Assembly: GCA_009841255.1 (NCBI GenBank)
Contig: VXMD01000026.1
Coordinates: 91,787 to 155,786, forward strand
DNA length: 64,000 bases
Source of the DNA: Candidatus Poribacteria bacterium
GTDB lineage: Bacteria > Poribacteria > WGA-4E > WGA-3G
Direction: 5' to 3'
Position numbers and translations under genes: made by a program
Part shown: piece after piece, positions 1-64,000 of the stretch
How the letters are laid out: the number at the start of each line of letters is the position of its first letter
Position numbering within the stretch: position 1 is the stretch's first letter
Notes under the pieces: generated by a model
What the model was told of the DNA's origin: nothing
The model's database searches: none
What the model saw: only the letters and a program-made list of their open reading frames with translations

Positions 1-65
1 CGGATTTAAGAATGGCACTTCATGAGCCATTCTCATGTTATTTTTCCGCAAGGTACGATTAAAAA
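1..65 (+). repeat. Mosaic repeat copy R1 (3' part)
   Basis: The window opens inside a copy of the dispersed mosaic repeat. It shows the GGATTTAAG...GGCACTTCA module followed by the terminal box CCGCAAGGTACGATTAAAAA at 46-65. The tail overlaps the stop codon of thrS, which is read on the other strand, so this copy does not lead into a start codon here. Its left part lies outside the window. Confidence 0.7.
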
Positions 66-1846
66 TCCAGATCGGCTTCTTGAACAATTTTGTCGATGAA
101 CGTATCAAGTGCCATTGCCCCGATGTCGCCTTCATCTCGACTGCGGACGCTGACCGTGCGACTTTTCTGTTCACGTCCGCCGATGATTAACATATACGGC
201 ACCCGTTGCAAGCGGGCTTGACGGATCTTCGCGCCAATCTTATCATCGCTATTGTCCAATACGACACGACAGCCTTTTTGTGACAGAAGTTGTTCGACCT
301 CTGTGCCGTAATCAACGAAGCGTTGACTGATTGTCATCACAACGCATTGGACAGGAGAGAGCCATGTCGGAAATGCCCCGGCGTAATGCTCAATCAGCAT
401 CGCGATAAAGCGTTCAAAACTCCCGCAAATTGCGCGATGGATGACCACAGGACGTTTTTCAGAGCCATCTGGTGCGACATAGGTAAGGTCAAATCGTTCA
501 GGCAGTTGGAAATCGAGTTGCACAGTCGCGCACTGGACATCTCGGTTGAGTGAATCCCGGACCTGGAAATCGAGTTTAGGACCGTAGAACGCCGCTTCCC
601 CGGGATCGATGCTGTACTCAATCTGATTATTTTTTAATACATCTTCGAGTATCGTTTCGGCGCGATCCCAAACATCTACATCACCCATAAATTTTTCCGG
701 GTTGCGTGTGCTGAAGCCGCATCGAAACGGCAGACCGAAAGCACCGTATATGCGTTGGAAGAGTCCAAGGATACGCTCGTATTCATCAGCGATCTGGTCC
801 TCTGTGACGAAGTTGTGTGCGTCATCTTGGCACATCTGGCGCACACGCGACAAGCCGGTCAACGTCCCCGTGGCTTCGTTGCGATGCAGGACCCCTTGGT
901 CATGCAGGCGATAGGGGAGATCCCGATAACTGTGGCGGACACTTTTATAGATTAACATGTGTGCGGGACAGTTCATCGGTTTCAAAGCGCTCTTCGGTTC
1001 GCCCTCTTCATTTTCGACGAGGAACATATCGTCTTTAAAATGTTCCCAATGCCCAGAAGTCTGCCAGAGACTGCTATCGTAGATGAGCGGAGTCCGTACC
1101 TCCTGATAGCCTTCACTGAGGTAGAGTTTCCTCACCTTTTCGGAGAGGAGGTTATAGATGAGTGTGCCTTTGGGAAGCCAGAATGCACTTCCGGGGGATT
1201 CGGGATGCATCTGAAAGAGTTCCAATTCGCGTCCAAGTTTCCGATGGTCGCGTTTGGCGGCTTCTTCGCGTTGTGTCAAATACGCCTGAAGGTCGGCTTT
1301 GGTCTCCCATGCGGTGCCGTAGATGCGTTGTAACTGCTCACGGTTGCTATCACCGCGCCAATAGGCTCCTGAAACACGGAGCAGTTTGAAATATCGGCAT
1401 TCGCTTGTTTTTTCAACGTGTGGACCCTTGCAGAGGTCCGTGAAATCACCGTTGTGATAGATAGAAACGCCCGCTTCATCAACACCCTCATCGGTAGCGC
1501 TGACTTCACGATCCGAAATCCCGTCGATTAACTCGAGTTTGAATTTCTGATCACGTTCCCCGAACCACTCGCGCGCATCGTCATAAGCCCACGTCTCTTG
1601 CACGAAAGGCACATTGGACTTAATCATCGCCTTCATGTGCTTCTCGATTTCGGGGAAATCGTCGGGTGTAATGGGGCGTGGCACCTCCATATCGTAATAG
1701 AACTCGTTCTCAATCGGCGGTCCGATTGCGAGTTTAACGGTCTGTTCGCCATCTGGGAATAATTGTTGGACGGCATACGCCATGATGTGCGCGGTCGAAT
1801 GGCGTAGGCGTTGTAAATAGTCTTCAGGTTGATTGGGTTCACGCAT
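59..1846 (-). CDS. thrS: Threonyl-tRNA synthetase, TGS-less
   Basis: Charges tRNA-Thr with threonine in the cytoplasm and edits mis-charged Ser-tRNA. The protein is 595 aa, shorter than the usual roughly 640 aa, because it begins directly with the N2 editing domain: the HSTAHIMAYAV motif (His16, His20) is at the very N-terminus, so the N1/TGS domain is absent. The editing-domain DLCKGPHV segment, the class II core with MNCPAHML (zinc Cys, about residue 290) and VVIHRAICGS (about 470), and a C-terminal anticodon-binding domain are all recognisable. Start ATG at 1846 has a GAGAG stretch upstream. TGS-less ThrS forms are known in some bacteria; no alternative upstream start restoring a TGS domain is apparent. 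Function is secure. Confidence 0.96.
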   Translation of the reverse strand: MREPNQPEDYLQRLRHSTAHIMAYAVQQLFPDGEQTVKLAIGPPIENEFYYDMEVPRPITPDDFPEIEKHMKAMIKSNVPFVQETWAYDDAREWFGERDQKFKLELIDGISDREVSATDEGVDEAGVSIYHNGDFTDLCKGPHVEKTSECRYFKLLRVSGAYWRGDSNREQLQRIYGTAWETKADLQAYLTQREEAAKRDHRKLGRELELFQMHPESPGSAFWLPKGTLIYNLLSEKVRKLYLSEGYQEVRTPLIYDSSLWQTSGHWEHFKDDMFLVENEEGEPKSALKPMNCPAHMLIYKSVRHSYRDLPYRLHDQGVLHRNEATGTLTGLSRVRQMCQDDAHNFVTEDQIADEYERILGLFQRIYGAFGLPFRCGFSTRNPEKFMGDVDVWDRAETILEDVLKNNQIEYSIDPGEAAFYGPKLDFQVRDSLNRDVQCATVQLDFQLPERFDLTYVAPDGSEKRPVVIHRAICGSFERFIAMLIEHYAGAFPTWLSPVQCVVMTISQRFVDYGTEVEQLLSQKGCRVVLDNSDDKIGAKIRQARLQRVPYMLIIGGREQKSRTVSVRSRDEGDIGAMALDTFIDKIVQEADLDF

Positions 1847-1897
1847 TGCGGTTCACTCTCTATATGTCAATTCGTATCGGTTTCAAAGTTGTTCTTG

Positions 1898-1918
1898 AAA
1901 GACTTAACGTCTTTTTTT
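1898..1918 (+). terminator. Possible hairpin in thrS leader
   Basis: AAAGAC and GTCTTT form a 6-bp stem with a 5-nt loop, and a T run follows on the plus strand. No plus-strand gene ends here; on the minus strand it lies in the thrS leader without a U tract. Its role is unclear and it may be chance. Confidence 0.25.
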
Positions 1919-2068
1919 GTAGGTTGTTTACGGTAATAATTTTACACGATTTAAATGAGGAATGCCAATAAAAAAGATAAGCGTGGAAGTGTTGAGGGTT
2001 AAGCGGATATTATTTGTCTGAAGGTAGGGGCCAAGTTCAGATGTGTTGGCGCGAACGTTTTGGAAGGA

Positions 2069-2142
2069 TGGGCGATGCTGGACTTGAACCAGCGACCTCT
2101 TGCATGTCAAGCAAACGCTCTAGCCACCTGAGCTAATCGCCC
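2069..2142 (-). tRNA. tRNA-Val (GAC)
   Basis: The reverse complement folds as a cloverleaf. The acceptor stem is GGGCGAT with ATCGCCC, the D arm is GCTCAGGTGGCTAGAGC, the anticodon loop TTGACAT gives GAC, and the T arm carries GGTTCAAGTCC. No 3' CCA is encoded, unlike the two tRNAs upstream, so CCA must be added enzymatically. Confidence 0.93.
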
Positions 2143-2159
2143 GTCCGAGGGAAAAAGAA

Positions 2160-2234
2160 TGGAGGTGGCGGTCGGAATCGAACCGACGAATAAGAGTTTT
2201 GCAGACTCTGGCCTTACCACTTGGCTACGCCACC
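2160..2234 (-). tRNA. tRNA-Cys (GCA), CCA encoded
   Basis: The reverse complement has acceptor stem GGTGGCG with CGCCACC, discriminator U (typical of tRNA-Cys), an anticodon loop CTGCAAA giving GCA, a GGTTCGATTCC T arm and an encoded CCA. It is the middle gene of a Gly-Cys-Val transcript. Confidence 0.94.
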
Positions 2235-2242
2235 ATAGAAGA

Positions 2243-2317
2243 TGGAGCGGGAGACGAGATTTGAACTCGCGACCTCCACCTTGGCAAGGTGGAGCTCTAC
2301 CACTGAGCTACTCCCGC
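2243..2317 (-). tRNA. tRNA-Gly (GCC), CCA encoded
   Basis: The reverse complement has acceptor stem GCGGGAG with CTCCCGC, discriminator U, an anticodon loop TTGCCAA giving GCC, a normal D arm and T arm, and an encoded CCA. It is the first gene of the three-tRNA cluster, downstream of the promoter at 2369-2397. Confidence 0.94.
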
Positions 2318-2368
2318 ATCATTTTAACAATTCGCACAGAAGGGATTACACCTTCCGAAAGCATATAT

Positions 2369-2397
2369 AGTTTAATATATTTGCCTTTGAATGTCAA
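2369..2397 (-). promoter_or_regulatory. Sigma70-type promoter of tRNA cluster
   Basis: On the minus strand a perfect TTGACA (2392-2397) is followed, after 17 nt, by TAAACT (2369-2374). It lies about 50 bp upstream of tRNA-Gly and is the obvious promoter for the tRNA operon, which may read on toward thrS. Confidence 0.6.
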
Positions 2398-2491
2398 GTT
2401 AATTTTCGATTAAAATAGCAAAAATGTGGATTTTTGTCAAAAAATTTGCCACAATATTGAAACGTCTCAAGTTTTGTGTTCGGGTTTCTGT

Positions 2492-2905
2492 TCAGAGTTG
2501 TTCTTCAATCCAATCATCACCGTGGGTGGGATTGTAGATGAGTCCTCTTTTCATATCAACGCAAAGGTCAAGTTCTTCCAAGAGCATGTGTCCGATGAGT
2601 ACTGGTGAACCTTCAGGTAAATCGGTTACTCGGATGGTGCTGCTTCGTTCTAACAGGGTATATTCAACCTCGGAATAGAGCGTCCGCTCCACAATGCCAG
2701 TAGCCGTTCGGGCACTCCGCGTGTCGACAGGTGTGAGACCAAGGTGCTCAATGAGTGATGTCGGTAGACGGAGACGCGTAGCACCGGTATCCACGAGCGC
2801 GTCCTCAATGGTGAGTCTCCGTACATCTTCGGGGTTCATAGCACCTATCTCTACTAAAAGTATATCCCTTAAATTTACGAGTTTGATTTCCGTTGTATGT
2901 CTCAT
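2492..2905 (-). CDS. Retropepsin-like aspartic protease
   Basis: A 137-aa protein with the clan AA signature ALVDTGATRLRLP (catalytic Asp in DTGA) followed by a hydrophobic SLIEHLGL segment, and a second glycine-rich LIGHMLLEELDL strand near the C-terminus. This is the single-domain retropepsin-like fold found in many bacteria; the substrate is unknown. I prefer the ATG at 2905 because GAAGGA lies 9 nt upstream; the longer reading from 2947 would overlap argJ. There is no signal peptide, so it is probably cytoplasmic. It is probably co-transcribed with argJ, although no functional link is known. Confidence 0.72.
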   Translation of the reverse strand: MRHTTEIKLVNLRDILLVEIGAMNPEDVRRLTIEDALVDTGATRLRLPTSLIEHLGLTPVDTRSARTATGIVERTLYSEVEYTLLERSSTIRVTDLPEGSPVLIGHMLLEELDLCVDMKRGLIYNPTHGDDWIEEQL

Positions 2906-2927
2906 TTTTTCATTCCTTCTTGTAACT

Positions 2928-4133
2928 TTATGTCCGGTAATCCGCATTAATCCGAATATAATCGTAGGAATAATCGCAGGTCCACATCGTTATCTCTGTA
3001 TCACCGGCACGGAGGTCAATCGTGATGTGCACGGGGTCTTGTGCGAACAGAGCCGTGGCTTCGTCTTCATCGTAGCCAGCATCCATCCCATTTTTGACGA
3101 GTCGATAATCCGCAAGATAGACGTCCACCTGATACGGGTCGAATTCCGCCCCCGATTTTCCGATCGCCATCATAATCCGTCCCCAATTCGCATCGTTGGC
3201 GAAAACGGCGGTTTTGACGAGTGGGGATTCCGCAACGGCACGCGCCGCTTTTTCGGCATCGTCTCGGTTTTTAGCGTGTTTGACGATTACCTCAACGAGT
3301 TTCGTCGCACCTTCACCGTCGCGGGCGAGCATCTTCACCAATTCGGTGCAGACGGACTGCAATCCCTCACAAAAAGCCTCGTAATCTTCTCCGTCTACTG
3401 TAACGATTTCGGCGTTGTCAGCATGCCCGGTTGCGAGGATCAGCACCGTGTCATTCGTGCTGCGATCGGTATCAACCGTCAAAAGATTGTAGGTATCCTC
3501 TACGACACGATTCAGGGCGGCTTGGAGCGTTTCGGCGTTGATTCGCGCATCCGTGGTCAGATAGGAGAGCATCGTCGCCATATTCGGTGCGATCATCCCG
3601 GAGCCTTTCGCAATTCCACCGATTCTCACGGGTGTATCGCCAATTTCGATCTCTACAGCGACAGATTTCGGATGTGTATCCGTCGTCATAATCGCTTCGG
3701 CGGCATCGGCACCCCCTTCGGTACTGAGTGCGCTCGCGGCGGCTTGGATCCCACTTTCGATTGTGTCCATCGGCAATTGCTGTCCAATAACACCGGTAGA
3801 GGAGACGAGGACGAGATTTGCGTCTATACCGAGCTGTTCAGCTGTTGCGGCAGCCATTCGTCGCGCGTTCGCCATGCCGACCTCACCGGTGCAAGCGTTG
3901 GCGTTCCCGCTATTGACAATAACGGCTTGTGCGCGTCCGTCGCTGAGATGCTCGCGGCATACAATGACGGGGGCGGCGGTGACACTATTTTTTGTGAAAA
4001 CGCCAGCCGCCGTTGCTGGCGTATCGGTAACGATGAGTGCTACGTCCTTGGCATCTGCGGCTTTAATACCGGCGTGGAGACCTGCTGCGCGGATACCGGA
4101 CACTGCCGTGATTCCGCCTTCTATCTGTTTCAT
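2928..4133 (-). CDS. argJ: Glutamate N-acetyltransferase / amino-acid acetyltransferase
   Basis: Transfers acetyl groups between N-acetylornithine and glutamate (cyclic arginine pathway) and may also use acetyl-CoA. The 401-aa protein has the usual start GGITAVSGIRAAGLHAGIK and the autoproteolysis segment KGSGMIAPNMATML, in which the precursor is cut before the Thr that becomes the catalytic nucleophile of the beta chain. The C-terminal WTCDYSYDYIRINADYRT is typical. An AAGGAG site precedes the ATG by 6 nt. No other arginine genes are in the window, so the pathway is scattered. Confidence 0.95.
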   Translation of the reverse strand: MKQIEGGITAVSGIRAAGLHAGIKAADAKDVALIVTDTPATAAGVFTKNSVTAAPVIVCREHLSDGRAQAVIVNSGNANACTGEVGMANARRMAAATAEQLGIDANLVLVSSTGVIGQQLPMDTIESGIQAAASALSTEGGADAAEAIMTTDTHPKSVAVEIEIGDTPVRIGGIAKGSGMIAPNMATMLSYLTTDARINAETLQAALNRVVEDTYNLLTVDTDRSTNDTVLILATGHADNAEIVTVDGEDYEAFCEGLQSVCTELVKMLARDGEGATKLVEVIVKHAKNRDDAEKAARAVAESPLVKTAVFANDANWGRIMMAIGKSGAEFDPYQVDVYLADYRLVKNGMDAGYDEDEATALFAQDPVHITIDLRAGDTEITMWTCDYSYDYIRINADYRT

Positions 4134-4193
4134 GAACTGCTCCTTGGGGAGTAATGTAGGGGAAATATTATACTATGTCTTAAAGGAAAAGTC

Positions 4194-4316
4194 AAAAGGT
4201 AAAATTAAAAAGCAAGTAAAAGCGAAAACCAAGCCCGCAACAACGGCGCGGGCGATCCGAACACGAAAATCGTAAAAGAACGAAGACACTTATTTCTCCG
4301 CAAGGGAAAATTAAAA
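4194..4316 (+). repeat. Mosaic repeat copy R2
   Basis: Contains a truncated tail AAGGTAAAATTAAAAA (4196-4211), the module GCCCGCAACAACGGCGCGGG, a TCCGAACACGAAAA segment shared with the 36.1 kb copy, and a full terminal box CTCCGCAAGGGAAAATTAAAA at 4296-4316. It fills most of the divergent gap between argJ and the aminotransferase at 4386. Here the box lies 70 bp upstream of the start codon instead of next to it. Confidence 0.65.
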
Positions 4317-4335
4317 GGCAAATAAAATGGAAATA

Positions 4336-4344
4336 TGGTATAAT
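4336..4344 (+). promoter_or_regulatory. Extended -10 promoter
   Basis: TGGTATAAT is a perfect extended -10 element (TGnTATAAT), with no good -35 at the usual distance. It lies 42 bp upstream of the ATG at 4386 and just after repeat copy R2, so it is a plausible promoter for the aminotransferase gene. Confidence 0.45.
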
Positions 4345-4385
4345 TTTCCTCAATATCTATATCTAAAGTTACGAGGAGAAAAAAG

Positions 4386-5732
4386 ATGCACACCATTTTA
4401 GAACGCTACCAAAAAACTTTTGCAAAGGATCGAGAGATGTCCGATGCCGCAAACCATCTGTTTCCGGACGGTGTAACGCACGATGGACGGTATATGTCCC
4501 CCTTTCCGGTTTATATCACGCGGGCGGACGGCTCGAAGAAATGGGGACTTGATGACAAGCAATTTATTGACTATTGGGCGGGGCACGGTGCGCTCCTCCT
4601 CGGACATAATCCCCCAGCGGTTGTGGAAGCGGTGACGGCACAGATGCAGCGCGGGACGCACTACGGTGCCTGCCACCCGTTGGAGATGGAATGGGGTTCG
4701 CTCGTGACGCAACTGGTCCCCTCAGCCGAACGCGTCCGATTCGTCAGCTCCGGGACAGAGGCGACGCTGATGGCGATCCGGCTTGCACGCACCTATACGG
4801 GTAAGAATAAGGTGCTGAAATTTGCCGGGCATTTCCACGGTTGGCACGACAGCGTTATCTTAGGGGCATATCCACCTTTCGATATGAACGTCCCCGGTAT
4901 CCCGCAGGAGGTGCGTGAGACAACCCTGTTATCTCCACCGAACGACATTGATGCCGTTGAGACGCTCTTGAAAACGGACAAGGACATTGCCTGTATCATC
5001 CTCGAACCGACAGGCGCCTCCTTCGGTATTGTCCCGACGGACGGGGTATTTTTGAAGCAACTGCGTGAGTTGACAAAGGCACACGGTGTGCTGCTGATTT
5101 TCGACGAGGTTATCACAGGGTTCCGGGTCTCTCCCGGCGGCGCACAAGCGCATTACGACGTCACGCCGGATATGACAACACTGGCGAAGATTTTGGCGGG
5201 CGGACTCCCGGGGGGTGCGCTTGCTGGCAAAACAGAGGTTCTGGAACTGATTTCGATGAAATCGGAACGCCACGGGTTAAAAATGCCGCATCCCGGCACC
5301 TTTAATGCGAACCCACTCTCCGCCGCCGCTGGCATTGCAATGCTCAACATCGTCAAGACAGGTGAACCGCACGAACGGGCAAACCGGACCGCAGCGAGGC
5401 TTCGCACCGAACTGAACACCGTCATTGATGACTATGGACTGGATTGGGTGGTTTACGGCGAATTTTCGGGAATTAAACTGCTCGTCGGGCACGGTGAAAA
5501 GGGGATGCGGACTTCGGATTTCGATCCATACACGTGGGATTATCGGAAACTGAAGGGGAGTAGCGATGCGGACATGCTGATGCGCCTCCGGTGCGGTCTA
5601 CTGCTCAATGGGATTGATCTCGCTGGTAATGGGGGAATGACGACGGCAGCGCACACGGAGGAAGACGTTACAGAGACAGTCGCAGCGTTTGCACAGACGC
5701 TTGAGTGGCTGAAGGCGGAGAAGGCGTTGTAA
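4386..5732 (+). CDS. Class III aminotransferase, GSA-aminomutase-like
   Basis: A PLP enzyme of 448 aa in the family of glutamate-1-semialdehyde 2,1-aminomutase. Visible are FVSSGTEATLMAIRLAR (phosphate-binding region), the LIFDEVITGFR motif with the PLP-pyridine Asp, and LAKILAGGLPGGALAGK, where the Lys of TLAKILAGG corresponds to the PLP Schiff-base lysine. GAGGAG lies 7-8 nt before the ATG. True HemL proteins are a little shorter (about 430 aa) and no haem genes are adjacent, so a different amino substrate is equally likely. It stands alone between two repeat-filled gaps. Confidence 0.85.
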   Translation: MHTILERYQKTFAKDREMSDAANHLFPDGVTHDGRYMSPFPVYITRADGSKKWGLDDKQFIDYWAGHGALLLGHNPPAVVEAVTAQMQRGTHYGACHPLEMEWGSLVTQLVPSAERVRFVSSGTEATLMAIRLARTYTGKNKVLKFAGHFHGWHDSVILGAYPPFDMNVPGIPQEVRETTLLSPPNDIDAVETLLKTDKDIACIILEPTGASFGIVPTDGVFLKQLRELTKAHGVLLIFDEVITGFRVSPGGAQAHYDVTPDMTTLAKILAGGLPGGALAGKTEVLELISMKSERHGLKMPHPGTFNANPLSAAAGIAMLNIVKTGEPHERANRTAARLRTELNTVIDDYGLDWVVYGEFSGIKLLVGHGEKGMRTSDFDPYTWDYRKLKGSSDADMLMRLRCGLLLNGIDLAGNGGMTTAAHTEEDVTETVAAFAQTLEWLKAEKAL

Positions 5733-5752
5733 AGGCTTTTAATTTTTGGTCG

Positions 5753-5803
5753 TCTGGACTGCGCTCCATTCCATTACGCGCAGATTTCTGGTTACACTTC
5801 AAT
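5753..5803 (+). repeat. Partial repeat, related to 52.5 kb copy
   Basis: The segment CTGGACTGCGCTCC followed by CATTACGCGCAG and TTTCTGGTTA matches 52496-52576 closely, except that the 52.5 kb copy carries an extra stretch with a 26-nt palindrome in the middle. It lies directly after the aminotransferase stop codon and ahead of copy R3. Confidence 0.5.
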
Positions 5804-5849
5804 TGGGCTGGGGAATTTTGACCGCTCTTTTATCTTGGAAATATTGAAT

Positions 5850-5967
5850 CAAAACCTTAGCCCGTAATGAAATGGAGGGGTTTTTGCTTGGGCGTTTCCC
5901 CTAGATCTACGGAGAGAAACGTTGGTCATTCAATTCACCTCACCGAACCGCAAGGTACATTAAAAAA
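5850..5967 (+). repeat. Mosaic repeat copy R3, supplies RBS of E1 beta gene
   Basis: A near-complete copy. It has the module AGCCCGTAATGAAATGGAGG, then GGTTTTTGCTTGGGCGTTTC, then AGATCTACGGAGAG, and ends with ACCGAACCGCAAGG and TACATTAAAAAA flush against the ATG at 5968. The only purine-rich Shine-Dalgarno in front of that gene is the AAGG inside the terminal box (13 nt from the ATG). Confidence 0.75.
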
Positions 5968-6951
5968 ATGAAAACTATTACGTATCGAGACGCGCTCAAG
6001 GAAGCACTCGTAGAGGAGATGGAACGCGATGATGCCGTCTTTCTGATGGGCGAGGATATCGCTGAATACGGTGGTGCCTATAAAGTAACGGACGGACTGT
6101 TCCAAGAATTCGGGAAAGACCGAATCCGAAACACGCCGATTTCAGAAGCCGCCATCATCGGGACTGCACTCGGCGCGGCGGTGACGGGGATGCGTCCTGT
6201 CGCGGAGTTGATGTACATCGACTTCACAGCGGTCGGCATGGACCAAATCGTGAACCAGGTCGCCAAGATCCGTTATATGGTGGGCGGTCAGTTAGATGTG
6301 CCGCTCGTGATTCGGACGCAGGGCGGTGCAGGGCGATCCTCGGCGGCGCAGCACGCACAGAGTCTTGAAGCCTGGTTCGTGCATATCCCCGGACTGCTCG
6401 TCGTTATGCCTTCTACCCCCTACGATGCGAAAGGTTTGCTGAAAACAGCCATTCGGGACGACAATCCAATCATGTTTATTGAACACAAACTTCTCTACAC
6501 AGAGGAGGGAGAGATCCCTGAGCAGGAATACACAATTCCGTTGGGGGTCGCTGATGTCAAGCGTGAGGGTGAAGATATTACGATTCTCGCGACGTCACGG
6601 ATGGTCTTAAACGCCCTTACCGCGGCCGACACACTTGCCGCTGAAGGTATCTCTGCTGAAATTATTGATCCACGGACGTTGATGCCACTCGACAAAGACA
6701 GTATTCTCGACTCTGTTCGGAAAACGAATCGGCTGCTTATCGCACACGAGGCGGTCGGTAGAGCAGGATTCGGAGCGGAGATCGCCGCACTTGTCGTACG
6801 GGAGGCGTTTGACTATCTCGATGCCCCGATTGAGCGGGTCGCCGCGGCACCTGTGCCTGTCCCCTTCGCACCAGTGATGGAAAATTTCGTTATTCCCGAT
6901 GCAGAACAGATTGCAGATGCAGCACGAAAACTTGTGCGTTATGAAATCTGA
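5968..6951 (+). CDS. 2-oxo acid dehydrogenase E1, beta subunit
   Basis: The transketolase-type beta chain of a pyruvate, acetoin or branched-chain 2-oxoacid dehydrogenase, 327 aa, full length. Typical motifs are LMGEDIAEYGGAYKVTDGL at the start, the ThDP-binding NTPISEAAIIGTALGAA with its catalytic-region Glu, and the C-terminal LIAHEAVGRAGFGAEIA. The alpha subunit is normally encoded immediately upstream; here the neighbour is an aminotransferase and no alpha, E2 or E3 gene is in the window. The substrate cannot be fixed from sequence. The RBS comes from repeat R3. Confidence 0.92.
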   Translation: MKTITYRDALKEALVEEMERDDAVFLMGEDIAEYGGAYKVTDGLFQEFGKDRIRNTPISEAAIIGTALGAAVTGMRPVAELMYIDFTAVGMDQIVNQVAKIRYMVGGQLDVPLVIRTQGGAGRSSAAQHAQSLEAWFVHIPGLLVVMPSTPYDAKGLLKTAIRDDNPIMFIEHKLLYTEEGEIPEQEYTIPLGVADVKREGEDITILATSRMVLNALTAADTLAAEGISAEIIDPRTLMPLDKDSILDSVRKTNRLLIAHEAVGRAGFGAEIAALVVREAFDYLDAPIERVAAAPVPVPFAPVMENFVIPDAEQIADAARKLVRYEI

Positions 6952-6965
6952 TCGAGTAAGTCCTA

Positions 6966-9035
6966 TTATTCTTGCACCTCTTTAGGTACAATAGGCTCCG
7001 AATCGATAGGGCCTACATCAAATTCAATAGGCTCCAGATCGATAGGATCTACATCAAATTCAAAATCCTTTATTATAGTTGGAAGATCCCACAGAATCAC
7101 AGTATGATCGCTGCTTCCACTTGCGAGTATTTTGCCATCTGGACTGAATGCTACGCTGTTGACCGGGCTGGTGTGTCCTTTGAGGATGTGCCGCAACACT
7201 CCGGTTTCCACATCCCATAAACATATCTCGGAGAATCCTACACTTACGAGTATTTTGCCATTCGGACTGAAGGCCACACTGTAAACACCACTCGTATGTC
7301 CGATGAGAGTTTGCTGCGGTCCCGGCCAGCTTGCATCCCATAAACGCACGGTTTTGTCTAAACTCCCACTTGCGAGCATCTCGCCATCCGGGCTAAACGC
7401 CACGCTTTCGACTGAATCAGTATGCCCTACAAAGGTCCATCTCCCTATGCCTTTCCATACATCCGATAAACGAATAGTTGTGTCCCAACTTGCGCTAGCT
7501 AACGTCCGATTATCTGGGCTGAATGCTACACTGTTAACAGAGAGAGTATGTCCGGTAATGGTTTGCTTCAACACACCCGCCTCCACATCCCAAAGTTTCA
7601 CAAAATAATTACCATCTCTATCACCGCCAGAACTCCAATTTGCTAACATCTTCCCATCGGGACTAAACACGCCACGGTCAAAGGAAGGATCAGGAAAAGA
7701 CCATGTCTCGTCTTCTATAAGTGTCTGATCCAACTTCAACGTCCCTGTCCTCACAGCCCATACTTTCACTGCATCACTATTTCCACTTGTGAGCGTTTTG
7801 CCCTCCGGACTGAAGACCACATTATATCGACTATCGTCCGTGGTGAGGGTCTGTTTTACCCTGCCTGTCTCCACATCCCATAAATGTACCCCATCGTAAC
7901 TAGCACTTGTGAGTATCTTACCATCTGGACTGAATGCGACATTATAGACATTACTCGTATACCCTGTGAGGGTCTGTTTTACCCAACCTGTCTCCACATC
8001 CCACAAACGTACGGTTTTGTCCAGACTGCCACTTGCCAATGTCTTGCCGTCTGGACTAAAGGCTATTCTAAAAATCGAACGCATGTGCCCTATGAGGATC
8101 TGCTTCAGCATACCTGTCCCGACATCCCACAAACGCACCTCAGGCCCATGCGCGCTTGCTAACGTTTTACCATCTGGACTGGACACCACGGCGGCATAAA
8201 ACGAATGACCAAAGAAACCATCCTTAGCCTCATACTCTGCAACAATTTTTTTTCTCTTCCCTGTTCCGGCATCCCAAAGATAAACCTTTCCGCCTTGACC
8301 AACTTCACCGGCACCTACCAATGTTTTGCCATCCCGACTGAACGCTATGCTTTTAATTCTGCTATCTTCAATTCGTGCCACATTTTCGGTAATGATATGC
8401 TTCAACGCGCCGGTTCCCGCATCCCATAAACGCACCTCAGTCTCAGATGTGCTTGCTAATGTCTTGCCATCGGGACTGAAGGCTAAGTTATGCACCCAAG
8501 AACCTCCATGCTCCATGAGTGTTTGCTGTATTCGCCCCGTCCGCACATCCCATAGAATTATAGGAATATCACGATCCGACTCCAAAATCCGCGATGCACT
8601 ACTTCCACTCGCTAATATTTTTCCATCTGGACTAAATACTACACTGAGGACATTTGCCTCATGTCCCACGAGGGTACGCTTCAATACCCCTGTTTGCACA
8701 TCCCACAAGCGAACAGTCTCATCCTCAGATGTGCTTGCTAATGTCTTGCCATCGGGACTGAAGGCTACACTGCGCACCTTACCTGTATGTCCTCTGAGAA
8801 AAAATACCACTTCACCTGTCGCTGTCCGATAAAGCCAAATACCGGGAAAAGTTCCAACCGCCAACAGATGACCATCAGGAGAATATGCAAGGTCACTTAC
8901 AAATCCCTTACCGAGTCGTAATTTCGCACCCTCGGGTAGACTTAACATGGCGGAGTTGTCGCAGAAGCCCCTGGAAACATATAGCATTAAACCCGCAATG
9001 TAAAGTAAAAAAATAAAAAACAACTTTCTTGTCAT
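6966..9035 (-). CDS. Secreted WD40 protein, 14 repeats
   Basis: The protein is 689 aa when started at the ATG at 9035, which has GGAAGG 6-8 nt upstream. A signal peptide (TRKLFFIFLLYIAGLMLY then SRGFCDN) is followed by 14 WD40 repeats, most ending in LWDV or LWDA and opening with VAFSPDGK. This is enough for two seven-bladed propellers. A tail after the last repeat holds an acidic tandem (FDVDPIDLEPI, FDVGPIDSEPI). It is probably an exported protein-binding scaffold; partner unknown. Repeat units are similar at the DNA level too, so copy number may vary. It runs convergent to the E1 beta gene and shares the minus strand with the carrier at 9061. Confidence 0.88.
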   Translation of the reverse strand: MTRKLFFIFLLYIAGLMLYVSRGFCDNSAMLSLPEGAKLRLGKGFVSDLAYSPDGHLLAVGTFPGIWLYRTATGEVVFFLRGHTGKVRSVAFSPDGKTLASTSEDETVRLWDVQTGVLKRTLVGHEANVLSVVFSPDGKILASGSSASRILESDRDIPIILWDVRTGRIQQTLMEHGGSWVHNLAFSPDGKTLASTSETEVRLWDAGTGALKHIITENVARIEDSRIKSIAFSRDGKTLVGAGEVGQGGKVYLWDAGTGKRKKIVAEYEAKDGFFGHSFYAAVVSSPDGKTLASAHGPEVRLWDVGTGMLKQILIGHMRSIFRIAFSPDGKTLASGSLDKTVRLWDVETGWVKQTLTGYTSNVYNVAFSPDGKILTSASYDGVHLWDVETGRVKQTLTTDDSRYNVVFSPEGKTLTSGNSDAVKVWAVRTGTLKLDQTLIEDETWSFPDPSFDRGVFSPDGKMLANWSSGGDRDGNYFVKLWDVEAGVLKQTITGHTLSVNSVAFSPDNRTLASASWDTTIRLSDVWKGIGRWTFVGHTDSVESVAFSPDGEMLASGSLDKTVRLWDASWPGPQQTLIGHTSGVYSVAFSPNGKILVSVGFSEICLWDVETGVLRHILKGHTSPVNSVAFSPDGKILASGSSDHTVILWDLPTIIKDFEFDVDPIDLEPIEFDVGPIDSEPIVPKEVQE

Positions 9036-9060
9036 AGGAACCTTCCTTTCCATGCAACGT

Positions 9061-10293
9061 TTAAACCTCTTCTGGCTTCTCCAACTTCTGATACATCCGC
9101 GTCAAACTGAATGCGATCGGTCCCCACAACATCGCTACCACCATAGCCGTGATGGAATAGGCAACACCCGCAATCGCTCCAACGCCGAATCTCACCAATT
9201 CAAGCACACCCGCACTCCCACCTTTCGAGAAACGGTATCCAAACGAATCGATAACCTGCTTCGCGCGATAGCGAGAATCGTAAGAGAGCGGCATATAGAA
9301 CAATTCCTTACCCGCCCGAAAAAGCGAGTAGTCTAAGGCTTTAAACGTCACGTATGCCGCTGTCCCGGTTCGGAGTGAGGGAGAAACCGTCAGGACAAGG
9401 CTACTGACGAAGTGGACGATCGGAATCGTGAGATGAATATAACGGAGTGCGATGAATCTGAGGGCGAGTGGCACAGCCACCAGTTGCAAAATACCCGCCG
9501 CCAGTCCGAGGTTGCCATAGACCGACCCGAAAAAGGCAGTCCGCATATCCGTATCAGGTCTCTCCATTTCCGCCAATGCATTGAACCGCAGATCCAACAC
9601 GGTGGACACTATCTGTGTGCTAATGATTAATACCCCAATGAAAATCAGGTATCTGGAACGGAGAAGTGTTCTTATGCCGATGTGTCCGAGTCTGCCACCC
9701 GTTTCTTCTGCACTGGGTTTGGGTTCACCGCCAAATTTGTAGGCAAGCACCCCAAGAGCCGCCGTGGGGACAAGGGAACCTGCTGTGAATAGCAATAACG
9801 CTTCAGTGCCTAACACAGTTGCCAATTTGCTCACAAGTGTGCCACCGAGAAACGAGCCGACAGAGGCAACGGCACAGAAGGGTCCATTAATCCGTTTCGC
9901 CTGTTCAGTCGTTAGCACACTGTTGACGAACGACCAGAACTGTTCGATGACGATTACGATGTATGCTTCACGGAACACGTAGATGATCGCCGCCGCGAAG
10001 CTCATGCCGCGGGAAAGTGCGGCGTAGCATCCGAGGATTAAAATCGCAGAAAAAAGCGAAGTTATTGCCAAAGCACGGGTCGCGCCCAGCCACGAGAGTA
10101 GGCGACCGTAGCAGTATAGCATCACGATCATACTCGGTGGAACCGCCACCATACCGCGCGGGAGATTCTCAGCGCCATACGCCTCGATGAACAGGGAGGA
10201 GGACACGGAACGGATAAATTCATAACCGAATAGCACAAAACAGGCGGCACTACTGATTGAGATCGCCGCATAGATGAGTCGTCGTGGAAACAT
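9061..10293 (-). CDS. NTT/Npt-like nucleotide carrier or MFS membrane protein
   Basis: A 410-aa polytopic membrane protein with about 10-12 hydrophobic segments. The segment EQFWSFVNSVLTTEQAKRI followed by GPFCAVASVGSFLGG closely resembles the signature of the Npt1/Npt2 (ATP:ADP antiporter-like) family, in which FW..N....REAKR is followed by a glycine-rich helix. Family members outside intracellular parasites are common and mostly uncharacterised, so nucleotide transport is not assured. Only 25 bp separate it from the WD40 gene, whose ATG lies downstream on the same strand, suggesting an operon. Confidence 0.7.
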   Translation of the reverse strand: MFPRRLIYAAISISSAACFVLFGYEFIRSVSSSLFIEAYGAENLPRGMVAVPPSMIVMLYCYGRLLSWLGATRALAITSLFSAILILGCYAALSRGMSFAAAIIYVFREAYIVIVIEQFWSFVNSVLTTEQAKRINGPFCAVASVGSFLGGTLVSKLATVLGTEALLLFTAGSLVPTAALGVLAYKFGGEPKPSAEETGGRLGHIGIRTLLRSRYLIFIGVLIISTQIVSTVLDLRFNALAEMERPDTDMRTAFFGSVYGNLGLAAGILQLVAVPLALRFIALRYIHLTIPIVHFVSSLVLTVSPSLRTGTAAYVTFKALDYSLFRAGKELFYMPLSYDSRYRAKQVIDSFGYRFSKGGSAGVLELVRFGVGAIAGVAYSITAMVVAMLWGPIAFSLTRMYQKLEKPEEV

Positions 10294-10321
10294 AAACAGG
10301 GGTGTCCTTTAAGAAATCTCT

Positions 10322-11149
10322 TTACCGCTCCGGGATGCTATCCGCATCTGGACGCGGATTGTGCACCCAATGTCTGCTCGGATCACTGCCTCTCGCAACA
10401 ATCGCGCGTTGGTTCCAGTCGTTTGCGGCGCGGACTTCAGGCGGCACGAACCGCATTGTCAGCCCGCAACGCCGTCGATCCGAGGTATTCGGTTCAGAAC
10501 CGTGCAAGAGCAGATCCGAATGCAGCGACATCTGCCCGGCTTTCATCTCAAATGGGAAGGGTGCGTCCCCATATTGTGTAGCCCCATGTACTGTCTGACC
10601 CAGCACATTCTTTTCCTCAGCGGTGCTCGGCTCAAATGCGATCTGCCCGTGCAGGTGCGATTTCGGGATAACGGTCATCGCACCGTTCTCGATTGCGGCA
10701 TCGTCAATGGCGAGCCATACGGTGACAGTTTTACTCGGGGAGAGGGGCCAGTAGGAGGCGTCCTGGTGCCAACTCACCTGCTTTACATCGCCTGGTAGCT
10801 TACAGAAATAATGCGTTCCCCAGCAGATGAGCGTCTCGCCGAGTAGGTCTTGCACATAATCAAGAATTCTGGCTTCGGTAATCAGATCGTGGATACCGGG
10901 GCAGGTGGTATGCCATCCGTTGATGGAGTAGCTATTCATTCCTGCGGCTAACGCTTTTTCCATGAGCTGGTCGAAATAGGCGCGATGTTCCGCGATCTCC
11001 GCTTCGGAAAAGACATCCAAAGGTGAGATAAAACCTCTCTCGTTGAAGTGCTCAATTTGGGCGTGCGTTAGGGTCGATGGCTTTTCGTTTTCAACGGGAA
11101 AAAACTGAAGGGTTCGATTGAGTTCCGGCATTGCATCCGTAATTGGCAT
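10322..11149 (-). CDS. Phytanoyl-CoA dioxygenase family protein
   Basis: A non-haem Fe(II)/2-oxoglutarate oxygenase, 275 aa. The iron triad is visible as the HxD of VSWHQDASYW and the distal His of HSDLLLHGSEPN, followed by RRRCGLTMRFVPPEVR, whose Arg would bind 2-oxoglutarate. The ENGAMTVIPKSHLHG strand is typical of PhyH. The substrate is unknown. GAGGA lies 8-9 nt before the ATG. This is one of four PhyH paralogues in the window (also at 15077, 50460 and 57056). Confidence 0.9.
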   Translation of the reverse strand: MPITDAMPELNRTLQFFPVENEKPSTLTHAQIEHFNERGFISPLDVFSEAEIAEHRAYFDQLMEKALAAGMNSYSINGWHTTCPGIHDLITEARILDYVQDLLGETLICWGTHYFCKLPGDVKQVSWHQDASYWPLSPSKTVTVWLAIDDAAIENGAMTVIPKSHLHGQIAFEPSTAEEKNVLGQTVHGATQYGDAPFPFEMKAGQMSLHSDLLLHGSEPNTSDRRRCGLTMRFVPPEVRAANDWNQRAIVARGSDPSRHWVHNPRPDADSIPER

Positions 11150-11280
11150 TGGGAGCGTCCTCTTTTCTCCACGTGGGTTAGAAGTTTGTAGTGTGTGCTA
11201 TGTCTCGTTAAAGTGAAGTAATACTTCGTCCGTTCGGTGTCTGGCGTATTGCTCGGGCGCGTTCGGTACCAGCGGGTCTG

Positions 11281-11949
11281 CTACTGAATCCGAATATCTG
11301 TTTTCAGTTGTCCCCAGTAAGTGGCAAGTTTACCCTTCGGGTCAACAGCGAAGGCGGGGATCTCCTCTCCGTCGATAATCAGATTGTCGTAATGGGCGTT
11401 TGCCTCATACGTGATGAAGCCGATGCGTCCACTGTCCCGAAATTTCGCATCATCGTCACCCTCAAACAAGAGTTCGTCATCGATAAAACATTCGTAATTC
11501 TGTCCTTCTGCGACAACCTTCAGACGATAGGTTTCGCCGACTTCCGGTTCAAGGGGCAGCGGGGTAGCGATGTGATCCCATTTATTCTCTCGCCATCGAG
11601 AAAATTGGCATTTGTGTTGGTCTGTGCGAATCCAGAACCGCATGCCGTTATCTCCGTCCGCATCGGCGCGAATTAGCAAACCTGCGGCGTTCACCCCCAC
11701 GTTTTTCACCAGCGTCAGGTCCACCTCAACGGTGTAATCCGTCCAATCTTCATCACCGAACATTGTCTTGGCGTACTGTCCACCCGAGGTCTCGGCATAG
11801 GCATCCTTCACAATCTTCCATTCGCCACTGACATCATTCCAGCCATCGGGGAGTCCTTTATCGAAATTTTCTTGCCATACCCCTGCCGAAGCAGTAGAAG
11901 TTAGTAGGGTAACCATGAGTATGACGGATACGATATGTAAATAGCGCAT
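11281..11949 (-). CDS. Secreted LamG/3-keto-disaccharide-hydrolase-like protein
   Basis: A 222-aa protein beginning at the ATG at 11949 (GGAGGA 5 nt upstream; the longer reading from 11991 lacks one). The N-terminal RYLHIVSVILMVTLLTS is a signal peptide ending at TASAG. The mature part is a single beta-sandwich domain: ENFDKGLPDGWNDVSGEWKI, AGLLIRADADGDNGMRFWI and YDNLIIDGEE are characteristic of the concanavalin-like family that includes DUF1080. It probably binds or cleaves a carbohydrate outside the cell. No catalytic residues can be assigned. Confidence 0.72.
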   Translation of the reverse strand: MRYLHIVSVILMVTLLTSTASAGVWQENFDKGLPDGWNDVSGEWKIVKDAYAETSGGQYAKTMFGDEDWTDYTVEVDLTLVKNVGVNAAGLLIRADADGDNGMRFWIRTDQHKCQFSRWRENKWDHIATPLPLEPEVGETYRLKVVAEGQNYECFIDDELLFEGDDDAKFRDSGRIGFITYEANAHYDNLIIDGEEIPAFAVDPKGKLATYWGQLKTDIRIQ

Positions 11950-12170
11950 CTGTTCCTCCAGTCTATCGGATGATAATCCTGACTCAGACAACTAAACGCA
12001 ACTCTCAATCTAATTATATCTATATTACCTAATAAGTCAAGTTAAACCTGTGCCAGATAGCGTCATTTAGCCTTGGCGATTTTCGTGGATTTCAAAGGGG
12101 GTCGCTCCTACAGGGATGTGTGTTTTGCTTGGGGGTTCCGCTCCTACAAGAGAACTGGATGCCCAAAAAC
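11950..12170. other. Intergenic region with short repeats
   Basis: No gene is seen. It contains two inverted copies of a GTAGGAGCG motif (GTCGCTCCTAC at 12101-12111 and CCGCTCCTAC near 12140) around a TTTTGCTTGGGGGTT stretch that resembles the middle module of the mosaic repeat. Together with the promoter below this makes up the gap between two divergent genes. Confidence 0.4.
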
Positions 12171-12199
12171 TTGACATAAAAGGGGATATATGATAAAAT
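12171..12199 (+). promoter_or_regulatory. Sigma70 promoter of the methyltransferase gene
   Basis: TTGACA (12171-12176), a 17-nt spacer and TAAAAT (12194-12199): a near-consensus promoter pointing at the methyltransferase start, 105 bp downstream. Confidence 0.6.
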
Positions 12200-12303
12200 G
12201 CAACACTACTGGACTATTTTACATCATACCTTATTAACCTGAAATTTGAACAAAAAAACAGACATCTCTACAAAGACCTACCTATTAAAAAAAAACTGAG
12301 AAC

Positions 12304-13284
12304 ATGGACGAGAAACGAGCGAGTGGACGCTACTACACACGCGGAAATCCGTTTCAGTTGGAACCGTTCCAGACGTGGGCAACCGCCTCCAATTTAGAAC
12401 ACCAGACAATCTTGGAACCCTTTGCGGGTGCTAAAGACATTCCACGGTTGATCGACGCGGCGCGTTTGCAGTGCCGGGATTGGGCGTTTTTTGACATCGA
12501 ACCGGGGACGAAAGGGATCGTGCAACGCGACACACTCGCCGACTTTCCCAGAGGGTTTAAAGTCTGTATCACCAATCCGCCGTGGTTGGCACGCAACTCG
12601 GCGACGCGCCGTGGTTTGCCTTTTCCGGAAGCGACCCGTTACGATGACCTCTACAAATATGCGCTTGAGCAGTGCTTGGGGCATTGTGGATGGGTCGCCG
12701 CAATTATCCCAGAGGCATTCATTCGGAGCGGTCTGTTCTTGGAAAGGTTACACGATTTCATCTCTTTGGTCCCGCAAAGAGAGGGTAAAGCGGAAAAAGA
12801 AAATCAAAAAAGAGATACCGCCTATATGTTCGAGGACACCGAACATCCTGTCGGTCTCGCACTGTTTGCACCGGATGCGACATCGGACGTTAATATCTGG
12901 CGCAACAATCGGTTTCTCGGCACCATGCGTGAACTCCGCAGACACCTTCCGTCACCTTCCGCGAATCGTGACATTGTGTTCAATGACCCATCGGGAAATC
13001 TCGGACTCATCGCGATAGACAACACCGTTTCTGCCTCTATTCGCTTTTGTCCACCGGAGGAACTCAAAGACTATCCGATTCGTGTCCATTGCCGTTCCAT
13101 TACAAAAATTGGCGTGCCGTGGCGTGTGGACATTGATATACTCAACACGCGTCTGACAACAATCCGAGAGAAAACCCACGATGTTTTTCTGACGGCGTTC
13201 AGGGGCATACGCCGCGATGGACATTACCGACGCCGGTTAGATTGGGCATTGACGCGGGCAATAGTTGACACACAGCGTCTATAA
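12304..13284 (+). CDS. Solitary DNA adenine methyltransferase-like protein
   Basis: A 326-aa SAM-dependent methyltransferase-like protein. RASGRYYTRGNPF near the N-terminus is the substrate-side motif of N6-adenine methyltransferases, ILEPFAGAKDI is motif I (SAM binding), FFDIEP resembles motif II, and CITNPPW is the catalytic NPP(Y/F/W) motif IV. No nuclease or specificity gene is adjacent, so it is an orphan methyltransferase or a remnant of a type IIG-like enzyme. Charged segment REGKAEKENQKR in the middle may be a flexible loop. The Shine-Dalgarno is weak. Confidence 0.7.
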   Translation: MDEKRASGRYYTRGNPFQLEPFQTWATASNLEHQTILEPFAGAKDIPRLIDAARLQCRDWAFFDIEPGTKGIVQRDTLADFPRGFKVCITNPPWLARNSATRRGLPFPEATRYDDLYKYALEQCLGHCGWVAAIIPEAFIRSGLFLERLHDFISLVPQREGKAEKENQKRDTAYMFEDTEHPVGLALFAPDATSDVNIWRNNRFLGTMRELRRHLPSPSANRDIVFNDPSGNLGLIAIDNTVSASIRFCPPEELKDYPIRVHCRSITKIGVPWRVDIDILNTRLTTIREKTHDVFLTAFRGIRRDGHYRRRLDWALTRAIVDTQRL

Positions 13285-13309
13285 TTTGACATCGGCATGG
13301 AGTAGAAAA

Positions 13310-13627
13310 ATGAGGATCCAAAAATTAATGTGCCTATTGCTATTGATCGGACTTATCACTTTTGTGGGATGCATCCCCGGTGATGGAAAACACACTGCCG
13401 AGAAACCCGCTGGATTCTTCTGGGGCATCTGGCACGGGTGGATTGCACCAATCTCACTGATATGGGGACTGTTTAACTCGGAAATCCGTGTTTATGAGCC
13501 TCAAAACACAGGCTGGTGGTATGATCTTGGGTTTTACATCGCCGTTATTAGCGGGTTCGGGGGTATCTCCTTTTCGCGGCGGAAACGTAACAAGACCGTC
13601 GTGCAGACAGACGCTAATTCTGGATAG
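13310..13627 (+). CDS. Small lipoprotein with C-terminal membrane segment
   Basis: A 105-aa protein. The N-terminal LMCLLLLIGLITFVGC is a lipoprotein signal with Cys in the lipobox. The middle reads GFFWGIWHGWIAPISLIWGLF, and a second hydrophobic stretch WWYDLGFYIAVISGFGG is followed by basic SRRKRNK. Small proteins of this layout occur widely in bacteria with unknown function. The ATG at 13310 is chosen over an upstream in-frame ATG inside the previous gene's end. Confidence 0.65.
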   Translation: MRIQKLMCLLLLIGLITFVGCIPGDGKHTAEKPAGFFWGIWHGWIAPISLIWGLFNSEIRVYEPQNTGWWYDLGFYIAVISGFGGISFSRRKRNKTVVQTDANSG

Positions 13628-13695
13628 TAATCGGGAAAAATAACTTGAAGGATGTTCCTATAGCATATTGAAGACACGCACTGTCGGAGAAAAAG

Positions 13696-13998
13696 ATGAA
13701 AACTTTTGAGACACGAGGTCCCGTAGATGCCGTGCGAAACTATGTCGTCAAACGGACAACCGAACTCGCAGATTTCATTGATCGCGTCAAACAAGGTCGC
13801 TACATTGTCATCTTTGCACCTCGGCAGACAGGCAAGAAGCAGTTCGCAGCATATATGCAGTTGGAGGAAGCGACCGAAGGCTACTATGTCGTGTTCGATC
13901 ATCGTAAAAATCCAACATCTCGGACAGAAACAGAAACGCTCAACGACTTCACCATTCGGAGTTACGTTATTCCTGTGGTCCAAGAACCACCCTCATAG
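13696..13998 (+). pseudogene. AAA ATPase / PD-(D/E)XK protein, internally deleted remnant
   Basis: A 100-aa open frame that joins the two ends of a much larger family protein. Residues 1-50 (MKTFETRGPVDAVRNYVV, RTTELADFIDRVKQGRY, IVIFAPRQTGK) are the start of the AAA ATPase family whose C-terminus carries a PD-(D/E)XK (DUF1703-like) nuclease. Residues 51-100 (FAAYMQLEEATEGYYVVFDH, TIRSYVIPVV) match the far C-terminus of the same proteins. The junction falls inside the Walker A motif, so neither ATPase nor nuclease can work. The reading frame survives, suggesting one in-frame deletion of several hundred codons. Family knowledge is from memory. Confidence 0.65.
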
Positions 13999-14069
13999 GT
14001 AACATAAGAAGTTCAAAAGAGCATGAACGCGCATCGCACCACAAGTAAAGTAACGGAGGAACCCAACCA

Positions 14070-15062
14070 GTGAGAGTTTTAGTCATCGGTGGCACGGGCA
14101 ACATCAGTCGTGGGATTGTCGCCGCGTTGCAGAATCGAAACCATGACGTCGTCCTATTCAATCGCGGGCAACACGCCGATCCACCGCCGCCAGATGTCCG
14201 CGTCATTCATGGCGACCGAAAGGATCGTGAGGATTTTGAGGCGAAAGTCGGCGCCGAGGAATGGGATGCCGTGATTGATATGATAAGTTTCAACGCAGAG
14301 GACGCCGCCTCCGCACTTCGGGCGTGTCAGGGACGCGTCGGACACTTCGTGCACTGCTCAACGGTGATGACCTACGGACCGCCGTTCAGCGGGATTAATC
14401 TCCCGGAGACGGCACCGTTGCAAGGCACATCCGGCTATGGACTCGGCAAAATCGAGGCGGATAATCTCCTCTTAGCGGCGCATGGTCGTGATGGGTTCCC
14501 CGTAACCATCTTCAAGCCGTCCTATACACACGGTCCGGGCATGAACCTCCATCGACAAGTCGGTGGAGATGGCAGTTGGATCGATCGATTGCGGAAGGGG
14601 AAACCGATCCTCTCTGCAGGCGATGGACTGAATTATTTTCAATTCCTGTCATCTCGCGACGCCGGAATTGCGTTTACAGATATATTAGGCAAATCCGATG
14701 GCTTCGGCGAGATATACAACATCGTCCATCCACAGGCGCGAACGTGGGACGAGTGGCACCGTGCCGCAGCGGATGCACTCGGTGTTGACATAGAGATTGT
14801 GCATGTCTCCCAAGAGACACTCATCGCGATGGCACCTGAACGGTTCAGTGGCTTGCGTGGCAACTTCGGGCATACCCAAATTTTCAGTCACGAGAAACTA
14901 TCAGCGGTTTTACCTGAATTTATGCCACAAGTTCCGGTTACAGAGAGTGTCGCGGAAAACATCGCGTGGATGGACAAACACAATCTGGTTCCAGATAGCG
15001 ATGCAGACGATCTGGAAGATCAGATTATCGAGACGGTTCGCAATCTACCCCGTATTCGGTAA
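14070..15062 (+). CDS. NAD-dependent epimerase/dehydratase family protein
   Basis: An extended short-chain dehydrogenase of 330 aa that starts at GTG with GGAGGA 8-9 nt upstream. The Rossmann motif GGTGNISRGI is at residues 7-16, and the catalytic YGLGK (Tyr-x-x-x-Lys) lies near residue 127. It resembles the nucleoside-diphosphate-sugar epimerase and isoflavone-reductase-like proteins that accompany PhyH and sugar oxidation genes. The substrate is unknown. It is followed at 14 bp by a PhyH gene, so the two are probably one operon. Confidence 0.85.
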   Translation: MRVLVIGGTGNISRGIVAALQNRNHDVVLFNRGQHADPPPPDVRVIHGDRKDREDFEAKVGAEEWDAVIDMISFNAEDAASALRACQGRVGHFVHCSTVMTYGPPFSGINLPETAPLQGTSGYGLGKIEADNLLLAAHGRDGFPVTIFKPSYTHGPGMNLHRQVGGDGSWIDRLRKGKPILSAGDGLNYFQFLSSRDAGIAFTDILGKSDGFGEIYNIVHPQARTWDEWHRAAADALGVDIEIVHVSQETLIAMAPERFSGLRGNFGHTQIFSHEKLSAVLPEFMPQVPVTESVAENIAWMDKHNLVPDSDADDLEDQIIETVRNLPRIR

Positions 15063-15076
15063 GACAGAGGTGAAAC

Positions 15077-15889
15077 ATGGTACAAATCAAATCGGCGTTG
15101 AATTCGGAAAGGCTTGATCTTGTTGAACAGGATCTGCGCGAAGTCGGTTTTCATATCATTGAGAATGTAATTACCGACGAAGAGGCAGACGCAGCACGCG
15201 AAGCGATCTGGAAATTAGTCGAAGAGGATATTGCCAACGGATATGACCACAGTTACGGCGACGGTAAAATCCAGCGTGTCTGGGCGATTGTTGGGAAATC
15301 ACCCATCTTCCGCTATTTCATCCAGCACCCGACGGTGGTGGCGGTATGGAAACGGATGCTCGGTGAAGATGTGATCGCCTCCACATTCACGGCGAACATC
15401 GTTGGACCTGGCGCGCCCGCAGGCGGTTGGCATATTGACTATCCGTATTGGGCGATGCAATCTCCATTCCCATCCGGTTCATTGACAGGACAGACAGTCT
15501 GGATGTTAGATGACTTTACGGAAGAGAACGGGGCAACGGCGTGTATTCCGGAATCGCATAAAACGCTCCGCCGTCCGGAATTGGGGGAAGCAGAAGGGCT
15601 TGAGATGCGCATCGCTGTCGCCCCGAAAGGTTCTATCATGTTCACGAACGGTGCGATCTGGCATCAGTCTCGGGCGAACCTAACGGACGCACCGCGAGTC
15701 GGGTTGCTCGGTATGTATAACCGTTCGGTTATCTATCCGCAGGAGGATATGCCGCGACAATTGACCGATGCCGAGTTAACGGGTGAAAGCGATGTGCTAA
15801 AGCAGTTGTTGGGCAGAAATATCCAGTTCCGGGATCCAGATCACGAACAGAATTGGCATCGCACGGATAGCGGATTCCGTCAGGTGTAA
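15077..15889 (+). CDS. Phytanoyl-CoA dioxygenase family protein
   Basis: The second PhyH paralogue, 270 aa. The iron ligands are the HxD of GGWHIDYPYW and the His of IWHQSRANLTD; PRVGLLGMYNRS follows. ENGATACIPESHKTLRRPE is the usual strand after the first half of the double-stranded beta helix. GAGGTGAAAC precedes the ATG. Unlike the 10.3 kb copy it has HID rather than HQD, closer to the PhyH subgroup in secondary-metabolite operons. It is likely co-transcribed with the epimerase. Confidence 0.88.
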   Translation: MVQIKSALNSERLDLVEQDLREVGFHIIENVITDEEADAAREAIWKLVEEDIANGYDHSYGDGKIQRVWAIVGKSPIFRYFIQHPTVVAVWKRMLGEDVIASTFTANIVGPGAPAGGWHIDYPYWAMQSPFPSGSLTGQTVWMLDDFTEENGATACIPESHKTLRRPELGEAEGLEMRIAVAPKGSIMFTNGAIWHQSRANLTDAPRVGLLGMYNRSVIYPQEDMPRQLTDAELTGESDVLKQLLGRNIQFRDPDHEQNWHRTDSGFRQV

Positions 15890-15980
15890 AGGGAATACGC
15901 AAGGGACGTGTAATTTTGAATCCTATATGCTTGTGTTTTGCTGATATATTACACTTTTAAATTTTTCAAGGAGGACATTT

Positions 15981-17024
15981 ATGCCGGTTGTATCTCAGGA
16001 TGTTTTGAGAAAGTTTGTGTATGACATATATCGCGGTGCGGGTGGGACGGAAGAGGACGCACGTATCGTCAGTGACCACGTCGTCGATTCTAACCTCGTC
16101 GGACATGATTCACATGGTGTCATCAATGCCCCGAACTACATCGGTGGGATGGAAGGCGGTCCCGCCGCAGATAAGATGGAGATTGTCAGGGAAAGCGGTG
16201 CAGCCACTGTTATCAACGCCAATGGCGCGCTCGGTATGGTCGCCGCACGTAAGGCGATGGAGATGGCTATCGAAAAGGCGGAAAGCTGCACGATCGGTGC
16301 GGTTGGGTTGCATCGGTGTGGACACGCAGGACGGATGGGTGAATATCCACCGATTGCGGCACGCGCGGGCATGATCGGGATCGTTCTTCTCAACGGCGGT
16401 GGACGCTTCATGCATCCGCATGGGGGGACGTCTCGGAGACTGCCACCGAATCCGATTGCGATCTCGGTGCCGCGTCAGGGTGGCGAACCGCTTCTCTTGG
16501 ATATGACACTGAGTGTCGTCGCAGGCGGGAAATTGCTCGTACAGACGGCGCGGGGTGAACCTATACCGGAAGGCTGGATGATAGATGCCGAAGGGAAGCC
16601 GCTCACGGATCCAAACGCGTTTCGTGAACGCCCACAGGACACAGCCGTTATGCCGCTCGGAGGTTTTCAGTTCGGGCACAAAGGGTTTGGACTCGGTGTG
16701 ATGATAGATGCCATTGCCGGTGGACTTTCTTGGGCAGGATGTAGCCGCGAGCAACCGACCCGCGGCGCAAGTGGCATTGTGATGTTTGCGATTAAAATCG
16801 AAGATTTCATCGATTTGGCGGATTATGAACAGGAGATTGCGTATCTTGTGGAGTGGGTGAAGTCATCCGCTCGGTTGCCCGATATTGACGAAATTTATGT
16901 CCCTGGAGAATTCGAGGAACGGAGCCGCGAGAAACGTCTGCGTGAGGGAATACCGATTGAGGAACCGACTTGGAATCGCCTCGTTGAAGCCGCAGAACGT
17001 TTCAATGTTGCGGTTCCCATATAG
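15981..17024 (+). CDS. Malate/L-lactate dehydrogenase family (Ldh2) oxidoreductase
   Basis: An NAD(P)-dependent 2-hydroxyacid dehydrogenase of the Ldh2/YlbC/MDH2 fold, 347 aa. The catalytic His segment GHDSHGVINAPNYI is present, with GMVAARKAMEMAIEKA, HRCGHAGRMGEYP and the RLPPNPIAISVPR strand. AAGGAGG lies 7-8 nt before the ATG. Substrates in this family range from malate to ureidoglycolate and sugar acids; here the context of PhyH and sugar-acid genes is the only clue. Confidence 0.9.
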   Translation: MPVVSQDVLRKFVYDIYRGAGGTEEDARIVSDHVVDSNLVGHDSHGVINAPNYIGGMEGGPAADKMEIVRESGAATVINANGALGMVAARKAMEMAIEKAESCTIGAVGLHRCGHAGRMGEYPPIAARAGMIGIVLLNGGGRFMHPHGGTSRRLPPNPIAISVPRQGGEPLLLDMTLSVVAGGKLLVQTARGEPIPEGWMIDAEGKPLTDPNAFRERPQDTAVMPLGGFQFGHKGFGLGVMIDAIAGGLSWAGCSREQPTRGASGIVMFAIKIEDFIDLADYEQEIAYLVEWVKSSARLPDIDEIYVPGEFEERSREKRLREGIPIEEPTWNRLVEAAERFNVAVPI

Positions 17025-17029
17025 TGGTA

Positions 17030-17046
17030 GGCACACGCCGTGTGCC
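17030..17046. repeat. Short hairpin repeat, GGCACAC family
   Basis: GGCACAC and GTGTGCC pair around a 3-nt loop inside GGTAGGCACACGCCGTGTG. The same element in the opposite orientation is at 50418-50434. Both sit in a short gap directly upstream of a start codon. Confidence 0.5.
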
Positions 17047-17070
17047 GTAAACATGCAACGGGAGGGAAAC

Positions 17071-17670
17071 ATGAGAATCTACGGTTTGTTTGTTTTGCTT
17101 ATCGGCATTACGGGGTGTGCTGCCTTGAATCAACCCATTGGTGAAATGACAGCGTCACGCCTCACCTGTGAGTCTAACCCGGAATTTGTAGATGGGAATC
17201 TGGAGACAGAAAGCACATTCGCCGTGAGAGGGTTTGTCCGAAAAGCGTATCACCTGCACCAGGGGCAGGGACGAGGGCTCGCCTATGCCCAACGGCGGTA
17301 CATAACGCAGGTGGAAGGACAGCGCCGGACGGAAGCGATTATCAAATTGGACGTACCGACCTATATTGCGTATGTGGAGGTGTATCCGGCATCGCGACGG
17401 ATTCCGAATTTCGCAATGATGACGACAACCGATGATCCGCCACGCTTTGATGTTGCTTTTGAACGGGTGTCCGACAAACAGCATCAGGACATAGAGGGGC
17501 TAACCCCAGTGCGTTATCGTATTGGGCGAGAGGTGCTTTATCTACGAATGAGTGCAGATGGAATAGAGGACAGGCAGAATTCTGCCCGAACTGCGAACTC
17601 GGGTGTTGAGATTCCACTGAAAGGGGCTTCTATCCGTGAAGTCAAATTTTATATCCGTCAGACACCCTGA
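17071..17670 (+). CDS. Lipoprotein paralogue 1 of 3
   Basis: A 199-aa predicted lipoprotein (signal YGLFVLLIGITGC, Cys lipobox), started at the ATG at 17071 with GGGAGGG 5 nt upstream. The mature protein shows the trio's shared layout: SRLTCESNPEFVDGNLET, a basic linker, IKLDVPTYIAYVEVYPASRR, PNFAMMTT, SDKQHQDIEGLTPVRYRIG, LYLRMSADG and the end IPLKGASIREVKFYI. I do not recognise a named family. The pattern of a Cys, then DGNLET, then a long beta-rich stretch resembles carbohydrate-binding (discoidin-like) modules, which is only an inference. It is the first gene of the operon. Confidence 0.75.
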   Translation: MRIYGLFVLLIGITGCAALNQPIGEMTASRLTCESNPEFVDGNLETESTFAVRGFVRKAYHLHQGQGRGLAYAQRRYITQVEGQRRTEAIIKLDVPTYIAYVEVYPASRRIPNFAMMTTTDDPPRFDVAFERVSDKQHQDIEGLTPVRYRIGREVLYLRMSADGIEDRQNSARTANSGVEIPLKGASIREVKFYIRQTP

Positions 17671-17686
17671 CGGGAAGGAGAAAAAA

Positions 17687-18379
17687 ATGAGTAAATGGAT
17701 GTTTAGCATTTTACTGTTTCTGCCGTTCGGCATCATGGGTTGTGTGGGACTTCAAGGGAAATCGGGAGCGGAAATTCTGCCATCGCGTTTGTCTTGGCTT
17801 CAGGACACGCCTATTGAGGAAATTGCCTCTTCACGGCTGACCTGCGACACCCATCCGGAAATAGTGGACGGCAACTTGGAAACCGTCGGGACTTTTGAAG
17901 TGCAAGGGGCTGTGGAAAAAAAGCATGTTATCGTGCAGCGCGAGACGGGTTTCTACGGCAAAAACCAGTATGTAACAGATCTGGGCGGGACAATCCGAGG
18001 CGAGATTTTGGTTAAGCTGGAAGAGCCGATGTACGTGAGTATTGTTGAAGTCTACCCGGCGTCGCGCATCTCCAATTTGGCACTGAGCACAGCCTTGGAG
18101 GATTCGGAACGTCACTTCGGTCAATCCGGTACGGGATTCAAGCCTGTACATGACAAACAGTATAGAGATGTAGAAGGCACAAAACCGGTGAAATTCGAAG
18201 TGGGACGGGAACTGCTGTACCTGCGCGTGACAGCGGATACAATGGCGGATCGGCAGAATGCCACGCGGTTTGATGACAGAGTCAGTGACGAAGGAATTGA
18301 CATTCCTTTGAAAGGTGCTTCAATCCGCGAGATTAAACTCTACGGGCGACAGCCGTTGTATGGTAAAACCGAAAAATGA
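17687..18379 (+). CDS. Lipoprotein paralogue 2 of 3
   Basis: A 230-aa lipoprotein (FSILLFLPFGIMGC). GGAAGGAG is 7 nt before the ATG. It carries the same blocks as the previous gene (SRLTCDTHPEIVDGNLET, VKLEEPMYVSIVEVYPASR, VHDKQYRDVEGTKPVKFEVG, IPLKGASIREIKLYG) plus an N-terminal insertion that holds a partial second SRL unit. The 16-bp gap to gene 1 and the 4-nt overlap with gene 3 mark one operon. Confidence 0.75.
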   Translation: MSKWMFSILLFLPFGIMGCVGLQGKSGAEILPSRLSWLQDTPIEEIASSRLTCDTHPEIVDGNLETVGTFEVQGAVEKKHVIVQRETGFYGKNQYVTDLGGTIRGEILVKLEEPMYVSIVEVYPASRISNLALSTALEDSERHFGQSGTGFKPVHDKQYRDVEGTKPVKFEVGRELLYLRVTADTMADRQNATRFDDRVSDEGIDIPLKGASIREIKLYGRQPLYGKTEK

Positions 18380-19056
18380 AAATGCGGGTGTTCGGTGTTC
18401 TATTGTTTTTTTACGTCGGTGTTATGGGGTGTGCACTCCTACAAGAGACACCGCCTGTCGAAATTTCGGCTTCACGTCTGTTCTGCGAGAAAAATCCTGA
18501 AATGGTAGATGGAAAATTAGAAACGGTAAGCGTCTTTGAGGCGCATGGGACTATCCGAAAAGGATTTCAGAGACGTGGTAGCCAACGGCAATACCAGCAT
18601 GAAGTCGTGGGTAGTCTAAAAACGGAGACATTGATTAAGCTGGACGCGCCAACATACATTGACTATATTGAAGTCTATCCTGCTTCGACCCTCCCTAATT
18701 TTATTTTAGATACTACCGTCGAAGAGAAATCGTCAAAATGGATGCTTTCGTTTGAGGCTGTTGAAGACAAGCGTGGTGAAGATCTTGAAGGTATCCAACC
18801 TGTCAGATTCCGAATTCGAAGGAAAATTCTCTATATGCGATTGACAGCAAACGCTTTGACAGACGCTGAAAATGTAGGTGGATACAGCGAGACTGCCATC
18901 AAAGAGATGGAGACTTCTCTGAAAAAGATGAACGCAAGCAAAGAGGCGACCGAGAAAGTAAGCCGACAGTGGCGAAAACAGAGGAGAGAGGGAGAAATGC
19001 AAATTCCGCTTAAAGGGGCTGCGATCCGCGAGATTAAATTCTATAGCAAAAAATAA
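18376..19056 (+). CDS. Lipoprotein paralogue 3 of 3
   Basis: A 226-aa lipoprotein (FGVLLFFYVGVMGC) whose ATGA overlaps the stop of paralogue 2, so it is translationally coupled. Conserved blocks are SRLFCEKNPEMVDGKLET, IKLDAPTYIDYIEVYPAS, VEDKRGEDLEGIQPVRFRI and IPLKGAAIREIKFY. It differs by an extra charged, probably coiled segment (SLKKMNASKEATEKVSRQWR) before the last strand. The three proteins are clear tandem duplicates that have diverged extensively. Confidence 0.75.
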   Translation: MKMRVFGVLLFFYVGVMGCALLQETPPVEISASRLFCEKNPEMVDGKLETVSVFEAHGTIRKGFQRRGSQRQYQHEVVGSLKTETLIKLDAPTYIDYIEVYPASTLPNFILDTTVEEKSSKWMLSFEAVEDKRGEDLEGIQPVRFRIRRKILYMRLTANALTDAENVGGYSETAIKEMETSLKKMNASKEATEKVSRQWRKQRREGEMQIPLKGAAIREIKFYSKK

Positions 19057-19062
19057 ATCCGC

Positions 19063-19091
19063 TTGACTTTTGTTTGAGAATCTTGTAAAAT
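19063..19091 (+). promoter_or_regulatory. Sigma70 promoter of phoH operon
   Basis: TTGACT (19063-19068), a 17-nt spacer and TAAAAT (19086-19091). It lies 194 bp upstream of the phoH start and directly after the lipoprotein operon. The long leader contains no other obvious gene. Confidence 0.55.
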
Positions 19092-19284
19092 AAGAGTGAT
19101 TAACGGGATTTATTCACGACAATTTCTGTTGGGGCTGGTTGGAAATTTGCCAGTCGAGAAAGCAAATTGTGTATAACTCCTGAAATTTGACATTTTTTAA
19201 CAATTGCGTTAAGGTTTAGTCAGAATATACTAAGGTGAAACCTATAGGTTTCCCGTTTAAAAAAGCCGGAGGATTAGAATCCGA

Positions 19285-20301
19285 TTGCAAAAACAAGGAT
19301 CAAAGGGTGTTCCCATACAGAGCAACGCTGAAGTGCAAGCCCTCTTCGGGCAAAGTGATGCCTTCTTGAAGATCATCGAAGATGGATTTGATGTGCGCGT
19401 TGTTTTGAAAAGTGACAGCATTGCTGTCGTTGGTGAAGATATCACAGAAGTTAACCGGGTGACAGCGGTTCTCGAATCCCTACTTCACCGCATCCGGAAA
19501 GGAGAACGCATTCAGGCAACCGATGTCAACTATGTAATTCGAGCGTCGGGTGCTGGTGAGCGAGAGACTTTGGGTGAAACTGGAGCTGAGTCGATTCCAG
19601 TATTCTCGAAACGTGGCGTCATTCGCCCAAAAACCGCTGGGCAGAAAAGGTATGTTGAGGCAATTAAGCACAACGACTTGGTCTTTGGCATCGGACCGGC
19701 GGGGACGGGAAAGACGTATCTCGCGATGGCGATGGCGGTTTCCGCGCTCAAAAGCGGGCAGGTGAGTCGTATAATTTTAACACGTCCCGCTGTCGAAGCG
19801 GGTGAACGTCTCGGTTTCTTACCGGGTGACATTGCAGACAAAGTCCATCCATATCTGCGACCGTTATACGATGCCCTCTATGACATGATGCCCCCCGAGG
19901 CACTCGACAAATACATTGAACGAAATGTTATTGAAGTTGCTCCTATCGCTTTCATGCGGGGTAGGACACTTAATAACTCGTTTGTCGTCCTTGATGAAGC
20001 ACAAAACGCTACGATTGAGCAGATGAAGATGTTTTTGACGCGTCTCGGTTTCGATTCAAAAGCTGTGGTTACGGGCGATATTACGCAGACAGATCTTCCG
20101 AACCATAAAGTCTCAGGGCTCGCAGATGCCCAAGAAGTGCTTTCGGGCATTAAAGGAATCCAGTTCGTCTATTTTTCTAAAATGGATGTTGTACGGCATG
20201 AACTCGTCCAACGCATTGTTGAAGCTTATGAACAGGCATCCCCGCATAATACGAGACGGAATGGCGTAAATCCAGCGGAAGTCGCTGGTGGAGAAGGATA
20301 A
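19285..20301 (+). CDS. PhoH family ATPase
   Basis: PhoH-like P-loop ATPase, 338 aa, cytoplasmic, linked to RNA metabolism together with YbeY. Walker A is GIGPAGTGKTYLAMA (about residue 136), Walker B is FVVLDEAQNAT, and the N-terminal part resembles a KH-like domain (FLKIIEDGFDVRVVL). It starts at TTG with GGAGGA 8-9 nt upstream; no ATG in frame fits. ybeY follows 5 bp later, the usual arrangement. Confidence 0.93.
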   Translation: MQKQGSKGVPIQSNAEVQALFGQSDAFLKIIEDGFDVRVVLKSDSIAVVGEDITEVNRVTAVLESLLHRIRKGERIQATDVNYVIRASGAGERETLGETGAESIPVFSKRGVIRPKTAGQKRYVEAIKHNDLVFGIGPAGTGKTYLAMAMAVSALKSGQVSRIILTRPAVEAGERLGFLPGDIADKVHPYLRPLYDALYDMMPPEALDKYIERNVIEVAPIAFMRGRTLNNSFVVLDEAQNATIEQMKMFLTRLGFDSKAVVTGDITQTDLPNHKVSGLADAQEVLSGIKGIQFVYFSKMDVVRHELVQRIVEAYEQASPHNTRRNGVNPAEVAGGEG

Positions 20302-20306
20302 CCGTT

Positions 20307-20759
20307 TTGATTCGGGTTACCAATACGAGTCGCAATACCACTTTTGACCTGGAAGTGGTTTACAGCGCGGTATGTGCAACGTTAAAGGCGCATGACGCAG
20401 AACCGTGTGAGGTCAGCGTCCTCTTAACAGATGATATTGACATGAGACAACTCAACCGAGATTATCGTGACATTGATGCTCCGACGGATGTATTAGCGTT
20501 TTCGATGCGTGAAGGTGAAGAGGGTGATTTAAACCCAGGTTTGCTGGGAGATCTCGTTGTATCTCTTGAAACCGCGGCGCGACAAGCATCGACACGGGAG
20601 GGACTCGGTGGCGTTTGTGGTGACCTTGAGACAGAGGTCGCATTGCTCACAGTCCACGGCATGCTACACTTGCTGGGCTACGACCATCAAACGCAAGAAG
20701 AAGCCAAGGTTATGTTTGAAAAGCAGAGAAGTATCTTTCGGCTACTGCAGGAATTGTAG
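20307..20759 (+). CDS. ybeY: Endoribonuclease YbeY (16S rRNA maturation)
   Basis: A zinc-dependent single-strand endoribonuclease of 150 aa acting in 16S rRNA 3' maturation and ribosome quality control. The metal site HGMLHLLGYDH (H-x3-H-x5-H) and the upstream strand DIDAPTDVLAFSM are canonical. It starts at TTG, with GAGAAGGA upstream inside the end of phoH. Confidence 0.95.
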   Translation: MIRVTNTSRNTTFDLEVVYSAVCATLKAHDAEPCEVSVLLTDDIDMRQLNRDYRDIDAPTDVLAFSMREGEEGDLNPGLLGDLVVSLETAARQASTREGLGGVCGDLETEVALLTVHGMLHLLGYDHQTQEEAKVMFEKQRSIFRLLQEL

Positions 20760-20810
20760 TGGTGTTGTCCGTTGTCTTAGGTGGTAATGTGTTAATTCAA
20801 ATGATGTACC

Positions 20811-20976
20811 TGTAATGAAATTATGCCTTAAATGGCATAATTTGTCCTTGCTTTACATTTGGATGGGTGTTTTTGATAGGGTATTTTTGCGTATTGCTTG
20901 GGTATTTTTTCAGATCTACGGAAAGGCACTTCAATGTCTATACCCTGCTTACCGAACCGCAAGGTAAAATTAAAAA
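20811..20976 (+). repeat. Mosaic repeat copy R4 with internal palindrome
   Basis: The order is TGTAATG, a perfect inverted repeat AAATTATGCC / GGCATAATTT (20818-20843, 6-nt loop TTAAAT), TTGCTTTACATTTGGA, then GCGTATTGCTTGGGTATTTT, CAGATCTACGGAAAGGCACT and the terminal box ACCGAACCGCAAGG plus TAAAATTAAAAA. The palindrome is the same as at 52519-52544 in reverse. It separates ybeY from the CorC-like gene; the box ends 35 bp before that start. Confidence 0.7.
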
Positions 20977-21011
20977 TCTGAATACCGCCAAATTGGTCTA
21001 TCACTAGGAGT

Positions 21012-22292
21012 GTGATTTTACGTTTGGACGACCTAGACTTAGTCATCAAACTCGTTAGCTTAGGTATACTTTTAATTCTCAATGCGCTGTTTTCAGCAGC
21101 TGAAGCGTTACTGACTCGGTTAACGCGGGCTGATATTCTCGAGTTTGCCCAGGAGGGTGGCAAACGCTACGAACTACTGACCTCCTTATTGCACAACCCA
21201 CGCCGTTATTCGCTGACCATTATCACGGCAAAAACGATTTTGATAGTGGTGAGCGTTCTGATATTTGGAACGCTCTGGGAACATGATGTCGCGAATGCGG
21301 CACTCGCGGTTGCCTGTTTCGTTGTCTTTACTGAGTTGTTCCCTAAAAATTATGTACAGGGCAGTACAGGAGAAGCAACGATTCGGGCACTCAGTGTGCT
21401 TCGCGTGATTTATTGGGGCGGGTTCGTTGTTTTAATCCCGCTGAATTTCCTCGCAAACCTTATCGTCCGTGTCTTCGGAGGCAAGGTTACCTCAGCAAAA
21501 GACAGCCTCGTATCCCCGGAGGTTTTGGAGACGCTCGACAACGTCGCCGATAGCCAAGAAATCTTAGAACCAGACGACCGAGAAATGATCTCTCGGATTT
21601 TAGACTTACCGGATAAAGTTGTTCGGGAAATCATGGTCGCGCGGACCGATATGGTCTGTCTTGAAGTTACCACCCCCGGTGACGAGGTTTTACAGACCAC
21701 CATCGCCTGCCGACATACCCGTATTCCAATCTATGAGGAAACCATCGACCGAATTGTCGGCATTTTGCACGTTAAGGATATGTTGGATTGCTGGGAAAGA
21801 GGCAAACCGATCAATTTGAGGGAGCTGATCGTGGACCGGGGTCCTTTTTTCACACCGGAGAGCAAGAATATTTCGGAACTCTTCCGGGAACTTCGGGCAC
21901 ACAAACAGCACATCGCAATCGTTGTGGATGAATACGGTGGCACTGCTGGGATTGTGACCTTAGAAAACATCATCGAAGAAATTGTTGGCGAAATCCACGA
22001 TGAAGACGAAATAGACGAACAGGATGACTACGTCCAGATGGATGCCAACACCTATTCGGTGGATGCGAGACTCAATCTTGTTGAATTGAACGAAAGACTC
22101 GGTACGGAACTTGAGGCGGAAAACATTGATACGATCGGTGGCTTCGTCGTGGACTATCGCGGGCGTGTGCCTGAACAGGGCGATCAATTTACCTACCGCG
22201 GGATCCGTTTTACCGTATTCGAGGCAGATGAACGACGCATCCATAGGATTCATCTTCGGATGCCAGATATCGATGCTGGTGAGGCATCCTAA
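21012..22292 (+). CDS. CorC/HlyC-type transporter-associated protein (CNNM + CBS)
   Basis: An integral membrane protein of 426 aa: an N-terminal DUF21/CNNM region with about three membrane segments, a tandem CBS pair (VARTDMVCLEV to VDEYGGTAGIVTLENI) and a C-terminal CorC_HlyC domain (DARLNLVELNERLGTELEAE). It is linked to Mg2+/Co2+ efflux or resistance. The start is uncertain: GTG at 21012 has AGGAG only 1 nt away, whereas TTG at 21024 has the same AGGAG 13 nt upstream. It belongs to the conserved phoH-ybeY-corC-recO neighbourhood. Confidence 0.88.
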   Translation: MILRLDDLDLVIKLVSLGILLILNALFSAAEALLTRLTRADILEFAQEGGKRYELLTSLLHNPRRYSLTIITAKTILIVVSVLIFGTLWEHDVANAALAVACFVVFTELFPKNYVQGSTGEATIRALSVLRVIYWGGFVVLIPLNFLANLIVRVFGGKVTSAKDSLVSPEVLETLDNVADSQEILEPDDREMISRILDLPDKVVREIMVARTDMVCLEVTTPGDEVLQTTIACRHTRIPIYEETIDRIVGILHVKDMLDCWERGKPINLRELIVDRGPFFTPESKNISELFRELRAHKQHIAIVVDEYGGTAGIVTLENIIEEIVGEIHDEDEIDEQDDYVQMDANTYSVDARLNLVELNERLGTELEAENIDTIGGFVVDYRGRVPEQGDQFTYRGIRFTVFEADERRIHRIHLRMPDIDAGEAS

Positions 22293-22302
22293 AATTAGCG
22301 TT

Positions 22303-22337
22303 TCTTCAATCCCGTAGCGGGTGACATCTCTGTAGAA
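22303..22337 (+). repeat. REP-like element
   Basis: CCCGTAGCGGGTGACATCTC and TGTAGAA form a short hairpin with a conserved tail. The same pattern (CACCCCAGCGGGGTG followed by TATGTCTATAGA) recurs at 26495-26523. It lies after the CorC-like stop codon. Confidence 0.4.
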
Positions 22338-22348
22338 ATAAAATTAAT

Positions 22349-22377
22349 TTGACAATGCGCCGCAGGAGAGGTATAAT
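22349..22377 (+). promoter_or_regulatory. Consensus sigma70 promoter of tRNA-Pro
   Basis: TTGACA (22349-22354), exactly 17 nt, TATAAT (22372-22377): a perfect consensus promoter ending 12 bp before the tRNA. It probably also drives recO. Confidence 0.8.
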
Positions 22378-22389
22378 TAAACATAAGAA

Positions 22390-22464
<75 letters not shown>

Positions 22465-22506
22465 TTTTATTCCTTCAGCGAAAACGCGTCCACCATACCT
22501 GAAACC

Positions 22507-23271
22507 ATGGCAGCTCAAAAGACCCAAGCGATTGTCATTCGCGCCTTTCCCCTTCAAGAATTCCATAAAATTATTACTTTCTACACGCCTGACTTCGGGA
22601 AAGTTAAAGCGGTCGCTTACGGCGTAAAAAGCCCAAAAAGCCGTCTCGGTGGGAGTTTAGAACTCCTCAATCACGGAACGCTCCTCTTTCAGTATCGTGA
22701 AAATCGGGAATTGCAAAACATCACTGATTTCAATTTAATTGACGGATTTGACGCGATCCGCTCCGATTTCACACGCATTACCTACGGGTGTTATTTCGCC
22801 GAGTTGGTAGATAGCATCGCGTCGGAAGGGATCGCCAGCCCTGAAATTTTCAATCTCCTCCACACCACCTACCAATTTTTAGCGCATACGGACGATGTTC
22901 CTTTGCTCGCGAGGGGGTTTGAAATTAAGTTTCTTGATTGTGCGGGTTACGGACCGGAACTTTCACGGTGTGTGCATTGCGGTTCAGCTGTAAAAGGAGG
23001 AGCGATAGACGGATTCGGTATCGCTTTCAGCGTCCGGTACGGCGGTGTGCTGTGTGGCGAGTGCAAAAATCGAGACGGTGCTGCCTTTACTATCGCGCCC
23101 GGTAGTTGCGAATTGCTAAAAGTACTTCGGAGATCCGAATGGGAGCGGTTCAACCGGATCCGCGCCTCTACCCGTAATCATCAGGAACTTAAACGTCTGC
23201 TTGGCAATTTCATTGAATATCATACCGAACGCACCTTAAAAAGCCTCAAATTTATTGACGATGTTTTGTAG
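22507..23271 (+). CDS. recO: DNA repair protein RecO
   Basis: RecF-pathway mediator that loads RecA and anneals SSB-coated strands. At 254 aa it is full length: an N-terminal OB fold (TQAIVIRAFPLQEFHKIITF), a helical middle, and the zinc module CVHCGSA...CGEC. The start ATG follows tRNA-Pro at 43 bp and lacks a strong Shine-Dalgarno. Confidence 0.94.
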   Translation: MAAQKTQAIVIRAFPLQEFHKIITFYTPDFGKVKAVAYGVKSPKSRLGGSLELLNHGTLLFQYRENRELQNITDFNLIDGFDAIRSDFTRITYGCYFAELVDSIASEGIASPEIFNLLHTTYQFLAHTDDVPLLARGFEIKFLDCAGYGPELSRCVHCGSAVKGGAIDGFGIAFSVRYGGVLCGECKNRDGAAFTIAPGSCELLKVLRRSEWERFNRIRASTRNHQELKRLLGNFIEYHTERTLKSLKFIDDVL

Positions 23272-23351
23272 ACCCCAAATGATTTATACGCTGGGTTTCT
23301 CGTTCAAAATTTATTATTTCATTGGAAGCATTCAGAAACAGATAAGGAGTC

Positions 23352-26300
23352 ATGAAATTGAAGAAAAATAGTATCTTAAAAACTTTTCGCGACAGGTTTC
23401 GGAAACTTGTAAGTTTCACCAAAGTGGTATTTCTGCTATGCGTTGCTGTATATATGGCGATAGCCATTAACTTTGATGTCTCTGCGGCGATCACTGGAAA
23501 AGTTTCTGGGGTCATCACCGCTGAAGCGACGGATGCGCCGCTGGTGGATGTCACGGTAACCCTCGTCGGAACGAGCAGCACGGCGACAACCAATGCTGCT
23601 GGCTACTATGTTATGACTAACATTCCGCCGGGCAGTTACGATGTGAAGGTCGAACTCACCGGTTATGCAGCGGAGACTGTGGCGGGGACAAGGGTGCTCG
23701 CCGGTCTTACGACGACGTTAAACTTTACCTTAAAGAGCACCACGGTGCAACTTGAAGGGATAACGGTGACCGCTGTTAAGCCGCTCATCAAACGGGACGT
23801 TACGCAAACGACAAGGATCATTGAATCGGATGATATTGAGGCGATGCCGCGCGATACGGTAAACGGCATTTTACAGACTTTACCGGGTGTTGCCGTGCTA
23901 AACTCAACCGGTTCAACACATGTTCGGGGGGGTAGGTCGATGGAGATTCGGTATCTCATTGACGGTATCCCGATTAATAATCCGATCAGCAGAAGTTTGG
24001 GGTTGAGTATCGGCACGAATTCCCTTGAGCAGATGGAGGTCATCACGGGCGGATTCAATGCGGAACACGGTGATGCGCAATCCGGTATCGTTAATCTTAT
24101 TACGAAGGTCGGAACAAATAAATTCTCTGGGAGAATCCGGTACCGAGTCGGACAGTGGGGAACGCACCACGGCGATCCCTTATACGGTCCGTGGCTCGAT
24201 CCTGACAACGGGTTTCGACCCGTTGCGATTGAACCTTTTAGAGGTATCTTCTTCGGTCAACCCTACGATTATCAAAAGCCGTACCGCGGAGATGATGTCA
24301 CCGTTGCGGAGTTAGCGGCACGAGAAGGCGACGCACAGGTCGTCTTTACGGAGGTTTTCCCCGGCGTATATGCGGACAGGACCGAAAACCCGCTCCAGCC
24401 CGTGATAGATCCGGAAACGGGTGAACCGCAAGTTAACGCCGATACGGGTGAACCGATTCTGACGCGTCAACCCTATCGGGATGCCGATGGCACTGTTATC
24501 GACTATGAGAAGAAACAGGTTACTTTGTTGGACGGCTACGTCGTGGACCTGGAACAGTATAGTGGGTTGTTCAACGACACGAAGAAATACGATCTATCGC
24601 CGAGCCATATCGGTGAATTTGCGCTCAGCGGACCGATATGGGGAAATCGGTTGACGTTCGCTGCCTCCAGCCAGTTGTCACGAAATCACAGTTTTTTCCC
24701 GAATAGCAACGGGACGTCCTATATCTTCCAAGGGAAACTGAAGTTTGAAGTGACGCCGAGTATCAAGCTCACCGCAAGTGGGCTTTTCAATCGCGGTGAA
24801 AGTCATTCCTATGGGGGTTCGCTCCGCTTTTGGCCCAATGCCGTTCCGGTGTCAAATTCAAGCGCGCGGAATACATCCGTGCGGCTCTCACATAATATCA
24901 ACTCTGGTACTTTCTATACGTTGACAGTTGGACAGTTTCATCGTTCGGGTGAGGCGCATCAACCCGGAAAGGTGTGGGATCCCTTGGAAAAGACGTTTGG
25001 TGAAAACGCATGGGATCCCGAGAAATCCTTTGCGCAGAATCAAGAAGAAGGCAGAATTAGAAACCCGCCCCAACAGGCTTACAACGATACAACCTATTTA
25101 GTCGCCGGGGACAGTAATTCTTGGGGTACCAGCGAGGCAACGACCTCAATCGTGAGAGCCGATTTTTCCAGCCAAGTTACGGCGAACCACCTGATCCAGA
25201 CAGGTATTGAGTTCCTGGGATATGACCTTTATAATCTCAGCACAACGAATTACGGAAGCTCCAATCTTTACATGGAGTACTATGATGTCCAACCGCAATC
25301 CTTGAGTATGTATCTCCAAGACAAGATGGAATATGAAGGCATGATCGTCAACGCCGGTTTACGATATGACCTGTATAATCCATCGGGCGTTTCACCCGAA
25401 GACCCATTTGATCCGCTCGAACTGAACGACGATGGCACCATCAAACTGGATAAAAGCACCTATAAAGTTGGACTCCCGATCATTAAAAATCCGGTTGAGG
25501 CTTCTACCAAACACATGATCGCACCACGCCTCGGCATCTCCTTTCCGGTGACCGACCGATCGAAGTTGCACTTTACCTACGGACATTACTACCAGATTCC
25601 ACGAGGCGATGATCTCTATGAAAACCTCAATTTTGATATGCGGGGTGCAATCCGAAGGAGAGGGAATCCTGACTTAGATCCGGAGCGGACGATCGCTTAT
25701 GAAGTCGGTATCATACGGCAATTCACCGATGACTTAACGATTGACATCACGGGGTTCACCAAGGATATTGACAAACTCGTCAATAGCGTACATGTTGACA
25801 TTACCAACGATTACAGCTACTTCCTGAATGATGAATTCGAAGGTATGCTCCACGGCATCTATGGTCGGGTGCAGGGATTTGAACTTACGATTCGCAAATG
25901 GCGCACAGGTGGAAGTCCAGTCTCTGGGATGCTCAGTTATACCTATTCCGTCGCGAAGGGAAAAGGCTCCAGCCGGAATCTGGGCTATCTCACCTACTAC
26001 CGACAGCAGCCTGATGTAACCGAAAGTCATCCGTTGGCATGGGATCAACGTCACGTTTTTTCTGGACTGTTGGATATCCAATTGCCCTTCGATTCTGCTG
26101 TCAATTTTATTGGCAGGTACGGGAGCGGTTTGCCTTATACACCGAATCCGAGAGCACCTGTCAAGCCCGATATCAACTCGAAGCGTTACCCGCCAACCTA
26201 TAACGTTGACGCGCTGATCAGCAAGCGGAGTCGGATTGGTGGTTTGACCTACACGCTATTTGTGGACATTCGGAACATCTTCAACACGAAGAATCTCGAC

Positions 26301-26423
26301 GATATCTTGGATGCAGTGACGTATGACCGATACGGGATCCCGCTCAACAGCCAGAAACATTCGCATCCGCTGTCATGGAGTTCGCCGCGGTTGATTATGA
26401 TGGGCGTGAGTTTGGATTTTTAG
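23352..26423 (+). CDS. TonB-dependent outer-membrane receptor
   Basis: A 1023-aa receptor. The signal peptide (VVFLLCVAVYMAIAI, end near VSAAITG) is followed by a CarboxypepD_reg-like domain of about 90 aa (GKVSGVITAEATDAPLVDVT), a plug domain (DVTQTTRIIESDDIEAMPRD, HVRGGRSMEIRYLIDGIPI) and a large beta barrel that ends in aromatic VSLDF, as outer-membrane barrels do. It would import a substrate using TonB energy; the ligand is unknown. AAGGAG is 4-5 nt before the ATG. It stands alone: no SusD, ABC or TonB gene is nearby. Confidence 0.92.
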   Translation: MKLKKNSILKTFRDRFRKLVSFTKVVFLLCVAVYMAIAINFDVSAAITGKVSGVITAEATDAPLVDVTVTLVGTSSTATTNAAGYYVMTNIPPGSYDVKVELTGYAAETVAGTRVLAGLTTTLNFTLKSTTVQLEGITVTAVKPLIKRDVTQTTRIIESDDIEAMPRDTVNGILQTLPGVAVLNSTGSTHVRGGRSMEIRYLIDGIPINNPISRSLGLSIGTNSLEQMEVITGGFNAEHGDAQSGIVNLITKVGTNKFSGRIRYRVGQWGTHHGDPLYGPWLDPDNGFRPVAIEPFRGIFFGQPYDYQKPYRGDDVTVAELAAREGDAQVVFTEVFPGVYADRTENPLQPVIDPETGEPQVNADTGEPILTRQPYRDADGTVIDYEKKQVTLLDGYVVDLEQYSGLFNDTKKYDLSPSHIGEFALSGPIWGNRLTFAASSQLSRNHSFFPNSNGTSYIFQGKLKFEVTPSIKLTASGLFNRGESHSYGGSLRFWPNAVPVSNSSARNTSVRLSHNINSGTFYTLTVGQFHRSGEAHQPGKVWDPLEKTFGENAWDPEKSFAQNQEEGRIRNPPQQAYNDTTYLVAGDSNSWGTSEATTSIVRADFSSQVTANHLIQTGIEFLGYDLYNLSTTNYGSSNLYMEYYDVQPQSLSMYLQDKMEYEGMIVNAGLRYDLYNPSGVSPEDPFDPLELNDDGTIKLDKSTYKVGLPIIKNPVEASTKHMIAPRLGISFPVTDRSKLHFTYGHYYQIPRGDDLYENLNFDMRGAIRRRGNPDLDPERTIAYEVGIIRQFTDDLTIDITGFTKDIDKLVNSVHVDITNDYSYFLNDEFEGMLHGIYGRVQGFELTIRKWRTGGSPVSGMLSYTYSVAKGKGSSRNLGYLTYYRQQPDVTESHPLAWDQRHVFSGLLDIQLPFDSAVNFIGRYGSGLPYTPNPRAPVKPDINSKRYPPTYNVDALISKRSRIGGLTYTLFVDIRNIFNTKNLDDILDAVTYDRYGIPLNSQKHSHPLSWSSPRLIMMGVSLDF

Positions 26424-26494
26424 TTGAGCGAGATAACCCAAGTTGCTACTCACAAGTTTCGAACGTCTAAAGAAGGTTTTCAAGCATTTTCTAC

Positions 26495-26523
26495 ACCCCA
26501 GCGGGGTGCTATGTCTATAGATC
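26495..26523 (+). repeat. REP-like element, second copy
   Basis: CACCCC and GGGGTG pair around AGC, followed by CTATGTCTATAGA. It matches 22303-22337. It lies after the TonB receptor gene and could act as a transcript end, but there is no T run. Confidence 0.4.
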
Positions 26524-26560
26524 AGTGGAAACTTGAGTTCAGATAATAAGGGGGCAAATA

Positions 26561-26803
26561 ATGCGAATACAAGAAATCGCAGAAGCGATAAAAACATTAA
26601 GTCCCACCGATCGGTATCACTTACGAAAACTCTTGAAAGCGCAGGATGAAGCCGATAAACTGGGAGTATTTCATCAAGTCCTACTGTCGAAAGGCTTAGT
26701 TAAAGAAGTGAAGAACCCTCCTGTCACTGACACGACTGAACGGCAGCTCATTGAGGTCAAGGGGAAACCTGTCTCACAAACGATTATTGAGGAGCGGAAG
26801 TAG
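26561..26803 (+). CDS. Small helical protein, unknown
   Basis: An 80-aa protein with a predicted helical N-terminal half (MRIQEIAEAIKTLSPTDRY, LRKLLKAQDEADKLG). The opening resembles small antitoxin-like or addiction-type proteins that begin with an amphipathic helix and an LSP turn, but I do not recognise it. Its stop TAG overlaps the GTG of the next gene by one base, so translation is coupled to the nuclease-like protein at 26803. GGGGGC precedes the ATG. Confidence 0.55.
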   Translation: MRIQEIAEAIKTLSPTDRYHLRKLLKAQDEADKLGVFHQVLLSKGLVKEVKNPPVTDTTERQLIEVKGKPVSQTIIEERK

Positions 26804-27654
26804 TGAAACTTCAACAAACAATACCTCTTTCATCTATCTACAATCGAGAGGAGGAATTCTCTGCGGATCTCGCTGATAATCTTGATGCTCTTGAAGTCGG
26901 CGAATTTGAAGATGTAGAAACAGAGGTCAATGTCGGGAAGCGCAAAGCGGACCTTATTGCTGTTGGAAGAGATGGCGTGCTTGTAGTCGAAAATCAGTTT
27001 AATCAGGCAGATTGGGATCATTGGGGGAGACTTGAAGCTTACGCGCGGTCGCAAGACGGGACATCACAGGATGCTATAGTGGCTGCACTGGTGGCCGAAA
27101 GTTTTGAGGACCTCATGATTGTCACGTGCAATCGGCGCAACGAGGATAGCAACATCGCTTGGTATCTCATCAAAGTGCAAGTTAGCGAACATGAAGAACT
27201 GTCCTTTCATCATGTTGCGCGACCCACCATAGGCATCCAAATTGGATCGGCATCCGATGCTGAGTATAGTGAATTCTGGGCACCAATTCGCCAAGGTGAA
27301 CTCGGTGAACTATTTGCTGGAAGACCCGTCCCTATCCGGTACGATGGATCAATCAGCAAACAATTTCGGGGCATAAGTTTATGGCTCAAATTACGCCAAC
27401 AGCGTTGTTATGCTCAACTCTTTTTCTCGGGAGCAGACAAGTTGGAAAAGTCAGAACATCGTGAGATGGTCATGACGCTGTTTCCAAAATCAGACTATTC
27501 TTATGAATATAGAGAAGCGAACCAAGCGGTGTCAACCGTATTTCCTGTACTTGACAAAGGTAAGAAGAATCGAGGCAATTGGGACGAAATCCGAGAAAAA
27601 TTAGTCGCTATGGGCACTGACATTTACAATAAGATCAACGAATCTGACCTATAG
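26803..27654 (+). CDS. PD-(D/E)XK-like protein with C-terminal DUF4268, copy 1
   Basis: A 283-aa protein starting at GTG and coupled to the small upstream gene. Residues 1-140 look like a nuclease fold: EVNVGKRKADLIAVGRDGVL and VVENQFNQADWDHWGRLEAY, with Asp and Glu in place but Gln where the PD-(D/E)XK Lys is expected. Residues 155-283 (YSEFWAPIRQGELGELFAGR, ISKQFRGISLWL, YEYREANQAV, IYNKINESDL) form a DUF4268 module that recurs at 31930-32319 with a different N-terminus. Such proteins are typical of defence islands; activity is not established. Confidence 0.7.
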   Translation: MKLQQTIPLSSIYNREEEFSADLADNLDALEVGEFEDVETEVNVGKRKADLIAVGRDGVLVVENQFNQADWDHWGRLEAYARSQDGTSQDAIVAALVAESFEDLMIVTCNRRNEDSNIAWYLIKVQVSEHEELSFHHVARPTIGIQIGSASDAEYSEFWAPIRQGELGELFAGRPVPIRYDGSISKQFRGISLWLKLRQQRCYAQLFFSGADKLEKSEHREMVMTLFPKSDYSYEYREANQAVSTVFPVLDKGKKNRGNWDEIREKLVAMGTDIYNKINESDL

Positions 27655-27771
27655 TACAGAACTTATGGATTATACCAAAATGACTGATAAGTCCGAACCT
27701 AATGACGAATTGCGTCCTGAGTACGACGAGACACTGTAAAAAAACGGGATTCGTGGGAAATATGCAAAGTA
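27655..27771 (+). pseudogene. Remnant of GNAT-ligT segment with internal deletion
   Basis: The sequence after copy 1 matches two separate places after copy 2. TAGTACAGAACTTATGGA then TATACCA equals the start of the GNAT gene (32318-32342), and from about 27677 AATGACGAATTGCGTCCTGA onward equals the end of the RNA ligase gene (from about 33376). About 1 kb between them has been lost. The remnant can still be read as a 24-aa frame (27665-27739) that stops where the intact copy reads LLKNGVRGKYA. Confidence 0.7.
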
Positions 27772-27773
27772 AT

Positions 27774-27915
27774 ATGCCGCTGGTACAAATATCGTCCGAC
27801 TTGGACCAGATGTTGCAGCAGCTTCCCTACCGAGGAAGCTGCTGATGAAATTTTACGGTTTGCATTGAAAGTGGTGGGTGGTGAAAAGCACTTGGTCCAC
27901 TATGTTGATTGTTGA
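27774..27915 (+). pseudogene. Small frameshifted gene, unknown
   Basis: MPLVQISSDLDQMLQQLP is followed, after a one-base shift near 27828, by EEAADEILRFALKVVGGEKH and LVHYVDC. Together they read as a small helical protein of about 47 aa, but in the raw sequence the first frame stops at 27845. It is either a decayed small gene or chance. Confidence 0.3.
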
Positions 27916-28014
27916 TTGATAACATGTTTTGGTGTTCAATCCGTCTCGGTAAACTTTCCCGGGACTGAATTTGTTCTTTAACTACACCAATAATACCAGA
28001 AAAGTGAGATTTAT
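27916..28014. other. Gap upstream of R-M genes
   Basis: AT-rich sequence with no recognisable gene. A Shine-Dalgarno-like AGTGAGA stands before the ATG at 28015. Confidence 0.4.
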
Positions 28015-29802
28015 ATGGAATTGAAAGACGGTTATATAGAGGATTTCATTAGTTCCATACCTGTAAGGGCTACTCCCGAAGAGGTAGAGGCTGTCCAAGT
28101 TTTTTCAAGAATATTGGTAGAAGATTACGGATATCCAAGAGGATTAATTCAAACTCGCCCGCAATGGAGAGTGAGAGCGAGACCCTCTGATACCAAAAAG
28201 GAGTATCCGGTAGATATTTCGGTTTTTTCTGACGGGGATCACACCGAAGACAACATTCAAATCATTGTCGAATGCAAGAAAAAAAGTAGAAAGGATGGCA
28301 TGACTCAGCTTCAGGATTATCTCAGATTTTCCAAGGCGAGGGTAGGTGTTTGGTTTAATGGTGCAGAGCGTCTGTTTCTTCAAAAGCATGAGCGCGATGG
28401 CAAGATAGAATTCTCTGAGTTACCAAATATCCCACGTTATGGACAGCGTGTTGAGGATATTGGCAAATTCAAAAGAGAGGATTTAAAACCAGCTACTAGC
28501 TTGAAGCCAGTTTTTAATGCCATCCGCAATTATCTTGCCGCCAATGCAGTTGGTATTACCCGTGATGAAGTATTTGCGCAAGAACTTATTAAACTCATCT
28601 TCTGCAAAATCTACGACGAACGATTCACCAAAAAGGATGATATTGTAACCTTCCGCGCTGGGACCAACGAAGAGGATAAAGAAGTTAAGAAACGAATCAT
28701 GGACTTGTTTGAAAAGGTTAAGTCCCAATATGATGATGTGATAGATATAGGGGATTCTATTAGTTTAGACGAGAAGGCCCTGACTTATGTAGTTGGTGAA
28801 CTTCAACTTTACTCACTCCGAGATAGTTCTAGAGATGCGGTTGGAGAGGCATTTGAGATATTCATAGGACCGTCCTTGAAAGGCAGTCAAGGTCAATTCT
28901 TCACTCCAAGAAATGTTGTGAAGATGATTATTGATATGATTGACCCAACACCAGATCAAAAAATTATAGATCCAGCTTGTGGAAGTGGTGGATTTCTTGT
29001 TGAAGCACTCCGCTATGTATGGGCAAAGGTACAAGCAAAAGGAGAAGAACTAGGATGGCCTGATTCTGAGATTGAGTCTGAAAAGCAGGCAGTGGCAATA
29101 AAAAACTTTAGAGGAATTGATAAAGACTCATTCTTAAGCACAGTTGCAAAAGCATACATGGCAATTCTTGGTGATGGTAGAGGAGGGGTTTTCTGTGAAA
29201 ACAGTCTTGATCGTTCATCTAATTGGCAAAATTCCGCCCGTAATCAAGTCCAATTAAACGAATTTGATGTTGTCATAACAAATCCGCCATTTGGAAGAAA
29301 ATTAGTTATTGACTCAGAAGATATTCTGAAACAGTACGATCTTGGGCATCAATGGAAATACAATAGCGATACAAATTCATTTGAAAAATCGACTCTTCAA
29401 AATAAGCAAACGCCTCAGATTTTGTTCATTGAAAGGTGTCTTGATCTTCTCAAGGATGGTGGAAGACTAGGAATAGTTTTGCCTGAAAGTATTTTTGGAA
29501 TGCCTAAGTTCCAATTTGTTGTGGACTACCTTGAGAAAAAAACCAAAATATTAGCAATTGTTACAATGCCGGAGGCTCTGTTCCAGCCTAACACACATGC
29601 TAAGTGCTGCGTGGTAATCTGTGAGAAAATTTCAGAATCACTTGGAGACAATTATTCGATTTTTATGGCGGATGTTAAGTGGTGTGGGCATGACAGCCGT
29701 GGAAATCCCACTATCATAAAGGAGGGAGAAGAAAAATATGTACTACTTGACGATATTCCGAATGTTGCTTCTTTGTACCATAAAGGACCTGAAAGACAAT
29801 GA
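28015..29802 (+). CDS. Fused restriction nuclease-adenine methyltransferase (BcgI-A-like)
   Basis: A 595-aa protein. Residues 1-130 form a type I HsdR_N-like nuclease domain: PVDISVF then IIVECKKKSRKDG, a complete PD-(D/E)XK core (Asp...Glu-Cys-Lys). Residues 130-290 are the helical HsdM N-domain. The methyltransferase follows, with GQFFTPRNVVKMI, motif I IIDPACGSGGFLVEA and motif IV FDVVITNPPFGRK. With the specificity gene next door this is a two-gene R-M system without a helicase subunit, most like type IIB BcgI or type IIG with a separate S. Codon use is AT-richer than the neighbourhood, in line with transfer. Confidence 0.85.
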   Translation: MELKDGYIEDFISSIPVRATPEEVEAVQVFSRILVEDYGYPRGLIQTRPQWRVRARPSDTKKEYPVDISVFSDGDHTEDNIQIIVECKKKSRKDGMTQLQDYLRFSKARVGVWFNGAERLFLQKHERDGKIEFSELPNIPRYGQRVEDIGKFKREDLKPATSLKPVFNAIRNYLAANAVGITRDEVFAQELIKLIFCKIYDERFTKKDDIVTFRAGTNEEDKEVKKRIMDLFEKVKSQYDDVIDIGDSISLDEKALTYVVGELQLYSLRDSSRDAVGEAFEIFIGPSLKGSQGQFFTPRNVVKMIIDMIDPTPDQKIIDPACGSGGFLVEALRYVWAKVQAKGEELGWPDSEIESEKQAVAIKNFRGIDKDSFLSTVAKAYMAILGDGRGGVFCENSLDRSSNWQNSARNQVQLNEFDVVITNPPFGRKLVIDSEDILKQYDLGHQWKYNSDTNSFEKSTLQNKQTPQILFIERCLDLLKDGGRLGIVLPESIFGMPKFQFVVDYLEKKTKILAIVTMPEALFQPNTHAKCCVVICEKISESLGDNYSIFMADVKWCGHDSRGNPTIIKEGEEKYVLLDDIPNVASLYHKGPERQ

Positions 29803-31304
29803 TACACTACTGGCATGATAGAAAGGATATCAAGGAAAGCATTTATATACCAAAATATTACGATCCTTCTATCCTTGACGAACTTCAATTACTGAAAGGA
29901 ACACATGACTTACTCAACGTCCAACAGTTAGTTGACGATCAAATTGTTTCTTTTAAAGCTGGACATGAAATCGGGAAACTTGCTTATGGTACGGGGGACA
30001 TTCCGTTTGTAAGGACCTCAGATATCTCCAATTGGGAAATAAAATCCGTTCCTAAGCAAGGGGTTTCGGAAGAAATTTATAACGAATATGCTGGATTACA
30101 AGATGTACAGATTGGCGATATTTTGCTAGTGCGAGATGGAACCTATTTGATTGGTACTAACTGCATCATTACTGCTCTAGACAAAAACATACTCTATCAA
30201 TCGCACATTCTAAAGATTAGGGTCAATGATAAAGATAAGATCGACCCGTATCTTCTATTTCTTGCTCTGAATACTGATATTGTCCAACGTCAAATTCGTA
30301 GTGTCCAGTTTACCTCTGACACAATTGATACGATTGGAAAACGTTACCTCGAATTCATTATTCCTATTCCGAAAGGTGATAAGAAAAAGAAATATTTAGC
30401 AAAACAAGCGGAATTATTATTGGATGTTCGAGAGAGAGGAAAAGCATTTATCAAGCAGTTACCAATTCTGATGGAGGAGGTTCTTTTTAAGAATTCTGTT
30501 GAACCAATAAAAGCATTTTTCTCCAAAAAGTGGGAGGAGATTTTATCAGACTTGAAGCAAGATGCTATTACAGCGGAGTTCGGGAATTTTAATACGTTTT
30601 GGCAGTCTTCTGGAAAAATTCAAGGGAAAATCTATTTGCCAAAGTACTACGATCCTGAAATTATTGAAGAATTAAATAGTCTGAACAAGACCTGCAATTG
30701 TATTTCTATTGGTGAGCTGATAGAGCAAGAGATTCTGCAATCTTCTACAGGTGACGAAGTTGGAAAGATGGCTTATAATACTGGGACTATCCCATTTATA
30801 AGAACAAGTGATTTCTCTAATTGGGAAATAAAGCATGATCCAAAACAGGGAATATCAGAAGAAATATACGAGCAATATGCTACGTCCCAGGATGTGATGG
30901 AAGGTGATATTTTGTTAGTTAGGGATGGTACCTATCTTATTGGAACATCCTGCATTATCACTGAAAATGATTCTAAGATGCTCTACTGCGCGGGACTCTA
31001 TAAAATAAGGGTCATAGACGATTCTATAATAAGTCCTTGGCTGCTGATTGGCTTGTTAAATTCCTATATTATCAAGCGGCAGATAAGGACCAAGCAATTC
31101 ACTCGTGATGTTATTGACACCATAGGTAAGCGGTTAACAGAGGTAATCATACCAATTCCGAAATCAAAAATGGTTCAAGAACAGATAGCAGAACAAATAA
31201 GAGATGTTATTCTGTCTAGAATCAATACAAGACAATCAATTCTACTACTGGCGCAGGATCTGATTGCAAAAGACGGTTACCTAGGTGCTGCGTTAGATGG
31301 TTAA
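29799..31304 (+). CDS. R-M specificity subunit with two near-identical TRDs
   Basis: A 501-aa S-type subunit that overlaps the methyltransferase gene by 4 nt (ATGA). It holds two copies of one target-recognition module. Residues about 10-195 contain IYIPKYYDPSILDEL, DIPFVRTSDISNWEIKSVPK and GDILLVRDGTYLIGTNCIIT; residues about 275-480 contain IYLPKYYDPEIIEEL, TIPFIRTSDFSNWEIKHDPK and GDILLVRDGTYLIGTSCIIT. Helical spacers (LLLDVRERGKAFIKQLPILM; a C-terminal helix) follow each. Because both TRDs are so alike, the predicted recognition site has two equal half-sites. Function is inferred from the fold and context. Confidence 0.82.
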   Translation: MIHYWHDRKDIKESIYIPKYYDPSILDELQLLKGTHDLLNVQQLVDDQIVSFKAGHEIGKLAYGTGDIPFVRTSDISNWEIKSVPKQGVSEEIYNEYAGLQDVQIGDILLVRDGTYLIGTNCIITALDKNILYQSHILKIRVNDKDKIDPYLLFLALNTDIVQRQIRSVQFTSDTIDTIGKRYLEFIIPIPKGDKKKKYLAKQAELLLDVRERGKAFIKQLPILMEEVLFKNSVEPIKAFFSKKWEEILSDLKQDAITAEFGNFNTFWQSSGKIQGKIYLPKYYDPEIIEELNSLNKTCNCISIGELIEQEILQSSTGDEVGKMAYNTGTIPFIRTSDFSNWEIKHDPKQGISEEIYEQYATSQDVMEGDILLVRDGTYLIGTSCIITENDSKMLYCAGLYKIRVIDDSIISPWLLIGLLNSYIIKRQIRTKQFTRDVIDTIGKRLTEVIIPIPKSKMVQEQIAEQIRDVILSRINTRQSILLLAQDLIAKDGYLGAALDG

Positions 31305-31350
31305 TTTAGTGCCCTAGAGTCGCTATTATCTATTACTAAGGAGACCCAAA

Positions 31351-32319
31351 ATGCTAAATGTAGGCGAACAGCTTGTATCCTCTTACTTACGATATATCCG
31401 AGATTGTGACTTTATCCAAACGAACTTGTACACCAAATCCCAAGGCGAAATTGATGTTGTTGGGCTGAATCTCTCCGAAAAACGAATTTACATTTGTGAG
31501 GTAGCTATTCATATAAGAGGGCTCCAATATACCACAAACGATGTTAAAAACGATACTAACATCACGAGGCGTCCTGATAATATTCAGAAACTTACAGACA
31601 AATTCTCCAGAGCTATTGAATATACACGAAACGATCCAAACCTAAATCAATACAATCATCACTGTATGTTTTGGAGCCCAATAGTTAAAAATAAGGCAAT
31701 ACTACACCTTGAAGAAATTAAAGCAAATATCGAGGAACGGTATAAAATTGATATTGAGTGCGTAATTAATCAAAAGTTTCAAGAGCGTCTAACAGAACTA
31801 AGAAACTACGCGAAGACTCGGACCAAGGAATTTCAATGTCCCTTGATGCGGCTAATGCAAATAGAAGAATACGTAGCAAAACTAAATGTTGCGCGGTCCC
31901 TAGTAGATATTCAGACTGAGGATAAAGCTGAAGCTGGATATAGCGAATTTTGGGAACCTATTCGCAAAAGTGGACTATTCGCCGGAAAGTCTGTGCCTGT
32001 CCGAGACGAACATTACATTTCAAAGCAATTTCGTGGCGTAGAGATGCATCTCCGGCTTAACAATCACCAATGCTATGTTTTGTTAGCGTTTTCGGGGACA
32101 AACAAAGCAGCTAAAAAAGAACACCGAGATGAAGTTATGGAACTGTTCCGAAAATCAGAGTACCACTATGAATACAGGGAAGCAACCAAGGCTATATCAG
32201 CTGTATTTCCTGTTCTTGACAAGGGGAAAAAAGATCCAGAACATTGGTCCGAAATGCGTGAGAAATTGGTTAGAACAGGTACCCACATCTACAATAAGAT
32301 TAACGAATCCGATCTATAG
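31351..32319 (+). CDS. Nuclease-like protein with C-terminal DUF4268, copy 2
   Basis: A 322-aa protein, AAGGAG 9-10 nt before the ATG. The N-terminal 190 aa differ from copy 1: GEIDVVGLNLSEKRIYICEV then AIHIRGLQYTT, a PD-(D/E)XK-like pattern (Glu-Ile-Asp...Glu-Val-Ala) with Ala in place of Lys. The last 130 aa (YSEFWEPIRKSGLFAGKSVP, ISKQFRGVEMHL, YEYREATKAI, IYNKINESDL) are the same DUF4268 module as at 27240-27654. It probably belongs to the defence island. Whether it cuts DNA is open. Confidence 0.68.
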   Translation: MLNVGEQLVSSYLRYIRDCDFIQTNLYTKSQGEIDVVGLNLSEKRIYICEVAIHIRGLQYTTNDVKNDTNITRRPDNIQKLTDKFSRAIEYTRNDPNLNQYNHHCMFWSPIVKNKAILHLEEIKANIEERYKIDIECVINQKFQERLTELRNYAKTRTKEFQCPLMRLMQIEEYVAKLNVARSLVDIQTEDKAEAGYSEFWEPIRKSGLFAGKSVPVRDEHYISKQFRGVEMHLRLNNHQCYVLLAFSGTNKAAKKEHRDEVMELFRKSEYHYEYREATKAISAVFPVLDKGKKDPEHWSEMREKLVRTGTHIYNKINESDL

Positions 32320-32329
32320 TACAGAACTT

Positions 32330-32833
32330 ATGGACTATACCATTGTAGAAGTCAGCATCGACGATGTAGAAGCCATTGTGGATGTGACACTCCAGAGTTT
32401 TGAGGACGCGTTCAATAAACCGTTTTACATGGAACGTAAAGCCGCCGTCCACAGATGGAAAGCGTATATGCGCAAGGAGCACCATCCGCGAGACGCAAAA
32501 GAGTCTCGAATTGTTTATATCGCAGGCATCAATGGAAAAATAGTGGGATTTGTTGCAGGACATCTGACAGAACGGCTCGGATTGGAAGGTGAACTCCAAT
32601 CTATCTATGTTCTCCCGAAGCACCAGGGACGCGGACTTGGGACGCAATTAGTCATTGCACTTGCGAAATGGTTCAAAAAATGGGACGCGAAGGAGGTCTG
32701 TGTAGATCACAAGGACGGTAGCGAGGGTTTTTACATCAAACTGGGAGCGAGATTCAACGATCACGGATGGTTGGTATGGGACAATTTTTTTGATGTCCTT
32801 GCGTTTGAGAAAGTACAACGAAATCACATCTGA
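32330..32833 (+). CDS. GNAT N-acetyltransferase
   Basis: A 167-aa GNAT-fold acetyltransferase. Motif A is SIYVLPKHQGRGLGTQLV (acetyl-CoA pyrophosphate loop QGRGLG), preceded by IVYIAGINGKIVGFVAGHL and followed by EGFYIKLGARFNDHGW (motif B). The acceptor is unknown. The ATG at 32330 begins just after copy 2's stop codon; a longer in-frame reading from 32129 overlaps that gene and is rejected. The first 13 bp of the gene are duplicated at 27665. Confidence 0.85.
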   Translation: MDYTIVEVSIDDVEAIVDVTLQSFEDAFNKPFYMERKAAVHRWKAYMRKEHHPRDAKESRIVYIAGINGKIVGFVAGHLTERLGLEGELQSIYVLPKHQGRGLGTQLVIALAKWFKKWDAKEVCVDHKDGSEGFYIKLGARFNDHGWLVWDNFFDVLAFEKVQRNHI

Positions 32834-32847
32834 TAAAAAGGTTATGT

Positions 32848-33477
32848 ATGCCGTTTGTTGCTGAACTATATTTTGACCCCTCAACCGAAGAGCGCATTCG
32901 CGGGGTATGGAAAACCCTTGATGAAGCGGGGATTAGTGATTCTATGCCGAAAGGTGGCTATCGTCCGCATGTATCGCTTGGGGTTTGCGATCATCTTGAA
33001 ACAAATTCACTTGCACAGGAGCTTACGACCTTTACGGCAAAAGTTACCCCGTTTCGATTGTTGTTCCCAAACATAGGCATCTTCTCTACATCGGAAGGGG
33101 TGGTTTACTTGGGGGCAACGGTCACTGCGGAATTGCTGAATGTACACACGGCATTTCATGAAATCTTCAAAAAACATGCAAAGGAACAACGGGAATATTA
33201 CACTGTTGGACAGTGGGTGCCGCACTGCACACTCGCTTTCGGTTTGTCAGAAGATCAGATTGCTGAAGCCGTAATTGTTTGTCGGCAAATGGATTTACCG
33301 GTTTCCACGGAAGTCAAAGGAATTGGAGTGGTGGAGGTTTCCTCTACGGGTTGTCGAACGCTATCCTCGTTTAGTCTCAAAACGAGTGATAGCAGTGAAC
33401 TGAATGACGAATTACGCTCCGAGTACGACGAAACACTGCTAAAAAACGGCGTTCGGGGGAAATACGCGAAGCAATAA
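32848..33477 (+). CDS. 2'-5' RNA ligase/phosphoesterase family protein with extra C-tail
   Basis: A 209-aa 2H phosphoesterase. The two catalytic motifs are HVSLGV (His-x-Ser) and HCTLAF (His-x-Thr), about 75 residues apart, as in LigT/ThpR and YjcG-like proteins. After the fold a 25-aa tail reads LNDELRSEYDETLL then KNGVRGKYAKQ. This resembles the short EYD...GVRGKYA motif seen in small antitoxin-like proteins (from memory), so it may be a fusion or a read-through of such an antitoxin. The same tail occurs as a remnant at 27690-27771. Confidence 0.78.
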   Translation: MPFVAELYFDPSTEERIRGVWKTLDEAGISDSMPKGGYRPHVSLGVCDHLETNSLAQELTTFTAKVTPFRLLFPNIGIFSTSEGVVYLGATVTAELLNVHTAFHEIFKKHAKEQREYYTVGQWVPHCTLAFGLSEDQIAEAVIVCRQMDLPVSTEVKGIGVVEVSSTGCRTLSSFSLKTSDSSELNDELRSEYDETLLKNGVRGKYAKQ

Positions 33478-33503
33478 AATGATCAATACAGGAAACACTT
33501 ACC

Positions 33504-33899
33504 ATGAGAATATATGAATTCACACTTATTTTAGCAGCCGACCCGAATGAAGAAGAAGCAGATCGCCTCTACAGTATCTTTGATGATGGGACAATTGCCA
33601 TGATTGGCGGGGTGCCGCAGATTCATTTTCACCGTGAGGCATTTTCGTTGGAGTCCGCTATTGTTTCTGCACTCCTGGATATTCAAAAGGCAGGTTTTGA
33701 TGCTGACCATGTGCATATTAAACCGAAAGTTGTGCTTGGCACAGTAGGCAGTATAGATTTACGCGAGCGCGGTATTGACGAAGCCCAGGCAGCAGAAATG
33801 CGGGCACGCCTCGCTTCCTTTGCCGAAGATTGGGAAAGCCCCGAGATGGATATCTATGACAACTATGATGAAGAAAAAGCTAAATTACAAACGCGGTGA
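33504..33899 (+). CDS. Hypothetical protein upstream of MazF-like toxin, possible antitoxin
   Basis: A 131-aa acidic protein: MRIYEFTLILAADPNEEEAD, DDGTIAMIGGVPQIHFHREA, ALLDIQKAGFDADHVHIKP. The first strand and helix pattern resembles a family of small helical DNA- or toxin-associated proteins that I cannot name. It overlaps the toxin frame by 35 nt, the usual arrangement for a toxin-antitoxin pair, and is intact although the toxin is not. Confidence 0.5.
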   Translation: MRIYEFTLILAADPNEEEADRLYSIFDDGTIAMIGGVPQIHFHREAFSLESAIVSALLDIQKAGFDADHVHIKPKVVLGTVGSIDLRERGIDEAQAAEMRARLASFAEDWESPEMDIYDNYDEEKAKLQTR

Positions 33900-34224
33900 C
33901 ATCGTCTTAGTAAGGTTTCCGGATTCCAACTTACTTTCAACCACCGTACGTCTAGGAGTCATTGTTCAAGCGGATAATCTTCAAACAGGTTTATCATAAG
34001 TAATCGTGGCGATGATTACTACCAAAATGTTCCGTACCAATCATCCGAGTCGAGTAACTATTCTCCTTTCTAACCGAGAAGGACAGCAATCGGGACTGCT
34101 TAGGAACTCGGTAGTGATGACTGATAATCTTGCTACAGTTGCAGACTCTGCAATTGACCGAGTCATTGGCTCGATTCCAATGGAAAAAATTGACATAGCT
34201 TTGCGACATACCTTGAATCTATAA
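33865..34224 (+). pseudogene. MazF/PemK-like toxin, nonsense mutation
   Basis: The reading frame from ATG 33865 gives LNYKRGDIVLVRFPDSNLL, RLGVIVQADNLQTGLS, then TAA at 33997-33999, and continues without shift as VIVAMITTKMF, RTNHPSRVTILLSNREGQQS, MTDNLATVADSAIDRVIGSI and ALRHTLNL. This is a full-length MazF-like endoribonuclease of about 119 codons. Relatives read ...GLSQVIVAMIT..., so the stop replaces a Gln codon (CAA to TAA, one transition). No other damage is seen, which points to recent inactivation, an assembly error or stop suppression. Confidence 0.8.
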
Positions 34225-34230
34225 CCGTTG

Positions 34231-36075
34231 ATGAATATTGACGGAGTTCGCTTCAAAAGCGAATTTACACTCGTAAAAATCGTCCTACTCTGTATTCTGA
34301 TTGCCTCAGCGGTTTTAGTGCTGCGGAACCTCGGACATAGTGGAATTACGTATTGGGACGAAGGGTTCCACGCCGTCGTCGCACGGAATTTGACGAAACA
34401 TCCGCTCAAATTCACGCTCTACGATCAGCCTTGGCTCCCTTATGATTACAAAGGTTGGGGTGAAAACCACATCTGGCTCCATAAACCGCCGGTGGCGATG
34501 TGGACAATCTGGTTCTCACACCTTATTTTCGGCATCAATACATTCGCGCTCCGGTTGCCGTCGGCAATCAGTCTGGTTGTAACGACGTGGTTGACGTTTC
34601 GGATCGCTGCGGATCTCTTTGACAAACGAGCAGGACTCATTGCGGCATTTCTCCAAGCGTTTAACCCGTTTCTCTTTGCGTCGGTTCACGGCTATCGCTA
34701 TTCGGATCACATCGACATCGCTTTGTTGCTCTGGGTTCAGGTTTCGTGTTGGTTCCTGCTCCGAGCGGTTCGGACCGGAAAACGGCGGAATTACATCTTA
34801 TCCGGTGTCGCGATGGGGATCGCCTATCTGTCGAAAAGTTACCTCGCGCTCATCACCTTTGGCATTGCATTGGTTGTTTGGGGGGTTGCTTGGTATACTG
34901 AACGGGGCAATCCGAGATCCAAGGATCGCAGCCCAAGCATCGCGCCGGGCGGATATACGGAAAGGAACCGAAAAACCTCAAGCCCATCTGACCGAACCGC
35001 AAGGAAAATTAAAATAAGCGATATTGGGATACAACTCTTAGCAGCAATTGCGACAGTCGCACCGTGGGTTATCTATTGTCTGGTTTACTATCGTAAAGAA
35101 TTCCTTTGGGAACATAAACGCGTGTTGGATCACCTCAACACCGATGTCGAAAGTTGGGGGGCGAGTTGGGATCGACCGCTATTTGACTATATGCCCTTGT
35201 TCTATCCGGTGTTCTATGCTGCCCTCGTTGCGGCGGTATTGTGTCTGTTGGTGGTTATGTTCAGACGCTGGAACTTAGCCGAACTATTTGTGTTAGCGTG
35301 GAGCATTGGGGTCATCGTTCCACACACGCTGGCAGAGACAAAAACGCCATCGGCAACGATGATCGCAGTGCCACCGTTGCTCATCTGTCTCGCAGCAGTC
35401 ATCAGCCGAGCGTGGCAACGACGGGACTGGATTTATACCGCTATTTGGATGGCAGGAATGCTAGCAATTACGATTATCTCCGGTGGACGGACTTTGGTCA
35501 AGGGACGGGACCAATTCGATGGACTGAAGAAAATCGCTCCCTTTATTGAGACGAATTTCTGGATTGTTGAGCAACTTGTTGGGTTTGGGGTGTTGCTCGC
35601 AATTTGCGCGGGTGTGTATATACTGGTTCGCCACCGCAATGTGCAAAGGTGGATATGGTTTGGATTCCGAACAGTGGCACTGATAATAGCGTTGTTCTAT
35701 GCAGGACGCTATGTTCATGCCGCTTACAGGGTCACGGAGCGGAATCTTCAGGTCCCCTTGTATGAAGTGAGTGGACAGCGTCTCCAACGTGAGATGCCAG
35801 AGAATGCCTGCTTCTTTCTTGACGATGAACGCGTCGGCGCACATTTCGATTTGATGTATTACGCCGACAGGTCAACGTATCAGATTTACAATAAGCACAT
35901 GAAGGCACCTCGCGATTTTAAGAGCCAAGCCGAGATAGCACGTGAAGCGGGTGCAATCCCGTATCTTTTCTCTGTCAAAGAAATAACTTATAATTATCCG
36001 CTGTTCATTGAAGGCGAAGTGGACAGCGGGAATGGAAAAATGCAACGGTATCGGGTTTTTGAAATTACGGATTAA
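34231..36075 (+). CDS. GT39/ArnT-like membrane glycosyltransferase with in-frame repeat
   Basis: A 614-aa polytopic membrane protein of the PMT/ArnT (GT-C) type, transferring sugar from a polyprenyl phosphate donor at the periplasmic face. The loop 1 catalytic motif is ITYWDEGFHAVVARNL (Asp-Glu), followed by many hydrophobic helices. Between two membrane segments, residues about 226-262 (YTERGNPRSKDR, SPSIAPGGYTERNRK, SPSDRTARKIKI) are encoded by a copy of the mosaic repeat, inserted without breaking the frame. Removing it leaves a normal loop. The ATG at 34231 is used; TTG at 34228 is adjacent. Confidence 0.85.
   Translation: MNIDGVRFKSEFTLVKIVLLCILIASAVLVLRNLGHSGITYWDEGFHAVVARNLTKHPLKFTLYDQPWLPYDYKGWGENHIWLHKPPVAMWTIWFSHLIFGINTFALRLPSAISLVVTTWLTFRIAADLFDKRAGLIAAFLQAFNPFLFASVHGYRYSDHIDIALLLWVQVSCWFLLRAVRTGKRRNYILSGVAMGIAYLSKSYLALITFGIALVVWGVAWYTERGNPRSKDRSPSIAPGGYTERNRKTSSPSDRTARKIKISDIGIQLLAAIATVAPWVIYCLVYYRKEFLWEHKRVLDHLNTDVESWGASWDRPLFDYMPLFYPVFYAALVAAVLCLLVVMFRRWNLAELFVLAWSIGVIVPHTLAETKTPSATMIAVPPLLICLAAVISRAWQRRDWIYTAIWMAGMLAITIISGGRTLVKGRDQFDGLKKIAPFIETNFWIVEQLVGFGVLLAICAGVYILVRHRNVQRWIWFGFRTVALIIALFYAGRYVHAAYRVTERNLQVPLYEVSGQRLQREMPENACFFLDDERVGAHFDLMYYADRSTYQIYNKHMKAPRDFKSQAEIAREAGAIPYLFSVKEITYNYPLFIEGEVDSGNGKMQRYRVFEITD
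34906..35015 (+). repeat. Mosaic repeat copy R5, inside a coding sequence
   Basis: Carries CGGGCGGATATACGGAAAGG, AACCTCAAGCCCATCTG and the terminal box ACCGAACCGCAAGG plus AAAATTAAAATAA. All of it is read in the glycosyltransferase frame with no stop codon, giving a basic, disordered-looking insert ending ARKIKI. The left boundary is approximate. Confidence 0.75.
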
Positions 36076-36100
36076 CTTATAACGGGGCGACTAACCGATA

Positions 36101-36250
36101 TTCAAAAATCAAGCCCGAAACAACGTGGAGGGGTTTTGCTTGGGGTTTTTGCTTGGGTGTTTCTGCGTATTTCTGCGTATTTCTTCAACTCGAACACGAA
36201 AACCTTCAAGTATCAAAAACTATTACTTATCCGCAAGGAAAATCAAAAAA
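36101..36250 (+). repeat. Mosaic repeat copy R6, supplies RBS of secreted protein gene
   Basis: AAGCCCGAAACAACG, then GGAGGGGTTTTGCTTGGGG and a duplicated TTTTTGCTTGGG, TTCTGCGTATTTCTGCGTAT, TCGAACACGAAAACC and the terminal box CCGCAAGGAAAATCAAAAAA flush with the ATG at 36251. An upstream ATG at 36125 opens a long hydrophobic-looking reading of the repeat itself but is not the natural start. Confidence 0.75.
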
Positions 36251-39226
36251 ATGAAATTATTACGATTTATATGCTTATCTATAATTCTTGCGCTCATTGT
36301 GTTATCGGTGAGTGCAGATGTGGATTGGAAAGCCCTTGATGTCGGCAACCTATCGTCTGCTATCTATAACACAGCAGTCGTTGGGTTCCCGAGTAACCCT
36401 ACCGCGAACCCATCGGGATGGTGGCCCGCGGGAACAAACGATTCCTATATCTTCGAGGGAGATATCTGGATCGGTGCGAAAAAAGGCGGTGAGGTCGGTG
36501 TTTCTGCCTCAGATGGCAGGCACAGCGAAATTTGGCCCACTGACGACGTGCCAGAGGTTATCTCAGACAAACCCGGTGTGACGACAAAAGGAACGCCAAC
36601 GAACCAAGCGATCATGTTCAGATGCTCCGATACAAATCCTGAGGCAAATAAGGATTTGATTCTGGGTTTAGAACTTGAAGTTAACGGCTTCCAATGGAGT
36701 TACGCCCCGCTCTACGACTTCTTCATCTTGGAGTATAATGTCAAAAACGTTGGCGCTGACACACTTGAAGACTTGTTTATGGCGTTCCGTTACGATGTGG
36801 ACATCTCCAGTAACGAGACAGGGACAGCGAGTTACTCCGCAGATGATTTCGTCGCTCTGGACCAGACGCCAGATGCGCTCAATCCAGTGGATCACCCGAA
36901 CCGTTACCTCTCTTACGGATTCTCCAACGCCTCCGCGCCTGGGTATATCGGCTTACGGGTATTGGATGCGTATATAGGGGAGAATGCTGAGGATCCAACG
37001 GCAAAAATTCCTTTCACAGCACACAAACGGATTACGATTACCACGGACCCAACGACGGATGCGGAGATGTACGCTTTAATTAGTACGCCGGGTGTCGAGC
37101 CGCTCCCAGCAAACTATGACGACCAGCGTTTTATTCAGTCCTACGGACCGGTTGCGTCGCTTGCGCCGGGTGAGTCCTTCAACATCATTATCGCTGTGGC
37201 AATCGGTGAAGGACTGGCGGGTTTGCAATCGTCTTCGGACTGGGCACAGAAGTTATACGACGATGGCTACGTTGCCCCGGCACCGCCGCCTTCCCCACTG
37301 GTAACTGTTTATCCTGCCGATAAACAGGTGACACTCGTCTGGGAAAGTGAGGGGCGCTGGGTGGATGCAGGAGTCGGCAAGCGCATCGAAGAATATATCG
37401 ATGTGACCGACCCAGAGAAAATCTTTGAGGGATACCGGGTTTACAGACGCGATGTTTCTTATGATGAATCCACTGGTAACCCTGTTGAGGATTGGACAAT
37501 GCTCATGGAATTCGACAAACCGAGTGCGACGGGCAATTTCTTTACGGTGTCGCATGTCGGTAAGCAGTCGGATGCCACTATAGAAAGCATGGGCGATGAA
37601 CCTTTCTTCGCGGATTTCTTCAAAAACGCCGTCTACGTCATCAAATTCAACTCCAGCACAGATTTTGAAGTCATTAACACGACACTGTGGGAGGTTATGG
37701 CGTATAATACCGCGTTCCCAGGGAACGGCGGTGGATACGTTATCATCAAAGATCCGAATACAGGCGAACCGTATCCTGACGGGACATATCGTTCCGGTGC
37801 TCGGATCTACTTCGGTGGACTCTATGTGCAAATTAGCGACGGTCCCTCGGGACCCCCTGTTGCTGGTGACATCTTCCAAGTCGTCTCGACCCCTTCGCAG
37901 GCACTCGGTGAGGACGTAGGGATCAAAAATTTCTACACCGACGCAGGCTTAACCAACGGGCTTGAATACACCTATGCGGTGACCTCGTTTGATACGGGTA
38001 ATCCGAAAACGGGGTTGATCTCAATGGAGAGTAGCCAAATCGAGACGATGGTTCACGTTGTTCCACGTGCCCAGCCTGCGGGATACCGAGAACCTGCTGT
38101 TGATATAGAACAGCAAGGACAGGGAAGTGTGACCGTCGAACCGACGGTCCTTGCACCCAACAAAATTACCGGTCACCAATATAAAATCGTCTGGTACGGC
38201 GCAAAACAAACAGGTCCCGGAGCATATATCACAGGTCCCGGGTATCAACCGCCCGCTTATGAGATTGTTAATATGACGACCGACAAAATTGTCGTCGAGA
38301 AACAGTCTTTTGACTGGTTCGACCCTCTCCACGGTGAAGCTATTGAAGTACTTTCCCCGATGTTCGATGGTATCGTCTTGAAGATAACAGGGGTCAACGT
38401 ATACTACGGCAGTCCGATGGAAAATCCGATTGACGACGTTAAACTGACGGCAGGCACAGTGACGGGGTGGGAGGTAAACATTCAATCTCCAGGTGCCGGT
38501 GAGAACACGTGGCCGAACATCTTTTGGGCAACGTATTATCGTCCACATACGTATTCAATCACGTTTGTCGACGATACCCACGTCAAGGTGGTAGATGAGG
38601 ATACGGGTGAAGAAATCCAATTCAACGACCAGCGCGCTGCTGGATACGCAATTCTCACAGGTACGGGTTGGCGTGATACATATAACCCAGCGGAAACACC
38701 CGGTTTCTTCCGGATTTTTATTCGCGGTGGATACGTCTTTATAAAAGATCCAAACGGTGAAATCTCCGCTGGAGATGTCTTCACCGTCGACATGGGCGGC
38801 GTCAGTGCACCACAAGATGGAGATGAATTTCTCTTGAATACAAGAGAGGAAACCTTGTCGCCTGAAGACATTGAGGCGGATCTCGGGAAGATTCGGGTCG
38901 TCCCAAACCCATATTTCGTTACGAACAGAGCGGTCCTGTCCGAAGGAACGGACAAGATCTTCTTCACGCACCTTCCGCCGCGATGTACCATCCGAATTTA
39001 CACGTTAGCGGGTGAATTAGTCCGAACGCTTGAACACGAGAGCACTGCCCTTTATAACCCGGGTGAACGGGCGCAAGGCGACAAAGGCGGAACTGCATCA
39101 TTTGAACTCCTTAATCGCTACAACCAGGCACTCGCAAGTGGCGTTTATATCTTCCATGTTGAAGCCAGAGACGAAAATGATGAAGTCGTCGGTAACAAAA
39201 TTGGCAGATTCGCGATCATTCGATAG
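36251..39226 (+). CDS. Large secreted protein with C-terminal FlgD-like sorting domain
   Basis: A 991-aa exported protein. A signal peptide (LLRFICLSIILALIVLSVSA) is cut before DVDWKALDVG. The body has beta-rich Fn3-like segments (VTVYPADKQVTLVWE, GYRVYRRDVSYDESTG). The C-terminus is IRVVPNPYFVTNRAV, TIRIYTLAGELVRTLEHEST, ALASGVYIFHVEARDE and GRFAIIR, the FlgD/type-IX-like C-terminal domain pattern. Such domains target cargo for T9SS-type secretion in Bacteroidetes and related lineages. The next gene encodes a PorV-like protein, which fits. The AAGG of repeat R6 is the only Shine-Dalgarno. Confidence 0.82.
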   Translation: MKLLRFICLSIILALIVLSVSADVDWKALDVGNLSSAIYNTAVVGFPSNPTANPSGWWPAGTNDSYIFEGDIWIGAKKGGEVGVSASDGRHSEIWPTDDVPEVISDKPGVTTKGTPTNQAIMFRCSDTNPEANKDLILGLELEVNGFQWSYAPLYDFFILEYNVKNVGADTLEDLFMAFRYDVDISSNETGTASYSADDFVALDQTPDALNPVDHPNRYLSYGFSNASAPGYIGLRVLDAYIGENAEDPTAKIPFTAHKRITITTDPTTDAEMYALISTPGVEPLPANYDDQRFIQSYGPVASLAPGESFNIIIAVAIGEGLAGLQSSSDWAQKLYDDGYVAPAPPPSPLVTVYPADKQVTLVWESEGRWVDAGVGKRIEEYIDVTDPEKIFEGYRVYRRDVSYDESTGNPVEDWTMLMEFDKPSATGNFFTVSHVGKQSDATIESMGDEPFFADFFKNAVYVIKFNSSTDFEVINTTLWEVMAYNTAFPGNGGGYVIIKDPNTGEPYPDGTYRSGARIYFGGLYVQISDGPSGPPVAGDIFQVVSTPSQALGEDVGIKNFYTDAGLTNGLEYTYAVTSFDTGNPKTGLISMESSQIETMVHVVPRAQPAGYREPAVDIEQQGQGSVTVEPTVLAPNKITGHQYKIVWYGAKQTGPGAYITGPGYQPPAYEIVNMTTDKIVVEKQSFDWFDPLHGEAIEVLSPMFDGIVLKITGVNVYYGSPMENPIDDVKLTAGTVTGWEVNIQSPGAGENTWPNIFWATYYRPHTYSITFVDDTHVKVVDEDTGEEIQFNDQRAAGYAILTGTGWRDTYNPAETPGFFRIFIRGGYVFIKDPNGEISAGDVFTVDMGGVSAPQDGDEFLLNTREETLSPEDIEADLGKIRVVPNPYFVTNRAVLSEGTDKIFFTHLPPRCTIRIYTLAGELVRTLEHESTALYNPGERAQGDKGGTASFELLNRYNQALASGVYIFHVEARDENDEVVGNKIGRFAIIR

Positions 39227-39233
39227 CACATTC

Positions 39234-39262
39234 CTTGTAGGAGCGAGTTCCAACTCGCGATA
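39234..39262 (+). repeat. Gene-end hairpin (GTAGGAGCGAG type)
   Basis: TTGTAGGAGCGAGTT and AACTCGCGATA: GCGAGTT and AACTCGC pair (39243-39258) with a 2-nt loop. It begins 8 bp after the stop of the large secreted protein gene and is followed by repeat R7. Related elements are at 49928, 51268 and 58976. Confidence 0.5.
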
Positions 39263-39269
39263 TATTTCA

Positions 39270-39368
39270 TCAAAAACCATAGCCCGTAATGAAATGGAGG
39301 GCGAATTTATGAAAGGCACTTCAACTATGAAACCTGCGTTGTTTCTCCGCAAGGAAAAATTAAAAAAT
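39270..39368 (+). repeat. Mosaic repeat copy R7, encodes start of PorV-like gene
   Basis: TAGCCCGTAATGAAATGGAG, then GGCGAATTTATGAAAGGCAC, and the terminal box CTCCGCAAGGAAAAATTAAAAA (39346-39367). The GGAGG here is 8 nt before the ATG at 39309, so the gene starts inside the repeat and the terminal box is translated as FLRKEKLKN. Confidence 0.75.
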
Positions 39369-40415
39369 ACGCTATTATTCATACTTCTTTTACTGTGGAG
39401 TGTGCCCAGTCATGCGACAACCAATGTCGGCACAGCGGGTGCACAGTTTCTGAAAATTGGTCCCGGTGCGCGGGTAGACAGTCTCGGTGGTGCATTTGGT
39501 GCGCTCGCTAACGACGTAACCAGTATCTATTGGAACCCAGCAGGGATAAGCCAGCTCGAAAAAACCAGTTTTTCGGACACACATACCGTTTGGCTTGCCG
39601 ATGTCCGCTATAATTATCTAGCGTTCGCAACGCCGATAAAAAATATCGGCACCTTGGGTGCGAGCGTCACATTTCTCAACGTCCCTGATACGGAGATTAC
39701 AACATTGGCGAAACCCGACGGGACGGGTCTCTGGTATTCCGCTTATGATACTGCCGTCTCGTTGGCGTATGCCCGGCAGCTTTACAAACAGGAATCCGGC
39801 GTTAAGTTGTCTGTCGGTATTAACGCGAAATACATCCACCAGCAGATCCACCGTGAAAGTGCCAGGGGTGTTGCGATTGATGTCGGCACCTTGTACCATA
39901 CCGGCTGGCGAAGTTTACGGATCGGGATGTGTTTCTCGAACTTTGGACCGGAGATGCGCTTCGGTGGTCCCGATTTGACAAGCGGGGCAGAGGTTGCAGG
40001 CGACCCAAGGATAGCGAGTTACCGTCCGTTTCCAGACACAACAAATCCCGCACGGAAAGCAGAATTAGAGACGATTGAGTTCCCGTTACCTTCCAATTTT
40101 CGGCTCGGACTCGCCTACGATGTTATTGATTCCGGGGACAACCTCCTCACCCTCGCTCTCGATGCCAACCATCCCAATGACAACAGTGAACGTCTGAACA
40201 TCGGCATGGAGTACTGGTACAGAAAAATGGCGGCGATTCGGGGCGGTTACAAATTCCGATTGGGTGAAGACCGCGCAGATGATGAAGAGGGGCTTACACT
40301 CGGTTTGGGCATCCACCTGAACCTTGGCAGAAGGGTCCTTTCTCTCGATTATGCATACGCTGATTTCGGACGCCTACAACAGGTACACCGGGTGAGTGTT
40401 GGACTCCAATTTTAG
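39309..40415 (+). CDS. PorV/PorQ-like outer-membrane barrel protein
   Basis: A 368-aa protein: basic n-region (MKPALFLRKEKLKN, partly repeat-encoded), hydrophobic LLFILLLLWSVPSHA, then TNVGTAGAQFLKIGPGARVD, SLGGAFGALANDVTSIYWNP and AGISQLEK. These glycine-rich turns at the start are the hallmark of the PorV/PorQ (UPF0164) family, and the protein ends in aromatic SVGLQF like outer-membrane barrels. In T9SS PorV is a shuttle for cargo with C-terminal sorting domains, and the upstream gene encodes such a cargo-like protein. Starts at 39309 or 39327 are possible; 39309 has the better Shine-Dalgarno. Confidence 0.82.
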   Translation: MKGTSTMKPALFLRKEKLKNTLLFILLLLWSVPSHATTNVGTAGAQFLKIGPGARVDSLGGAFGALANDVTSIYWNPAGISQLEKTSFSDTHTVWLADVRYNYLAFATPIKNIGTLGASVTFLNVPDTEITTLAKPDGTGLWYSAYDTAVSLAYARQLYKQESGVKLSVGINAKYIHQQIHRESARGVAIDVGTLYHTGWRSLRIGMCFSNFGPEMRFGGPDLTSGAEVAGDPRIASYRPFPDTTNPARKAELETIEFPLPSNFRLGLAYDVIDSGDNLLTLALDANHPNDNSERLNIGMEYWYRKMAAIRGGYKFRLGEDRADDEEGLTLGLGIHLNLGRRVLSLDYAYADFGRLQQVHRVSVGLQF

Positions 40416-40551
40416 AAAGTGATGATGCGGAGAACGGGATAATCCTAAATTTGCTTCAAGAAGTCTGTGGAACTCCGCCCACGCTAATCCTGTCTTAAGA
40501 AACATCACTTCTAACGGCAGATTTTGAAAATTTGCAAACCTTACGAAAAAT

Positions 40552-41955
40552 ATGACAAACACACCGAACATCGTTTATCTCTTAGCAGATCAGATTCGCG
40601 CCTGTTCGCTACCTGTATACGGCGATACACAGATCGAAACACCGCACATCGACCGGCTCGCACAGGAGGGCACTGTCTTTTCAAACGCAGTCGCTACTGC
40701 ACCTGTCTGCACCCCCTACCGCTCTATGCTACTCACCGGACGGCATCCACAGACAACTGGACATCTCATTAATTTCGTCAGAACCCGACACGATGAGATC
40801 GGACTCGGCGATGTTTTCAGCAGAAACGGTTACCGGACGGCGTGGGTCGGCAAATGGCATCTCCACACCGGTTCATTCCCAGAAATCGGTGGACGTGACT
40901 ACGTCCCTGAAGGGCGTGACCGTCTCGGATTCCAACATTGGCGTGGCTACAATTTCCACACCGACTATTTCGACGGGACTGTAAATCTTGACGATTGGCG
41001 GAACGAAAAATGGGAGGGTTACGAGACCAATGCCCTAAACCGATACGCTTTCCAGTTCATGGATGACGTAGAAGACGATACGCCGTTTTGTTTGTTTATC
41101 TCTCCGCACCAAGCGCATTCCACGCCTTACGAGTTTGCCCCACCGGAATACTATGATCGGCTACCCACAGAACTTCAACTACCGGAAAATGTTCCAGATT
41201 CGGTCAAAGAGCAATCGTTAGAAATCTACCGACATTACCTCGCCATGACGCTAACGGTGGACGATATGCTCGGTGAGCTGATGGCGTATCTCGAAAGAAC
41301 AGGACGCGTCGAAAACACGCTGCTCGTTTTCGAATCCGACCACGGCACACAGGGCGGTGCGCAAGGCATCAATTTCTGGGCGAAGCGCGAGCCTTACGAA
41401 GAATCCATCAAGGTGCCGCTGATTATGCGTTTGCCCGGCGTTTTCGATGGGAATCGCACCTGTAATACGCTCACTTCTCCCGTAGACCTGTTCCCATCGC
41501 TCTGCGGGTTATGCGGTATCCAACCCCCCCGAACCGTTGAAGGCTACGACTTATCCGCCTCTTGGCGTGGTGAAACCGATGCCTTTGAACAGGACGCTGT
41601 CCTGACGATGAACTTCGGATCGACCTACGATTATCTGATTGATGGGAATGAGTGGCGTGGTGTGCGCACTAAAACGCATAGTTACGCTCGTTGGCTGGAT
41701 GGTAAACGGATGTTATACGACGTGGAAACGGATCCGCTGCAGATGGACAATCTGATTGACGCACCCGAAGCGCGATCGTTCGCGGACGAAATGGAGAACA
41801 CGCTCACAAATTTGATGGATGCCCGCAACGACACACTCCAGCCCGCGACGCGTTATACGGATTGGTATGACGCCCAACGTCGCATCGTGCGCAATGCCCA
41901 CGGTCCCCTTGGCGATCCAGAGGACGAACCGGATTGGTCGTTATTGAAACCTTAA
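40552..41955 (+). CDS. Sulfatase (Cys-type)
   Basis: An arylsulfatase-superfamily hydrolase of 467 aa. PNIVYLLADQIRACSLPVYG is the metal-binding start, VCTPYRSMLLTGRHPQTTGH contains the C-x-P-x-R formylglycine motif (Cys about 52), and later VFESDHGTQGG and AKREPYEESIKVPLIMRLPG complete the metal site and fold. Maturation needs a formylglycine-generating enzyme, not encoded here. There is no signal peptide. Substrates in sponge symbionts are thought to be sulfated glycans; here the target is unknown. Confidence 0.92.
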   Translation: MTNTPNIVYLLADQIRACSLPVYGDTQIETPHIDRLAQEGTVFSNAVATAPVCTPYRSMLLTGRHPQTTGHLINFVRTRHDEIGLGDVFSRNGYRTAWVGKWHLHTGSFPEIGGRDYVPEGRDRLGFQHWRGYNFHTDYFDGTVNLDDWRNEKWEGYETNALNRYAFQFMDDVEDDTPFCLFISPHQAHSTPYEFAPPEYYDRLPTELQLPENVPDSVKEQSLEIYRHYLAMTLTVDDMLGELMAYLERTGRVENTLLVFESDHGTQGGAQGINFWAKREPYEESIKVPLIMRLPGVFDGNRTCNTLTSPVDLFPSLCGLCGIQPPRTVEGYDLSASWRGETDAFEQDAVLTMNFGSTYDYLIDGNEWRGVRTKTHSYARWLDGKRMLYDVETDPLQMDNLIDAPEARSFADEMENTLTNLMDARNDTLQPATRYTDWYDAQRRIVRNAHGPLGDPEDEPDWSLLKP

Positions 41956-41970
41956 AGTTGAGACATTCCC

Positions 41971-42054
41971 TTGACACGACCCGACATTATCCAAACAATA
42001 CTCAAAGATAGCAATTACCACCTTGATTTCTTCACAGGTGATGAAGTTCAGTAG
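41971..42054 (+). pseudogene. 5' scrap of an HsdR_N-type restriction gene
   Basis: TTG at 41971 opens a 27-codon frame LTRPDIIQTILKDSN, YHLDFFTGDEVQ that stops at 42054. The pattern (T/L)R..I...L..S.YHL.LF...EI is the usual N-terminus of restriction enzymes with an HsdR_N domain fused to a methyltransferase. Nothing recognisable follows, so this is a truncated remnant. Confidence is limited by its size. Confidence 0.4.
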
Positions 42055-42116
42055 CTTGATGTAGACATCAGTGCGTAAAATCTACTATCAATGAACCTAC
42101 CCTGTATCTAATACGC

Positions 42117-42347
42117 TCAGTCTGTCCCTACGAGTGCCTCTTGTACTTTGCGGGGCAGCTGAAGAAAAATGAAATAGGATTCGGGATACAAATAATCCTC
42201 TTGGGACTCATCAATGACTCGTAGGTATCCCTCTTGTGCTGCCTTTTCATCTGGCAAAATTTGGTAGCACTTTCGCTTCTCTAAGTCTTCACAACCGCTG
42301 TTCTCAATGCAAAGCACAAATTGTGTTTCTGACAGTTTCTGTTTCAT
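42117..42347 (-). CDS. Small conserved protein, gene pair B
   Basis: A 76-aa protein: QFVLCIENSGCEDLEKRKCY, ILPDEKAAQEGYLRVIDESQ, EDYLYPESYFIFLQLP. Small proteins with this sequence pattern (FV.CI.N....LE..K.Y..LPD..A...G..RVIDESGEDYLYP) are widespread in bacteria without a known function, usually next to a partner like the one at 42353. The ATG at 42347 lies 5 bp after the partner's stop codon. Confidence 0.65.
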   Translation of the reverse strand: MKQKLSETQFVLCIENSGCEDLEKRKCYQILPDEKAAQEGYLRVIDESQEDYLYPESYFIFLQLPRKVQEALVGTD

Positions 42348-42352
42348 CGTTT

Positions 42353-42586
42353 TTAGTCTAGGAATCGTTTAATTTTTATCTTTTTTCGCCCAATTCCATG
42401 GGCTTCATACCAATGAATCTCTGCTCTTCGGATACTGCTTGTCGACAGCCGAACATAGGCAATCCCCTTAAGTTTCCGCCATCTTCCAGAACCATATTGT
42501 TCACGGAGCCTCCGAATCTCACGGATTCGTCTACCTACAGCAATCGTCTCAATATCCTCAATCGCGCCAATAATTTCAAAGGGCAT
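42353..42586 (-). CDS. Small conserved protein, gene pair A
   Basis: A 77-aa basic protein: MPFEIIGAIEDIETIAVGRR, REQYGSGRWRKLKGIAYVRL, AEIHWYEAHGIGRKKIKIKR. The GRWRKLKG and ELHWYEAHG.G..E.K.K pattern is typical of a small family commonly paired with proteins like the one at 42117. The arrangement of two short, tightly spaced genes suggests a toxin-antitoxin-like or regulatory pair, but this is not established. Confidence 0.65.
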   Translation of the reverse strand: MPFEIIGAIEDIETIAVGRRIREIRRLREQYGSGRWRKLKGIAYVRLSTSSIRRAEIHWYEAHGIGRKKIKIKRFLD

Positions 42587-42707
42587 TGGTTACTGGGAAG
42601 CGTCTTTTTACGAGGTTCATGAAAATCTGGGAAAGCAGATACACTGATACCTATTATATCCCATTTTCTCTTGGAAATACAACGAAAAATTGCGTCCCGA
42701 AAATCTA

Positions 42708-42737
42708 TTGCTTAAAGAAATCTATTTATGTTACAAT
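42708..42737 (+). promoter_or_regulatory. Promoter of glyQS
   Basis: TTGCTT (42708-42713), an 18-nt spacer and TACAAT (42732-42737). It ends 43 bp before the ATG. No T-box features are evident in this short leader. Confidence 0.5.
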
Positions 42738-42780
42738 GAATGAGAATAAACCGAACGGAGCGTAGCAAGAAAAAACAGAT

Positions 42781-45700
42781 ATGACTCTTCAAGAAATAAT
42801 TTTAGCGTTAGAAAAATTTTGGGCAGATCACGGATGCGTCATCCAGCAACCGTGTGATATTGAAGTCGGGGCAGGTACATTTAATCCCGCAACATTTTTG
42901 CGATGTCTCGGTCCAGAACCGTGGCGAGTGGCGTACGTAGAACCTGTGCGACGTCCAACCGACGGCAGATACGCCGAGAACCCTTTCCGTGTCGGGGCAT
43001 ATTATCAATATCAGGTGATACTCAAACCAGCACCGGAGAATGTACTTCCGCTCTATCTTGAGAGCCTCTATCACCTCGGCATTTCACCGCGTAAGAACGA
43101 CATCCGATTCGTGGAAGACGACTGGGAATCGCCGACACTCGGTGCCTCGGGACTCGGCTGGGAGGTCTGGTGGAACGGTGCAGAAGTCACACAATTTACC
43201 TACTTCCAACAGATGGGGAGTATTGATCTCGATCCGATTTGTGCTGAGATTACCTACGGGCTTGAGCGCATTGCACTCTACTTGCAAGATGTCGACGACT
43301 TTTTTGACATCCGCTGGAATGAGCACGTCAATTACGGTGACGTCCACCGGCAGAGTGAGGTGGAATACTCCACTTACAACTTTGAGCGTGCGGATGTAGA
43401 CATGCTTTTTGAATCGTTTGGTACGTATGAAAAGGAGACCCATGCGTGTTTAGATGCAGGGTTAGTGCTACCCGCAACCGATCATGTCTTGAAATGCTCG
43501 CATACCTTCAATATGTTGGACGCACGCGGGGTCATCAGTGTCACGGAACGGGTAAGTTATATCGAGCGCGTCCGACGGCTCGCGCAACGGATAGCACGCG
43601 CCTATGTCAAACAGCGCGAAGAGATGGAACACCCGCTTCTCGGAAAATGGGCGGCAGTAGGCGGGATTTGTAATCCCGACGCTTCTGAAATACAAGAAGA
43701 CGCGCCCCTTACGCAAGAGACCGCTGACCTCCTATTTGAAATCGGCACGGAAGAGATACCTGCGAGTTATGTCCCGCCTGTTCTTGAACAACTGCGCGAG
43801 CTCGCGACGGAATCCCTTACGAACCACAGAGTACCCTTCGGCGAGGTTGAAACACTCGGCACACCGCGTCGTATCACACTCAGTATCAAGGACCTAAAGA
43901 CGCTTCAGGAGAGCCAAGAGACAGAGGTCGTGGGACCTCCCAAACGTATCGCCTATGATGCGAACGGCGAACCGACAAAAGCCGCTATAGGCTTCGCAAA
44001 AACGCAAGGTGTTGAACTCTCGGCACTCCGCATCGTTGAGACCGAACGCGGGGAATATGTCGCTGCCTCCAAACTCGAAAAGGGAGTCCCGACACGAGAA
44101 ATCTTGAAAACGTTGTTGACTGAATGGATTGAAGCCCTCCGCTTTCCGAAAACCATGCGCTGGGAGACCGAATCTGGAGAATCGCGTGCGTTCGCTCGCT
44201 TTGCGCGGCCTATCCGGTGGCTCGTTGCTTTGTTGGGAGATACGGTTGTCGACTGTACTTACGGAGCGGCACGTGCAGGACGGTTAACCTACGGACATCG
44301 ATCCCTGCATCCTGAACCGATAACTTTAACTTCTGCTGACTTAGGCACTTATGTTGAAAAGCTGCGTGCTGTCGGTGTCATCGCTTGCCCAAAAGAGCGT
44401 AGGGACACAATTGAAAGGCAGGTGAGAGACGTTTTGGAGGTCGAGGGAGGTCTTCCAAAGTTAGATGCGGAATTGCTGGATACAGTGAACTACCTCGTGG
44501 AAAACCCACAACCGATCGTCGGGAATTTTAGTGAATCGCATTTGGAAATACCGTCTGAAGTGTTGATTACGGCGATGAAGACGCATCAACGCTATTTTCC
44601 GATGTGGAAAAGTGAGTCCGTGCTCGCCGCGAAGTTTATTACGATTTCCAACGGAACAGACGGCAATATTGACGGGGTTCGACACGGGAATGAACGCGTC
44701 CTCCACGCGAGGCTCAACGATGCTGAGTTCTTCTACAGCGAAGACCAAAAAACCAGCCTCGCCGATAAGGTTGAACGTTTAGGTGCCGTTGTTTTCCACG
44801 CCAAACTCGGTTCACTTTTAGATAAGGCGGAACGGCTTAAAGCGTTAATTCAGTTCATCGGTGCAGAATTGCAGGTGCCGGAAACAACCATTCGTCATGC
44901 AGAACGCGCAGCGTGGCTGTGTAAAGCAGATCTGACGACGCACATGGTTATTGAATTCCCGTCATTGCAAGGAATTACCGGGAAATATTACGCAGAAAAC
45001 GGTGGAGAAGCGGAACCTGTCGCGACGGCTATTGCTGAGCATTACCAACCGCTCGGTGCTGATACGTCGTTACCCGAGACCGAAGTCGGGATGCTTGTTG
45101 CGATTGCCGATAAACTCGACACTATTGTCGGATACTTTGGTATAGAGGAACGACCCACCGGTTCGCAAGACCCATATTCATTACGACGGCATGCCCTCGG
45201 CACAATCCGGATCCTCCAAGACCGGAAGTTGCTGCTGTCTTTAGATGCTGTTGTTGAAAAAGCGATCTCTCTCTATACCGTCGAATTAGCCGATGATACA
45301 CGAGCGAGTATCCTTAACTTCATAAAGGAACGTCAACGCGTTATTTTGTTGGAGACACATCAATATGCGCCGGATCTTGCCGATGCTGTTTTAGCGGTTG
45401 GTGCCGTTGACATCGTTGATATCCTCAAACGTGCCAGGGCACTTGCCGAATTTCGCTTGACACCAAATTTTGAGGAACTGTATAATGCACTCAATCGGGT
45501 CCTGAGAATTTTACCGCCGGACGCTCCAGAAACGGTAGATGCGACGCTGTTGTGCGACGCCGCTGAAAAGCAATTGGCTGACCGTATTACTGAGGCAGAT
45601 CCGCATGTCCATCGAAGCATTCAGGAACGCGACTACGCAAAACTGCTGATGCAACTCGCTACTTTACAACCCGCAATAGACACATTCTTTGATGAAGTCT

Positions 45701-45816
45701 TGGTGATGGCGGAGGAGTCGGCACTACGCGCGAATAGATTGGCGTTATTGAACCAGATCGGGCGGAATATCTACGCTGTCGCAGACCTGACAAAACTCGT
45801 GATCGCTGGAAATTAA
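42781..45816 (+). CDS. glyQS: Glycyl-tRNA synthetase, fused alpha-beta
   Basis: Charges tRNA-Gly. A single 1011-aa chain: residues 1-300 are the alpha subunit ([60 protein letters not shown]); residues about 318-1011 are the beta subunit ([53 protein letters not shown]-terminal DALR-like anticodon domain). The subunits are normally separate; fusion is known in Chlamydiae and some other bacteria. The linker (about 300-317) is short. The Shine-Dalgarno is weak. Confidence 0.95.
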
Positions 45817-45834
45817 ACGTTGGGCCAAAACTGT

Positions 45835-46050
45835 AGCCTGCAACAATACGCAGAAATACGCAGAAATGCCCAAGCAAAAACCCCAAGCAAAAACACGCAG
45901 GCGGATATGGGCAACGCACGTCAAGTTCAAACGCACGCTGTTCCTCCGCAAGGAAAAATTAAAAACCTGCAACATCGGCGCAGGCGGATATACGGGAAGG
46001 CATATTATTTTTCAAAACCGATCTCATCGAACCGCAAGGAAAGTTAAAAA
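45835..46050. repeat. Mosaic repeat copies R8a/R8b, part inverted
   Basis: From 45838 the module reads in reverse (GCAACAATACGCAGAAATAC, CCAAGCAAAAACCCCAAGC). Then plus-oriented parts follow: a terminal box CTCCGCAAGGAAAAATTAAAAA (45944-45965), GCAACATCGGCGCAGGCGGA, TATACGGGAAGGCA and a second box CGAACCGCAAGGAAAGTT plus AAAAAT ending at the ATG at 46052. The palindromic GCCTGCAAC / GTTGCAGGC ends make this copy look foldback-like. It supplies the RBS of the HEAT-repeat gene. Confidence 0.7.
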
Positions 46051-46051
46051 T

Positions 46052-49000
46052 ATGAAAATCTGTATCCATCTCTCACTCATTATGGCTATTGTTCTCGTGA
46101 TAGGGTGTGGCGAGAAAGAGAACAGGGACATTATTGAAGCACGAGCCGCTATTGTTCGCGCGGATTATGCTGCCGCACAAGCGGCACTTCAGAGGACGGA
46201 CGCTGGAAATCAGGAGGCGCGACATCTGAAGGCTTTCTTACAAAACCGGACGCGCACCGAGGCAGAAGGTTGGCACCAAGCCATTGCACAATCGAATGCT
46301 TATCTTGAAACGTTGGCAGCGGACATCCTCGCTATCTCGTTGATGGAAGATCCGGATTCTGACGAACTTGATCGACAGGAAAGACTTGTACGTTCGCAGA
46401 ATTCCATCTCTGGACTCTTTGTTATATCGCTTGCTGAAGCGGTCGAAAAGCGCGCAGAATTGCTCTCTGAACTTGTAGCACATGAGGAGGCGGCTGTGGT
46501 TATAGGGCTTTTAGCCGCAGAAAAATGCTATCAACCCAAGGTGCTCGCAACGGTCTCGGAACTCCGGGCAAAGCTTGGAGATGGAGACGCCGTTGTTGAA
46601 CGTTTACGGCAGGCGATACACCATAAGGATACAGCCATACAAAAAGAGGCGATCCGTTATCTCGGTGCGATGCGAAACCCTGAACTTATCCCGACTTTTG
46701 AAGACGTTCTCGCCAAAGCCGAGAATGCCCCTGAAGTCGCCTACACAGCAATTGTCGCACTTGAACAATCCATCGGTGTCGTAGGGGTTGGGTTACCCAA
46801 CCCTTACGCAGCCATTGTGCCGGGGTTGCAACTCGCCCTCAGAAACAACAGTGCGCAGGTTCGGATGCACGCTGCTAAACTCCTGGGGAGCATCCAGACG
46901 GAAACGGTTGTTCCCGATCTCGTCCGGCTTCTCGCAGATCCGAACAGTTACGTCAAAGATACGGCTATAGGTGCCCTGAATCGTATCGGAGAACCCGCCG
47001 TTGCGCCGTTACTTGAGGTGTTGGACACGGGGGCGCGAAACCTCATTCCTGATGAGGATACCGGTTTTGCGACTGAATATCAGTACATCGCGAGTGCTTA
47101 TATTGATGGCTTATGGATGAAGAAGTATAGAATCGGAACCTTATCAGCCACAATCCAAGCATTGGGGTTACTCAAATCCAAAGATGGGGTAGAAGCACTC
47201 ATAGACGAGTTAGCAAACGAGGAGTTGCAAGATGAGGCATTAGCGGCACTCGTTGAGATGCGCGGCGTTGCTGTTCTACCGATGATTGATGCGCTCAAGA
47301 ACGAGACGGACGAAATTCGGGTCAAGGTTACAGATGCACTTGGACAAATCGGTGATCGGCGCGCAATCGTTCCACTCATTGAAGCATTAGACGGTGATCC
47401 ATACAAAGAGGTGAAGGCACTTGCCGCAGTCGGGCTCGGTAATATACGGGCACGTGGCGCGAATAACAGGGCGGTCATCGCTCTCACGAATGCTCTCTCT
47501 TATGACGACACTACCGCGACAAACGCCGCAGAAGCGCTCGGAAAAATCGGTGTATCCACGGAAGATGCCGTTCAAAAGTTGATTATCATAGCGATGGAAA
47601 AACAGATGCGTGAGACTTTACGCATCGCCGCTCTTACGGCACTCTGGCGACTCAAACCTGAGGAAGCAACGCAGCCGATGTTACTGCTGATGTTCAGTGA
47701 CGAGACGAGTCCCGTCATACGGGCAAACGCCGTCAAGGTGCTGAGTCGAATCCAAGCGCCTGAATCGATCCCTGTGTTACTTTGGGTTCTTTCCACACAA
47801 TTTGACGAAATTTCAGATTTTCAACGGCACATGAAGCGCGAGTACAAAACGCTGGACAGGCTCCGAACACAAGTTGACGCCTTCCAGATTCAATGGACAT
47901 CTGACTATCCACGCGCAAACTATCGGACATGGGGTGAACTCAAACCGATTCCGAGTCTTGTTCGGAGTGAGGTTGCTCGAGCACTCGGTATCATCAAGGG
48001 GGACACTGTCGTAGAACCTCTGGCAAACGCACTTCGGGACGATGGACGCGCAACCGTGCGGCAAAGCGCCGCGTGGGCATTCGGTGAAGTCAAGGGTGAT
48101 ATTGCGACTGCTGCGCTTATCACTGCATTGAAGAAAGATAAACAGGGTGCTGTCCGACAGGAAGCAGCAATCGCACTTGGAAAAATAAAAGGTCAGAAGG
48201 TGGTCGCACCTCTGATAGATGTTCTGAAAAACGATAAATATGAAACGACGCGCTTTCAAGCCGCAAAGGCACTCCTAGAGATTCAAGCCGGAGATAAAGG
48301 GCTTGTTGATATTATCAAGAAGGGCTTGGGGAGTTTTGATGATGGATACGAGGTGCAATCTGTCCAAGACCAGGTCATTGCCTCATTAATCAAAGATAAC
48401 AACATTCCAACAGCCCAATTTGCACTCGACGCTCTTAAATCTGCGGATGATGAGTGGGTACGATGGGCACTCGTCCATATCATCGGAGCGAGTGCGAAAA
48501 AGGTTGCCGTTGATGCAATGCTGGCGGAATTGGAAAATCCGAGCTATGTCGTTCGTAGACGCGCCGCAGAGTCGTTAGGGGGTTACAAAGAGCGTCGAGT
48601 TGTTGAACCGTTGATTGCTGTTCTCGAAAATATGGATGAGATGAAATCCGTTCGTGCGGCGGCGGCAGTTTCCTTGGGCGCGCTTAAAGATGAACGTGCC
48701 TCCGCATCACTGCTAACTGCACTCTCCGATGAAAATGCCGAAATTCGGTTGCAAGCCGCTGTTGCTTTAGGGAAGCTCAAGGATGCTAAAGCGGTTGTAC
48801 AACTCAGTGAGATTGTTGAAAATCCGCTGGAGTTGGATACTGTCCGCGATGCCGCCGTGGCAGCGCTCGGCAATATTGGGGTTAAATCCGCTGAAGATGT
48901 ATTAATTCGCGCTTTAGATATCCGAGTCGGGAATATCTCAAAGAACGCTGTTGTTGCTTTGGGCAAACTCGAAAGTGAGGCAGCAATTCCTGATTTAATT

Positions 49001-49897
49001 GCTATTTTGGAAGACCAGCAAATCGCATTGGATGCGAGTACGGATGCGTTGGCGAAGGCTTCTGCCCGGACAAAAGCCGCAACAGCACTCGGTGAAATTG
49101 GAGGCGCCCGTGCCGCTGAAGCGATTGCAAGACGGCTTGCTGACGATACCGAATATATCGTTGCACTTGAGGATGCCGCAAACAGAAAAGCCATCGGTGC
49201 AGACGATTTGAAACGGAATTGGAGTTGGGAAGTCTTCGTCAACGCCGCTAAAAAACTGGACTTACCGGCATTCGTTGCACCGATAATGGTAGTCCGTGCG
49301 AATGATGAATGGGAAAATCACCAAGTCAGGAATGCCGCAATGGTCGCGCTGGGTAGGTGTAAAACATCTGATGTCACTTTGGACCTTGCACAGCTCAAAC
49401 AGCGGTTGGTTGATCCAGATGTGGACACCCGAAAGGCGACAGCACTTAGCGTTGGACAAGCCGGAATGAGTGAACTTATTCCAGAACTGGTTCAGATCAT
49501 GAAGGGTGAAACCGAATCTAATCATGATGTTCGCCGAGCGGCAACGCAGGGGCTTGGTGAATTGGCTGATGAAACAACGACCGATGCGCTTATCGCGGTA
49601 ATGAACAACGATGAAAATCACGTCGAAATTCGCCGTGACGCCTCGCGGGCGTTGGGCAAAATCGGGACAGACAAGGCAGTAACGGCGTTGGTCGAAAAGT
49701 TAACAGCACTGCATGAAGCCCAAATTACAAGAGGTTTCCGTCTTGATGCCATCAAGGCACTTGGAGAGGCTAAAAATTTGAAGGCAGTCGCACTACTTGA
49801 GTTGGTTCTCCAGGATCAGGACGCTGAGATTCACTTCCAAGCGGCAGCCGCACTCTTTGAAATTACAGGTGAAGGCTACGGCTATAACCGGTTGTAA
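46052..49897 (+). CDS. Giant HEAT-repeat (PBS lyase-type) lipoprotein
   Basis: A 1281-aa predicted lipoprotein: signal ICIHLSLIMAIVLVIGC with a Cys lipobox, then a helical start and more than twenty HEAT-like repeats of about 31 residues (VARALGIIKGDTVVEPLANA, AAWAFGEVKGDIATAALITA, AAVALGKLKDAKAVVQLSEI). A longer non-repeat stretch (FQRHMKREYKTLDRLRTQVD) interrupts the superhelix. These folds serve as protein-binding scaffolds; here it would be membrane-anchored outside the cytoplasm. The start at 46052 follows the repeat box; upstream in-frame codons are repeat sequence. Confidence 0.88.
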   Translation: MKICIHLSLIMAIVLVIGCGEKENRDIIEARAAIVRADYAAAQAALQRTDAGNQEARHLKAFLQNRTRTEAEGWHQAIAQSNAYLETLAADILAISLMEDPDSDELDRQERLVRSQNSISGLFVISLAEAVEKRAELLSELVAHEEAAVVIGLLAAEKCYQPKVLATVSELRAKLGDGDAVVERLRQAIHHKDTAIQKEAIRYLGAMRNPELIPTFEDVLAKAENAPEVAYTAIVALEQSIGVVGVGLPNPYAAIVPGLQLALRNNSAQVRMHAAKLLGSIQTETVVPDLVRLLADPNSYVKDTAIGALNRIGEPAVAPLLEVLDTGARNLIPDEDTGFATEYQYIASAYIDGLWMKKYRIGTLSATIQALGLLKSKDGVEALIDELANEELQDEALAALVEMRGVAVLPMIDALKNETDEIRVKVTDALGQIGDRRAIVPLIEALDGDPYKEVKALAAVGLGNIRARGANNRAVIALTNALSYDDTTATNAAEALGKIGVSTEDAVQKLIIIAMEKQMRETLRIAALTALWRLKPEEATQPMLLLMFSDETSPVIRANAVKVLSRIQAPESIPVLLWVLSTQFDEISDFQRHMKREYKTLDRLRTQVDAFQIQWTSDYPRANYRTWGELKPIPSLVRSEVARALGIIKGDTVVEPLANALRDDGRATVRQSAAWAFGEVKGDIATAALITALKKDKQGAVRQEAAIALGKIKGQKVVAPLIDVLKNDKYETTRFQAAKALLEIQAGDKGLVDIIKKGLGSFDDGYEVQSVQDQVIASLIKDNNIPTAQFALDALKSADDEWVRWALVHIIGASAKKVAVDAMLAELENPSYVVRRRAAESLGGYKERRVVEPLIAVLENMDEMKSVRAAAAVSLGALKDERASASLLTALSDENAEIRLQAAVALGKLKDAKAVVQLSEIVENPLELDTVRDAAVAALGNIGVKSAEDVLIRALDIRVGNISKNAVVALGKLESEAAIPDLIAILEDQQIALDASTDALAKASARTKAATALGEIGGARAAEAIARRLADDTEYIVALEDAANRKAIGADDLKRNWSWEVFVNAAKKLDLPAFVAPIMVVRANDEWENHQVRNAAMVALGRCKTSDVTLDLAQLKQRLVDPDVDTRKATALSVGQAGMSELIPELVQIMKGETESNHDVRRAATQGLGELADETTTDALIAVMNNDENHVEIRRDASRALGKIGTDKAVTALVEKLTALHEAQITRGFRLDAIKALGEAKNLKAVALLELVLQDQDAEIHFQAAAALFEITGEGYGYNRL

Positions 49898-49927
49898 GAG
49901 TTTTTAATAAGTTGGATAACTTGTAGA

Positions 49928-49944
49928 CGCGAACTGTGTTCGCG
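49928..49944 (+). repeat. Gene-end hairpin
   Basis: TTGTAGA then CGCGAAC and GTTCGCG pair around TGT, 31 bp after the HEAT-repeat stop codon and just upstream of mosaic repeat R9. Same family as 39234 and 51268. Confidence 0.45.
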
Positions 49945-49954
49945 ATTCTTTACC

Positions 49955-50070
49955 AAAAACCGTAGCCCGTAACGAAGCGGAGGGGTTTTTGCTTGGGTGT
50001 TTCTTCAGATTTAAGGAAAACACTTCAAAATCCTAACCTACGCCGTTTCTCCGCAAGGTAAGATTAAAAA
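49955..50070 (+). repeat. Mosaic repeat copy R9
   Basis: The full module order is visible: AAAACCGTAGCCCGTAACGA, GGAGGGGTTTTTGCTTGGG, TTCTTCAGATTTAAGGAAAA, CACTTCAAAATCCTAACCTA, TTTCTCCGCAAGG and TAAGATTAAAAA. It is followed by a separate AGGAG and the ATG at 50082, so here the gene has its own Shine-Dalgarno behind the box. Confidence 0.8.
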
Positions 50071-50081
50071 AGGAGATTTTT

Positions 50082-50405
50082 ATGGCTTTTTTTGAACTAC
50101 GACAGTACAGAACGAAACCCGGTCAACGTGAGAATTGGGTGAAATACATGGAAGAAACGGTCCTGCCGTTCCAAATTTCTAAAGGAATGGTTGTGATTGG
50201 CAGTTTCATCGGTGAAGAAGAGGACGACCTTTACGTCTGGATTCGGCGGTTTGAGAGTGAGGCGCAGCGTGAGCAACTCTACGCAGCGGTTTATGAAGAC
50301 GATCGGTGGCTAAATGAAATGTCACCCCGCGTCGGCGAACTGATCGATAGAGAACAGATCGTTGTCACACGACTGGAACCTACCTCACGCTCGGCACATC
50401 AGTAA
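50082..50405 (+). CDS. NIPSNAP family protein
   Basis: A 107-aa ferredoxin-like (dimeric alpha+beta barrel) protein: FFELRQYRTKPGQRENWVKY, VVIGSFIGEEEDDLYVWIRR and RVGELIDREQIVVTRLEP. NIPSNAP-type proteins often accompany PhyH and sugar-acid genes in uncultured bacteria; the biochemical role is unknown. AGGAG is 6-7 nt before the ATG. The next gene, PhyH, follows after 54 bp and is likely co-transcribed. Confidence 0.85.
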   Translation: MAFFELRQYRTKPGQRENWVKYMEETVLPFQISKGMVVIGSFIGEEEDDLYVWIRRFESEAQREQLYAAVYEDDRWLNEMSPRVGELIDREQIVVTRLEPTSRSAHQ

Positions 50406-50417
50406 ACCAGAGACTAC

Positions 50418-50434
50418 GGCACACTGCGTGTGCC
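50418..50434. repeat. Short hairpin repeat, GGCACAC family
   Basis: GGCACAC and GTGTGCC pair around TGC, in the gap before the PhyH start. It is the inverted counterpart of 17030-17046. Confidence 0.5.
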
Positions 50435-50459
50435 TGCTACCTTTAACGGAGGTGTCTCA

Positions 50460-51206
50460 ATGGGTCCTGAAGAAAAATATCTGTTCGACCTTTGGGGGTA
50501 TGTGAACATCGAAAACGTCTTAGGGACAGACGAACTCGCGGAACTCAATGCCCTCATTGATGCACAAGATTACCCAGATCCGGTAGATGATGATGTTTAT
50601 TCGCAGAGGTTCGGCGGATTCTTGAGTTGGGAGAACGATGCGTTCCGTAAACTCCTCAACCACCCGCGTATTATGCCGTTCTTAGCGGAGATCGTCGGTC
50701 CAAAATTCCGGTTGGATCACGTCTACGGCATCTTGATGATAGAGGGGAACCCGGGTGGAATGCTTCACGGGGGTGGAACACCATACGACCCAGCGCAGTA
50801 TTACGTCTTCCGAAACGATCGGATGTATAACGGATTAACCGTTGTGTCGTGGGCTTTAACGGATATGCTTCCCGGACATGGTGGTTTCTGTTGTATCCCG
50901 GGTAGCCATAAGAGCAACTATCCGTGTCCGGCGGAGTTCCGACCCGTGGAGGACAACGAGACGTGTATGGCACCCGTGCATCAGAAAGCGGGGGATGTCG
51001 TCATTTTCACAGAGGCATTGACGCACGGCACGCTCCCTTGGACGACTTCGCACGAACGCCGCTCTATTCTGTTCAAATACTCACCGGGACATGCCTCGTG
51101 GGGACAAGGCAGATACGACGATGAACTTCGCAACCTCATGTCAGACGAGGATCAGAAGTTGATGCTTGAACCACCTTACGTTGCGAGTCGCAAACCGGTG
51201 GTCTAA
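50460..51206 (+). CDS. Phytanoyl-CoA dioxygenase family protein
   Basis: The third PhyH paralogue, 248 aa from the ATG at 50460 (GGAGG 6-7 nt upstream). GYVNIENVL is at the start, GMLHGGGTPYDP sits at the position of the first iron ligands, GHGGFCCIPGSHKSNYPCPA is the typical strand, and FTEALTHGTLPWTTSHERRS holds the distal His and the 2-oxoglutarate Arg. The HxD motif is not clearly conserved (HGG in this region), so iron binding differs or the residue lies elsewhere. Confidence 0.82.
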   Translation: MGPEEKYLFDLWGYVNIENVLGTDELAELNALIDAQDYPDPVDDDVYSQRFGGFLSWENDAFRKLLNHPRIMPFLAEIVGPKFRLDHVYGILMIEGNPGGMLHGGGTPYDPAQYYVFRNDRMYNGLTVVSWALTDMLPGHGGFCCIPGSHKSNYPCPAEFRPVEDNETCMAPVHQKAGDVVIFTEALTHGTLPWTTSHERRSILFKYSPGHASWGQGRYDDELRNLMSDEDQKLMLEPPYVASRKPVV

Positions 51207-51267
51207 GGCGTAAATTGGGTTAAACCCATTGAAATTTGCGCGGGGAGCGCATTGCGCATCCGTTGCT

Positions 51268-51288
51268 GGCGAGGTTTGTAACCTCGCC
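51268..51288. terminator. Perfect hairpin between convergent genes
   Basis: GGCGAGGTT and AACCTCGCC pair perfectly (9 bp) around TGT, between the convergent PhyH and dehydratase genes. It could stop transcription from either side, but no T run follows. It belongs to the gene-end hairpin family. Confidence 0.45.
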
Positions 51289-51323
51289 TGACGAAAACTG
51301 ACAACTGAAAACCGACAATTGAT

Positions 51324-52469
51324 CTACCAATCCGCCACGCTGCCGTCGGTGTCGTAATAGAATTCGCCACCGAGCTCTTCTGGATAGGTATCACGTATCC
51401 GTTCTGCTTCCTTTTCATCAATTTCAAAACCGAGCCCCGGCTTTGTCGGCAATTCAATGTGACCATTTGTAACGTGCCACTCGTCAACCAACAAGCCCGC
51501 CCCTAAACCATCATCGATCTGTTCTTGAATTAGGAAATTCGGGACAACGGCATCAACGTGAAGGGAAGCGGAGAAGGCGACGGGGCCAATCGCACAATGC
51601 GGAGCGATGTGCATATAGTAGACCTCCGCCATGTTCGCAATCTTTTTCAGTTCAGTAATGCCGCCAGTGTGTGAAGTATCGGGCTGTAGGTAAGCGACCG
51701 CCTGTTTCTCAAACACCTCTCGGAAACCCCAGCGGGTGAGTAGACGTTCTCCAGTTGCGATTGGGAACGGCACATGGTCGGACACCTGCTTGAGTGCGTC
51801 AACATTCTCTTGTGGGATAGGTTCTTCGACGAACATTGGACGCATCCCTTTAAGTTCGTGACAGATTTCAATTGCAAGGGCAGGGGTCATCTTACCGTGA
51901 AAATCGAAAGCGAGTTCGACATCGGGTCCCACCCATTCACGCATGAGGTAGGCACGCTCCACAAATTCATCAATTACTGCAGGAGGTTCATGCCCACGCC
52001 ATTTACCACCGGGACCGCTTTTAAACGCTGTGTAGCCACCTTTTTGCTGTAAGAATTCGAGGCGTTCCTTGGCAGTTGCCTTTCCTTCATCTGTCAGACT
52101 TCCAATGCCCCAGTGTGCGTAAACACGGATGCGATCGCGCACAGCACCCCCCAATAATTCGTAGGTGGGCACACCGTAGGACTTCCCAGCGATGTCCCAC
52201 AACGCCTGATCGATACCGGACAAAGCAGACATGAGAATATTTCCGCCTCTGAAAAAGGCAGAGCGGTAAACATGCTGCCAATGGTGTTCAATGCGGAGCG
52301 GGTCTTTGCCAATAAAGTAATCGGCAAGTTCTTCGACTGCCGCCCAGGTACTCTTGGGTTTCCCTTCAAGTGTAGTTTCTCCCCATCCGACGATGCCGGT
52401 ATCCGTTGTAATTTTCACGAGACGCATCCGACGACGTGGGTAGAATTGTTCAATCTTCGCAATTTTCAT
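51324..52469 (-). CDS. Enolase-superfamily (mandelate racemase/galactonate dehydratase-like) protein
   Basis: A 381-aa member of the MR/MLE group, close to D-galactonate dehydratase. The N-terminal capping domain has KITTDTGIVGWGETTLEGK; the barrel contains AFDFHGKMTPALAIEI (first Mg2+ Asp with His), FVEEPIPQENVDALKQ (second ligand), IATGERLLTRWGF (third ligand, Glu) and YMHIAPHCAIGPVAFSA (catalytic His). It dehydrates a sugar acid; the exact acid is unknown. The ATG at 52469 is used (AGGAGG 15 nt upstream; longer forms are non-homologous). Confidence 0.9.
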   Translation of the reverse strand: MKIAKIEQFYPRRRMRLVKITTDTGIVGWGETTLEGKPKSTWAAVEELADYFIGKDPLRIEHHWQHVYRSAFFRGGNILMSALSGIDQALWDIAGKSYGVPTYELLGGAVRDRIRVYAHWGIGSLTDEGKATAKERLEFLQQKGGYTAFKSGPGGKWRGHEPPAVIDEFVERAYLMREWVGPDVELAFDFHGKMTPALAIEICHELKGMRPMFVEEPIPQENVDALKQVSDHVPFPIATGERLLTRWGFREVFEKQAVAYLQPDTSHTGGITELKKIANMAEVYYMHIAPHCAIGPVAFSASLHVDAVVPNFLIQEQIDDGLGAGLLVDEWHVTNGHIELPTKPGLGFEIDEKEAERIRDTYPEELGGEFYYDTDGSVADW

Positions 52470-52487
52470 TTTTTTAACTATGGCCTC

Positions 52488-52580
52488 CTGGACTGCTCTC
52501 CAAATGTAAAGCAAAGACAAATTATGCCATTTAAGGCATAATTTCATTACGAGCAGGTTTCTGGTTAAGTCTCGACTGAA
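52488..52580 (-). repeat. Inverted mosaic-repeat portion with palindrome
   Basis: Contains CTGGACTGCTCTCC, TGTAAAGCAAAGACA, the palindrome AAATTATGCC / GGCATAATTT (52519-52544), CATTACGAGCAGG and TTTCTGGTTA. It matches R4 in reverse (20811-20860) and 5753-5803 in sense without the palindrome. Confidence 0.6.
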
Positions 52581-52618
52581 ATAAGGGATATGTACAGTTT
52601 TTTCAGATTCTTCGTAGG

Positions 52619-52715
52619 GTCAAAAGCCGTAGCACGTAACGAAGTGGAGTGCGGATTTGAGGAACGCACTTCAAAGTTCTAGCGTCCGTTGTTTCCCCGC
52701 AAGGAAACTTAAAAA
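52619..52715 (+). repeat. Mosaic repeat copy R10
   Basis: AAAAGCCGTAGCACGTAACG, GTGGAGTGCGGATTTGAGGA, CGCACTTCAAAG and the box CCCCGCAAGGAAACTTAAAAA. It is followed 40 bp later by a second copy in the same orientation, forming a tandem. Confidence 0.75.
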
Positions 52716-52754
52716 GCGCTTTTTGTCTAACAAAGGCTGTCTCTTAAGGTAGCC

Positions 52755-52850
52755 TCAAAACCCGTAGCTCGTAATGAAATGGAGAGCGGATTTGAGGAAG
52801 GCACGTGAAATTCCCAACCTACGTTATTTACCCGCAAGGAAGGTTAAAAT
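52755..52850 (+). repeat. Mosaic repeat copy R11, supplies RBS of sulfatase
   Basis: AAAACCCGTAGCTCGTAATG, ATGGAGAGCGGATTTGAGGA and the terminal box CCCGCAAGGAAGGTTAAAAT flush with the ATG at 52851. The AAGGAAGG of the box serves as Shine-Dalgarno. Confidence 0.8.
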
Positions 52851-54185
52851 ATGTCTTCACGCCCCAATGTTCTTTTTATGATCGCTGACGATCACCGATG
52901 GGATGCCATCGGTGGCATGGGCGATCCAACGGTCAAAACACCGACGATGGATTCACTCATGGCACGCGGCACAACTTTCCGACAAACTCACATTATGGGA
53001 TCCCTTGTCGGTGCCGTTTGTGTCCCCAGCCGCGCCGCTGTCCTGACGAGTGCGAATCTATTCCGTAGCGGCGGAAACCAGATTAACCGAGATTTGGCAG
53101 TGTGGCCGCAGGTAATGCGCGAAGCCGGATATCACACATTTTTTTCTGGCAAATGGCACAATGACCGACAAACGTTTACCGACAGTTTCGAGGACGGTGC
53201 TAAAATTTTCTTTGGTGGAATGAGCGATCAATATAAAGTACCGGTTTTCGATTTCGATCCAACAGGAAAATACCCAGAGGATGCCCGGTACATTGGAGAA
53301 AAGTTTTCTACAGAACTGTTTACAGACGCCACCGTGCAATTCCTGCAGGACTATGATGCAACGGACCCTTTCTTTGTTTACCTCTCCTTTACGTCACCGC
53401 ACGATCCGAGAACGGCACCTGGGGAATACGCGACGATGTATTCACCAGAGGATATACCTGTTCCAGAGAACTTCGTTCCCGAACATCCGTTCGACAACGG
53501 TGAGATGCGTATTCGGGACGAAGTGTTGGCGCCCTTCCCGCGCACACCAGAAATCGTTCAGCAGCACATCGCCGACTATTACGGGATGATTACGCACATG
53601 GATGCCGAAATGGGACGTGTGCTGCAGACTTTAGAAGCCACCGGGCATCTCGAAAATACGATTATCATCTATACCGCCGATCACGGGCTCGCTGTTGGGC
53701 AACATGGACTGTTGGGAAAACAGAATCTCTATAACCATAGTATCCACGTGCCTTCCATATTTGCTGGACCGGGGATCCCCGAAGGGGAAACAGTTGATGC
53801 GCTAACCTATCTGTATGATGTGTTTCCCACCGTCTGCGATCTCACCGATGTCGCCTGTCCAGGAACGACTGAAGGGTACAGTTTAGTGCCATTGATGAAT
53901 GGACATGTAGAACGGATACGCGCTACGGTTTTCGCGGCGTATAGAGATATTCAACGCACAATCACGGATGGGCGTTGGAAATTGATTCGTTACTATGTCT
54001 CCGAAGAGACGGGTGCTGGCACGGATTGCATCCAATTTTTCGATTTAGAGCAGGATCCTTGGGAGACGACAAACCTTGCCGATCTACCTGAACATGCCGA
54101 CCTTATCCGGTCGCTCGCGGCGGATATGCAAATGTGGCAAATCCAAACGAACGATTTCATGAAAGATGTACCCGTATTGCTGTAG
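52851..54185 (+). CDS. Sulfatase (Cys-type, choline-sulfatase-like)
   Basis: A second Cys-type sulfatase, 444 aa. PNVLFMIADDHRWDAIGGMG gives the metal Asp pair, VGAVCVPSRAAVLTSANLF has the C-x-P-x-R motif (Cys about 62), and IIYTADHGLAVGQHGLLGKQ and NLYNHSIHVPSIFAGPGIPE the remaining metal ligands. It resembles choline sulfatase and iduronate-2-sulfatase-like enzymes. It needs an FGE from elsewhere in the genome. There is no signal peptide. Confidence 0.92.
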   Translation: MSSRPNVLFMIADDHRWDAIGGMGDPTVKTPTMDSLMARGTTFRQTHIMGSLVGAVCVPSRAAVLTSANLFRSGGNQINRDLAVWPQVMREAGYHTFFSGKWHNDRQTFTDSFEDGAKIFFGGMSDQYKVPVFDFDPTGKYPEDARYIGEKFSTELFTDATVQFLQDYDATDPFFVYLSFTSPHDPRTAPGEYATMYSPEDIPVPENFVPEHPFDNGEMRIRDEVLAPFPRTPEIVQQHIADYYGMITHMDAEMGRVLQTLEATGHLENTIIIYTADHGLAVGQHGLLGKQNLYNHSIHVPSIFAGPGIPEGETVDALTYLYDVFPTVCDLTDVACPGTTEGYSLVPLMNGHVERIRATVFAAYRDIQRTITDGRWKLIRYYVSEETGAGTDCIQFFDLEQDPWETTNLADLPEHADLIRSLAADMQMWQIQTNDFMKDVPVLL

Positions 54186-54228
54186 CAGAAGTAGGGGACG
54201 GGGCATCGTACCCGTCCGTTCTTTTCCC

Positions 54229-55374
54229 TTACTTGGGCATTCTGGTTCCGATGGCAACCAATCGTGCCGCTTGCTCCGCTGTATCGGCGATCAACCGCGA
54301 CGCATCTGTAACGGCATCTTCGAGGGACATCGGTTCTTGGACAATGCCTAACATCGCATCAATACCGGCATCGTAAACGGCTTCGGCACCTTCAGCGATA
54401 CCGCCCGCAATTGCTATGACGGGAATGCCGTGCGCTTTTGCGACCTTCGCAACACCGACAGGCGTTTTCCCAAACGCTGTTTGAAAGTCCAGTTGCCCTT
54501 CACCCGTGAAAACAACAGCGGCACCTTTTACCCGTTCTTTGAGATTCACGGCATCAATCATAATATCGATACCGAGTTGCAACTCCGCATTGAGGAACGC
54601 CATCAATCCTGCGCCTAATCCACCCGCTGCACCCGCACCGGGAATGTCATTAAAAGATTTTCCGAGAGTGTGCATCAAAACCTTGTCAAAATGTGCGAGA
54701 TGCCCATCTAACGTTTCAATCATTTCAGGGGTTGCCCCTTTTTGCGGTCCATAGACGTGGGATGCGCCGTCTGGTCCGGTCAAAGGGTTGTTAACATCAC
54801 AGGCGACAACGGTTTCGGTTTCGGCAATAGCGGGATGTAAGTCGGTTACATCTATCGACGTTAATTGGCTAAGGTTCCCACCCCCGCGTTGAATCTGTTT
54901 TCCGTGCGTATCCAGCAATCGGACACCGAGTGCCTCCGCCATTCCGGCACCACCATCGTTTGTTGCACTACCACCGATACCGATGATCAAGCGCCTGCAC
55001 CCTGCTTCCAGAGCGGCGTGAATCAGTTGTCCAGTCCCATAGGTAGTGGTCCGAAGCGGATTCCGTGCGTTCGGTTCGACGAGTGTGAGACCGGAGGCGG
55101 ATGCCATCTCAATAACGGCGGTCTCTCCGTCGGAGAGAATACCGAATGGTGCATCGACCTCGTTTTCGAGGGGGGCAAGCACACGGCGTGTTTGGAGGTG
55201 TCCACCGGTGGCATCTACAAGCGATTGCACTGTCCCTTCACCACCGTCTGCCATCGGTATCTTCTCAATGACGGCATCGGGAAACACACGGCGGAGTCCG
55301 TGCTCAATCGCACGTGCGGCTTCGAGAGCACTGACACTCCCTTTAAATGAATCAGGGGCAACTACAATTTTCAT
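54229..55374 (-). CDS. Glycerate kinase
   Basis: Phosphorylates glycerate (2-phosphoglycerate-forming, GarK/GlxK family), 381 aa: MKIVVAPDSFKGSVSALEAA, IPMADGGEGTVQSLVDATGG, IGIGGSATNDGGAGMAEALG and VVFTGEGQLDFQTAFGKTPV are all standard. It may serve sugar-acid breakdown with the dehydratase at 51324. Upstream on its strand the mosaic-repeat box ends at the ATG. Confidence 0.94.
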   Translation of the reverse strand: MKIVVAPDSFKGSVSALEAARAIEHGLRRVFPDAVIEKIPMADGGEGTVQSLVDATGGHLQTRRVLAPLENEVDAPFGILSDGETAVIEMASASGLTLVEPNARNPLRTTTYGTGQLIHAALEAGCRRLIIGIGGSATNDGGAGMAEALGVRLLDTHGKQIQRGGGNLSQLTSIDVTDLHPAIAETETVVACDVNNPLTGPDGASHVYGPQKGATPEMIETLDGHLAHFDKVLMHTLGKSFNDIPGAGAAGGLGAGLMAFLNAELQLGIDIMIDAVNLKERVKGAAVVFTGEGQLDFQTAFGKTPVGVAKVAKAHGIPVIAIAGGIAEGAEAVYDAGIDAMLGIVQEPMSLEDAVTDASRLIADTAEQAARLVAIGTRMPK

Positions 55375-55463
55375 ATTTTTAATTTTACCTTGCGGAGGAA
55401 TGAAGGATGTTTGGGCTGTTGCGTGCCTCTCACTTATCCGTTCTCCATTTCATTACTAACTAC
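55375..55463 (-). repeat. Mosaic repeat copy R12 (minus strand), supplies RBS of glycerate kinase
   Basis: Read on the minus strand: GTAGTTAGTAATGAAATGGA, GAACGGATAAG, GAGGCACGCAACAG, and the box CTCCGCAAGG plus TAAAATTAAAAAT directly before the ATG at 55374. It is the only minus-strand copy that leads straight into a gene, which shows the box follows gene orientation. Confidence 0.78.
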
Positions 55464-55674
55464 AATTATGAAAAATTGAATTAAGACTATCTTCTCTTAA
55501 AAGCGGAGCAGACTTCCGAACCGAGTTGCTAATTTATCACAAGTCTCGCGAATTGTCAAGTTTAGATGGCTCTGGGTTTTATCAAAACTTTCGAACCTAA
55601 AACCCCCATGCTTCAGCAGGGGGATACAGGTTCGCCCTTGTGAATTAGACCGAAGCGTTTTTTTTGAAAAACAC

Positions 55675-55703
55675 TTGACATTTTTAGTAAATTGTGGTTT
55701 AAT
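55675..55703 (+). promoter_or_regulatory. Promoter inside the TnpB element
   Basis: TTGACA (55675-55680), a 17-nt spacer and TTTAAT (55698-55703), upstream of tnpB. It would start a leader that contains the palindrome at 55710. Confidence 0.5.
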
Positions 55704-55709
55704 ATTCTT

Positions 55710-55780
55710 ACATCGTGGCGGTGGACTTCGCCTCTCGCTTGAGAGTGCCACCGCACCGATCGAAGTCGGTATCACGATGT
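55710..55780 (+). promoter_or_regulatory. Large palindromic leader of tnpB
   Basis: ACATCGTG (55710-55717) and CACGATGT (55773-55780) pair; inside, GACTTCG pairs with CGAAGTC and CTCTC with GAGAG, while GCGGTGG can also pair with CCACCGC. These are mutually exclusive folds, as in an attenuator or a protein-binding site. It ends 12 bp before the ATG, overlapping the region where the RBS (AAAGGA) lies. Confidence 0.45.
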
Positions 55781-55792
55781 AAAGGAAACACG

Positions 55793-56950
55793 ATGTATAC
55801 CACGAATTACAAACTTTTTCGTGCGCCGCGCAATCGCAATTTGAAGCGAAAAACGTGGATAGCACATACAATATGGAACTATTTTCTTGGTTGGCAACGC
55901 ATGCGATATTCTCTTGGGCTGCCGTATCTCTCCTACAAAGAAATGTCTCGTGAGTTTACGATGCTACGTAAGTCGCATCCCAATATGTTTGCACATTGGC
56001 GTGAGTTGGATTCTTGGGCAGCGCGCCAAGTCCTCAAACGCCTTGATGATGGTTACCAACGGTTCTTTAAGAAAATCGCCAAACGTCCGCCAAAGTTTAG
56101 ATCGTTTCGTAAACCTTACTCTTTGACAATGTGTCCCTCTGGATACAAATTTGACCGCCCCATTGCGGGTGATAAAGGTTTCGGAATCTATAGCGACCGA
56201 GTCACGATCATGGGGAAAACATACCGATTTAATTTGAGTCGTCCGATCTTTGGAAATATCAAAACTATCACGATTAAAGAAGATGCACTTGGCGATTTCT
56301 ATATGTCTGTTGTTACGGATCACAAGCAGTCGCATCTCAAACCAATGACGGGTAATGCTGCTGGGTTTGATATCGGAGTCAAAACAATGCTGACCTGTTC
56401 CAACGGAAAACACTACGAATCGCCTCATTTTTTCACGGAGTCTATTGATAACGTCCGAACCGCCAATCGCCAACTCTCTACGAAAAAGCGGGGCAGTAAC
56501 AACCGAGAACGTGCGAGAAAGCATCACACACGTATGCACCGCAAGGTGAAAAGGCAACGCGAAGATCATCACTGGAAACTCGCACTTGAACTTGCGCGTA
56601 GATTTGATGTGCTGTTCTTTGAGACCTTGAACCTTGACGGAATGAAACGACTCTGGGGGCGAAAAGTCTCTGATATAGGTTTCTACGCATTCTTGGAAAA
56701 AGTCAAGTGGAAACCAGCAAAGAAACGTGGTAAGCGTCTGGAATGCATAGATCAATGGCAACCTACAACTTCTGTGTGCCACGTCTGCGACACACGTGTC
56801 TCCCTTGAATTGAGTGATAGAACATGGACTTGTCAACATTGTAATACCTATCATGACCGCGATGTGAACGCGGCTATTAACATTCTTAAGGTTGGGGCAT
56901 CAACCTTTGGAGTAAAGAACGTTAGACTTGCAATCGCAAGCGGTTCTTGA
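55793..56950 (+). CDS. tnpB: TnpB RNA-guided nuclease
   Basis: A 385-aa IS605-type OrfB/TnpB. RuvC-I is AAGFDIGVKTMLT (Asp about 192), RuvC-II is VLFFETLNLDGM (Glu about 277), the zinc finger is VCHVC then WTCQHCN, and RuvC-III is YHDRDVNAAINIL (Asp). All catalytic residues are in place, so it should be active as a guide-RNA-dependent endonuclease. Start at 55793 (AAAGGA 7 nt upstream); a longer frame from 55715 reads through the palindrome. The guide RNA of such systems comes from the 3' end of the gene and runs out past the right end. Confidence 0.93.
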   Translation: MYTTNYKLFRAPRNRNLKRKTWIAHTIWNYFLGWQRMRYSLGLPYLSYKEMSREFTMLRKSHPNMFAHWRELDSWAARQVLKRLDDGYQRFFKKIAKRPPKFRSFRKPYSLTMCPSGYKFDRPIAGDKGFGIYSDRVTIMGKTYRFNLSRPIFGNIKTITIKEDALGDFYMSVVTDHKQSHLKPMTGNAAGFDIGVKTMLTCSNGKHYESPHFFTESIDNVRTANRQLSTKKRGSNNRERARKHHTRMHRKVKRQREDHHWKLALELARRFDVLFFETLNLDGMKRLWGRKVSDIGFYAFLEKVKWKPAKKRGKRLECIDQWQPTTSVCHVCDTRVSLELSDRTWTCQHCNTYHDRDVNAAINILKVGASTFGVKNVRLAIASGS

Positions 56951-56983
56951 TGATACCAGAATCACCCATGCTTTAGCAGGGTG
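56850..56983 (+). ncRNA. Probable reRNA (omega-RNA) of TnpB, 3' region
   Basis: In known TnpB systems the scaffold RNA overlaps the 3' end of tnpB and ends at the right end, with the guide taken from flanking DNA. The hairpin at 56963-56983 is consistent with the terminal scaffold stem. The 5' limit is a guess. Confidence 0.35.
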
Positions 56984-57055
56984 AGTATGTCAAAGAAACA
57001 GGACTTGATTTTTCTGTGAAGCACGGTTATAATAAATTATTAAAAGGAGGAGCAC

Positions 57056-57823
57056 ATGGACTGGCAACTGGAAACGATTGTCTCTGATGAGCAGGTCGGA
57101 TTTTACAAAGAAAATGGATATATCACGTTTGGACGCATCTTCACAAAAGCGGAATTGGATACGCTCCGAGATTATGTGGACGAGATGATTGAGAATCTGT
57201 CAGAGGGCAGACGTCCTGAACAGATGGACGTCCCACATTTTGAGCACCCCTTTTTGTTTAAGTATCTGACGCATCCGCGGGTGTTGAAAGTCATAGAGCG
57301 GTTTATTGGACCGGATATTGTACTCTGGTCGAGCCACTTTATTAGTAAACGCGAGCACGATGGCATGGCAGTCCCGTGGCACCAAGATGGGGTCTACTGG
57401 GGTAAGTCTCTTGAGCCGATGGACGTCATCACGATGTGGTTGGCGGTAGATGAATCGAAGGTTGAGAACGGTTGCATGCGCGTTATCGCTGGAAGTCACA
57501 AATTACAGGATCGTCGCTATGAAGATGTGGATCGCACGAATAACCTGTTCGGAAGCGAGGTCGTGGAGGAGGACTTAGACACATCAAAGGTCGTCAATTT
57601 GGAACTGGAAGTCGGTGAGTGCCATTTTCACGACGCCTGGACAATCCATAACTCGAGTCCGAACGTCTCGCAGAAACGGAGATGTGGTTATACGATGCGC
57701 TATATGCCAGCGAGTGTCCGTTATCCCGGGGCAGAGTGGCGCCGTAAGCACCATATTTATCTGCTACAAGGCGAAGATAGGACGGATGGCTTTAACACCT
57801 ACGCACCTGTACCGGAGTTCTAA
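57056..57823 (+). CDS. Phytanoyl-CoA dioxygenase family protein
   Basis: The fourth PhyH paralogue, 255 aa, with a very strong AAGGAGGAG before the ATG. The iron site is HQD of VPWHQDGVYWGKSLEPMDV with the distal His of FHDAWTIHNSSPNVSQKRR, and the Arg of RRCGYTMRYMPASVRYPGAE. It is most like the 10.3 kb copy (same WHQD and RRRCG... layout). It lies 70 bp after the TnpB element and may have lost its original promoter to the insertion. Confidence 0.88.
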   Translation: MDWQLETIVSDEQVGFYKENGYITFGRIFTKAELDTLRDYVDEMIENLSEGRRPEQMDVPHFEHPFLFKYLTHPRVLKVIERFIGPDIVLWSSHFISKREHDGMAVPWHQDGVYWGKSLEPMDVITMWLAVDESKVENGCMRVIAGSHKLQDRRYEDVDRTNNLFGSEVVEEDLDTSKVVNLELEVGECHFHDAWTIHNSSPNVSQKRRCGYTMRYMPASVRYPGAEWRRKHHIYLLQGEDRTDGFNTYAPVPEF

Positions 57824-57849
57824 CGGCGGAATTATGCTAATGTTCAAAT

Positions 57850-58112
57850 CCACTTCACCGAACCGCAAGGAACAATATTACGGGTTCTACTATAAAAAAA
57901 GCCTGCAACAATACGCAGAAATACCCCGGTTCATGCCACACGGAGACCTTCATACCCCGGTTCATGCCACACGGCATGAATACCGTTGATTTGAAGCCCA
58001 CACGGGAGACCTCATACCGTTGATTCTGATTCGCAAAAACACGCAGGCGGGTCTACGGAGAGGCACTTTATCTATCAACTGTCCTGACCGAATCGCAAGG
58101 AATAATTAAAAT
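57850..58112 (+). repeat. Mosaic repeat copies R13a/b with direct duplications
   Basis: Box CACCGAACCGCAAGGAACAA at 57856-57875, GCCTGCAACAATACGCAGAA, a duplicated CATACCCCGGTTCATGCCAC ACGG, a duplicated CATACCGTTGATT, then TCGCAAAAACACGCAGGCGG, TCTACGGAGAGGCACTTTAT and the second box CGCAAGGAATAATTAAAAT flush with the ATG at 58113. The whole gap is built of repeat pieces. Confidence 0.72.
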
Positions 58113-58973
58113 ATGCGTCCCTATTTCGATGTTCATTGTCACATTGGTATGACGGTATCACGCGCACCCACTGTGGGGCAGAGTGTCGGACGTTGTCTGG
58201 CGCGGATGGCTTCGGCAGATGTGATTGGTGCGATTCCGTGTCCAACGGGCGGGAGTCCACAGGCACGTGGTGTATTAGACACACGCGCACAACACGAGAC
58301 GATTGCCAACGCATGCAAGCTCTATCCAGACCGCTTTCCGATTGGACTTGGGATCGCCGAGGTCCGACACGAACAAGCGGGTGCTGACGAATTGGACAGA
58401 GCCATGCAGGAAGACGGTTTAGTGGGCTTTATGTGTCATCCTGGACTGTCTGGACATTCACTCGGTGGTGAGTTGTACGCGTTCCTTGAGGTGGTGGCGA
58501 TGCATAGCGGATTATGTCTGCTACATCAGGCAGGCTCCACCCGAAATATTGCCGCTTACGCGCAGCGGTTTCCGTCCATAACGTTCATTATCGGACATGT
58601 TTCGATGAACAAAGCCGGGCATCTCGATGCGATCGATCAGTGTGGGAAATGCGAGAATGTCTGGTTCGATGTCGCCCAGAAGCCGGAAGGTGCAGATGCG
58701 AGTTGGGACCTCGTCCACCTTGTCAATCATCTCGGTGGCGACAGGATTATGTTCGGGAGCGATCTGCCATATTACGATTTTCGTCTGGTGCAGGCGCAAA
58801 TCGAATCCGCAGGACTTAGTGATGAGACAAAGGAGCGGATTGCCTACCAGAACGCCGTGCGGTTGGTTCAACAATTCCGAGAAGACTGGGTGCCAACGCT
58901 GCTTCCGATAACGCCTCCGCAGGTCTATTCTGAAACTGAGATGTGGGATGCGAATGGTGCAAGATTGCGCTAA
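58113..58973 (+). CDS. Amidohydrolase family protein
   Basis: A 286-aa metal-dependent hydrolase of the amidohydrolase-2/TatD-like barrel type: FDVHCHIGMTV (H-x-H), SITFIIGHVSMNKAGHLDAI (His), and DRIMFGSDLPYYD (Asp), all expected metal or catalytic positions. The substrate could be a lactone or a decarboxylated acid from the sugar-acid genes nearby. The RBS is the AAGG of the mosaic-repeat box. Confidence 0.85.
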   Translation: MRPYFDVHCHIGMTVSRAPTVGQSVGRCLARMASADVIGAIPCPTGGSPQARGVLDTRAQHETIANACKLYPDRFPIGLGIAEVRHEQAGADELDRAMQEDGLVGFMCHPGLSGHSLGGELYAFLEVVAMHSGLCLLHQAGSTRNIAAYAQRFPSITFIIGHVSMNKAGHLDAIDQCGKCENVWFDVAQKPEGADASWDLVHLVNHLGGDRIMFGSDLPYYDFRLVQAQIESAGLSDETKERIAYQNAVRLVQQFREDWVPTLLPITPPQVYSETEMWDANGARLR

Positions 58974-58975
58974 CG

Positions 58976-59000
58976 GGTAGGAGCGATCTCCGAATCGTAG
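58976..59000 (+). repeat. Gene-end hairpin remnant (GTAGGAGCGA type)
   Basis: GGTAGGAGCGATCTCCGAAT and CGTAG, directly after the amidohydrolase stop codon. It has the same opening as 39234 but the stem is imperfect. Confidence 0.4.
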
Positions 59001-59008
59001 TGTAAGGG

Positions 59009-59875
59009 TTACTTGACAATTTCGACTGCCCGAATTCGACGATGGAGCACACAGAGGCAAACGACTATCAAGGCAATCTGGATGAGAAGTGCCCACACCC
59101 AATGCACAGCGTAGTTGTGTGAACCGGCAAATAGGATTGTGCCAAGAATGTCATAGTGTGCCCAAATGGACACTAACGCCATTTTGCTGGTGCGCGTAAT
59201 CGCTGTAAGTATCTCGTAGATAATCGGTGAACCGAACCAGACAGCACAGAAACCGATGATCGCATAGCGCGGATTTGAGGTAAGCGATGAGAACAATAAC
59301 ATCAGTAAACTCGAGGAAACCATGATAAGTACCGAGTAGGCGATGATTGAGAGAGGTATCCAATAGCTCACTTTCAGAAAGGGAGTATCGGTCAGCAGGA
59401 TGTGCTCAAGCAACAGCAACAGTCCCGGAACTAACGTGAGGCAACCGAGCAAGATACCAATAACAGCACATTTCCCAATCAGGTAATCTATCCATGAAAT
59501 GGGTTTGGAGAGATAGAGGGACAGCGCGTTATTCTTCAGGTCGGTGGCGATTAACCCCGAGCCACCGAAAATAGCGATCAGCGCGATGAGAAATGAGGAA
59601 GGGGGACCTGCGCCGGGATTTCGGAAGAGGAAATTCTGAAAAAACGCGTTGTCAATATCAAACGAAAACACCGCTCCCGGCACCTGATTAAGAATATAAA
59701 TAAGGGTCGCGTGAACCAAAATATAGATTGCGGGTGGAATCGCAACGATGAGTCGAACAATTTTGCGTTGTGCCAGTAGTTTCAACTCTGCTTTTGTAAT
59801 AACCCACCAGCGTGTATAAGGACGCGGGTTCAGTGTGCCTTCCCAATGTCGATAGTCTTGTGTGTGAATGGGCAT
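59009..59875 (-). CDS. ABC-2 type transporter permease
   Basis: A 288-aa polytopic membrane protein with about six hydrophobic segments; after a cytoplasmic start (WWVITKAELKLLAQRKIVRL) comes IVAIPPAIYILVHATLIYIL. The pattern of LKNNALSLYLSKPISWIDYL followed by LIGKCAVIGILLG is typical of ABC-2 permeases (the first intracellular loop with a conserved short helix). No ATPase partner is adjacent; it would be needed from elsewhere. The next minus-strand gene upstream is a lipoprotein. Confidence 0.8.
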   Translation of the reverse strand: MPIHTQDYRHWEGTLNPRPYTRWWVITKAELKLLAQRKIVRLIVAIPPAIYILVHATLIYILNQVPGAVFSFDIDNAFFQNFLFRNPGAGPPSSFLIALIAIFGGSGLIATDLKNNALSLYLSKPISWIDYLIGKCAVIGILLGCLTLVPGLLLLLEHILLTDTPFLKVSYWIPLSIIAYSVLIMVSSSLLMLLFSSLTSNPRYAIIGFCAVWFGSPIIYEILTAITRTSKMALVSIWAHYDILGTILFAGSHNYAVHWVWALLIQIALIVVCLCVLHRRIRAVEIVK

Positions 59876-59946
59876 ATTTTTTTATAGTTTTCAGTTGAGA
59901 GATTTTCGTCTAACAACCCTCTTGTGACCGATAACTGGCAACCCTC

Positions 59947-60465
59947 TTAGTACTTATAGATGGCGGTGCTTTCTAAGGTGTCCGAGAAGGGTCCCTGTTT
60001 TTCAGTCTGGATTTCGACGATGATAACACCGAAAGGTGTATCGCGTTCCGGATCCTCGTCGATGAAGGCACGCGGGATTTCTGCAGTCATGAGTCGATCG
60101 AGTCTATTGAGTTCCTGGGACCAACGGAGGTCGATAAGCCGTCCATCGTAGACTTTCTTATGCTGCTTCCCGTCGCGCATAGAGTAGACCTTGACATTGG
60201 TGGTGAAATCCGCTTCAGAGACAGTGCTCACGCCAACACTTGGACTGAGAATGCTCTGGTTCCATATCAACGGTATGCCGTTTCTATCCACCAGATAAAT
60301 CCGTAAGTCGATCCTATCAACGCGTGGATCCGAATAGATCCGGATGCCCTCAAAATTCTGAATTACCCCGCTCCCACATGAAAGCGTAACGAGAACGCAG
60401 ATGCCGACGAGCATGACGCTCCGACTTTTTAATATAAACTTGCGGGGCACATTGAAACGAAACAC
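59947..60465 (-). CDS. Lipoprotein, unknown, N-terminus partly repeat-derived
   Basis: A 172-aa predicted lipoprotein: RSVMLVGICVLVTLSC, Cys lipobox, then IQNFEGIRIYSDPRVDRIDL and VGVSTVSEADFTTNVKVYSM. It starts at GTG 60465 with GGAGG 7 nt upstream, which extends the signal by VPRKFILKS. That stretch is encoded by CCCCGCAAGTTTATATTAAA, a degenerate copy of the mosaic-repeat box. The ATG at 60414 (M of MLVGICV) is an alternative start. Function unknown. Confidence 0.55.
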   Translation of the reverse strand: MFRFNVPRKFILKSRSVMLVGICVLVTLSCGSGVIQNFEGIRIYSDPRVDRIDLRIYLVDRNGIPLIWNQSILSPSVGVSTVSEADFTTNVKVYSMRDGKQHKKVYDGRLIDLRWSQELNRLDRLMTAEIPRAFIDEDPERDTPFGVIIVEIQTEKQGPFSDTLESTAIYKY

Positions 60466-60576
60466 ATCAATCCTCCTATATTCTGTTTTTTAAGGGCGGT
60501 TTGTAGACTTCCCATAGAAGTCCATTTCAATCTATTATAGCGTTTTAAGAGGCGGATGTCAATCTAAAATCCTGCC

Positions 60577-60604
60577 TTGCATCTTTTCTCAAAAGTGATA
60601 CAAT
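60577..60604 (+). promoter_or_regulatory. Promoter reading into the IsrB element
   Basis: TTGCAT (60577-60582), a 16-nt spacer and TACAAT (60599-60604). Transcription would start near 60611 and cross the left end of the IsrB element, which is what an omega-RNA with a flank-derived guide needs. Confidence 0.4.
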
Positions 60605-60611
60605 AATACTC

Positions 60612-60743
60612 ATGATACCCACTTCTGTAAACGAGTGCGTAGATGCTTTGAGAAGTAAGAAACGTACAGACTCTCCACTTTTGGCTTGGTCAAAGACCTG
60701 CCCATGGGTAAAAAAACAAATTTCGGAGGAATCCCGTCAGTGA
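60612..60743 (+). CDS. Possible truncated small ORF at left flank of IsrB element
   Basis: ATG 60612 opens a 43-codon frame (MIPTSVNECVDALRSKKRTD then SPLLAWSKTCPWVKKQISEE) that stops exactly before the left hairpin. It is unrecognised; it could be the 5' end of a gene cut by the insertion or chance. Confidence 0.25.
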   Translation: MIPTSVNECVDALRSKKRTDSPLLAWSKTCPWVKKQISEESRQ

Positions 60744-60943
60744 CCTTGTCCTAAAGGACAAGGACCTGTGCAAAGCGTATACCAAGCGTCCACTTGACAA
60801 GTTAAACCGCTGACTACCGTAATATATCGCATATCTTAGGTATGGTAGCCTGTTCAATGTATCGGATACTCCCCTCGTCTGATACCGCTTGGATATGTGA
60901 TCGGGAAGGGGCAACATATAACCCGAAAGGGAGACTACAAACT
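60744..60943 (+). ncRNA. Predicted omega-RNA of the IsrB element
   Basis: In IscB/IsrB systems the guide scaffold lies between the left end and the ORF. Here about 180 bp of non-coding sequence holds several pairings: CTACC (60815-60819) with GGTAG (60844-60848), and a pseudoknot-capable pair: ATATGT (60893-60898) with ACATAT (60914-60919), plus the loop CGGG (60902-60905) with CCCG (60922-60925). The guide would come from the sequence just left of 60744. Boundaries are estimates. Confidence 0.5.
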
Positions 60944-61963
60944 ATGTTTGTTCCGGTAAAGAGCACGTCTGGTAAGAGGTTAATGCCAACACACCCAAAC
61001 AAAGCGGGTGTGCTGATTAAGAAGGGATTGGCAACCCCCTATTGGTCTAACGGCATATTCTGTATTAGACTTAATTATAAAACAGAAGAATACACGCAAG
61101 AGATAGCAGTGGGTGTAGACCCTGGCAGTAAAAAGGAAGGGTTTACGGTCAAGAGTGAGTCTCGCACCTACTTGAACCTTCAGGCAGACGCACACGATAA
61201 AGTGAGTAAGAAAGTTGCGAAACGTCGTCAATTACGGAGGACAAGACGTTCTCGGAAGTGTCCGAATCGCAAAAACCGCACGAACAGACTTGCGAACAAA
61301 GAACGTATCCCCGCAGGCACACGTGCGAGGTGGGACTGGAAACTGCGTATCCTTGACTGGTTATCCAAACTTTATCCTATTACACATGTTTGTGTTGAAG
61401 ATATTAAGGCACGAACCATACAATGTACCAAGAAATGGAATCAGTCCTTTAGTCCTTTGGAAGTCGGTAAGCAATGGTTCTACAGTGAAATCAAAAAGCA
61501 TTGGGAACTCCTAACACTTCAAGGGTGGGAAACAAAGGAGATACGTGATAGGCTGGGGCTGAAAAAGTCGAGAAAAAAATTATCAGAGACGTTTGACGCG
61601 CATTGTGTGGATAGTTGGTGTCTGGCATATCATAGAGTCGGCGGTTCATCTGTGCCAGATAACTCGGATATATTCTGTATATCCCCTATACCTATCCGAA
61701 GGCGGGATCTCCATAGGCAGAATCCACAAAAAGGCGGAAAGCGTCCCCGTTACGGGGGAACAACTTCAAACGGATTGGTAAAGAACACCCTCGTTAAGCA
61801 TATCAAACATGGCTTAACGCGTATCAGCGGATTTGGTAAAGCGGGTATTTCACTCTATTCTCTACAAGGTAAACGTCTTTGCCAAAACGCTAAAATACAA
61901 GATTTTAAGGTGCTAACACGCCTTAACTTTAACTATAGGAGCGGTGTTTCCTCCCTGCCCTAA
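60944..61963 (+). CDS. isrB: IsrB, HNH-less IscB relative
   Basis: A 339-aa protein. The PLMP-type start FVPVKSTSGKRLMPTHPNKA; RuvC-I AVGVDPGSKKEGFTV (Asp59); an arginine-rich bridge helix KRRQLRRTRRSRK (RRXRR, about 93-105); RuvC-II THVCVEDIKA (Glu152); RuvC-III ETFDAHCVDSWCLAY (His220, Asp223); and a C-terminal TI-like region. Only about 65 residues separate RuvC-II from RuvC-III and no HNH motif is present, which marks IsrB rather than IscB (about 400-500 aa). Known IsrB proteins nick the non-target strand using an omega-RNA. Start at 60944 with GGGAG upstream. Confidence 0.88.
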   Translation: MFVPVKSTSGKRLMPTHPNKAGVLIKKGLATPYWSNGIFCIRLNYKTEEYTQEIAVGVDPGSKKEGFTVKSESRTYLNLQADAHDKVSKKVAKRRQLRRTRRSRKCPNRKNRTNRLANKERIPAGTRARWDWKLRILDWLSKLYPITHVCVEDIKARTIQCTKKWNQSFSPLEVGKQWFYSEIKKHWELLTLQGWETKEIRDRLGLKKSRKKLSETFDAHCVDSWCLAYHRVGGSSVPDNSDIFCISPIPIRRRDLHRQNPQKGGKRPRYGGTTSNGLVKNTLVKHIKHGLTRISGFGKAGISLYSLQGKRLCQNAKIQDFKVLTRLNFNYRSGVSSLP

Positions 61964-61992
61964 AGGACAGGGTTTCCACACCGAAGATTTTG

Positions 61993-63075
61993 ATGAAAGC
62001 CGCAGTATTATATGAAACGGACACACACTTAAAGATTGAAGAGTTCGATTTACCGCGTCCACGTGCGAATCAGGTCCGGGTACGATTGGTTGCTAGTGGC
62101 GTTTGCCACTCTGACTGGCACGTCGTTAAGGGCGATTGGCCCTTCGTCAGGCTACCTGTTATTCTTGGACATGAAGGGGCTGGTGTCGTAGAAGAGATCG
62201 GAAGTGATGTGACGCAAGTCCAGGTCGGCGATCATGTTATTCTGTCGTGGAAACGGAATTGTGGATTCTGCGAGATGTGTCAGAAGGGGTATCCGAATTT
62301 GTGTGCACTTCCTTCTGATGGGTCAGGCAGACCGGCTATAAGATCGAGTGGACAAGAGATCGATCAGATGTCGGGATTGGGGACCTTCGGTACTGAAACA
62401 CTTGTCCCGCAGGACGCAGTTGTTCCGATTGATAAGGATATGCCGTTTGCACAAGCCGCGCTCATCGGGTGTGGCGTGATGACCGGTGTCGGTGCGGCTA
62501 TCAATACGGCAGAAGTTGCGCCCGGCAGTTCAGTCGCTGTCTTTGGATGCGGTGGCGTTGGACTTAATTGCATACAGGGTGCCGCGATCTCTGGGGGTGA
62601 ACCCATTATTGCTGTTGATGTACTCGACAACAAACTTGAACTTGGCAAGCAGTTTGGAGCGACGCACACGGTTAACGCCTCCGAAGTAGACGCTGTGGAG
62701 CGGATTAAGGAGATTACCGATGGACGCGGTGTTCACTATGCTTTTGAGGCAATCGGGTTGATCGGTGCCACGTTCCGACAGGCAATCCTCTGTACGCGGA
62801 GTAGAGGCGTAACGGTGTTTGTCGGGCATGCCCCGGAGAACACGCCTGTGGAATTCGATGCACGGATGCTAATAGCTGAAAAAACGGTTATCGGTTCAAT
62901 GTATGGAACTGCGCGCCCGCATGTGGATTTCCCGCGGTTGGTTTCACTCTATAAAGCCGGACAACTTAAACTGGACGAACTCGTCACACGCACCTATCCG
63001 TTAGAAGGAATCAACGATGCATTCGAGGCTTTGGCAAGGGGTGAAGTCGCACGGAGCGTTCTTGATTTAACCTAA
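61993..63075 (+). CDS. Zinc-dependent alcohol dehydrogenase
   Basis: A medium-chain dehydrogenase of 360 aa. Catalytic zinc ligands are Cys of SGVCHSDWHVVKGDW and His-Glu of ILGHEGAGVV; the structural zinc cluster is CGFCEMCQKGYPNLC; the NAD-binding motif is AVFGCGGVGLNCI. It resembles Zn-ADH type III / S-(hydroxymethyl)-dependent relatives. The IsrB element ends only 20 bp before its ATG (TTG 61990 is adjacent), leaving no native promoter between. Expression may depend on the element. Confidence 0.92.
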   Translation: MKAAVLYETDTHLKIEEFDLPRPRANQVRVRLVASGVCHSDWHVVKGDWPFVRLPVILGHEGAGVVEEIGSDVTQVQVGDHVILSWKRNCGFCEMCQKGYPNLCALPSDGSGRPAIRSSGQEIDQMSGLGTFGTETLVPQDAVVPIDKDMPFAQAALIGCGVMTGVGAAINTAEVAPGSSVAVFGCGGVGLNCIQGAAISGGEPIIAVDVLDNKLELGKQFGATHTVNASEVDAVERIKEITDGRGVHYAFEAIGLIGATFRQAILCTRSRGVTVFVGHAPENTPVEFDARMLIAEKTVIGSMYGTARPHVDFPRLVSLYKAGQLKLDELVTRTYPLEGINDAFEALARGEVARSVLDLT

Positions 63076-63168
63076 GGTGTTTCATACATGCTGGATTGAT
63101 TTCAAAGAGTCTGTTCATTTATGTGCTAAAGCCTTATGTCGGACTCATGTTAGATTGATTTATTGAGT

Positions 63169-63753
63169 CTAATCCTCTGATTCATCATCTTCAAAACGTT
63201 TTAGGTATTCAATAGCTGTCTCCAAAATCGCAATATCGTCTTTGAATCTACCCAAACCGGTATTACAACTGTCGCAGATCCATTCGCGTCCTGATCCTGT
63301 GTCATGGTCGTGATCAGCAACGATCTTTGCAGTTACGTCCACGATTGTCCGTTTCTCACAGATGGGGCATATAAAGACGGTTTGATCTGATGGTCGATTC
63401 GCGTTCATCCTCCTACGCTCTGGTGTTGGCATTCTTTCTCCGTCAATAACTTTCCGACAGTCTTTACAACTTGGGCGTGTGGTAGGTCTTCCGCTGGCAT
63501 TCGTCTGATTTCTGTCAAACTCTTCTTTTGGTTTGAGAATGTGACAGACATTGCAAATTTTGACCGAGTACTCCTCTCCTGTTTCACCAACATTTATAAC
63601 TTGAAGAGAATTAAATGGTGCTATTACTACCTCATTTCTCCCAATGAAGTAGACCTGCACACCTTTTTCGCAAATTGAATTGATTATCCCAACGGAATTT
63701 ATGATAATTCCATTGATAGGTCGCGTCGCAATGACAAAATCATCTGGTTTCAT
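63169..63753 (-). CDS. HNH/endonuclease VII-like protein, probable R-M endonuclease
   Basis: A 194-aa protein. Residues 66-105 carry ICNVCHILKPKEEFDRNQTN and CKDCRK, a zinc ribbon; residues 128-190 carry VFICPICEKRTIVD, IVADHDHDTGSGREWICDSC and NTGLGRFKDD, matching the recombination-endonuclease VII / HNH core (DHDH...CNTGLG). The N-terminal 60 residues are a small beta-rich domain. Its ATG overlaps the stop of the DNA methyltransferase gene (ATGA), so it is the likely nuclease partner of a type II system. Confidence 0.72.
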   Translation of the reverse strand: MKPDDFVIATRPINGIIINSVGIINSICEKGVQVYFIGRNEVVIAPFNSLQVINVGETGEEYSVKICNVCHILKPKEEFDRNQTNASGRPTTRPSCKDCRKVIDGERMPTPERRRMNANRPSDQTVFICPICEKRTIVDVTAKIVADHDHDTGSGREWICDSCNTGLGRFKDDIAILETAIEYLKRFEDDESED

Positions 63754-64000
63754 AATAGGCTCAAATTTAGTGCTTCTATACGTTCTTTTGCGATCGTAAT
63801 ATACTCCTCGGAAATATCAACACCAATAAATCTACGTCTGTGTATAAGTGCCATTTTTCCTGTTGTGCCGCTTCCACACATGGGGTCAAACACAAGATCT
63901 TCTGGATTTGTCCAAGACAAAATATGCTCTTCCGCTAATTTTTCGGGAAAAACAGCTGGGTGTTCAAAGGCAATTTTATCGGTAGTCGTCCCTCCATAAC
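63750..64000 (-). CDS. Type II DNA methyltransferase, C-terminal part (cut by window edge)
   Basis: The reading on the minus strand gives IAFEHPAVFPEKLAEEHILS, DLVFDPMCGSGTTGKMALI, and RFIGVDISEEYITIAKERIE: motif X region, motif I (FDPMCGSGTT) and motif II of a beta-class amino-methyltransferase in which motif I is C-terminal. The catalytic motif and target domain lie to the right, beyond the window. Stop TGA at 63750 overlaps the ATG of the nuclease gene. Confidence 0.82.
   Translation of the reverse strand, partial: YGGTTTDKIAFEHPAVFPEKLAEEHILSWTNPEDLVFDPMCGSGTTGKMALIHRRRFIGVDISEEYITIAKERIEALNLSLL

Follow-up and report, generated by a model that had tools for sequence, protein, structure and literature searches.

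The BOX elements of Streptococcus pneumoniae are dispersed, modular repeats that lie near genes. The nearest precedents for the repeat described here are two other families, the Rickettsia palindromic elements (RPE) and the Yersinia RU-2 repeat, of which RU-2 is the closest in kind. RPE are described as short dispersed repeats, about 150 bp in length, that are inserted into protein-coding genes, conserved ones among them, without breaking the reading frame (PMC10969869, PMC2229807). The RU-2 (or YPAL) repeat is described as making up a portion of the signal peptide predicted for YPO1552; counterparts in other genera have signal sequences unrelated to it (PMC2759123).

The genome studied here (G000) is a 5.73-Mb assembly, and the window, the whole stretch of 64,000 nucleotides that we analyzed, sits in its contig C26. 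Within the window lies the following gene:

39309–40415, forward strand: PorV/PorQ-family protein gene with a predicted repeat-derived N-terminus (ORF list; NCBIfam NF033709)

The product matches the PorV_fam model NF033709 (E 5.5e-68, 229.9 bits against a cut-off of 90) and falls under the equivalog cut-offs for the T9SS PorV/PorQ proteins proper (NF033710, 86.7 versus 250 bits; NF033711, 104.3 versus 220 bits). Some PorV-family gene was found in all 60 genomes searched, G000 included, and the nearest relatives in a scan of named genomes come from Candidatus Poribacteria MAGs, which we take to be sponge symbionts. The genomes compared are MAGs as far as named, and the gene calls are our own.

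The predicted start of the gene falls within a full copy of a dispersed repeat, which has these features:

39237–39260, forward strand: REP-like hairpin (GTAG-GAGCGAGTTCCAACTCGC), read directly, after the stop codon of the upstream gene and before the element
39279–39367, forward strand: dispersed repeat element, full copy of ~89 nt (covariance-model match 1–90 of 90, E 8.4e-20; repeat-finder families D4, D5, D7, and D9)
39282–39302, forward strand: hairpin P1 (GCCC / GGGC), with compensatory changes and a predicted pair probability of 0.98
39296–39301, forward strand: GGAGGG, Shine-Dalgarno of the predicted start (anti-Shine-Dalgarno duplex −9.8 kcal/mol, spacing 7)
39309–39311, forward strand: predicted start codon ATG inside the repeat, in frame in all five repeat-bearing orthologues
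39347–39365, forward strand: terminal box CCGCAAGGAAAAATTAAAA, translated in frame as R-K-E-K-L-K

The covariance model was built on 48 G000 copies, with the copy at 39279–39367 among the training set, and it finds 14 matches in the window, this copy being one. The repeat is not a product of chance, because its left module TAGCCCGTAATGAAATGGAGGG occurs four times with at most three mismatches (0.00 expected from shuffles) and its box 19 times (1.9 expected). The hairpin at 39237–39260, called REP-like for a putative resemblance, accompanies the element in the other repeat-bearing orthologues and is duplicated in G034. An earlier note on this DNA had placed a GGAGG 8 nt before an ATG within the repeat, which proves exact to the base (39296–39300, ending 8 nt before ATG 39309), and a 16S tail, TGGATCACCTCCTT, carrying the anti-Shine-Dalgarno is found in G000. 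The same note had read the box as the n-region FLRKEKLKN; codons 39342–39368 (TTT CTC CGC AAG GAA AAA TTA AAA AAT) do encode this peptide in frame, and its role as an n-region stays a prediction. The repeat-derived part of the predicted product includes KGTSTMKPALFLR.

Comparison of filled and empty sites reveals what the repeat has displaced. A close orthologue is present in 37 of the 38 genomes of the genus (G013 has distant matches only), and we read the upstream DNA of 35 of these 37 (G060 and G061 left out) along with that of 12 orthologues from other genera. Twenty-nine of the 35 are repeat-less and begin with a native ATG CGA.. and MRHIIYT-like N-termini; their native leader follows right after the stop codon of the upstream gene and mostly contains AGGAGA, 5 nt ahead of the ATG. 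The start and N-terminus are repeat-derived in five (G000, G010, G033, G034, and G025), all of which lack the native ribosome site, the ATG, and about six codons, so that native ..TTTATACGCTTTTATTC becomes ..TTAAAAAATACGCTATTATTC at the junction; in G000 the native sequence picks up again at ..ATACGCTATTATTC. The remaining orthologue, in G017, has a different copy that runs from AAAAAA directly into native ATGCGACATG and ends exactly at the native ATG, with the native Shine-Dalgarno gone. The repeat is absent upstream of all 12 orthologues outside the genus. Orthologues sharing the N-terminus without the repeat would have contradicted the earlier reading; the N-terminus occurs in none of the 29 repeat-less orthologues of the genus and in none of the 12 from other genera.

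It would be most surprising if this arrangement were an assembly artifact or a dead allele. Although the named genomes are assemblies from metagenomes and a run of N interrupts one element region in G000 contig C17, the join is common to five separate genomes, including the single-contig chromosome of G010, and an artifact would need identical misjoining in all five. The downstream ORF is likewise intact in every one of them. The PorV frame is open in the five species, the sole indel being 9 nt in length (a deletion in G034).

The strength of the Shine-Dalgarno singles out one start codon. The in-repeat ATG has an anti-Shine-Dalgarno duplex of −9.8 kcal/mol at a spacing of 7 in four of the five alleles and of −6.4 in G034, where the motif is GGAGAG, whereas other candidate starts in these alleles reach −3.0 at best, leaving a strong Shine-Dalgarno only at the in-repeat ATG. 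The best ATG of 42 other orthologues has a median value of −7.4, and four of the 42 have almost no Shine-Dalgarno; the G017 start relies on the AAGG of the box (−4.9). As the earlier note had held, there is no in-frame ATG, GTG, or TTG between the box and the hydrophobic core, either in G000 or in the four other repeat-bearing orthologues. The next in-frame start codon past the box is GTG 39402, 45 nt before FLKIG and beyond the hydrophobic core. From sequence features of this kind we infer that ATG 39309 is probably the codon used, with initiation via GGAGG and a peptide from the repeat predicted to function as the n-region. The predicted n-region has a net charge of +3 to +5 in the five repeat-bearing orthologues versus +1 to +3 in the six native ones scored. 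In the predicted fold, P1 takes up GGG, one half of GGAGGG, and initiation may therefore be damped or regulated. Purifying selection on amino acids is not seen in the repeat-derived PorV codons, for which pN/pS is 0.92 versus 0.96 and 0.61 in the control frames (four alleles, the G034 allele with the 9-nt deletion not being among them).

Two other placements of the start deserve attention. Translation might begin inside the repeat at ATG 39327, TTG 39339, or ATG 39294, all of which are in frame, and TTG 39339 is kept in the five alleles. We consider this unlikely: in G000, neither ATG 39294 nor TTG 39339 is preceded by a Shine-Dalgarno (0.0), and ATG 39327 has one of −2.6 and is TTG instead in G010, G033, and G025. 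Alternatively, the repeat could be a mere 5′ leader, with a nonstandard start just after the box at ACG 39369 or nearby. This codon occupies the place at which an ATG adjoins the box in 55 of 129 copies, and odd starts may exist, as a G000 ABC-transporter ORF has no standard start near its box. A start at ACG 39369, however, would give MLLFILLLLW, without a basic n-region, and a strong Shine-Dalgarno and in-frame ATG lie 60 nt upstream of it in G000 and are kept in all five alleles. Nor is ACG 39369 the decayed ATG of a normal box-ATG junction, an idea ruled out by the repeat-less orthologues, in which it is a native Thr codon. We regard a leader role as decidedly improbable and favor initiation at ATG 39309.

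The five bearers are scattered on a gene tree rooted on G038, with G030, the sister of G010, and G035, the sister of G025, both without the repeat. Elements of G010, G033, G034, and G025 are 97.5–98.9% identical over 79–88 nt, and third codon positions of the PorV-family gene in the same four bearers are 57–78% identical; the G000 element is 85–87% identical to those of the other four. Because the bearers are scattered on the tree and the element identity lies far above the third-position identity, we infer that the repeat-bearing 5′ end may have spread laterally by recombination and that G000 may have split off earlier. Constraint, as opposed to transfer, could account for part of the high element identity.

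Overall, we put a probability of about 0.78 on an account in which the repeat replaced the 5′ end of the gene, supplies its start and n-region, and spread by recombination. A copy of a repeat abundant in one Poribacteria genus came to occupy the space from the stop codon of the upstream gene to the PorV-family gene, taking the place of the native ribosome-binding site and ATG and of about six further codons; this replacement, the open frame, the strength of the Shine-Dalgarno, and the presence in five genomes are shown by the sequences. The gene would have kept its function, we propose, since the repeat can be read through in the required frame and has GGAGGG 7 nt before its ATG. ATG 39309 would then start translation, with the linker and box (MKGTSTMKPALFLRKEKLKN) forming a longer and more basic n-region before the native hydrophobic core, and the repeat-bearing 5′ end would have passed between species by recombination.

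The exact box pattern occurs 435 times in G000 (zero times with the pattern read backwards), 217–348 times in each of seven close relatives (G008, G010, G013, G017, G024, G030, and G034), and 0–93 times in the remaining genomes of the genus that were searched. In other genera the box is absent bar one match, at G047:C5:4934-4952, and G047 has one full-length covariance-model match among the matches listed; this single copy would represent either transfer or contamination. In an alignment of 48 copies, P1 pairing is kept by compensatory changes at three of its four pairs. Because these copies were chosen for a paired stem, the share of kept pairs is a biased figure, unlike the variety of pair types. 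The box contains CC-GCAA-GG, whose two pairs are invariant in the 48 aligned copies, and this hairpin and the 5′ P1 hairpin are the only predicted consensus pairs of the element. The whole element folds no more stably than shuffles (z −0.09, 0.67, and −0.61), and therefore P1 alone has the backing of covariation. By eye, linker and box also seemed able to form a second, long-range helix; it is poorly supported and we do not propose it, as its pairs break in several type A copies and it is not found in type B. At the gathering score, Rfam models matched only tRNAs in the window, with one sub-threshold snoRNA match at the PorV locus.

The repeat does not have the marks of a MITE. Terminal inverted repeats are not seen, as copies begin GTAGCC.. 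and end ..TTAAAA without pairing, and target-site duplication is not seen at the few filled and empty sites of the window compared by eye, where the element replaces sequence up to the ATG. The Y1 transposase domain PF01797, with RAYTs counted together with other Y1 proteins, occurs in 36 of 37 genomes; by the same count, G013 has 218 boxes and 0 matches, and G005 has 11 boxes and 12 matches. A Y1 transposase was considered as the mover; copy number has no visible relation to PF01797 matches so counted.

Other repeats lie in and around the copies. Some copies have a GGGGTTTTTGCTTGGGTGTTTC module, in one orientation or the other, inside their P1 loop (window 5877–5907, 36134–36181, 45845–45892, and 49982–50012). 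A 52-nt repeat (GTAATGAAATTATGCCTTAAATGGCATAATTT...) occurs at window 20812–20863 and 52499–52550 with 98% identity and in opposite orientation, and similar sequence precedes element copies elsewhere. Window 7104–8778 is an imperfect direct-repeat array with a period of ~120 nt, probably a repeat protein.

Copies are strongly placed against start codons. In 1.22 Mb of G000, TTAAAA is followed at −1 to +4 nt by the start ATG of an ORF of 80 or more codons at 55 of 129 boxes, and in the reverse-orientation control none of the 129 has such an ATG within 10 nt. In 400 kb of G010 the counts are 21 of 45 boxes versus 0 of 45 reversed, both at −1 to +4. Control rates are 79 of 4000 for random positions and, for TTAAAA without a box, 19 of 279 (G010) and 50 of 843 (G000). 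At several of the sites compared in the window between filled and empty states, the element has taken the place of the native leader as far as the ATG. The exact end of the element at the ATG would be compatible with selection to preserve a start as well as with a targeting mechanism. Three copies of the window are placed as follows:

5857–5968, forward strand: copy with a loop insert, its 3′ end adjoining the ATG of the next gene at 5968 (filled/empty comparison, covariance model)
36177–36251, forward strand: degenerate copy at the start of the upstream gene, its box adjoining the native-like ATG 36251 (covariance model, comparison)
45962–46052, forward strand: copy supplying the A of a new ATG (46052) at a gene junction (filled/empty comparison, covariance model)

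At 46052, relatives have TTG AAA ATC, and the new ATG shortens the N-terminus. The longest ORF of the upstream gene runs from GTG 36125, which lies inside a repeat 126 nt upstream of ATG 36251; MKLLRF-like starts are kept in relatives, and the gene's start is likely ATG 36251, not GTG 36125. Annotated gene starts in these genomes may often be misplaced in this manner. The suggestion that one repeat offers different initiation sites according to context is borne out: elsewhere its 3′ end adjoins a start codon, or an ATG or GTG in the linker is the only plausible start.

Other genes read through the repeat as well. By a rough coding-frame call, 18 of the 129 boxes are read through without an in-frame ATG after the box, a few of them short or tandem cases; two of the 18 ORFs have a non-ATG start adjoining the box (ScpA, TTG; C17:44358, GTG), and nine of the 10 submitted to Pfam contain a known domain. 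We compared three genes with their orthologues, reading 30 loci for each, out of the 34, 33, and 36 genomes, respectively, that had a match. A BioF-like aminotransferase begins MKSKTHLTEPQGKLKNWLDTER in G000, with similar N-termini in G007, G010, G017, and G030 (5 of 30; G008 ambiguous), and its native orthologues have MTHNYDWLDTER-like N-termini. The membrane protein C4:50404 has MKVL..LT.PQG.IKRI in G000, G008, G017, and G024 and, in a version with GTG, also in G010 (5 of 30), and native orthologues have MPLSKRKKII-like N-termini. The membrane protein C12:44866 has a repeat-derived N-terminus in G000 only (1 of 30); in G008 (L317), the N-terminus of its orthologue seems to come from a different repeat (GGGGTTACAAACCCCTCCCAC). 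All three genes start at the linker ATG or GTG, not through the GGAGG of module 1. Among 74 paired-stem copies, 39 have GGAG and four of these an ATG 4–13 nt later, and only the PorV copy has a frame that stays open across the box and continues as a long ORF. For the repeat-derived codons, pN/pS is 0.23 in frame versus 0.49 and 1.78 in control frames in the BioF-like gene and 0.61 versus 0.41 and 1.07 in C4:50404; because samples are small, only the BioF-like case leans towards translation.

The earlier claim that the box lies outside the ORF in other copies was too strong, as more in-frame copies exist, among them this one:

34928–35017, forward strand: in-frame copy inside the PMT_2/STT3-like gene 34225–36075 (Pfam, covariance model, relatives)

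This insert is present in G000 and G025; G024 retains a remnant of it, and five relatives lack it. An NAD kinase ORF of G000 contig C12 (L230:12607-13839) contains two tandem in-frame copies, with a box at residue 247, between Pfam domains at 45–157 and 266–385. In contig C5, an ABC-transporter ORF that runs through the box (L206:3534-4298, reverse strand) has no ATG, GTG, or TTG from the upstream stop codon to 45 nt past the box, possibly a nonstandard start or an error. A ThiE-like ORF of the same contig (L207:10806-11507) has ATT where an ATG usually adjoins the box, and the closest standard start codon in its frame, a TTG, comes 14 nt later.

We tentatively raise, at somewhat less than even odds, the idea that the repeat is a mobile gene-start cassette that recurrently replaces gene 5′ ends within one bacterial genus. 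Such a cassette would supply either a ready-made leader for ribosome loading, up to the ATG, or the start itself together with the opening 15–20 codons. Gene beginnings would then be swapped like exons, and new N-termini, n-regions included, would be tried across hundreds of genes.

Our literature search, in which subscription journals were thinly covered, found no report of this repeat in Poribacteria. At the PorV locus, a dispersed repeat would have turned into the start signal and the first residues of a conserved gene for an exported protein, and sister species provide the empty-site controls. As one of several such cases, it offers a testable system for the turnover of bacterial gene starts and signal peptides. 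Among known systems, REP sequences would be the counterpart of the GTAG and following hairpin at the 5′ end of most copies; the Poribacteria unit differs in running ~65 nt past the hairpin, in its conserved box, and in its strong orientation towards starts. BOX elements are similar by description as dispersed bacterial repeats, and we found no account of their placement exactly at a start codon. Like RPE, the Poribacteria repeat also lies in frame within conserved genes (34225–36075 and the NAD kinase ORF). The likeness is one of description, in an unrelated organism, and the RPE passages concerned deal with within-gene insertions, whereas the Poribacteria repeat, within-gene copies notwithstanding, more often adjoins a start codon or replaces a gene beginning. 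Compared with RU-2 as the cited passages present it, the Poribacteria repeat is predicted to give the Shine-Dalgarno, start codon, and n-region, with the hydrophobic core remaining native. It goes beyond the RU-2 case so described in that the empty state is seen in 29 congeners and the repeat is set against start codons genome-wide.

Follow-up and report, generated by a model that had tools for sequence, protein, structure and literature searches.

An IsrB-type OMEGA element of Candidatus Poribacteria separating the Shine-Dalgarno sequence of a host gene from its start codon

The stretch of DNA analysed here (the window, 64,000 nucleotides, within a genome of 5.7 Mb) carries a real and probably active IsrB element. 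There is strong reason to regard it as an IsrB-type OMEGA transposon of the IS200/IS605 superfamily whose transposase would act in trans and whose predicted TAM lies at start codons. The host is an uncultured poribacterium, a group of sponge-symbiont bacteria, and all labelled relatives are Candidatus Poribacteria. IsrB itself is an already known kind of system. The features of the element, of its insertion site and of related loci are collected in Table 1.

Table 1. Features of the IsrB element, its surroundings and its IsrB-less relatives. Positions refer to the window unless a locus is named.
Feature	Position	Strand	Description
Whole element	60736..61992	+	1257 bp, from GTCA to the last base before the ATGA flank
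Predicted 20-nt guide	60716..60735	+	ACAAATTTCGGAGGAATCCC; host DNA left of the omega-RNA; contains the Shine-Dalgarno sequence GGAGG (60725-60729)
Omega-RNA scaffold, ~200 nt	60736..60943	+	S1, SL1, SL2, S2/S3, SL4, SL5, SL7, adaptor and nexus pseudoknots
Left terminal hairpin (SL1)	60744..60763	+	CCTTGTCC-TAAA-GGACAAGG; loop TAAA
isrB, 339 aa	60944..61963	+	Intact; likely start ATG 60944, stop 61961-61963
isrB domains			PLMP, RuvC I (D59), bridge helix, RuvC II (E152), RuvC III (H220, D223), putative TI domain (R311, Q314)
Right end	61942..61983	+	Outer stem CGGTGT (61942-61947) / ACACCG (61978-61983) enclosing the terminal hairpin
Right terminal hairpin	61953..61972	+	CCCTGCCC-TAAA-GGACAGGG; loop TAAA
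Right-end tail	61984..61992	+	AAGATTTTG; runs to the junction; aligned relatives
Flanking ATGA	61993..61996	+	Predicted TAM/target site and start codon of the interrupted gene; flank tally, empty sites
Interrupted host gene	61993..63075	+	Zinc-binding alcohol-dehydrogenase-like (MKAAVLYETD...); severed from its Shine-Dalgarno sequence
IsrB-less elements	L167-L181 (G045, G055, G056, G057), e.g. L173:124-620		Same ends
SRP-like module loci	L173:403-449, L176:372-418, L196-L218		Structured RNA

Boundaries of the element and its insertion site

The ends of the element were fixed by comparison with other copies, as had been suggested with the original prediction, and with empty sites. The left end is conserved in 83 relatives, nearly all of which start with GTCA in the alignment, and the empty sites of 11 relatives join position 60735 directly to 61993, which places the ends at 60736 and 61992. 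The matched terminal hairpins predicted originally at 60744-60763 and 61953-61972 were both found there, but the span drawn from them stops 8 and 20 bp short of the true ends. Compensatory changes occur at 7 of the 8 pairs of the left hairpin. On the right, the isrB stop codon falls inside the loop of the terminal hairpin, and relatives have in common a TAAA hairpin enclosed by an outer stem and followed by a tail; the outer stem covaries among them (CGGTGT/ACACCG, CGGGCA/TGCCCG, CGGGTT/AACCCG), as judged by eye rather than counted by a tool.

The insertion point separates GGAGGAATCCC from ATGAAAGCC without target duplication, the site being uninterrupted in the 11 relatives, which carry the joined sequence ...GGAGGAAYCYC followed by ATGAAAGC. 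The element sits precisely between the Shine-Dalgarno sequence of the host gene and its start codon. The predicted guide sequence precedes ATGA at the empty sites; its length is borrowed from the IsrB of Desulfovirgula thermocuniculi, DtIsrB (PMC9581776). By position, the arrangement is that of a putative guide in the left flank and a putative TAM in the right flank, as read from the empty sites and the tally of flanks. Guide (60716-60735) and TAM (ATGA, 61993-61996) had escaped the original prediction, although it advised comparing left-flank guides with target sites; the empty sites do join the left flank to ATGA.

Subterminal hairpins, a fixed adjoining motif and zero target duplication characterise the ends of the element, which can be filed, solely by these ends, as a non-autonomous member of the IS200/IS605 superfamily. 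Elements of this superfamily with TnpA/TnpB have the same subterminal hairpins, short fixed motif and lack of target duplication, while the window element is without tnpA, its guide RNA lying on the left side and the motif on the right. The claim that no TnpA is present stands, no Y1 (HUH) transposase being coded within or adjacent to the element. A promoter-like site reported to its left fared less well: it is weak when compared to the consensus, and in several relatives the stretch containing it likewise precedes this host gene, so that it is attributed to that gene and not to the element. A consensus scan for a promoter of the element's own gave nothing convincing.

Beyond the interrupted gene, the complementary strand of the window codes for a nuclease of the His-Me-finger type, in which the domains SH3_17 and Endonuclease_7 are recognised (63169-63753, minus strand), and for the end of a gene resembling a DNA methyltransferase (DPMCGSGTTG; 63750-64000, minus strand). 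These are a probable restriction-modification pair.

The IsrB protein and its omega-RNA

The single Pfam match of the IsrB protein is RRXRR (E=7e-31); no HNH profile matched at E<=10, and RuvC II and RuvC III are separated by only ~68 residues. The RuvC residues D59, E152, H220 and D223 align with those of DtIsrB and are invariant across 79 relative proteins, all without HNH. The PLMP domain KRLMPTHPNKAGVLIKKG and the arginine-rich bridge helix KRRQLRRTRRSRK align with DtIsrB as well, which is the best solved match by sequence (E=1.6e-40) and also by fold (Foldseek E=1.4e-21; VIA-align Z=16.1, rmsd 4.2 over 216 residues), the fold comparison using a mediocre AF2 model (pLDDT 62.9). The sequence match ends near residue 280 and was extended into the TI domain neither by profile nor with the C-terminal 83 residues; the AF2 model predicts strands for residues 283-323 and is too weak to place R311 and Q314 structurally.

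IscB proteins (OgeuIscB and others) share with the window IsrB the PLMP, RuvC and bridge helix, and a 5' omega-RNA whose guide lies in the left flank, but they have an HNH domain and cut both strands. IscB structures also match the RuvC and bridge-helix part of the window protein, as would be expected if it were an IscB that recently lost its HNH outside the IsrB lineage. Such an origin is extremely improbable, considering that the E-value of DtIsrB is ~30 orders of magnitude better than that of any IscB, that only the DtIsrB sequence match passes RuvC II, to residue ~280, and that HNH is missing in all 79 relatives. The NCBIfam IscB equivalog model scores 91.8 against a cut-off of 175 and stops at RuvC II (residues 39-189 of a longer 373-aa frame).

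DtIsrB (PDB 8dmb) has the domain order PLMP-RuvC-bridge helix-RuvC-TI, which is also that of the window protein if its putative TI domain is included, and no HNH; its omega-RNA likewise features S1, SL1, SL2 and both the adaptor and the nexus pseudoknot, and carries the isrB Shine-Dalgarno sequence in its final hairpin. Its 3'-side TAM, NTGA/TTGA, agrees with the one predicted here, and the left hairpin has the same GTCA...CTGAAG type of start (PMC9581776). The window protein is ~30% identical to DtIsrB, its omega-RNA measures ~200 nt compared to 262, its target ATGA is found at start codons, and relatives have predicted NTAA/NTAG TAMs together with Q where R323 is presumed to correspond. The remaining IsrBs that have been tested (Cw, Ds, Cs and K2 with NTG, Bb with NTGG; PMC9581776) share the T-G core of the TAM and the compact HNH-less effector. 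They are single enzymes from separate lineages, while one family provides here dozens of close copies with several TAM classes.

The omega-RNA precedes isrB and holds the Shine-Dalgarno sequence of that gene in its last hairpin. The omega-RNA covariance model matches the window at 60736-60921 with 174.6 bits. When 68 omega-RNAs are aligned, the DtIsrB-like fold with both pseudoknots has 89.9% of cells paired (33-43% with slid partners), compensatory (double) changes at 40 of 62 pairs, 494 double-changed cells (144 when shuffled) and a covariation score of 0.367 (0.145 shuffled, at most 0.082 slid); this structure was drawn by hand after DtIsrB on the same alignment and leans to it, while the slid and shuffled controls are far off. 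The two pseudoknots have compensatory changes at column pairs 50-120 (24 sequences) and 150-185 (22 sequences), and they are the counterparts of the DtIsrB adaptor and nexus pseudoknots, respectively (PMC9581776). RNAalifold alone finds the main stems; pseudoknots are beyond its representation and are missing from its result. Both the IsrB identity and the pseudoknot-capable upstream RNA put forward in the original prediction are upheld: the RuvC residues align with DtIsrB and are invariant in the 79 relatives, no HNH profile is recognised, and the structure conserved in the 68 sequences, with its compensatory changes and two pseudoknots, is far beyond chance. No misaligned RuvC residues and no lack of conserved structure were found.

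Rfam returned chance matches only for the window element (SmY, ClpQY promoter). HEARO RNA (RF02033) begins, like the family, with GUCA and a CCCC hairpin; this model gave no match to the window copy at E<=10, and matched the IsrB-less relatives described below weakly, with 22-38 bits (best E=1.3e-4) against a gathering score of 83. Three omega-RNAs (L007, L021, L104) have an extra 12 to 25 nt with GCGCATTCGC, in each case following CTACAGT at one and the same position; this may be a short repeat that was inserted.

The genome of the window holds only two isrB genes, the second with 73% identity, and in addition a decayed copy (L147) whose omega-RNA is complete; several relatives have internal stops. 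These observations could denote a decayed or immobile relic, intact by chance and currently inactive. This is quite unlikely, however, as the frame is full-length with all four catalytic residues kept, the closest homologues are 84-86% identical, and the omega-RNA fits the family structure with the score given above.

Flanking motifs and the readers of the TAM

The family isrB gene is present in 40 of 59 family genomes, with up to 23 copies each, and isrB in 42 of 85 genomes of the phylum; 80 loci were drawn from Poribacteria contigs and others from further genomes. The label "rare" of the original prediction does not apply to this lineage. As to its statement that such an IsrB was probably not described, a search confined to open-access literature listed no paper that names Poribacteria with IsrB or IscB.

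The first four letters of the right flank in 81 non-redundant insertions are ATGA (57), GTGA (8), ATGG (7), ATAA (5), ATAG (2), ACGA (1) and TTGA (1), a few right junctions having been placed by hand and locus L007 left out. Judged from this tally, the right flank of the family is TAM-like and reads NTGA/NTGG/NTAA/NTAG, in agreement with the published IsrB TAMs NTGA, NTG and NTGG (PMC9581776).

A gene-like start, defined as a frame of >=80 codons preceded, at a distance of no more than 30 codons, by an in-frame stop, is found at 34 of the 72 insertions with ATGA, ATGG or GTGA, compared to 6.5% of 1876 control sites, all ATGA, from the flanks of the same loci (odds ratio 12.9, p=5e-20). A gene-like start combined with a Shine-Dalgarno sequence is present at 20 of the 72, against 2.1% of the control ATGA sites (p=2e-15) and 3.4% of intergenic-like sites (p=4e-8). 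Insertion preference and selection are not separable in this control-site test, and part of the bias could be due to selection against harmful insertions. HEARO elements have been noted next to ATGA or GTGA, and for this reason the start-codon habit is perhaps not new. In the literature searched no insertion-site reports were found for HEARO with ATGA/GTGA or for IscB with start codons. The start-codon habit, with this reservation, the predicted NTAA/NTAG TAMs and the IsrB-less companions may be additions to what is described.

The location of many copies at gene starts, and of the guide over the Shine-Dalgarno sequence of the gene immediately downstream, recalls the nuclease-dead TnpB relatives (TldR) and could suggest a domesticated RNA-guided regulator of the downstream gene, with its guide over the ribosome-binding site. 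The evidence makes this very unlikely. The RuvC catalytic residues are conserved in 79 of 79 proteins, and the interrupted locus no longer has guide and TAM together, so that the local gene is not a target; moreover, target genes vary among copies, and the copy number is high and variable, as in a mobile element.

In DtIsrB, TAM letters 3 and 4 are read by R323 and Q326, and the Q326R substitution accepts G at letter 4 (PMC9581776). The poribacterial proteins have an R-x-x-Q motif at 311-314. It is inferred from the R-x-x-Q spacing and from the coupling to the flank, the sequence matches ending near residue 280, that residues 311 and 314 are the equivalents of R323 and Q326. Letter 3 of the flank is G in 71/71 proteins with R311 and A in 7/7 with Q or K, while G at letter 4 is found only with R314 (9/9); one R314 protein has A at this letter, as the Q326R mutant would permit. 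On a tree of residues 1-265, built without the TI region, the states change 6 and 4 times. Changes coincide in 4 of 4 independent pairs for letter 3 and in 3-4 of 4 for letter 4, none is opposite, and every independent pair with good support is either concordant or neutral; with just four to six independent changes, significance is not reached (sign test p=0.125). Exchange of the C-terminal part and the right end as a module would leave an identical pattern, and such an exchange would in its turn speak for a functional link. A Q in the RYGGT motif (RQGGT) is found in 6 of the 8 proteins with GTGA flanks (L019, L081, L093, L102, L104, L105) and in no other protein; this residue is a possible reader of TAM letter 1.

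IsrB-less companions, proposed mobilisation and significance

Hits of the omega-RNA model at E<=1e-3 exceed the isrB genes (27 versus 10 in genome G045, 23 versus 10 in G055), though the weakest may be fragments. Of the extra copies that are full-length, about 15, from four genomes, form a separate group with an omega-RNA of 217-231 nt. They belong to elements of ~370-450 bp, in which the omega-RNA is enlarged by a hairpin of ~38 nt and a non-coding module replaces isrB; in most copies the omega-RNA is succeeded by this module and by a right end of the usual kind, which adjoins ATGA or ATGG. One module type has the pattern GTCAGGTC-[variable covarying hairpin]-GAAGCAGC, present in 18 of 58 genomes, with a complete omega-RNA directly upstream at 15 of the 25 fetched loci. 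It also occurs without omega-RNA (L199, L209, L213).

This module resembles the core of the Ffh-binding site of SRP RNA with the tetraloop replaced, while the host's own SRP RNA is ordinary (GTCAGGTCCGGAAGGAAGCAGC). As regards descent from SRP RNA, the likeness is a resemblance and no more is claimed for it. Rfam gives no recognition of the extra module as a catalogued RNA. That the IsrB system feeds IsrB-less parasites, which would carry an SRP-derived module, use a host RNP and receive IsrB and TnpA in trans, is an unlikely though conceivable scenario. If the module were truly derived from SRP RNA, these elements would be a bacterial counterpart of the SRP-derived Alu elements.

Genes for Y1_Tnp are found in 54 of 58 family genomes, none belonging to the element. 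Hairpins built like those of the element, with TTTA or TAAA loops, are present at several IS605-type tnpA loci (10 in ~35 kb, compared to 16 in 401 kb of background). The sharing of this hairpin type by tnpA loci, and of both ends and target sites by the IsrB-less elements, suggests, though it does not prove, mobilisation in trans. No cognate tnpA with matching cleavage sites or ends was identified among the Y1_Tnp loci. At one locus (L043/L120, G055:C2:220545-222209) an IsrB element has hit an IS605 tnpA at its start codon, so that tnpA comes directly after isrB; this downstream tnpA is an insertion target and not a cognate partner.

The preferred reading, that of an IsrB element moved in trans, would operate as follows. 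The promoter of the host gene would drive transcription through the 5' leader, so that the guide would consist of the final ~20 nt of host sequence, with omega-RNA and isrB message behind it. The IsrB-RNA complex would recognise the empty donor joint (guide plus ATGA) left after excision, or an empty allele, and is predicted to nick its non-target strand. This nick would favour repair from the filled copy, by which the element is kept or spread, while single-strand transposition would be carried out by a Y1 TnpA coded elsewhere in the genome. Nick-based retention is inferred even for well-studied IsrBs. A start-codon TAM would place the element in sense behind a working promoter, usually outside reading frames, which would suit both expression of the element and survival of the host.

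IsrB has been studied mainly as single enzymes, and natural settings have so far given little chance to test what its transposon gains from it. A single host lineage offers here dozens of close copies per genome group, and guides, TAM flanks and empty sites can all be read. This opens hypotheses on retention and targeting to comparative tests first and to bench work after that. Between the flank and residues 311 and 314, the coupling would be a natural code for TAM specificity; it predicts nickases for NTAA (with Q311 and L314, as in L107 and L091) and NTAG (with Q311 and R314, as in L086), besides NTGG for enzymes with R314 (L062, L089), and would be useful for compact genome-editing tools. 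For the family itself, insertion between Shine-Dalgarno sequence and start codon suggests a reason for the TAM, namely sense placement behind a host promoter.
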